Shown: piece by piece, positions 1 through 22,291 of the stretch | How the letters are laid out: each line of letters opens with the position of its first letter | Position numbering within the stretch: the stretch's first letter is position 1 | Origin: a virus | Direction: 5' to 3' (one strand) | Virus record (IMG/VR): IMGVR_UViG_3300036832_000238 | Span: 1-22,291 of that record | Length of the DNA stretch: 22,291 nucleotides | Made by a program: the position numbers and the translations under genes | Notes under the pieces: model-generated | Seen by the model: only the letters and a program-made list of their open reading frames with translations | The model's database searches: none | What the model was told of the DNA's origin: nothing

Positions 1-238
1 TTGACCGTCTCGTTAATATACTCAATAGCCAACATGACGCCATACATAATATCCACATCATCGTGGTCAGGTACAACGCCCCACTCAAGAGACTCCTCCA
101 GCAACTTGTGAGCTACGTCACCCTTAATACTAGCATCGCTGGGCAGGTTATCGTATGTCAGCAACACTTGCACAGAGCCGGGGCATGGCAGCCACCTACC
201 AGCAGCCGATGGCGGTCTTAAGTCTGCATGTTCTGCCA
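1..238 (-). CDS. DUF2800 / Cas4-RecB-like nuclease, N-terminal part (cut by window edge)
   Basis: The minus frame is open from an ATG at 238 to the left edge, so about 79 N-terminal codons are visible. The protein starts MAEHADLRPPSAAGRWLPCP and continues with a GSVQ segment. About 40 residues in it has KGDVAHKLLEE. The pattern 'HA.L.PSSA.RWL.CPGS ... G..AH.LLE' is the N-terminal signature of the DUF2800 family, a PD-(D/E)XK nuclease group related to Cas4 and RecB and common in phage replication and recombination modules. The catalytic Asp and Glu/Lys residues lie beyond the edge, so activity cannot be judged. An AGGA about 9 bases and a GGGA about 1 base upstream are possible ribosome binding sites. 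It is the last visible gene of the leftward set that includes the primase-helicase, which fits a DNA-processing role. Confidence 0.72.
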
Positions 239-257
239 TGTCCCGTATCCTACAGAG

Positions 258-389
258 TTAATCGTCTGTCTCGTTGTAATCTTCCACGCTGTAATCGTAT
301 TCGTCGCTGTCAAACAGCGGATCGTCGTCGTCAATTGGCGCTACTCCGCTAAGTTGAATACCGTAGTAGTCGAACAGGGGGAGCTGCAT
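258..389 (-). CDS. Small very acidic protein, 43 aa
   Basis: This open frame starts with ATG at 389, three bases after the stop of the upstream gene (393-692), and ends with TAA at 258-260. The translation begins MQLPLFDYYGIQLSG and ends YNETDD. About a third of the residues are Asp or Glu, with almost no basic residues. GGGTGA lies a few bases before the ATG and is a usable ribosome binding site. The tight spacing on both sides (19 bases to the nuclease start) suggests translational coupling in one operon. No family is recognised. Small acidic phage proteins are often DNA mimics or inhibitors of host nucleic-acid enzymes, but nothing here proves that. The acidity and the lack of any other gene in the gap are the main support. 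Confidence 0.5.
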   Translation of the reverse strand: MQLPLFDYYGIQLSGVAPIDDDDPLFDSDEYDYSVEDYNETDD

Positions 390-392
390 ACG

Positions 393-692
393 TCACCCAT
401 TGGTTTCGTGTGGCACAATCGCCGCGAGTGGCGGGATTGCCCACGACTGGACAGGAGCGAGCGGAACGCTGCTTGCGACCGGCGCGGTGTTGGCTGGGGC
501 AGCAGCGGCAGGCACAGGCTGTCCCGGTGTGCTAGGCGGGTTCGGCGCTGCGTTCTCGACCGGCGTTTCCTTGGGCTTGTCCTTGGCCTTGACCTCATGC
601 TTGGGGTCAGCCGGTTCGACAGGCTGCGGCGGCGGGTTCATCTTGTCCTTGAAGTCGTCCGAGATTGTCGGGTCGTTGTGTTTACCAGTCAT
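393..692 (-). CDS. Pro/Ala-rich, probably disordered protein, 99 aa
   Basis: The frame starts at ATG 692 with a strong GGAGG seven bases upstream. The TAG stop of the preceding gene (704-706) overlaps that ribosome binding site, so the two are probably coupled. The N-terminus (MTGKHNDPTISDDFKDKMNP) is charged. The rest is a proline- and alanine-rich stretch with Pro-Pro runs and few hydrophobics, so it is probably an unstructured linker-like protein. No family or catalytic motif is recognised. The leader includes GGTATTAAG directly before the ATG, a one-base variant of the window's repeated palindrome. GC content is higher than in neighbouring genes, as expected from Pro/Ala codons. Function unknown. 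Confidence 0.6.
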   Translation of the reverse strand: MTGKHNDPTISDDFKDKMNPPPQPVEPADPKHEVKAKDKPKETPVENAAPNPPSTPGQPVPAAAAPANTAPVASSVPLAPVQSWAIPPLAAIVPHETNG

Positions 693-703
693 CTTAATAC
701 CTC

Positions 704-1129
704 CTAGATTATAGACCGCTGAGTGCCGCCAGTGGTGGTGGTATGCTGCGCAATCACGTTGCTGAATGCCGAGTACAGCGCGGCGTACTGGTCGGCGCGA
801 GCCTCGGGCAGTCGCGGTATGCCCATTTGGGCAAGCACGCCCTGAAAGGCGGTCTTGATCGTCACGTTGTCGAGGTGCGGCTCGATCAGCGCCATCAGCA
901 TGTCCTCGCTCAGCGCTTGGTTGGCCGGTGGCGGTGGTGGTGCGGCAGCAGTCAGCCCCAGCGCGGCGTTCGCGTCGTTCGCCGGGTTCGGGGTATGCTG
1001 CACCTGCGGTTCCGGAGCATGGCCGGTGCCGTTGGCCGCGCCGGTCGGGTGCATCGCCGCCACCAGCTTGTCGAGCCGCATATTAATACCATGAATGGCA
1101 GTGACCATTTCTTCCATAATACCTGACAT
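704..1129 (-). CDS. Hypothetical protein, 141 aa, helical ends with Pro/Ala-rich middle
   Basis: It starts at ATG 1129 with GAGAGGA about 7 bases upstream, 15 bases after the stop of the primase-helicase gene. The N-terminus (MSGIMEEMVTAIHGINMRLD) has a heptad-like pattern that suggests a short coiled coil. Residues about 35-75 are Ala/Pro/Gln-rich. The C-terminal half (SEDMLMALIEPHLDNVTIKT) looks helical and globular. A phage protein with a coiled-coil head and a flexible linker could be an oligomeric accessory of the adjacent primase-helicase, but this is only inferred from position. GGTATTAAT encodes Gly-Ile-Asn near residue 14, one of the copies of the dispersed palindrome. No family recognised. 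Confidence 0.6.
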   Translation of the reverse strand: MSGIMEEMVTAIHGINMRLDKLVAAMHPTGAANGTGHAPEPQVQHTPNPANDANAALGLTAAAPPPPPANQALSEDMLMALIEPHLDNVTIKTAFQGVLAQMGIPRLPEARADQYAALYSAFSNVIAQHTTTTGGTQRSII

Positions 1130-1144
1130 TGTAAGTCCTCTCAG

Positions 1145-3496
1145 CTAAAGTACGTCCCTCAGTCTAGGCATGGCAACTGGCTGCGGTATTACTACATGCT
1201 CGGCTATCCGATACATGCCAGCTTTCATCCTAGCCTCACGAAAGCGCACTATCATCCCACGATTTACCATGTCATCAACAGTGCGGCGTACAATCTGCTC
1301 GCTGATATTAAACAGTTCGCTCATGTCCTTTGCAGACATGCTATCACTGTTCTCTGATAGCTCATTAAGGATACGGTTCTCCAGTTGCGCGTCTTTCTTG
1401 GGTGCGCCGCGTGTATCAGCGCCACTGGCAAGATAGTCACGGAAGTCTGGAATTTCATGACCGGGTGGCAATGCCTCCCAAGAGACGCCATTGGATACTA
1501 TGGGAAACTGCTCTTTACCGAAGTCTCTGCTTTGTATTACTATCCAGCTTATCTCGCCTGTGAAGCGGTAGAACTCTTTGCTGTAGAGTTGGATTTGTGC
1601 ATCGGGAGCGCCTTGTTGCGCTACAGAACCGGCTGTTGCGTCCATCAGGTTGGACATACCCTTGACACCACCAGCGGGAGACTTCCTGTCATGCTTTACT
1701 GTTAATACAGCACAGGTGTACTCAAGCTCACGGATGATATCGTTGATAATCTCGATCTGTTCGTATTCGGCTTTATTGAGGTTGCGGATGCCAAGCCGTT
1801 CTTCGCTAAACAGGATGACGGGTTCGATCACGACCAGCCAAGGCTTACCGGGCCATTCCTTGTTGTACTCGCGTAACAGGTTGCGGATGCTGTCAGCGCC
1901 ACGGAAGCCGACTGGTAGGGTCTTTTGGCGTCCGTCCTGTATCTTGGAGCTACGGGTTACGAACGCTAGCCCCTTGAAAGCTTCCTCTATTTCTTCCTCT
2001 GTAATATCCGGCCATTTTTCCTTGGTAAGCCGTCTTAACTGTGCTTGCATCTTACGGTGAAAGCGGTCCTCTCGTTCCTCCAGTGCAAGGTACAGTACGT
2101 TACACTTAACCACCTCGCGCCCTAGGAATTTCTTACCAAACAGGAGGTGCAGCACAATCTCGTATGTTAGTGTCGTCTTACCCATTTTAGACGGCCCTGA
2201 CAGGACCGTGTGGGTATTAAGAACTATCAGTCTCTCGATCAGGTATTCTATTGGCTTAACCGGCTTGTTGCGTATCGTGTGATAAAATATCGGATACGCA
2301 AGCTCATCCGGTTCGTCTCCCAAGATAGCGCCGGGTGTAGCTGTCATGGTGCCAGCTATGCGCTTAAGCGGGATCGCTGGTAGCGTACCAAACTCGGTTG
2401 TCGTAATACCAAGCACATCGGCCAGCATGGTTGCGGCATTGTTCTTGGGAATATCCAACAGTTCAGCTAGCAGCGATATGGGAGTGCGGGAGCCATTAGT
2501 AGCATCGCCCATGTCAGCAACGCCAAAATCCATAATGCTACCATTAGGGTAGATCATTATGCGCTCTTGCAGTTCTCTATTAAGATCGTCCTGCGTTATC
2601 TGATAGCCGCCCTCGTAGTCATGTGCCAATTGACCTATCAGGTGTGGAACCCAGTCATGTATGGCGTTCTTGGCTACGTTATTAAGGAACGTGTATTGCT
2701 TCTCATCGGGCGGATATGGGTTCTTGTTGCCGCGAGTAGGAGTTACAAAGGCTAGGTGTGAGTGGGCCTTGACGAACGCTAACAGCGTTTCAAGTCTTAA
2801 TGGCTCTAACTCAAACCCTCGTATTATCTTGGCCTGCCTATGCGGACGGTCAATGGTATTATCACCCTTGCGAGCTACAGTACCGGGTATGCGGCATATG
2901 CGACTAGCGTTGAATACCTTTTTATCAAGCTCGACTAGCTCATCGTCGAACCTGTCAGCGATGATATGCAGCGTTGTCCGGATCAAGTCGCGGACCTCTG
3001 GCATGTTCTCTAGGCCGTCCTCCAGCCTGTAGCGGCCATGCCCGCCGTTGCCGCTGTCGATCAGGCAGGCCAGCGGGAAACCATGCTCACGCGCCAGCCA
3101 GTCCGTTGCAGCGCGCGTCCGCGCCAGCGCCTCTAGGTGCTGGCCGTCCGTGCTGGAAATGCCGGTCTTGCGCTTGGCGTCGAAGTCTAACAGCAGTTCC
3201 CGCCGCAGGATGATATCGGTGTCCTTGGTGAGCAGGCCGATGTTGGCAAGCTCCAACCGATTGGTGCAACGATCCAGTATCTCGGGCGCGGTGGGATTAA
3301 GAGTGCAATAGATGCCGGTCGTTCCAGCATTGTCATATTGCATAATAGCGTTGGCGGCGATGACCGGATCATTGAAGTAACCGCTCGTTATTCGCCCGCG
3401 TATCTTTTCAATAATGCGTAGCTCGGTCACAGTATCCTTCGATACTGACCAGCGCATAGCTCGCAGGACGGTGCTATAATCAGGCTCAGCGAGCAT
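1145..3496 (-). CDS. Fused AEP-type primase and RepA/DnaB-like RecA-fold helicase with C-terminal winged helix, 783 aa
   Basis: Likely the phage's main replication enzyme. Residues about 40-230 look like an archaeo-eukaryotic primase/polymerase (AEP) domain: LDFD at 103-106 (metal-binding hhDhD), GNGGHGRY at 149-156 (the G-x-G-x-H type motif), and RIPGT followed by KG at 202-211. Residues about 425-665 are a RecA-fold ATPase of the RepA/AAA_25 group: Walker A GPSKMGKT at 434-441, YLALEE at 469-474, WLVVIEP at 553-559 (Walker B-like), then the conserved KHDRKS...G loop near 601-611. Residues about 705-765 look like a winged helix (ISEQIVRRTVDDMVNRGMIV). The start at 3496 has no clear ribosome binding site, and an internal Met (residue 14) is possible. 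The gene lies downstream of a leftward terminator at 3.6 kb, so it may have its own promoter or depend on readthrough. Confidence 0.85.
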   Translation of the reverse strand: MLAEPDYSTVLRAMRWSVSKDTVTELRIIEKIRGRITSGYFNDPVIAANAIMQYDNAGTTGIYCTLNPTAPEILDRCTNRLELANIGLLTKDTDIILRRELLLDFDAKRKTGISSTDGQHLEALARTRAATDWLAREHGFPLACLIDSGNGGHGRYRLEDGLENMPEVRDLIRTTLHIIADRFDDELVELDKKVFNASRICRIPGTVARKGDNTIDRPHRQAKIIRGFELEPLRLETLLAFVKAHSHLAFVTPTRGNKNPYPPDEKQYTFLNNVAKNAIHDWVPHLIGQLAHDYEGGYQITQDDLNRELQERIMIYPNGSIMDFGVADMGDATNGSRTPISLLAELLDIPKNNAATMLADVLGITTTEFGTLPAIPLKRIAGTMTATPGAILGDEPDELAYPIFYHTIRNKPVKPIEYLIERLIVLNTHTVLSGPSKMGKTTLTYEIVLHLLFGKKFLGREVVKCNVLYLALEEREDRFHRKMQAQLRRLTKEKWPDITEEEIEEAFKGLAFVTRSSKIQDGRQKTLPVGFRGADSIRNLLREYNKEWPGKPWLVVIEPVILFSEERLGIRNLNKAEYEQIEIINDIIRELEYTCAVLTVKHDRKSPAGGVKGMSNLMDATAGSVAQQGAPDAQIQLYSKEFYRFTGEISWIVIQSRDFGKEQFPIVSNGVSWEALPPGHEIPDFRDYLASGADTRGAPKKDAQLENRILNELSENSDSMSAKDMSELFNISEQIVRRTVDDMVNRGMIVRFREARMKAGMYRIAEHVVIPQPVAMPRLRDVL

Positions 3497-3608
3497 GACA
3501 GGAGCGACTTTCTAGGGACTATTAAGACGGCTTTGGATCGTGCCCCGGCCAGTTACCTAGCGAGGGGCGGGAAACCTGCGTCCAGTCTTAAGACAAGTCA
3601 AGCCCCAA

Positions 3609-3648
3609 AAACACGACACCCCGGCAGACCGGTGGGACTGCCGGGGTG
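3609..3648 (-). terminator. Intrinsic terminator of the leftward operon
   Basis: Left arm 3617-3627 and right arm 3638-3648 are perfectly complementary over 11 bp, GC-rich, with a 10-base loop. Read on the minus strand, the stem is followed after 4 bases by TTTTT. This is a standard rho-independent form and would end transcripts coming from the small-gene operon before the primase-helicase. Confidence 0.7.
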
Positions 3649-3749
3649 GGATCGGCCTCCCGGCCTTTCCTCCAAACCGAGCGCGAGAACCCGCGTCCAG
3701 AAAGTTCGGGGAAGGTAAGAGAGCTATGGGAAAAGTCAATCAGGGAAAG

Positions 3750-3796
3750 GCAGGATCGTATCAGGGGGGTTGGGAAGTTGGCTAATACGATCCTGC
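3750..3796. repeat. 12-bp perfect inverted repeat with G-rich loop
   Basis: GCAGGATCGTAT at 3750-3761 pairs perfectly with ATACGATCCTGC at 3785-3796. The 23-base loop holds runs of six, three and two G on the plus strand. No T-run follows on either strand, so it is unlikely to be a simple terminator. It could be a protein-binding site, a processing site or an origin element. Confidence 0.6.
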
Positions 3797-3839
3797 TAGG
3801 TGGGCGTTACGAACGCCAGCCCCTTATCCGGGCCTGTTA

Positions 3840-4604
3840 TCAGATAAGGTCGGGCATGTCTTTCAGCTTGCCCGACAGCGGCTCCAGCCCCAGCGTGATC
3901 CGTGCAGGGCGCAGGTACTGTTCCTCAAGCTGCGCAAGCTGTTGCTTCTCGTCAGCGCCAGCAGCCACGTTGGCAGCAATCCCCTTGCGGAGATATTCGA
4001 CACCATCGGGACCGACTTCGGCCTGCGCATTGAAGAACTTGTAGTTTGGATCAAGCGCGTGCTTCTTGTTGAACAGCTTGGTAACGACAGTGCGGGTAAC
4101 GTGCGCGATCAGCGGGTCTTTGGCGACCTTCGCACCAGTGCCGCGCTTGCCGATTTCGCCGCTGTAAAGCGCATTAATACCACGCTCGATAAGCTCGGCA
4201 TACGGCACAACCTGACGCTCGCCTTCGGGCTTGGGCACAACAGTCTGGAGCGGGTCGTTCTTCACCGCTGCATCGTAGTTGTCGAAGATTGCATTGGCCT
4301 TGCGCGCCGATGCAATAGCCGTGGACAGCCGATTGAGAATGTAAGCGCGCGTTGCGTTATACATCAGGCGGCGGCGCACATCGGCGGGAATGCTAAGCAG
4401 ATTAACAGTAATCAGCGGCTCGTAGTCGTCGATTTCGAACTCGATTGTGTTGGCTTTCTGCTCGGCAATCTGTTCGGCAGTCTGCTCAGTGGTCGTTTCA
4501 GCAGTCTCCGAAGCGGTGACGGGCGGGGTAGCTTCAAGGGTAGCAGCAGCAGGCATGTCAACAGTTTCCTCGTTTTGCGGGCGTGCGTATTTCTTGTAGG
4601 CCAT
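3840..4604 (-). CDS. Hypothetical protein, 254 aa
   Basis: The start is set at ATG 4604, because AGGA lies seven bases before it. The ATG at 4610 would be only one base from that site. The N-terminus (MAYKKYARPQNEETVDMPAA) is followed by a Thr/Ala/Glu-rich, probably disordered stretch to about residue 50. A globular part follows, with an acidic EFEIDDYEPLITVNL segment, ADVRRRLMYNATRAYILNRL (helical, basic) and further helical repeats to the C-terminus (LSGKLKDMPDLI). This looks like a soluble nucleic-acid-related or structural accessory protein. No family is recognised. It is the last gene before the 3.6-kb terminator. GGTATTAAT encodes Gly-Ile-Asn at 4170-4178. Function unknown. Confidence 0.7.
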   Translation of the reverse strand: MAYKKYARPQNEETVDMPAAATLEATPPVTASETAETTTEQTAEQIAEQKANTIEFEIDDYEPLITVNLLSIPADVRRRLMYNATRAYILNRLSTAIASARKANAIFDNYDAAVKNDPLQTVVPKPEGERQVVPYAELIERGINALYSGEIGKRGTGAKVAKDPLIAHVTRTVVTKLFNKKHALDPNYKFFNAQAEVGPDGVEYLRKGIAANVAAGADEKQQLAQLEEQYLRPARITLGLEPLSGKLKDMPDLI

Positions 4605-4619
4605 TATCATATCCTAGGT

Positions 4620-4871
4620 CTAGTGTCTAGTCGGTCCAGCGCCGTTCATATCTAGCCAGTAGTGGCAGAAAGCAAGGGCGGCAAGGTAGTCGTGCAGGTC
4701 GATATCGTTATCGCCTAGTGAATTAATACCATCCATGATTTCCACCAATTCCGGCATCTTACCGGAATCGGCTCTGGCTTGGCAGTCCTCGCAGGTTAAA
4801 ATGTGGTCAAGGATGACAGCGGATTGTGCGACGAACCGGACATATCCGGGGTCGCAAAGGATAGCGCGCAT
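4620..4871 (-). CDS. Small CxxC protein, 83 aa
   Basis: It starts at ATG 4871 with AGGAG six bases upstream. The protein has a single Cys pair, CEDC at residues 27-30, preceded by an ILDHIL segment. A C-terminal half follows with HDYLAALAFCHYWL. One CxxC pair could bind zinc in a dimer or together with the several His residues, but no known fold is recognised. The ribosome binding site lies inside the arm of an inverted repeat (4878-4911), so translation may be controlled by RNA structure. GGTATTAAT lies at about residue 48 (Gly-Ile-Asn). It is 15 bases upstream of the next gene's start. Confidence 0.65.
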   Translation of the reverse strand: MRAILCDPGYVRFVAQSAVILDHILTCEDCQARADSGKMPELVEIMDGINSLGDNDIDLHDYLAALAFCHYWLDMNGAGPTRH

Positions 4872-4877
4872 GGGAAA

Positions 4878-4911
4878 CTCCTAGCAGCCATGCTTTATAG
4901 GCCGCTAGGAG
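4878..4911 (-). promoter_or_regulatory. Hairpin that pairs with the ribosome binding site of the 83-aa gene
   Basis: CTCCTAGC at 4878-4885 is complementary to GCTAGGAG at 4904-4911, and a further GCC/GGC can pair inside across one mismatch. In the leftward transcript the AGGAG that serves the ATG at 4871 is the 3' arm of this stem, so folding would hide it. Confidence 0.5.
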
Positions 4912-4925
4912 CCTCACCGCAACGC

Positions 4926-5075
4926 CTACAGCGCCTTGCGTGCTGCGTTCATGCGTTCATTCCAGTTACGCTCTACGCGCTCCCAGTGGGGCCGCTCTTG
5001 GCGCGGTGCGCCGACGATCAGTGCGTTGCACGCATCCAATATGCGGCGGTATTGCTCCTGTGTGTATTTGTGCAT
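4926..5075 (-). CDS. Small basic protein, 49 aa
   Basis: This frame starts at ATG 5075 with GAGG six bases upstream and stops at TAG 4926-4928. The translation begins MHKYTQEQYRRILDACNALI and continues with VGAPRQERPHWERVERNWNE. It is rich in Arg and aromatic residues and probably helical. It fills what would otherwise be a gap in an operon that is otherwise tightly packed, and lies in the same orientation. No family is recognised. Small basic helical phage proteins often bind nucleic acid or host RNA polymerase, but that is only a possibility here. Confidence 0.6.
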   Translation of the reverse strand: MHKYTQEQYRRILDACNALIVGAPRQERPHWERVERNWNERMNAARKAL

Positions 5076-5101
5076 GGATAACCTCAGTTTGGATCGTGCT
5101 G

Positions 5102-5161
5102 TCAGGCTCGGGTCAAGATGAACCAGACAAAGATGAGCAGAATTACAGTTCCAGTAAACAT
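5102..5161 (-). CDS. Possible 19-aa hydrophobic (membrane) peptide
   Basis: ATG 5161 to TGA 5102-5104 encodes MFTGTVILLIFVWFILTRA, which is one transmembrane-like segment with a basic tail. The start follows the TAA of the upstream gene by four bases in the arrangement GGATTAATACC-ATG. The same arrangement is seen at 8757-8766, where GGATTAATACC-GTG begins a clearly real gene. A GGA about ten bases upstream is the only ribosome-binding match, so expression would depend on coupling. Its very short length keeps confidence low. It might be a small membrane-acting peptide. Confidence 0.35.
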   Translation of the reverse strand: MFTGTVILLIFVWFILTRA

Positions 5162-5165
5162 GGTA

Positions 5166-5558
5166 TTAATCCAATGGCAGACCTTCAAGCACACCCAGCG
5201 CCGCGCCGGTATCCCGCTCTAGGTCGATTTCCTCGAATAGTTCGATTTCCTCCAGATCGTTTTGCTCCCACTGGTCAATCCAGCTTGCAGCCTCCATGCC
5301 TGCGTCACTATCCTGCCAGCGTTCGGACTTATCGTCGAACTCGTTGCGGTTGTCGGCTGCAATGACTTCGCAGAACTCTACAGCCTTGCGGACAACCTCA
5401 TTGTATTCCCCGATAGCCTCGTTGCCCTTGGCGATCAGCGCGCCTATCTGCATTTCATAGTCTCGTATTTCGTCCTCCAGCTTGGCTCCTGCTATCTCGA
5501 TTTCCGCTTGCAGGTTATGCAAGTTCACAGTCTCGCCCTTGGTCAGCTTGAACGCCAT
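5166..5558 (-). CDS. Acidic, mostly helical hypothetical protein, 130 aa
   Basis: It starts at ATG 5558 with GGAG about nine bases upstream (GGAGTATTAAGACATG). The protein (start MAFKLTKGETVNLHNLQAEI) has a long heptad-like helical region over residues about 12-70, then an acidic tail with runs such as EEIELFEEIDLERD. The predicted charge is strongly negative. A coiled-coil dimer is likely. No family is recognised. The last codons are GAT TAA, with the stop codon inside GGATTAATACC, a copy of the repeated palindrome. The next reading frame starts four bases later. Confidence 0.65.
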   Translation of the reverse strand: MAFKLTKGETVNLHNLQAEIEIAGAKLEDEIRDYEMQIGALIAKGNEAIGEYNEVVRKAVEFCEVIAADNRNEFDDKSERWQDSDAGMEAASWIDQWEQNDLEEIELFEEIDLERDTGAALGVLEGLPLD

Positions 5559-5578
5559 GTCTTAATACTCCAGTGCGT

Positions 5579-5603
5579 TGGAGCTACCAGCTAGGTAGCT
5601 CCA
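5579..5603 (-). repeat. Intergenic hairpin, 10-bp perfect stem
   Basis: TGGAGCTACC and GGTAGCTCCA pair perfectly around a 5-base loop (AGCTA). It lies between the stop at 5612 and the ribosome binding site of the gene starting at 5558. No T-run follows on the minus strand, so RNA processing or stabilisation is as likely as termination. Confidence 0.6.
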
Positions 5604-5611
5604 GATCAGTG

Positions 5612-5860
5612 TTACCAGTCGATTGGATCGCCAGCCTTGAAAGGCTCAAAGCCCTCCATGCGAAACGAGCCGTCCGGTTGCTTAGTGTGACGTTCGCCAA
5701 CAACAGCGATGCCGCGTATGCCGTCCACCTTGCCAGCGCCGCCGTGTTTCCAAATCATCTTGGCAAACGCTACAGCATCCGCCTGCCGTGTGTTCCACGT
5801 GCGCAACAGGTTGCCCTTGTCGTCGATCATGCCGATGCAGTATTCCTGCTGTCGCGCCAT
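5612..5860 (-). CDS. Hypothetical protein, 82 aa
   Basis: It starts at ATG 5860 (MARQQEYCIGMIDDKGNLLR) with GGTAGGGA just upstream. The sequence reads as a small alpha/beta protein: two beta strands around a turn (YCIGMIDDKGNLL), a helix (DAVAFAKMIWKHG), another strand (GIRGIAVVGE) and a polar tail. No family is recognised. It is the first gene after a good minus-strand sigma-70-like promoter at 5913-5940, so it probably heads a transcription unit running left to the 3.6-kb terminator. Confidence 0.65.
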   Translation of the reverse strand: MARQQEYCIGMIDDKGNLLRTWNTRQADAVAFAKMIWKHGGAGKVDGIRGIAVVGERHTKQPDGSFRMEGFEPFKAGDPIDW

Positions 5861-5912
5861 TCCCTACCTCCAATGTCAAAGAGCCAGACCGCTAACGTAG
5901 CGACCTGGCCCT

Positions 5913-5940
5913 ATAGTAGCACATACGGTATAGTAGTCAA
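5913..5940 (-). promoter_or_regulatory. Leftward sigma-70-type promoter
   Basis: On the minus strand TTGACT (5940-5935) is followed after 16 bases by TACTAT (5918-5913). The spacer contains ACTATACCGTATG, 13 bases identical to the plus strand at 11692-11704, with the odd palindrome ATACCGTAT inside. It lies in the 83-base gap upstream of the 82-residue gene. Confidence 0.6.
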
Positions 5941-5943
5941 GAG

Positions 5944-6552
5944 CTAAATATCATATTCGTCAGCGTTGAACTGCTGCATTAATACCGATGTAACTATGTC
6001 ATCACCAGCAAAGCTAGGCAATTGGTTGCCGTTTTGCCAGAATTGACGATCTACAAGCGGCCTATCAGGGCGAATATACGTTATCCGACGCTGTATCTTG
6101 TCCTTGACGTTGTGCTGCTTGGTAAACGCCACAGCCACGAACACAGGGGGCCGCTTGTCCATCATGCCCTCGTCATGCATAATCGCCATTCCCGGTGGCA
6201 TGTGTGCGGGGTTGATCGTCGCGTCCTCGATCAGCCCAGTATAGCGCGGCGCGGCAAGGTACGGGCAGACCTGTAGGGCGTATGTCAGGCAGTCCAAGTG
6301 CATCGGAGGGTCAAGGTATGCGCCGTGCTTGTGAAAGGCGCTGGCGGGGCCTCCTACCAGCCATTTGACCTTGTGCAGCTTGCGTCCACAGATAGCGCAG
6401 AACCCGCCTATAATGATCTTCTGACGCTTGGCCTCGTCCATGACGGTAAAGTGCGGTCGTCCCGCCTTGTCGATCAGCGCGCCAGCGGGGATTGGATATC
6501 CCCGCCGGTCCAGTTTCAGGTGCGCCATTTGCGTGGGGATTAATACCTTCAC
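5944..6552 (-). CDS. Phage protein with Cys/His (zinc-like) domain, 202 aa
   Basis: The start is set at GTG 6552, which overlaps the upstream TGA by four bases (GTGA). A longer frame to 6606 would overlap the previous gene. The protein begins VKVLIPTQMAHLKLDRRGYP. The core has FCAICG (Cys52, Cys55), WLVGGPASAF, then DPPMHLDC (His85, Cys88) and ALQVCPYLA (Cys96). This spacing is that of a conserved phage domain of unknown function in which the Cys and His residues probably bind one zinc ion. The C-terminal half is mixed alpha/beta with basic patches (KDKIQRRITYIRPDRP). GGTATTAAT lies at the start (codons 3-5). Role unknown; a regulatory or nucleic-acid-binding part is possible. Confidence 0.7.
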   Translation of the reverse strand: MKVLIPTQMAHLKLDRRGYPIPAGALIDKAGRPHFTVMDEAKRQKIIIGGFCAICGRKLHKVKWLVGGPASAFHKHGAYLDPPMHLDCLTYALQVCPYLAAPRYTGLIEDATINPAHMPPGMAIMHDEGMMDKRPPVFVAVAFTKQHNVKDKIQRRITYIRPDRPLVDRQFWQNGNQLPSFAGDDIVTSVLMQQFNADEYDI

Positions 6553-6860
6553 AGTTGGGCCATTTCCTTGGGCGTGTCGGCGCTGATGATTATGATATTG
6601 CCGCACAGCACATCATCTAGTTTGTTAGGCTCCATAGCGGCTTGCCACATCATTGTGGCCGGAATGTTCAGCGGCAAATTATCAAGCTTGCCCTCCTCGT
6701 TGCAGAAAGCAACGCACTGACGGCCCTGCCACTCGTCCCAGTAGGGGAGCGCCTCGATATGCCCTCCAACCGCGTCTCGCAGTTGCTTGAGTTCAGGGCA
6801 CTTGGCCTGCTTGGAATCGGTGGTCGCACCATTGGCATTAATAATCGTCACGTAAAACAT
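6549..6860 (-). CDS. DUF3846-like protein, 103 aa
   Basis: It starts at ATG 6860, sharing one base with the upstream stop (TGATG), and ends with TGA overlapping the next gene's GTG. The segment LRDAVGGHIEALPYWDEWQG, then a run to FCNEEGKLDNLPLNIPAT, matches the DUF3846 pattern 'VGGYIE....CNEEGKL..LP.N', and the expected 'D.i.Gn.ii' tail follows (DDVLCGNIIII). The family is small, common in phages and plasmids of many bacteria, and has no proven function. Residues 7-11 (INANG) carry ATTAAT. The tight overlaps on both sides place it firmly in the operon. Confidence 0.75.
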   Translation of the reverse strand: MFYVTIINANGATTDSKQAKCPELKQLRDAVGGHIEALPYWDEWQGRQCVAFCNEEGKLDNLPLNIPATMMWQAAMEPNKLDDVLCGNIIIISADTPKEMAQL

Positions 6861-7105
6861 CAGTTTTTCTCCGTACGCTCTTTGAATTGCTCAACTACGT
6901 CTCGCAGGTGATCGTGTAGCAAGTCAAGGGATAGCAGGATCGTAGGGTATTCCAGATCATCGGGCACAGTCTCGCAAATGCGAATAAGCGTTCGCAATGC
7001 CTCAGTGCTGGCATGGTTTGCCATGTCAAATACAATTTGCGCCTTGTGGCGATCCATGCCCTTGCTCACTAGGAACCGAAGCGTCCTGCCTTTAGTGTCA
7101 GCCAT
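6860..7105 (-). CDS. Hypothetical helical protein, 81 aa
   Basis: The start is set at ATG 7105 (MADTKGRTLRFLVSKGMDRH), with GGAG five bases upstream and the ATG sharing a base with the upstream TAA (TAATG). A longer frame to 7135 lacks such a site. The protein is predicted all-helical, with charged surfaces and a leucine-rich segment (ILLSLDLLHDHLRDVVEQF) that could be amphipathic or a coiled coil. No family recognised. The start codon itself is part of an ATTAAT copy. Confidence 0.65.
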   Translation of the reverse strand: MADTKGRTLRFLVSKGMDRHKAQIVFDMANHASTEALRTLIRICETVPDDLEYPTILLSLDLLHDHLRDVVEQFKERTEKN

Positions 7106-7320
7106 TAATACTCCTGTTGCGGGGCAATGATGCAATGACGCGCCAGCCAGCGGGGACCGTATTGATTGCGAACGCGGCGCAGATAGGAGCCGTGCGGTTG
7201 GCTGTCATCGCCTCCAATAGCCCACAGGAGCGCGAGTCGGTCCTTCCAGCCCTCCCCGTACCTGTTAGCGAATGTTTGCAGCGCTAGGGCCATTTCTGGC
7301 GTCAAGGGGTGATACTTCAT
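7105..7320 (-). CDS. Hypothetical basic protein, 71 aa
   Basis: It starts at ATG 7320 and overlaps the upstream TGA by four bases (ATGA). It ends with TAA shared with the next ATG. The sequence (MKYHPLTPEMALALQTFANR) continues with YGEGWKDRLALLWAIGG and a basic RRVRNQYGPRWLARH segment, and reads as a compact helical protein with a basic face. Such small proteins often bind nucleic acid. No family is recognised. Translational coupling to both neighbours is likely from the overlaps. Confidence 0.65.
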   Translation of the reverse strand: MKYHPLTPEMALALQTFANRYGEGWKDRLALLWAIGGDDSQPHGSYLRRVRNQYGPRWLARHCIIAPQQEY

Positions 7321-7502
7321 CCCATTACCAGCCTAGCCGTGCCTACGCCGTTGCCGTTCACGTCTCGTAGGTCATACTCCCAAAAGTCCCCCGGCTCTTG
7401 CTCCAGAAGCGTAACGGTAAGGTTCATAAGGATGCGTGAGATTTCCCGGTTAGGGTCCGGGTCGAACGCCGCGTTGTCTGTCTTGATTGCGATAGTGAAC
7501 AT
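7317..7502 (-). CDS. Hypothetical protein, 61 aa
   Basis: It starts at ATG 7502 with AGGAGG five bases upstream (AGGAGGTATTAATG), one of the best ribosome binding sites in the window. That site is fused with a copy of the repeated palindrome. The protein (MFTIAIKTDNAAFDPDPNRE) has a first beta strand, a helix (ISRILMNLTVTLLEQ) and a last beta pair (YDLRDVNGNGVGTARLVM). Its size and pattern resemble many small phage accessory proteins of unknown role. It opens a run of overlapping genes down to 5944. Confidence 0.65.
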   Translation of the reverse strand: MFTIAIKTDNAAFDPDPNREISRILMNLTVTLLEQEPGDFWEYDLRDVNGNGVGTARLVMG

Positions 7503-7511
7503 TAATACCTC

Positions 7512-7814
7512 CTATGCAGCGAACCAGTCGGTTCCCTCGATCATGCTGCAAGGCAAGATAACCTTGCCGATGTTTACAAACGTGTAACCGTCTCCAGCCT
7601 CGTTACCTCCAGCGATCCACACGCCAGCCCAGCCAAGCTCGGTTGCAAGCTCTAGCGCAGCGCGGCAATGATTGCGCTCCTGTGTGCCCTCGCCTTGCGG
7701 CACAGTGCGATGCATACCGGGCAAGCCTCCAGCGGGCTTGCGCGCAACAGCCTTGATCCGTGCGCCAAGGGTTGAGGTATGGCCTAGGCTGTGCGTTGTA
7801 ATGGACTGAGACAT
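7512..7814 (-). CDS. Hypothetical protein, 100 aa
   Basis: The start is set at ATG 7814 (MSQSITTHSLGHTSTLGARI) because AGGAG lies nine bases before it. The in-frame ATG at 7868 has no such site and falls inside a stem-loop region. The protein continues with a basic region and a C-terminal alpha/beta part with GWAGVWIAGGNEAGDGYTFV, which is glycine-rich. Cys and Trp are few. No family is recognised. Upstream lie two strong stem-loops (7851-7907 and 7931-7954). Confidence 0.6.
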   Translation of the reverse strand: MSQSITTHSLGHTSTLGARIKAVARKPAGGLPGMHRTVPQGEGTQERNHCRAALELATELGWAGVWIAGGNEAGDGYTFVNIGKVILPCSMIEGTDWFAA

Positions 7815-7850
7815 TCTGAATTGCTCCTGTGTTGGGTTTTCCGGGCCTAT

Positions 7851-7907
7851 CAGGGCCTTGTCAGCCATGCGCGCTACGTGGGTAGCGCAACGCTTGGCAA
7901 GGCCCTG
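7851..7907 (-). repeat. Nested stem-loop in the leader of the 100-aa gene
   Basis: CAGGGCCTTG (7851-7860) pairs perfectly with CAAGGCCCTG (7898-7907). Inside, GCGCTAC (7871-7877) pairs with GTAGCGC (7882-7888) around a 4-base loop. The two-level fold is unusual for a simple terminator and has no T-run after it on the minus strand. It is not a tRNA: the arm pattern does not fit. Confidence 0.6.
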
Positions 7908-7930
7908 TAAGGGTCGGACAAAGTGAGAAC

Positions 7931-7954
7931 GCTAGCAGCCCTCAGGCTGCTAGC
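7931..7954 (-). repeat. Hairpin with stop codon in its loop
   Basis: GCTAGCAGCC (7931-7940) and GGCTGCTAGC (7945-7954) pair perfectly around a 4-base loop. The TGA stop of the DUF7192 gene (7942-7944) is in that loop. On the minus strand it is followed by GTTCTCACTTTG, without a real T-run, so termination would be weak. Confidence 0.65.
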
Positions 7955-8757
7955 TCGTCCTGCGATTGTTCGGCAATCTCGCGTGCAATGTGAGCCAGTG
8001 CAGATTGCACAGTCTTAGCAATGCCATTGCTGTTTGGCATTCCGTTAAGGCGGAATGCTGGACGGCCCAAATTGGCGATATCGTCGGCTGTGACAGTGCG
8101 TGTGTTACCATAGCCTGCGCTAGTCTTAATACCTTTCGGCAAGCGCTCACGTAGGGCAAAGCCAAGGCGGCGAAAGAAAGCCGGATGACCTACAGCAAAC
8201 GATATCGTGCCATAGTCGAGAATATCGCCAGCCTCTTTAATCGTCACCATTTCGCAAGTTAGATCGCCCTTGATGTTGGTTGTAAACGCTGTGAGCAATT
8301 CAACGCTAGTGCCGCTTTGCTCCAGTTCGTCCACATAGCGCGCAACAGCAATGCCATAGTTAGACATGTATTGCGCGCGTTGGTTACAGTTACCACAGGT
8401 TGCGACCACGATTGTTACAATAGGCGTTGCGCCCTTGTTGCGCTTCTGGCTCACCATATGATTAGGCAAGCCAGCACAAAAGCGGGGAACGTCCACGCGA
8501 TAGCCTGCCACGTCATGCCTCCATTCGTTATCAGTATTAATGGCAGGCAGGCTGGCAAGGTTGGTCGTGAAGTTGCGCGCGCCCTCTTTCCAGCCATCGC
8601 GCGCCAGTGTCCGCGCGCCCTCATAGCCTAGCGACAAGTCCCAGCTTTCCTCCGGATATGCCTTGTGGCTCTCCTTGTAGGGCCATGTGGGCTTGGTCGC
8701 GTCGATATAGCGCAGCATTGCTGGCACGCTCTCATGATGCTTGAAGTATTTAGCCAC
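7942..8757 (-). CDS. DUF7192-family phage protein, 271 aa
   Basis: It starts with GTG at 8757 (MAKYFKHHESVPAMLRYIDA), four bases after the stop of the AAA ATPase gene, in the arrangement GGATTAATACC-GTG. The segment LGYEGARTLARDGWKEG matches the family pattern 'S...A..lAr.GWpeG', and RHDVAGYRVDVPRFCAGLP matches 'yDvaG..pDV.ry.aG.P'. A later segment (NYGIAVARYVDELEQSGTSVEL) fits the family's alpha/beta core, which recalls a von Willebrand A-like fold. The family is found next to CobS/MoxR-type ATPases in many phages, as here. Its role is unknown. By analogy with MoxR-vWA pairs it may be the partner of the ATPase; this is inference. Confidence 0.72.
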   Translation of the reverse strand: MAKYFKHHESVPAMLRYIDATKPTWPYKESHKAYPEESWDLSLGYEGARTLARDGWKEGARNFTTNLASLPAINTDNEWRHDVAGYRVDVPRFCAGLPNHMVSQKRNKGATPIVTIVVATCGNCNQRAQYMSNYGIAVARYVDELEQSGTSVELLTAFTTNIKGDLTCEMVTIKEAGDILDYGTISFAVGHPAFFRRLGFALRERLPKGIKTSAGYGNTRTVTADDIANLGRPAFRLNGMPNSNGIAKTVQSALAHIAREIAEQSQDELAA

Positions 8758-8761
8758 GGTA

Positions 8762-9970
8762 TTAATCCCGATATGAAGAAATGCGAACTACGGACTTGAG
8801 TTGACTGGCTGTCTCGTGGTCCAGTCCCTTGAAAATCAGCGACGTTGCGCAATCTTCCCAAGTCTCTCCCGCTGCTATCATCCGCCCGCCTGTGATAGTT
8901 GCGCGCGGCGATACTATGTGACGCAGCGAACGCGACTCAACTTCGCGGCGCATTGCTTGCACATAGCGACACCACTTGTCATTCGGCGCCAATTTCGCCT
9001 CTAGCTCGCTGTCATAATCAATCGTTATGAAAGCAAAGCGGTCTAGCGTTGCTGCGTCAATTGGCGTGCGCCCGATATACTGGCGCGTTGCTCCGGAGCC
9101 GTAAGTATTGCCAGCGCCGATTGCAATAAAATCAGGGTGACGCTTCACCATACCATCGGGGAACGGACAGGTTCCATTGGCAAGCGCTGCGTTAAATGCT
9201 GTCAGTGCATTAGCGTCGCTCGCGTCCATTTCGTCGAACAAGAACACTCCGCCCGTCTCATAAGCAATCCGGAATAACGAGGTAACATAAACCCCGCCTC
9301 CGTTCATGTATCCCATAAGGTCGAATTTATCCTGTACTTTAGCAGCGAAGTAAAACGGCAAACCGAAAGCCTTGGCTACTTGTTCAGCGATGGTCGTTTT
9401 ACCGGAACCCGCAGGACCGACGAGGTAGGGCCAGACACGCTGCGCGCAGTAGTTCAGGACACGCGGCAAGATACTGTGTGCCGTGTCTAGCTCCACCTTC
9501 GGCAAGTCCGCGATGGTGACATGCAAGGCACGCGGCGCGACGCTGGCGACCAGTTCGCGCACGGTATCGGGCAGGCTGGACAGGAACCCTTGTACGTAGT
9601 CCGAACCCGCCGCCGCGCCCTCATTGCGTGCGGCTTGCAGGATCGCGGCCTTGATCGACGCTAGCTCATCGGCATTAATACCGCCCACAGGCGACGGGGA
9701 AGGCTGCACAGGCTGCACAGGCATTCCGTTATCCTGTAGCCAGCCTTGCTTGTGCGCCAGCGTCACAGCGCCCGCTGCGTCCCTTGCAGCGCAAGAGAAC
9801 AGGGCGCGCAATTCATGGGGGCGCAATGCGGCGGCTGTGTTGTCAGGAACGCCAATCGTTTCGGCCAGCCTGCGAGCCTGATTTATCATTTCGCCGCACC
9901 AGTTTGTGCGTGCGGTGACAGGACCGCCATTAATACGAATGATAGTGTCAACGTGGTGAGAAACGGACAT
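8762..9970 (-). CDS. CobS/MoxR-type AAA+ ATPase, 402 aa
   Basis: It starts at ATG 9970 with AAAGG seven bases upstream. Residues 1-170 are an N-terminal region with a Pro/Gln linker near 83-96. The AAA+ core has Walker A GPAGSGKT at 185-192, then FAAKVQDKFDLMGYMNGGG (the CobS-like stretch before the sensor region), Walker B VFLFDEMD at 242-249, a sensor-1-like AIGAGNTYG, and a TLDRFAFITIDYD segment with the arginine-finger-type Arg. ATPases of this group remodel proteins or insert cofactors. In phages the substrate is unknown. It ends with GAT TAA inside a copy of the repeated palindrome. Neighbours (SprT-like protease and DUF7192) form a recurrent phage gene set. Confidence 0.85.
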   Translation of the reverse strand: MSVSHHVDTIIRINGGPVTARTNWCGEMINQARRLAETIGVPDNTAAALRPHELRALFSCAARDAAGAVTLAHKQGWLQDNGMPVQPVQPSPSPVGGINADELASIKAAILQAARNEGAAAGSDYVQGFLSSLPDTVRELVASVAPRALHVTIADLPKVELDTAHSILPRVLNYCAQRVWPYLVGPAGSGKTTIAEQVAKAFGLPFYFAAKVQDKFDLMGYMNGGGVYVTSLFRIAYETGGVFLFDEMDASDANALTAFNAALANGTCPFPDGMVKRHPDFIAIGAGNTYGSGATRQYIGRTPIDAATLDRFAFITIDYDSELEAKLAPNDKWCRYVQAMRREVESRSLRHIVSPRATITGGRMIAAGETWEDCATSLIFKGLDHETASQLKSVVRISSYRD

Positions 9971-10004
9971 TAGTTAGCCTTTCGCAGTTAGTCTAAAGTT
10001 AGTG

Positions 10005-10029
10005 CAGCGCTGCAAGCGTTGCAGCGCTG
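10005..10029 (-). repeat. Strong intergenic hairpin between SprT-like and AAA genes
   Basis: CAGCGCTGCAA (10005-10015) and TTGCAGCGCTG (10019-10029) pair perfectly over 11 bp around a GCG loop. No T-run follows on the minus strand (CACTAACTTTAG), so it may be an mRNA processing or stability element rather than a terminator. Confidence 0.65.
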
Positions 10030-10040
10030 TGAGAACCCTA

Positions 10041-10066
10041 GAAGGTGAGGATTAATCCTCACCTTC
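10041..10066 (-). repeat. Perfect 26-bp palindrome centred on ATTAAT, over the SprT stop codon
   Basis: Two 10-base arms (GAAGGTGAGG and CCTCACCTTC) flank ATTAAT at 10051-10056. The TAA stop of the SprT-like gene is inside the ATTAAT. It may act as DNA (operator) or RNA (hairpin with a 6-base loop). Confidence 0.75.
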
Positions 10067-10663
10067 ATCATCCTGTCCTTTCAAGGGATGGACGAACAGG
10101 ATGCCGCCACAGTCAGGCACAGGGCAGGACATGTAGTCGTGTTGGCAATGCTTGGCGTTGACACGCGCCAGCCAGCCACAGTCCGGACAGTCAACCTTAT
10201 GCTGGAAAGTCTGTTTTTTCTTGGCAGGGCCAGTCAGGATGATTTGCCCGTGCGGCATGGGGCCGAGTTCCTCCAGAATAGGCTTAGCCCAAGCGTGCCA
10301 GTCAGGACCGGCAACCGTAGCTGTTGCCTTGCCTGTCAGCCCTACAGCCTTGGCAAGCTTCTGGAATGCCTTGCCATGATCGCGCTTTTCTAGTGCGGTA
10401 TGGCAAAGCTCATGGGTGAGAATGTCAGCAATGCGTGCATCGCCAGTCTCATTAGGATTGATAAAGATATTGAAGTGAGCGTCTGCGCTTGTCTCAGGGT
10501 AAATGCACTGCCCGGCAACCTTGCTACGGTATCCGGTTGTCGGATAGCCAATGCCTGCCTTGATGTTGGTTGGCAGCGGAGCGCCAAGCTCATCAAAAAT
10601 AGGCCGCGCCGCATTCGTGAAAGCGATTAACCATTCTTCCCGCGTTTTGTATGTGTTCTGCAT
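10052..10663 (-). CDS. SprT-like zinc metalloprotease with zinc ribbon, 203 aa
   Basis: It starts at ATG 10663 with AGAGGA seven bases upstream. The HELCH motif at residues 84-88 gives two zinc-binding His and the catalytic Glu. HGKAF at 96-100 supplies the third ligand, as in the SprT/Spartan family. A C-terminal zinc ribbon is formed by CPDC (159-162) and CPVPDC (180-185). SprT-family proteases in cells cut DNA-protein crosslinks, and phage versions are widespread but little studied. Length is usual for the family. The tail is acidic (GQDDEGED). It is upstream of the AAA ATPase in the same operon, and the three proteins (with DUF7192) probably act together; that link is inferred from gene order only. 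Confidence 0.85.
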   Translation of the reverse strand: MQNTYKTREEWLIAFTNAARPIFDELGAPLPTNIKAGIGYPTTGYRSKVAGQCIYPETSADAHFNIFINPNETGDARIADILTHELCHTALEKRDHGKAFQKLAKAVGLTGKATATVAGPDWHAWAKPILEELGPMPHGQIILTGPAKKKQTFQHKVDCPDCGWLARVNAKHCQHDYMSCPVPDCGGILFVHPLKGQDDEGED

Positions 10664-10686
10664 TGTGTGTTCCTCTGGTATTAATG

Positions 10687-10710
10687 CTATCCTGCACGTG
10701 TGCAGGATAG
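10687..10710 (-). repeat. Intergenic hairpin, 11-bp perfect arms
   Basis: CTATCCTGCAC (10687-10697) and GTGCAGGATAG (10700-10710) are perfectly complementary with two bases between them. It lies between the stop at 10719 and a GGTATTAATGC copy in the SprT leader. No T-run follows. Confidence 0.65.
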
Positions 10711-10718
10711 TGGAAATA

Positions 10719-10910
10719 TCAGAGTGCGTTGCGGTCGCTCATGCAAGCATCCAGAAAGCGCCTCTTGTCGAAAGCAGGGCAAGAGCCGGTAAGCGTTACA
10801 GCAATGCTGTAGGCTAGCTGTTCAAGCCCGATTTGTTCGCCGCGTGTCCGCGCGTTAGAGTGCGACGAACGAAAATCAGCGGCGATTGCTGCGAAGTGTT
10901 TTTTAGACAT
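10719..10910 (-). CDS. Hypothetical small protein, 63 aa, first gene of leftward operon
   Basis: The start is set at ATG 10910 (MSKKHFAAIAADFRSSHSNA), nine bases after GGAGG. The frame reaches ATG 10925, but that codon lies before the ribosome binding site. The protein has a basic N-terminus, Arg-rich middle (SNARTRGEQIGLEQLAYSI) and a Cys-containing C-terminus (FDKRRFLDACMSDRNAL). It is probably helical. Phage leader-proximal small genes often encode early host-takeover proteins, but nothing in the sequence proves this. A palindromic leader (10935-10960) lies just upstream. Confidence 0.65.
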   Translation of the reverse strand: MSKKHFAAIAADFRSSHSNARTRGEQIGLEQLAYSIAVTLTGSCPAFDKRRFLDACMSDRNAL

Positions 10911-10934
10911 TGTGCGTTCCTCCAAAGGTGAAAA

Positions 10935-10960
10935 GGCAGACGGTATTAATACCGTCTGCC
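10935..10960 (-). promoter_or_regulatory. Perfect 26-bp palindrome containing GGTATTAATACC in operon leader
   Basis: The arms GGCAGACGGT and ACCGTCTGCC flank ATTAAT at 10945-10950; the centre (10942-10953) is the exact consensus GGTATTAATACC. On the minus strand TTTT follows directly, as in an intrinsic terminator or attenuator, and the ribosome binding site of the first gene is about 15 bases further on. It may be both an operator and an attenuator. Confidence 0.7.
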
Positions 10961-11192
10961 AGCGTACCCTTGCAGTCTAGTTTTGATCGCGGCACCTGAT
11001 GTCAGTGCCGTCCAGTCCCCTAACATAGCCAGTTTTATTCGGGCTTATTGCACCCCCGCAGGCGTGCAACCACAAGTCCCTTGACTTGCCGTGGTAGCGG
11101 CTTTGGGATTGTCACTAGGTTGGAGCCTAGCTGCCCGGTTCCCCGGAAAGCCCCTAGGGGCTGCGTTGCGGCGTTCAGTGCCTGTCCTGTTC

Positions 11193-11222
11193 TCTATAGG
11201 CCTACCATTAAGAGCCTGTCAA
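11193..11222 (-). promoter_or_regulatory. Leftward sigma-70-type promoter of the early operon
   Basis: On the minus strand TTGACA (11222-11217) is followed after 18 bases by TATAGA (11198-11193). It would give a leader of about 280 bases to the first leftward gene at 10910. A GGTATTAATCCC copy lies about 50 bases upstream (11271-11282). Confidence 0.6.
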
Positions 11223-11444
11223 CACTGGTATGCCACACAGGCAAAAATAATTTTTCCTCTCCCTATAAGAGGTATTAATCCCAGTCTGAGGGATACAGGG
11301 GTTGTCCTTACGGTAAAACCCCTATGCCCTAGAATGCCCAGAAACGGCCCTTACAGCGCCTCGACTGGTAAACGGCCCTCCAGTGCCACAGGGTCCATTC
11401 TTCGCATTCGCGCCTATTTGGTTAGATTACTGAGGGGTCGAATA

Positions 11445-11564
11445 ATCGTATTTTCCGATTAGCGTGATATCGTATCCGTCAACTGCTAATATCGTATGTG
11501 CAGCCTGCCACAATCGTAAATGCTAACCTACGCAAGCATTATTATGACCTAGGTTAGTATCGTT
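11445..11564. repeat. ATCGTA iterons at about 22-24 bp spacing
   Basis: ATCGTA occurs at 11445, 11469, 11491 and 11513, and the variant ATCGTT at 11559, which is two periods further. Two copies share ATATCGTAT. Spacing of two helical turns puts the sites on one face of the DNA, as in initiator-binding iterons. Confidence 0.5.
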
Positions 11565-11820
11565 TGCTAATGCTTCGCAACAAGCCTTTTCGCAACAATG
11601 TGCCAGTAATCATACCGGTTAACGAACCAACGCGAACCAAGCTTTGGTTAAACTAACATGGGAACACGCCAGATCGGTTCGCTAAATCTTTACTATACCG
11701 TATGAAGTATAGCGAAGTATAAGTTAGGCTCAGAATCGGAAACGCAGTTTTCCGCCATATTCACGATTTGTTCTATCAGGGTTTTTCCCTACGTATTCTC
11801 CATCTACCTTCTATCTATTT

Positions 11821-11885
11821 TTAATAATAATAATAAGGTAGGTGAAGATATTATAAGGTTAGTTAATAGTCTTATTATTATTAAT
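11821..11885. repeat. AT-rich inverted repeat (possible unwinding element)
   Basis: TAATAATAATAAG (11825-11837) and its complement CTTATTATTATTA (11871-11883) flank a 33-base AT-rich loop. It lies right of the iterons and may be the duplex-unwinding part of an origin. Confidence 0.5.
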
Positions 11886-11932
11886 AGAGCAACTCGGCGG
11901 TGACTACATAGGGGAAAATACTTAGTCAAAAT

Positions 11933-11961
11933 TTGCAACTATTTTCTAACCATAGTATAGC
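11933..11961 (+). promoter_or_regulatory. Rightward promoter candidate for the head genes
   Basis: TTGCAA (11933-11938) is followed after 17 bases by TATAGC (11956-11961). Both boxes match the sigma-70 consensus at four of six positions. It lies about 360 bases before the small terminase start. Confidence 0.4.
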
Positions 11962-12124
11962 TCACTGTTAATACTGTATTCGTCCCACAGTTGAGAACTA
12001 CAGTATCGGCCTAGTATTAATCCCATTTTCCCTGTATCCCCCGCCGATGGCAGGGCAGGCATATGAATAAACTGTTAGTTATCAATGACTTACTGAGGTC
12101 GGGCTGATAATCATCATTATGTTA

Positions 12125-12148
12125 AATGCTATGATATATCATAACATT
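12125..12148. promoter_or_regulatory. Operator-like 24-bp near-palindrome
   Basis: TATGATATATCATA (12130-12143) is a perfect 14-bp palindrome. With flanking AATG and CATT it extends to 24 bp with a single C:A mismatch. It sits between the rightward promoter candidate and the small terminase gene. Confidence 0.45.
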
Positions 12149-12319
12149 CATGGTTTGTTCTCGTTTTGGACTTGGTTTAGGCTCTCTATTGGGGGTCTGT
12201 TCTGGGTTTGTTCCCCACCGGGGTCATCGGCAGGCGGTGTCGATATCGACGTATGCAGTCACCATCACGAATGTTGAAAAAATCAGTCTTTTACCCCCCA
12301 TGTCACTCCTGTTATCATA

Positions 12320-12898
12320 ATGCCTATGGCGATCTTGCCGCGTACCCCCGATGCGTTGGAAACGCTGGAGCAGGCTATCTGCGAATGCCACGGCGATTTG
12401 CTGGAGGCATGTAAGAGGATTAATGCCAGCTTTAGAGAGGCTTGTTTGTGGAGGGACGCGGACCCGGAGGTTGCTGAGCGGATACGCACGGCACAGCAGA
12501 TCGGGTGGGCCAGTCTGGAGAACGCGGCCTACCGGAGGGCGGTCGTCGGGGTGGACAAGACGGTGTGGCACAAGGGCCTGCCGGTCGGGGTCGAGAAGCA
12601 ATACAGCGACGGGCTGTTGACGCAGATGCTCAAGGCGAGGGTGCCTGCTTATGGCGATGCCGAGGGGGCGGCGCGAGCGAGCATGACGGTCAATGTCGCC
12701 GTGATGCCAAGGGCCAATTCCTATGATGACTGGGTAGTGCAGCGCGAGCGGATGCTGAGCGGGGACGCGGCGGACCCCCAGCAGCCCGTTCCTCTCGACT
12801 CACGGCCTCCGGAGGCGGTGCTACCAGCAAACCAGCAAGTGATAGAGCAGTGGCCTGCTGCTGTTGGCAAGCGTATTAATGGTTTGCCGGACTTATGA
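12320..12898 (+). CDS. Terminase small subunit, 192 aa
   Basis: Recognises the packaging start on phage DNA and recruits the large subunit. Residues about 14-60 form a helix-turn-helix-like unit ending in DADPEVAERIR (compare the usual 'DPEFA..'), and QYSDGLLTQMLKARVPAYG (94-112) matches the 'YSD.LL..LLKA..P..Y' hallmark of small terminases. The C-terminus is Pro/Gln-rich and probably contacts the large subunit. It starts at ATG 12320 with no clear ribosome binding site; the second Met (12326) is possible. Its TGA overlaps the next ATG by four bases. Two palindrome copies lie in the gene, at 12419 and 12875. Confidence 0.85.
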   Translation: MPMAILPRTPDALETLEQAICECHGDLLEACKRINASFREACLWRDADPEVAERIRTAQQIGWASLENAAYRRAVVGVDKTVWHKGLPVGVEKQYSDGLLTQMLKARVPAYGDAEGAARASMTVNVAVMPRANSYDDWVVQRERMLSGDAADPQQPVPLDSRPPEAVLPANQQVIEQWPAAVGKRINGLPDL

Positions 12899-13155
12899 AG
12901 CGGACCCAGGAGTTTGCCGAGACTGCGCCAAAAGGCCGGTACTCGTATGGTGATAACTTGGTGTTGGTGGTGTCTGGTATTAATGGCAGATCATGGATCG
13001 CCAAGATACAACGGAACAATGTCAGGCGTGATTATGGGGTAGGCCCTGTTAGCTCGGTCACGCTGGAGGAAGCTAGGAAGATAGCCAGAGATTATCGAAG
13101 AATGTTGAACGAGGGTAAAGACCCAACAAAGAAAGGGGGAACTGCGCGCCCATGA
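12895..13155 (+). CDS. Stand-alone Arm (integrase-type, DUF4102-like) DNA-binding domain protein, 86 aa
   Basis: The gene overlaps the small terminase stop by four bases (ATGA). Residues about 15-80 match the N-terminal Arm-binding domain of P4-family tyrosine integrases: strands NLVLVVSGINGRSWIAKIQ, then NVRRDYGVGPVSSVTLEEAR and the helix ARKIARDYRRMLNEGKDPTK, the last matching 'A...A...r.ll.eG.DP'. The catalytic integrase domain (R-H-R-Y) is absent; the protein ends a few residues after DPTK with GGTARP. The domain folds as a three-stranded sheet with a helix, like AP2, and binds short DNA sites. Lying between the two terminase genes it could help packaging-site choice or act as a regulator; both are guesses. 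GGTATTAAT encodes its Gly-Ile-Asn. Confidence 0.72.
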   Translation: MKRTQEFAETAPKGRYSYGDNLVLVVSGINGRSWIAKIQRNNVRRDYGVGPVSSVTLEEARKIARDYRRMLNEGKDPTKKGGTARP

Positions 13156-13159
13156 CATT

Positions 13160-14668
13160 ATGCCCAGTTCCAGTAAAGCAAGCCTTGAGGCTTTGTCTTA
13201 TCCTAGCCATGTGTGGCAGCCACAGCCGGGGCCGCAAGCCCTAGCTATCAGTGCAAGGTTCGTTACCGAGCTACTGTATGGCGGGGCCAGAGGTGGTGGA
13301 AAAAGTAGCTACCTGTTAGGGGATTTTCTGCAAGATGTTGGCGAGGGACCGGGGTGGGCCGGTATCCTGTTCCGTAAGTCTTATCCAGAGCTTGAGGAAC
13401 TAATCAAGCAAGCCAAGGAAATGTATCTGCACATTGGCGCTACATGGAAGGTGAGCGATAGGACATTCTCATTTCCCAGTGGCGCTACGCTGAAGTTACG
13501 GCATATCGACAATGAAGATGATGCCATGCTGTATCAGGGCCATGAGTATAGCTGGATTGGCTTTGATGAGTTGGGCAACTGGCCGGGGCTTAATGCCTAC
13601 AGGAAGATGAAGGCATGTCTGCGTGGTACTAATGCCGCTGTCACGCATAGAAGGATAAGGGCTACTGCTAATCCGGGTGGGCCGGGGCATCATGAGGTCA
13701 AGGCGTATTTTATTGACCATGACCCTGCCGGGTTTGAAATGGTGACGACGCCCGAGGGTACGACAAGAATGTTTATCCCGGCTAAGGTGTCTGATAATAG
13801 GATACTGTTAGCAGCCGATCCGGGGTATGTGAGCCGACTGAAGGAAGTTGGCAGTCCCGAGCTTGTCAGGGCTTGGCTGGAAGGTGACTGGAATGTTATT
13901 ACCGGAGCCTATTTTCCAGAGTTTAGTTCGGCACTGCATGTCATAGCGCCGTTTAAAGTGCCAGCGTACTGGTTGAGGTTCATTGGCGGGGACTGGGGAA
14001 GTGCCAGTCCTTTTAGCTTTCACTGGTATGCTGTCAGCGATGGGACTGTTAATATCCCGCAGCACGATGCACGGTTACCGCCACGGCTGATACCCAAGGG
14101 TGCGTTGGTGGTCTATCGGGAGTTTTATGGCTGTGTGCCGGGGATGGTGAATACCGGCCTGAGGTGGCCTGCGTCGAGGGTGGCCGAGGGGATTAAGGCG
14201 CGGCAGGCGGCGCTGGAGAAGCTGACCTATCGGGTGATGGACCCCAGTGCGTTCAAGCAGGATGGGGGGCCGAGCCATGCCGAGACGATGGCGAGGGCCG
14301 GGGTGTTCTTTCGCCCTGCTGATAATACGCGCCTTGCCGGGTGGAACGCGGTGCGCGAGCGACTGGTGGGGATCGACCCCGATCCGGATAGCGGGGTGGG
14401 ACAGCCGATGCTGTATATCTTCAATACCTGCCCCAACCTGATACGGACGCTGCCCGCGTTGCAGCATGATATCAAGAACCCCGAGGATTGCGATACCACC
14501 GCCGAGGATCATGCCCCGGATGATCTACGGTATGCATGTATGTCACGCCCTTGGTCGCGACCCAAGCCGCCGCCCGAGCCGCAATTGCCCAAGCGCCTGC
14601 GCGATGTGACGCTAACGGAATTGTTCAACGACCGGAAAGATATTATCAATGTTCACTATGGCATGTGA
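13160..14668 (+). CDS. Terminase large subunit, 502 aa
   Basis: The packaging ATPase and nuclease that docks on the portal. It starts at ATG 13160, four bases after the upstream stop. Motifs: Walker A GGARGGGKSS at 41-50; adenine-binding and helicase-like region with FRKSYPELEELI (71-82); Walker B WIGFDE at 132-137; coupling motif ATANPGG at 168-174; nuclease domain with FIGGDWG (274-280, Asp278 a metal ligand), VMDPSAF in the middle, and HAPDDLRYA near the C-terminus (a third acidic cluster). Length is usual for headful-type terminases, but the packaging type cannot be told from this sequence. The gene ends three bases before the end of a small minus-strand gene. Confidence 0.92.
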   Translation: MPSSSKASLEALSYPSHVWQPQPGPQALAISARFVTELLYGGARGGGKSSYLLGDFLQDVGEGPGWAGILFRKSYPELEELIKQAKEMYLHIGATWKVSDRTFSFPSGATLKLRHIDNEDDAMLYQGHEYSWIGFDELGNWPGLNAYRKMKACLRGTNAAVTHRRIRATANPGGPGHHEVKAYFIDHDPAGFEMVTTPEGTTRMFIPAKVSDNRILLAADPGYVSRLKEVGSPELVRAWLEGDWNVITGAYFPEFSSALHVIAPFKVPAYWLRFIGGDWGSASPFSFHWYAVSDGTVNIPQHDARLPPRLIPKGALVVYREFYGCVPGMVNTGLRWPASRVAEGIKARQAALEKLTYRVMDPSAFKQDGGPSHAETMARAGVFFRPADNTRLAGWNAVRERLVGIDPDPDSGVGQPMLYIFNTCPNLIRTLPALQHDIKNPEDCDTTAEDHAPDDLRYACMSRPWSRPKPPPEPQLPKRLRDVTLTELFNDRKDIINVHYGM

Positions 14669-14671
14669 CGC

Positions 14672-14821
14672 CTAGCGTTTTCCGTATGTGGTTTCCAGTA
14701 GCTTGACGACAATTTGTCGCCAGTCCTCAGGCAAGCGTTCCATCAGGTCTGGCGGCAATCGTAAAGAAACTTGAACCTTGCGTTGATGCTCAGGGGTTTT
14801 TGGCCTACCTAGTCGAGTCAT
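14672..14821 (-). CDS. Ribbon-helix-helix regulator, 49 aa
   Basis: This minus-strand frame starts at ATG 14821 with GGAGG eight bases upstream and stops at TAG 14672-14674. The sequence begins MTRLGRPKTPEHQRKVQVSL and continues RLPPDLMERLPEDWRQIVVK. The basic N-terminus (GRPKTPEHQRK), the strand KVQVSLRL, the helix start PPDLMERL and the second helix DWRQIVVKLLETTYG are the order and spacing of the Arc/CopG/MetJ-type (RHH) DNA-binding fold. RHH proteins bind palindromes as dimers. The gene runs against the flow of the head module and shares a 162-base divergent spacer with the portal gene, which holds two palindromes (14862-14875, 14900-14916). It may regulate itself and the portal promoter. 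Confidence 0.78.
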   Translation of the reverse strand: MTRLGRPKTPEHQRKVQVSLRLPPDLMERLPEDWRQIVVKLLETTYGKR

Positions 14822-14983
14822 AAAATAAACCTCCCACTCCCCCGAGAATGGCGGTTTTCCAACGCTGAACAGCGTAAGTCAAGCCACTTTAAATCGTATT
14901 TTATGTAGCACATAAAGTACGGTATTTACTGTGCCTTGTATTAGTACCGCTGTAGAGCTACCATGTGTCCTTGCGAGGAATGC
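14822..14983. promoter_or_regulatory. Divergent spacer between RHH gene and portal gene, with palindromes
   Basis: It holds ACGCTG-AA-CAGCGT (14862-14875), a minus-strand TTGACT box (14882-14877) that overlaps the upstream side of that palindrome, and TTTATGT-AGC-ACATAAA (14900-14916). AATCGTATTTT (14892-14902) is identical to 11444-11454 in the putative origin. No good -10 could be assigned on either strand, so the promoters are uncertain. These palindromes are the natural operator candidates for the RHH protein. Confidence 0.45.
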
Positions 14984-17326
14984 ATGGCGACGACTTCTAA
15001 ATACCCAGCGGACGACTCAAGCGGTGACAGCTACACCAACCGTCGCGGGTATTGGGAGGAGCAGATCACCAAGGCAAACAAGCGCTGGGAGAAGTTTGAG
15101 AAGGACGGTATTGCGGTCATGGACCGCTTTATGCTGGAGACGCAGTACATGGGTGACAAGTACAATATATTGTACTCGTCAACCGAGACGATAAAGCCGA
15201 GCCTGTACGGTCAAACTCCCAAGGTGCAGGTTAAGACTAGGCAGAGCGATACCGAGGATAATCTTAAGGTAGCCTCTGCCATGCTTCTGGAGCAAGTCGG
15301 CCAGTATGCGGTCGATATGCTCGACTTCGACTATATCATGCAGAACGTGGTTAGTGACTATGTGCTGCCGGGGATTGGCGTAGCGTGGATTAGGTACGAT
15401 CCGCAATTTGCGCCGATGTACTCCAACGATAACACGCCCGCTGTTAATGACGACGGCACGCAGGCTGAGTACCTGACATTCGAGGGCCTTGCGCTCGATT
15501 ACGTCCACTTCAAGGATTTTCGTACCGGACAGGCGCGGTACTGGCATGAGGTGCCTTGGATATCGCGGCGCACGTTCCTGACCAAGCGGCAGGCGACAGA
15601 ACGCTTCGGTGCGCAAAAGGCCAATGACCTTTGCTACACGTTCACACAGAAAGATAAGAACGAGGGTAATAAGACCGATAGCGGCTCCAAACAGGCCATT
15701 ATCTATGAGATATGGGACAAAGACAATAAAGAGGTGGTTTGGTACTCTGACGACTATTCCACCGATGTCTTGGACGCGAAGGCTGATCCGTACCGCCTTG
15801 AAAATTTTTATCCATGTCCTAGACCTCTGAGGGCCGTTTGGTCTAGCCAGAGTATTATACCAAAGTCGCTGTACTCGCAGTATCGAACGCAAGCCGCTGA
15901 GCTAGACCGGCTCACCGAACGCATTCGCTATCTGACGGAAGCTCTTAAGGTTCGCGGGCTATACGATGGCAGTCAGGAGAACCTAGCCAACTTGCTGGAT
16001 GGCGTTGGCAACAAGATGGTGGCCGTACAGGACTGGGCCAACTTCATGGGCGCTGGTGGTGTAACCGGCGTAGTGCAGTGGTTGCCCATTACTGACGTAA
16101 CCAACTGCCTAGGCGAGCTATTCAAGCAGCGCGAGATTTGCAAGAACGAGATATACGAGATAACTGGCTTCTCTGATATTGTCAGGGGTATTAGTAAGGC
16201 TTCTGAAACTCTAGGTGCGCAGCAACTTAAGGCAGACTGGGCTACCGGCCGTCTTAAGGACATGCAGCGCGAGGTGCAGCGTTTCTGCCGCGATGTGATC
16301 CGCATATTCATTGAAATTGCTGCTGAGCATTTCAGTGATAAGACGTTGATGTTGTATAGTGGTATTACGATCCAGCCACCGTCACCGGCTGAGATACAGG
16401 CCAAACAGCAGTATCAACAGCAATTAATACAGTTTCAGCAAGCACAGGCGCAGTTTCCCCAGCAAGCGCAACAGGCGCAAATGCAGGGACAGCCGATCCC
16501 GCCACAGCCCCAACCACCCCAAGACCCCGGCCCTACGCAGGGCGAGCAAATGCAGGTCATGTTCAACGCGGTGGTCAAGCTGGTTCGTCAGGACAAGCTT
16601 AGACTGGCTGCGGTCGGGATTGAGACTGACAGCACGATCCTGCCCGATGAGCAGAAAGAGCGCCAAGACCGGATGCAGTTCTTGGCGAGTATGGGTGCAT
16701 TTCTCCAGCAAGCCGCTCCAATGGCAATGCAGTTCCCCGATATGCGCGGGCTGCTAGGCGGTATTATGATGTTTACGCTGCGCACGTTCTCAGCTTCCCG
16801 GCCATTGGAGAAGGAATTTGAGACGTTCCAGAAGAAACTGGAAGCAATGCCGCCTACACCGCCTCCCGGTCAGCAGGATAATGGACAGGCTGCGGCGCAG
16901 GCTGCGGCTCAAGTGGCACAGATGAAAGCGCAAGCGGATATACAGATGGCTTCGCAGTCGGATGCTACCAAGCGCTACGAGATAGATCAGAAAACGCAGT
17001 CTGAGGGTAACAAGCAGGCCAACGAACATCAGTTCCGTATGGCGCAATTGAACCTAGACCAACAGAAACTTCACCTTGAGACAACCAAGACTGGCCTTAA
17101 CGCTCTTAATGACGCGCATAACAGCCAGATCGAGACGCATGGTCACATGGTCGATGCCATAGCCGAGACTGGGCAAACGCTACAGCAGCAAGACTATAAC
17201 GCTGCACAGGCCGAGCTAGAGCGCCACCATAAGCAAGCAATGCAGTTTTCACAGCAAATGCATGAGGCCGAACAGAACAGCGCGGAACGTGCTGCTAGGC
17301 CAGCACAGAGTCAAAGCGATGCTTGA
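14984..17326 (+). CDS. Portal protein (P22-like group), 780 aa
   Basis: Forms the dodecameric ring at the capsid vertex through which DNA passes. The start is set at ATG 14984 (MATTSKYPADDSSGDSYTNR), with GAGGA four bases upstream. The ATG at 14963 would add seven Cys-rich residues. The N-terminal half has the portal-type order: helical start (EQITKANKRWEKFEKDGIAV), beta-rich wing with YNILYSSTETIKPSLYG, then the clip and stem helices, and GISKASETLGAQQLKADWAT near the stem. The C-terminal part is strongly Gln-rich (PAEIQAKQQYQQQLIQFQQA and following) with helical repeats, as in the barrel of long portals of the P22 group. Length is slightly above P22's. It overlaps the next gene by eight bases. 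Confidence 0.85.
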   Translation: MATTSKYPADDSSGDSYTNRRGYWEEQITKANKRWEKFEKDGIAVMDRFMLETQYMGDKYNILYSSTETIKPSLYGQTPKVQVKTRQSDTEDNLKVASAMLLEQVGQYAVDMLDFDYIMQNVVSDYVLPGIGVAWIRYDPQFAPMYSNDNTPAVNDDGTQAEYLTFEGLALDYVHFKDFRTGQARYWHEVPWISRRTFLTKRQATERFGAQKANDLCYTFTQKDKNEGNKTDSGSKQAIIYEIWDKDNKEVVWYSDDYSTDVLDAKADPYRLENFYPCPRPLRAVWSSQSIIPKSLYSQYRTQAAELDRLTERIRYLTEALKVRGLYDGSQENLANLLDGVGNKMVAVQDWANFMGAGGVTGVVQWLPITDVTNCLGELFKQREICKNEIYEITGFSDIVRGISKASETLGAQQLKADWATGRLKDMQREVQRFCRDVIRIFIEIAAEHFSDKTLMLYSGITIQPPSPAEIQAKQQYQQQLIQFQQAQAQFPQQAQQAQMQGQPIPPQPQPPQDPGPTQGEQMQVMFNAVVKLVRQDKLRLAAVGIETDSTILPDEQKERQDRMQFLASMGAFLQQAAPMAMQFPDMRGLLGGIMMFTLRTFSASRPLEKEFETFQKKLEAMPPTPPPGQQDNGQAAAQAAAQVAQMKAQADIQMASQSDATKRYEIDQKTQSEGNKQANEHQFRMAQLNLDQQKLHLETTKTGLNALNDAHNSQIETHGHMVDAIAETGQTLQQQDYNAAQAELERHHKQAMQFSQQMHEAEQNSAERAARPAQSQSDA

Positions 17327-17687
17327 CCTCCACGAGTATCCGGGTGCGCATATTGGAACACGACAGTATGTGTCAGTGCGTGGGTATTCGCGGTCGATCC
17401 CGAAGTATAAGACATACAGGGGACGTGATGGGTACAACCATGTGTTGCCCGAATACGGTGGCACGGACCCGTCTTATGCTTCGGGATCGTTCTATATCCT
17501 GCCTGACAAGCTGGCTTATATATCTCCAATGGACGGTACTGAGATTACCAGTCGATCTGCGCATAGGGAACATATGAAGGTTCATGGCGTAGTAGAAGCG
17601 CCAGACAGGATACCGGCTAGGGAAATAGAACCGGGCGATCCTGTCAATGATATTAAGGCTGCATGGCGCGAATTGGAGAGCCGGTAA
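17319..17687 (+). CDS. Hypothetical head-module protein, 122 aa
   Basis: It starts at ATG 17319, inside the portal's last codons (eight-base overlap). An earlier in-frame ATG at 17262 would overlap the portal much more. The protein begins MLDLHEYPGAHIGTRQYVSV. It has Tyr/Gly-rich beta-like segments and a helical C-terminus (DPVNDIKAAWRELESR). Its TAA shares one base with the scaffold-like gene's ATG. Small proteins at this place are often head accessory or assembly proteins, but no family is recognised, so the role is inferred from position only. Confidence 0.65.
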   Translation: MLDLHEYPGAHIGTRQYVSVRGYSRSIPKYKTYRGRDGYNHVLPEYGGTDPSYASGSFYILPDKLAYISPMDGTEITSRSAHREHMKVHGVVEAPDRIPAREIEPGDPVNDIKAAWRELESR

Positions 17688-18832
17688 TGGCTGGCATTGA
17701 AGATACCGTTGATATTACCAGTGATATTAGTGGTGAGGCTCCGCATGAGGGCGTCACCCCGCTAAGCACGCCCGAGATTAAGACCGACGTTGACGCTCCC
17801 GAGCCGAGCATCCGCGACCTCCTGTCCGATGCGTTCAAGGGCGAGGAAGCGCCCAAGACGACAGAACCGGTCGCACCGCCCGCCGACGCGCCCGCGTTGG
17901 TCAAAGTTGGCGAACGCTACCACCGTCCAGACGGCTCGTTCGCGAGCAAGGATGAGATCGAAGCGTTCTCCCGTGTCCAGTCCGGGGCTGAGCCTGCCCC
18001 CGCTTCGGTTCCGGATTGGGCACAGCAGTTCACCGCTCTAGAGCGGGAACAATACGCCAAGCTTCCTGAGGAACTTCGATCATTGGTCGGACGGACGATG
18101 GAGGGCGTTAATACCCAGCAGCAAGCGTTCCAAGAATACAATATGCTTGAACAGGTGATTGGCCCACGGCGTCAGCCTTGGGCGTCGCAGGGGCTAACTC
18201 CCCTTGTGGCGATCAATCAGTTGTTCGCGCTATCTGACTTCGCTGGTCGTAATCCTAGTGAGTTTGTGATGTGGTTTGCGGACCAGCACAAGCTTGACTT
18301 GGATGCGCTCATGGATGCGCGCGATGCTGTTAAGATAGCTGGGTCCGGTGATCCCGCTATAGCAGGTTTGCAACAGGAGATAGCGCAGCTACGTAACACT
18401 ATTAGCGGTTACACCGATCTTACAGCGCAACAGAGACAGGCTAACAGCTATCAGTCCGTTCAGCAGTTCATGGGAGAGAAAGATAGCGCTGGCAATCCAG
18501 CCTATCCGTATTTCAATGAACTGGCGGATGACATAGCTCAGCATGTATCTGTTATCCGTCAGCAACAGCCGATGTTGCCAGAGCATGATGTACTGAAAGC
18601 GGCTTACGACTTCGCAGCGTTCAACAGCCCGTCGATACGGGAGAAGATGCAGCAAGCGCAGGTCAAGGCTTCACAGGAAAAGGCAGCGGCAGAGGCAGCT
18701 AGGGCGCGTAAGATTGGAGTGTCTGTTACTGGTGGTCCCGCAGGGGATACAAGCAAACTACCGAATAACGCAAATCGTACCCTGAGAGAAGAACTGTTAG
18801 ACGCCTACCGGCAACAGCAAGCAGGCGCGTGA
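17687..18832 (+). CDS. Probable scaffolding protein, 381 aa
   Basis: It starts at ATG 17687 (MAGIEDTVDITSDISGEAPH), eight bases after GGAGAG. Residues about 1-75 are acidic, Pro/Thr-rich and probably disordered. A short domain follows with VKVGERYHRPDGSFASKDEI, then helical, Gln/Ala-rich segments to the C-terminus (KASQEKAAAEAARARKIGVS), which is basic. Acid N-terminus, long helices and basic end, directly before the major capsid gene, are typical of phage scaffolds, whose basic C-terminus binds capsid protein. No sequence-level family match is claimed; the 'RY.RPDGSF' box is common in phage scaffold-like proteins. Confidence 0.7.
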   Translation: MAGIEDTVDITSDISGEAPHEGVTPLSTPEIKTDVDAPEPSIRDLLSDAFKGEEAPKTTEPVAPPADAPALVKVGERYHRPDGSFASKDEIEAFSRVQSGAEPAPASVPDWAQQFTALEREQYAKLPEELRSLVGRTMEGVNTQQQAFQEYNMLEQVIGPRRQPWASQGLTPLVAINQLFALSDFAGRNPSEFVMWFADQHKLDLDALMDARDAVKIAGSGDPAIAGLQQEIAQLRNTISGYTDLTAQQRQANSYQSVQQFMGEKDSAGNPAYPYFNELADDIAQHVSVIRQQQPMLPEHDVLKAAYDFAAFNSPSIREKMQQAQVKASQEKAAAEAARARKIGVSVTGGPAGDTSKLPNNANRTLREELLDAYRQQQAGA

Positions 18833-18847
18833 TAAGGGAACGATGAC

Positions 18848-19816
18848 ATGGCAAGTCCTAATGTTAGCGAGCTTGTAACCACAACGCTCGAAAAGCGTAG
18901 CAAGAAACTGGCGGATAACGTCACCAACAACAATGCCCTGCTCAAGAGGCTGGAGGACAAGGGCAACGTGATGCCTGCCGATGGCGGTACACGGATCATG
19001 CAAGAACTTGAATACGGCGAAAACGGCACATTCACTTGGTACAGCGGCTATGATACGCTGAATATTAATCCAAGCGATGTGCTGACCGCAGCGGAGTTTG
19101 ACTGGAAACAGAATGCCGTTGCGGTCACGATGTCCGGCTTGGAGGAATTCCAGAATAGCGGCGAGTCGAAGCTGATCGACTTGCTCACAGCGCGCATTAA
19201 GAACGCTGAGAAAACCATGAAGAACCGTATGTCAGCAGCGGTCTACGGCGATGGAACGGCAGCGGCAGGCAAGGCAATCGGTGGGCTTGGCCTACTGGTA
19301 TCCGATACCGGTGCTGGGGTCGTTGGCGGCATTGATGCTGGAACTTGGTCTTTCTGGAAGAACCAAGTTTTTGATGCAACGACTGATGGCGGGGCCGCAG
19401 CGGATATTACTAATATCACGCAGTACATGAACCGCATGTGGCTCAATCTTGTCCGTGGCACGGATCGTCCTGATCTTATCATTACGGACAACGCTTACTA
19501 TACGCTGTATATGGAGTCCTTGACTCCACAGCAGCGGTTTACGTCTCCTGACATGGCGCAGTCGGGTTTCGAAAGTCTCAAGTACATGGCGGCTGATGTT
19601 GTCTATGATGGTGGCATGGGCGGTGCTTGCCCTGTGAACCACATGTACTTTCTGAATACGGACTACATTTATCTCCGTCCGCATACAGATCGCCAGTATG
19701 TGCCTCTTAATCCTGATCGCTACACGAACAATCAGGATGCTTTCGTCAAGCTGATTGGCTGGGCTGGCAACATGACGACCTCAGGCCGCAAGTTCCAAGG
19801 CGTGCTTAAGGATTAA
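18848..19816 (+). CDS. Major capsid protein, 322 aa
   Basis: It starts at ATG 18848 (MASPNVSELVTTTLEKRSKK) with AAGGGA eight bases upstream. The layout fits an HK97-fold coat protein: N-terminal helix, an early strand with GGTRIMQELEYGENGTFTWY, a spine-helix region (SKLIDLLTARIKNAEKTMKN), a Gly/Ala-rich A domain and late strands (HMYFLNTDYIYLRPHTDRQY). IITDNAYYTLY and the length agree with coat proteins of several podovirus-like phages. There is no sign of an N-terminal protease-cleaved delta domain. The last codons are AAG GAT TAA, and the stop lies in GGATTAATACC, a copy of the repeated palindrome. A hairpin follows at 19858-19888. Confidence 0.85.
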   Translation: MASPNVSELVTTTLEKRSKKLADNVTNNNALLKRLEDKGNVMPADGGTRIMQELEYGENGTFTWYSGYDTLNINPSDVLTAAEFDWKQNAVAVTMSGLEEFQNSGESKLIDLLTARIKNAEKTMKNRMSAAVYGDGTAAAGKAIGGLGLLVSDTGAGVVGGIDAGTWSFWKNQVFDATTDGGAAADITNITQYMNRMWLNLVRGTDRPDLIITDNAYYTLYMESLTPQQRFTSPDMAQSGFESLKYMAADVVYDGGMGGACPVNHMYFLNTDYIYLRPHTDRQYVPLNPDRYTNNQDAFVKLIGWAGNMTTSGRKFQGVLKD

Positions 19817-19857
19817 TACCACGCTGGCGTGTGCGCAGACATGCTGGCGTGCCGTTG

Positions 19858-19888
19858 CCCGGTAGGTTGAGTTCCTTCGCCTACCGGG
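19858..19888 (+). repeat. Hairpin after the major capsid gene
   Basis: CCCGGTAGG (19858-19866) and CCTACCGGG (19880-19888) pair perfectly around a 13-base loop. No T-run follows (TAACACAC), so it may be a partial terminator or a stability element that sets the ratio of capsid to downstream mRNA. Just upstream the near-repeat GCTGGCGTG occurs twice. Confidence 0.6.
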
Positions 19889-19909
19889 TAACACACAAGG
19901 GAAATGAGT

Positions 19910-20566
19910 ATGGACAACACGGCAGAAGGTATGGCTCCCGGTCCTGACGGGTCATTCTTGCGGTTCTTCTATGACACGGCTCGTAATGATAGAGCATCGA
20001 CCGCCGAGAACAGGGCGATATTCGATACTGTACTTGTCGTGGACATTATCACGCCGGGGCAGAAAGCAAGTACGCCGCGCTTTGAACTAGAGCGTATTTG
20101 GTCAGAACAGACCTGTAAAGCATTGGGCGTTACCGGGTCTAAACGATCATACAAGTACACTGAGTACGAGGAACAGATAGAAAAGTACAAGCGGATGGAA
20201 CAAGGTGACGATTTCGGTGGTACTCCACTGAAAATGTGGCCGCGCATTGACAGGGGCCTTGCTGCGACTTTGGCCGGGGCGCATATCCACACCGTCGAAG
20301 CGCTGGCCCAAGTGTCTGACGGCAATCTTGGCAATCTCGGGCTGGGCGGGCGCGAGCTACGCGAACAGGCCAAGGCATTCCTGCTTGCCGCCGAGGGCGG
20401 GGCCGAGGTGAGCCAGCTCACCGAGCGCGCGATGGTCGCGGAGGCCGAGAACAAGCGGTTGAACGATGCCTTGGTCGAGGCGAACCGTCTTAATGCCGAG
20501 TTGAAGCGCGGTGGCGCTCCGGACACCAAGAAGAAAGTGGACGCTACATTATCAGCATCGGGGTAA
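19910..20566 (+). CDS. Head-module protein with helix-hairpin-helix-like segment, 218 aa
   Basis: The start is set at ATG 19910, seven bases after AAGGGA. The ATG at 19904 is only one base away from it. Residues 1-110 are mostly beta and polar (SFLRFFYDTARNDRAS; VLVVDIITPGQKASTPRFEL). Residues about 119-157 (ATLAGAHIHTVEALAQVSDG then LGNLGLGGRELREQAKAFL) read as a helix-hairpin-helix-like unit. Residues 165-200 are a coiled coil (ERAMVAEAENKRLNDALVEA), and the tail is basic. The order (capsid, this gene, adaptor) suggests a capsid-associated or internal head protein. No family is assigned with confidence. Confidence 0.65.
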   Translation: MDNTAEGMAPGPDGSFLRFFYDTARNDRASTAENRAIFDTVLVVDIITPGQKASTPRFELERIWSEQTCKALGVTGSKRSYKYTEYEEQIEKYKRMEQGDDFGGTPLKMWPRIDRGLAATLAGAHIHTVEALAQVSDGNLGNLGLGGRELREQAKAFLLAAEGGAEVSQLTERAMVAEAENKRLNDALVEANRLNAELKRGGAPDTKKKVDATLSASG

Positions 20567-20569
20567 CGC

Positions 20570-21298
20570 ATGTCCCTGTTGAATATTGTTAAGAACGTCA
20601 TGGATGCAAACGGTTGGCAACAGCCGGTTACTGCCGTGTCGTCGTCCAACGATCAAAATATGCGGCAGAGCATGGCGCTTGCCAACAAGGCTCTTAGCAA
20701 CATTTCGTTCAAGAAAAATTGGCCGCACCTGTTCCGCGAGCAAGTGTTTACAACGGTAACAGGACAGCGTGATTATCCGCTTCCTGTTGACTTTCACCAT
20801 CTTGTTGCGCCTAGCGCATTTAACGCCACGCGCTATGCTGAAATGAAGGGATCACTAACGCCGATCCAATGGTATCGTAAATGGTGTAATGGGTATCTAG
20901 GTTGGGGCGGTGCATTCTGGCTAGACTCATTCCGCATTGATGTAGCCGGTAAACAACTATCAATTGCCCCTATGCCTAGTACGCCATGCGAAGTGGTGTT
21001 TATGTATGTCACGAGTAACATCGTAACTGATATTAATGGCATACCGACCGACCGATATTCTCAGGATACGGATACGTCTGTCATTGATGAGGACTTGGTT
21101 GAACTCGACTTACAGTGGCGCTGGAGGCAGAAAAAGGGTCTTGATTATACAGCGGAGCTTGCCGAGCTTTCCGGCTCGCTGACAACGCGCTTTGCGCAGT
21201 ACCTTGGGTACGGTGAATTGGATATTGGCGGTCGTTCGTATTTCACGCCGCTGACACAGCCAAGCACATTCCCTTGGTATCCGCAGCCGGGATCATAA
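20570..21298 (+). CDS. Probable head-tail adaptor protein, 242 aa
   Basis: It starts at ATG 20570, three bases after the upstream stop, with GGGGT five bases upstream. N-terminal helices (SLLNIVKNVMDANGWQQPVT; ALANKALSNISFKKNWPHLF) are followed by EQVFTTVTGQRDYPLPVDFH, LTPIQWYRKW and a strand-rich part, then C-terminal helices (EDLVELDLQWRWRQKKGLDY). This order, with 'f.T..gq..Y.LP.Df' and a P-x-x-W box, is typical of podovirus adaptors that sit under the portal, in the same functional position as P22 gp4 and T7 gp11. The place between head and tail genes agrees. The exact subfamily is uncertain. Confidence 0.65.
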   Translation: MSLLNIVKNVMDANGWQQPVTAVSSSNDQNMRQSMALANKALSNISFKKNWPHLFREQVFTTVTGQRDYPLPVDFHHLVAPSAFNATRYAEMKGSLTPIQWYRKWCNGYLGWGGAFWLDSFRIDVAGKQLSIAPMPSTPCEVVFMYVTSNIVTDINGIPTDRYSQDTDTSVIDEDLVELDLQWRWRQKKGLDYTAELAELSGSLTTRFAQYLGYGELDIGGRSYFTPLTQPSTFPWYPQPGS

Positions 21299-21301
21299 GC
21301 G

Positions 21302-22291
21302 ATGGCAAGCGCTCCGGTAAACTCTCAGCAGCGGGCTATTAATTACCCGATACCGGCTCCTGTAGGTGGTCTTAATGGCCGTGACGCTCTGTCGTTGATG
21401 GATGCGCTGGACGCTTACGAACTTATTAATATGTTTCCTAGCACAACCTCTGTCGAGGTGAGGCCGGGATGCACGGTCTTTCAGGCAGCGCTTGGCGCTC
21501 CTGTCTCATCGCTTGCGGTTTATGCGTCAGGATCAAAGCAAACGATCATAGCGTTTGCCGGGAGTGACGCATTTGATGTTACCATTTCGGGGACGCTTGT
21601 TAGCCTACGGACTGACATAGCCAGTCCATTTGTGCAGTCTGTCATGTTTTCGACCGTGGCTGATATCGGCCAGTTCTTAATATGCACGACAGGCGAAGAT
21701 ACGCCGATGTACTACGATGGGACAACGCTAGCTGACCTTGCCATAACGGGCCTTAGTGAACCCGACGTTGGTATCAACTTTGCGTGGCACTATCAGGGCC
21801 GCATGTTCTACGGAATGCGTGATAGGCTAGGGTATTATTTTCTCCCTCCCGGTCAGATACAGGGCGTTGCGCAGTATAATGACCTAGGCCAAATGTCGAG
21901 CATGGGTGGCTATCTGCAAGCTATAGCAACGTACTCAGTGGATGCGTTTGATGGCCCTGCTGATTATATTGTGTTCATTTCCAACAGGGGTGAATACTTC
22001 ATGTATCAGGGCACGGACCCCGGTGATGCGAACGCATGGTCGCTTGTTGGCAGGTTTCGTGGACCCGAGCCGATTGGTCGTAACTGTGTTCAGGACTTTG
22101 CCGGTGATCTATTAATATTAACGACTGAGGGCGTGCATCAGTTTTCACAGCTTACGAAGCTTGGACAGACACAGATAGAGGCAATTGCGATATCGGCAAA
22201 GCTAGGTAGTATTCTGGCTGAGCATAACATGTACCGGGACGTTTCCGGTTGGTCTATGCAGCTATGGCCTGTTGGCAGCATGTTGATTATT
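21302..22291 (+). CDS. P22 gp10-like tail hub / stabilisation protein (N-terminal 330 codons, cut by window edge)
   Basis: The frame is open from ATG 21302 to the right edge with no stop. It begins MASAPVNSQQRAINYPIPAP and then GGLNGRDALSLMDALDAYEL with NMFPSTTSVEVRPGC. The 'P.GG.N..d.l..m...dA..l.N..p....v..RpG' opening followed by short beta repeats (IIAFAGSDAFDVTISGTLVS; FISNRGEYFMYQGTDPGDAN) is typical of the beta-propeller-like tail proteins placed after the adaptor in podoviruses, equivalent in position to P22 gp10. It starts four bases after the adaptor stop. GDANAWSLVGRF fits the family. Its end and total length are unknown. Confidence 0.72.
   Translation, partial: MASAPVNSQQRAINYPIPAPVGGLNGRDALSLMDALDAYELINMFPSTTSVEVRPGCTVFQAALGAPVSSLAVYASGSKQTIIAFAGSDAFDVTISGTLVSLRTDIASPFVQSVMFSTVADIGQFLICTTGEDTPMYYDGTTLADLAITGLSEPDVGINFAWHYQGRMFYGMRDRLGYYFLPPGQIQGVAQYNDLGQMSSMGGYLQAIATYSVDAFDGPADYIVFISNRGEYFMYQGTDPGDANAWSLVGRFRGPEPIGRNCVQDFAGDLLILTTEGVHQFSQLTKLGQTQIEAIAISAKLGSILAEHNMYRDVSGWSMQLWPVGSMLII

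Follow-up and report, generated by a model that had tools for sequence, protein, structure and literature searches.

A reverse-strand gene for a 49-residue ribbon-helix-helix protein of BrnA C-terminal type at the terminase-portal junction of a phage group

The locus

The DNA analysed here (the window) is a virus record of 22,291 bases, in which leftward early genes, among them those for a helicase-like protein, a SprT-like protein and an AAA ATPase, lie at about 0.7-10.9 kb, and packaging and head genes run rightward from 12.3 kb. Part of the early region (7942-10663, minus strand) is a conserved block with DUF7192 (E 4.6e-30), the AAA ATPase and the SprT-like protein, which tblastn also finds in the related genomes G001, G002, G003 and G004. 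In the packaging module, the gene for the terminase large subunit (13160-14668, plus strand; PHROG 979, E 2e-38) is followed by that of an Mx8-like portal protein (14984-17326, plus strand; PHROG 12082, E 2e-168, with tblastn matches to Mx8/Mx9); the choice of the ATG at 14984 as portal start is supported because the nearest relative, L001, shares the ATGGCGACGAC start.

Between these two genes, on the minus strand and tail-to-tail with the terminase gene, an ATG-initiated reading frame at 14672-14821 encodes the 49-aa product MTRLGRPKTPEHQRKVQVSLRLPPDLMERLPEDWRQIVVKLLETTYGKR and ends 3 bases past the terminase stop codon. A Shine-Dalgarno sequence, GGAGG (14830-14834, minus strand; CCTCC on the plus strand), is placed 8 nt from the ATG, and the homologous starts in L001 and L003 are likewise preceded by GGAGG. 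The preliminary description of this DNA had pointed to an overlooked 49-aa gene with a GGAGG site, antisense inside the head module; the gene is present as described, on the minus strand between terminase large subunit and portal, and it has homologues in the same slot whose codon differences show purifying selection. The leader also contains a hairpin (14834-14851, minus strand) that is directly followed by the GGAGG and a T-rich stretch; it is scored as terminator-like and could act as an attenuator or in control of the ribosome-binding site. A scan for leftward terminator-like sites beyond the stop codon of the gene found none.

Conservation and selection

Ten related IMG/VR records were collected through their terminase (75-88% identity). 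Conservation in relatives had been named beforehand as a check on the existence of the gene, and six of the ten (L001, L002, L003, L005, L007 and L009) have a homologue at the same place, likewise on the minus strand. The homologues are 47 (L001), 57 (L002), 52-59 (L005), 63 (L007) and 57 (L009) aa long; that of L003 has about 57 aa if counted from an internal start, while its first ATG would give 95. All except the L001 homologue overlap the end of the terminase gene. These homologues were reached only through synteny with the terminase, direct searches with the 49-aa protein having given no significant match in phage records or IMG/VR. The A4 profile matches the window copy, whose own row is part of the profile, with E 2.2e-21, and the copies in the other six records with E 2.5e-17 to 5.8e-31; by the homologue profile the gene occurs in exactly seven records, and in 0 of 17 other relatives' records.

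The differences between the window and L001 copies are distributed over the three codon positions as 16/13/29, those between the L002 and L009 copies as 12/6/31, and dN is far below dS wherever it could be computed among the copies, a pattern that points to purifying selection on the protein. At the same time the gene has changed far more quickly than the genes around it: its copies are 22-57% identical to that of the window, versus 76-88% for the terminase. Because of the same-slot homologues, the codon-position pattern and the conserved upstream TTGAC described below, we judge that 14672-14821 is a real gene.

Relationship of the protein to BrnA antitoxins

Five of the six homologues pass the cut-off of PF14384 (BrnA_antitoxin) with E values from 1.4e-11 to 2.7e-8, while the L001 homologue has no match to this family and the window copy, with 15.9 bits, is below the Pfam gathering cut-off of 26.1. 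All seven copies match PHROG 4692 ('antitoxin') at E<=0.5, the window copy at E 0.074. The window copy owes its place in the ribbon-helix-helix (RHH) superfamily to the A1/A4 alignment and profile, its score alone being that given above; by homology, then, the RHH assignment of the preliminary description is borne out. An NCBIfam search returned nothing useful beyond a single VapB match at E 0.046, and neither a PDB sequence search nor PADLOC gave anything useful for the protein.

When aligned with the full-length BrnA of three phages, the seven copies correspond to its C-terminal half alone (GRP motif, strand and two helices), and the N-terminal ~40 residues of BrnA are missing in every one of them; the window and L001 copies are also shorter by three residues (GxG) in the inter-helix loop. 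AlphaFold monomer models, of low to moderate confidence, have an extended stretch and then two helices (H24-27, H34-46; H30-38, H43-55; pLDDT 75/69). No strand is formed in them, a lone RHH monomer lacking its dimer sheet, and neither Foldseek nor VIA-align returned PDB matches to the models. In BrnA the RHH domain is C-terminal and controls brnTA transcription, according to a review (PMC11980606). The BrnT toxin (PF04365) is absent from the 13 records searched, a set that includes G002, a complete genome of 42,285 bp as judged by its 109-bp end repeats. The window copy therefore differs from a BrnA proper in scoring below the Pfam cut-off, in having no N-terminal segment and in not forming an operon with BrnT, and the best reading of the alignments is that the protein is derived from the C-terminal half of BrnA-type antitoxins or has this domain in common with them.

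Promoter and putative boxes in the upstream spacer

With the portal start at 14984, the divergent spacer between the two genes (14822-14983) has 162 bases. The sequence TTGAC at 14878-14882 (minus strand), 61 nt upstream of the RHH start, is the only 5-mer that the upstream regions of all seven copies have in common inside a single 8-position range, at 61-68 nt from the start; none of 500 shuffles gave any such shared 5-mer, also when only the five distinct lineages were used. The upstream regions were compared by distance to the start codon; when the spacers of the window and L001 are aligned with MAFFT, their TTGAC elements do not fall on each other. A good -10 sequence is present in L007 (TATTAT, spacing 17); that of the window is weak, no clear -10 hexamer being recognizable there. 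We conclude from the conserved, -35-like TTGAC that the RHH gene has a leftward promoter of its own. No rightward promoter was detected in the spacer by a consensus scan.

The most enriched 5-mer in six pooled spacers is AATAC/GTATT, with 15 occurrences versus 3.6 expected (0/300 shuffles), and it is present in all six. The window has three such putative operator boxes, at 14896-14900, 14922-14926 and 14938-14942, the third as part of GTATTAGTAC, which is one mismatch away from the dispersed site discussed in the next section. In the window, L001, L002, L005 and L007 the boxes are upstream of, or overlap, the TTGAC; L003 has one box also between TTGAC and the start, and the L009 spacer has no exact box. 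Perfect palindromes that contain the box are found in L005 and L003 (TGTATTTAC-T-GTAAATACA and TGTATTCGCGAATACA), and the L002 and L009 spacers share TCCGACAAT-like repeats. Repeats within single spacers other than the GTATT boxes mostly did not exceed those of shuffles. The case for operators is weakened because AATAC is over-represented across the whole window, about 2.5-fold relative to base composition, as it also is across several related genomes.

The preliminary description had instead singled out two palindromes as possible binding sites. Both are present in the 162-base spacer: ACGCTG-AA-CAGCGT (14862-14875) is just downstream of TTGAC on the leftward strand, and TTTATGT-AGC-ACATAAA (14900-14916) has 12-bp arms with one mismatch (p about 0.03). 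Neither is conserved, and the spacer of L001 contains no palindrome with arms of at least 6; in addition, the statistics are marginal (p about 0.04 for two palindromes with arms>=6, about 0.09 for the longest arm), so that as operators the palindromes are doubtful.

Dispersed TTAA-centred sites

The early genes of the window contain 8 GTATTAATAC-like sites, versus 0.29 under synonymous-codon shuffling, and GTATTAAT occurs 21 times in the window versus 2.4 expected from an order-3 Markov model, with counts on both strands. One GGTATTAATACC site (10942-10953), upstream of the leftward early genes, is embedded with its flanks in a longer perfect palindrome, GGCAGACGGTATTAATACCGTCTGCC. It had been proposed that the RHH protein may be the reader of the dispersed GGTATTAATACC sites and could control the early/late switch. 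Such a global role would fit the near-match GTATTAGTAC at 14938 in the spacer of the RHH gene itself, the enrichment of the half-site GTATT in the spacers and the excess of sites in the early genes. It is opposed by the relatives without the RHH gene, in which TTAA-centred 8-mers are equally over-represented: CTTTAAAG in G008 (98 versus 5.9 expected) and G012 (50 versus 2.6), CTTTAATG in G007 (29 versus 1.6) and CTCTTAAT in G009 (17 versus 1.5). In each genome of the group that we examined, whether it has the RHH gene or not, a TTAA-centred 8-mer of its own is in excess, more weakly so in G003: CTATTAAT in G002 (48 versus 5.2) and also in G001, CATTAATG in G003 and G010, TATTAATG in G004 and CTTTAAGG in G011. 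Moreover, no GTATTAATAC-like site is found in 10 kb of G003, which does have the RHH gene. The dispersed sites are mostly inside coding sequence, with some in non-coding DNA, their flanks are lineage-specific, and in G001 and G002 they occur in the early and late halves alike. Because genomes without the gene have them too, there is no need to regard the RHH protein as their reader; on these counts the sites are more likely due to a different conserved factor, or to something else, and a global switch protein acting at these sites appears highly improbable. The sites themselves may deserve more attention than the RHH gene.

The junction as an accessory slot

In relatives without the RHH gene the gap between terminase and portal is 70 nt or less, and often the two genes overlap, the exception being the carriers of an Acb2-type gene. 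In these, two further lineages, the gap is filled by rightward genes, one of which encodes an Acb2_Tad1_hairpin protein. The matches to this family (PF24729, E about 1e-11) are at 6530-6745 (plus strand) of L006 and at 1778-1978 (plus strand) of L013; L027 carries the same stretch as L013. Members of the Acb2/Tad1 hairpin family are anti-CBASS sponges, and the slot gene is a probable anti-CBASS gene by its family match. Because relatives without the RHH gene have either adjacent terminase and portal genes or an Acb2/Tad1-type gene at this place, the slot is one that takes accessory genes.

On both the terminase tree (95/96) and the portal tree (84/95) the records with the RHH gene cluster together as one group, for which a single gain of the gene is the simplest account; the RHH gene was probably gained once. 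A scan of bacterial genomes for prophages with the portal alignment found no relative. Between the terminase subunits, an ORF of 86 aa (12895-13155, plus strand) matches the integrase Arm-DNA-binding domain (PF13356, E 2.5e-13) and has no catalytic domain; Phage_integrase (PF00589) has no match in the window record or in the ten related records.

Proposed role and alternatives

We favor, with a probability of roughly 0.6, the reading that this is an accessory gene, gained once, for a stand-alone RHH protein of BrnA C-terminal type that is transcribed from its own TTGAC promoter, binds the boxes in its spacer and regulates itself. It would represent a small 'moron'-like cassette that entered one branch of the Mx8-portal phage group, in reverse, at the junction of the terminase large subunit and portal genes. 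Dimers of RHH proteins bind short repeated boxes, which in most lineages here may be AATAC/GTATT, in a spacer of 140-200 bp upstream of the promoter. Binding would control this promoter, and perhaps also the transcription that runs into the portal gene. Since the RHH gene is convergent with the terminase gene, a rightward late read-through transcript would be antisense to the RHH mRNA, and expression would tend to precede late transcription. The protein is best read as a small DNA-binding protein that probably regulates itself through its own spacer, and a local role as regulator is plausible.

An alternative that we regard as unlikely is that the protein is an orphan antitoxin used in counter-defence, which would neutralize a host BrnT-type toxin or repress its operon, as other phage antitoxin mimics act against host toxins. 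The BrnA-type homology without a BrnT in the phage, the Acb2/Tad1-type (anti-CBASS family) gene that holds the same slot in related lineages and the very fast divergence are all in its favor; however, the segment missing from all seven copies is the N-terminal one of BrnA, presumably the part that binds the toxin, as the RHH domain is C-terminal. A variant of the same idea, which we find more doubtful, is that the halved, toxin-less BrnA serves as a counter-defence or host-takeover factor, by occupying brnTA operators or by pairing with the host BrnA, from a slot that this phage group would use for counter-defence genes, such as the Acb2/Tad1-type ones of related lineages.

We give slightly less credit again to the possibility that the leftward transcript matters rather than the protein, with convergent antisense RNA or transcriptional interference tuning terminase versus portal expression. 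The tight or overlapping arrangement of the gene with the terminase end in the window and five relatives, and the lack of a leftward terminator-like site beyond the RHH stop, would be consistent with it, but purifying selection with few second-position changes argues that the protein product matters. The global switch discussed above ranks just below. Finally, a chance ORF without function, for which the shortness of the frame and the weak family scores of the window copy might speak, is refuted, since slot, frame, Shine-Dalgarno site and TTGAC element are all conserved and the codon pattern speaks against it.

Taken together, an antisense gene for a protein of under 50 aa, first noticed by eye, proves to be genuine and under selection, and the junction between terminase and portal serves this phage group as an accessory slot, which holds either a halved antitoxin or a gene of the Acb2/Tad1 type. 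The family offers a compact test case for the way in which DNA-binding domains of antitoxins turn into free-standing regulators of phages.

Comparison with known systems

Phage morons are independently transcribed accessory genes. The RHH gene resembles them in lying between two genes that relatives have side by side and in having a promoter of its own, at the sequence level; it differs in that no terminator of its own was found and in its orientation, opposite to that of the host operon. Arc and Mnt are very small stand-alone RHH repressors of phages, encoded in the immunity region. The protein described here is likewise very small and stand-alone, but its gene belongs to the packaging module, and a search of 11 records for an integrase found none.

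There is a close likeness to the BrnA antitoxins (PF14384, formerly DUF4415) of the Bordetella phages PHB09 and IFTN4 and of the Acidovorax phage Acica, with which the family shares the GRP motif, the strand (vSLRl), a short first helix and the second helix. Those antitoxins have 92-98 aa, against 49-63 aa here, where the first ~40 residues of BrnA have no counterpart, and in all three phages BrnT is immediately upstream of BrnA, whereas the 13 records searched here have no BrnT, next to the gene or elsewhere. Rhizobium phage RHph_N3_2 (MN988526) has a solitary DUF4415 gene (40791-41009, minus strand; BrnA-type RHH, E 1.2e-18), whose product is found weakly as a homologue of the L003 copy (E 0.05). 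Its flanking genes have no Pfam match, and thus there is no recognised BrnT, as here; the gene is located about 670 bases upstream of the terminase large subunit and not between terminase and portal. Since it is likewise antisense to packaging genes, a solitary BrnA-type RHH gene of this kind is not unprecedented.
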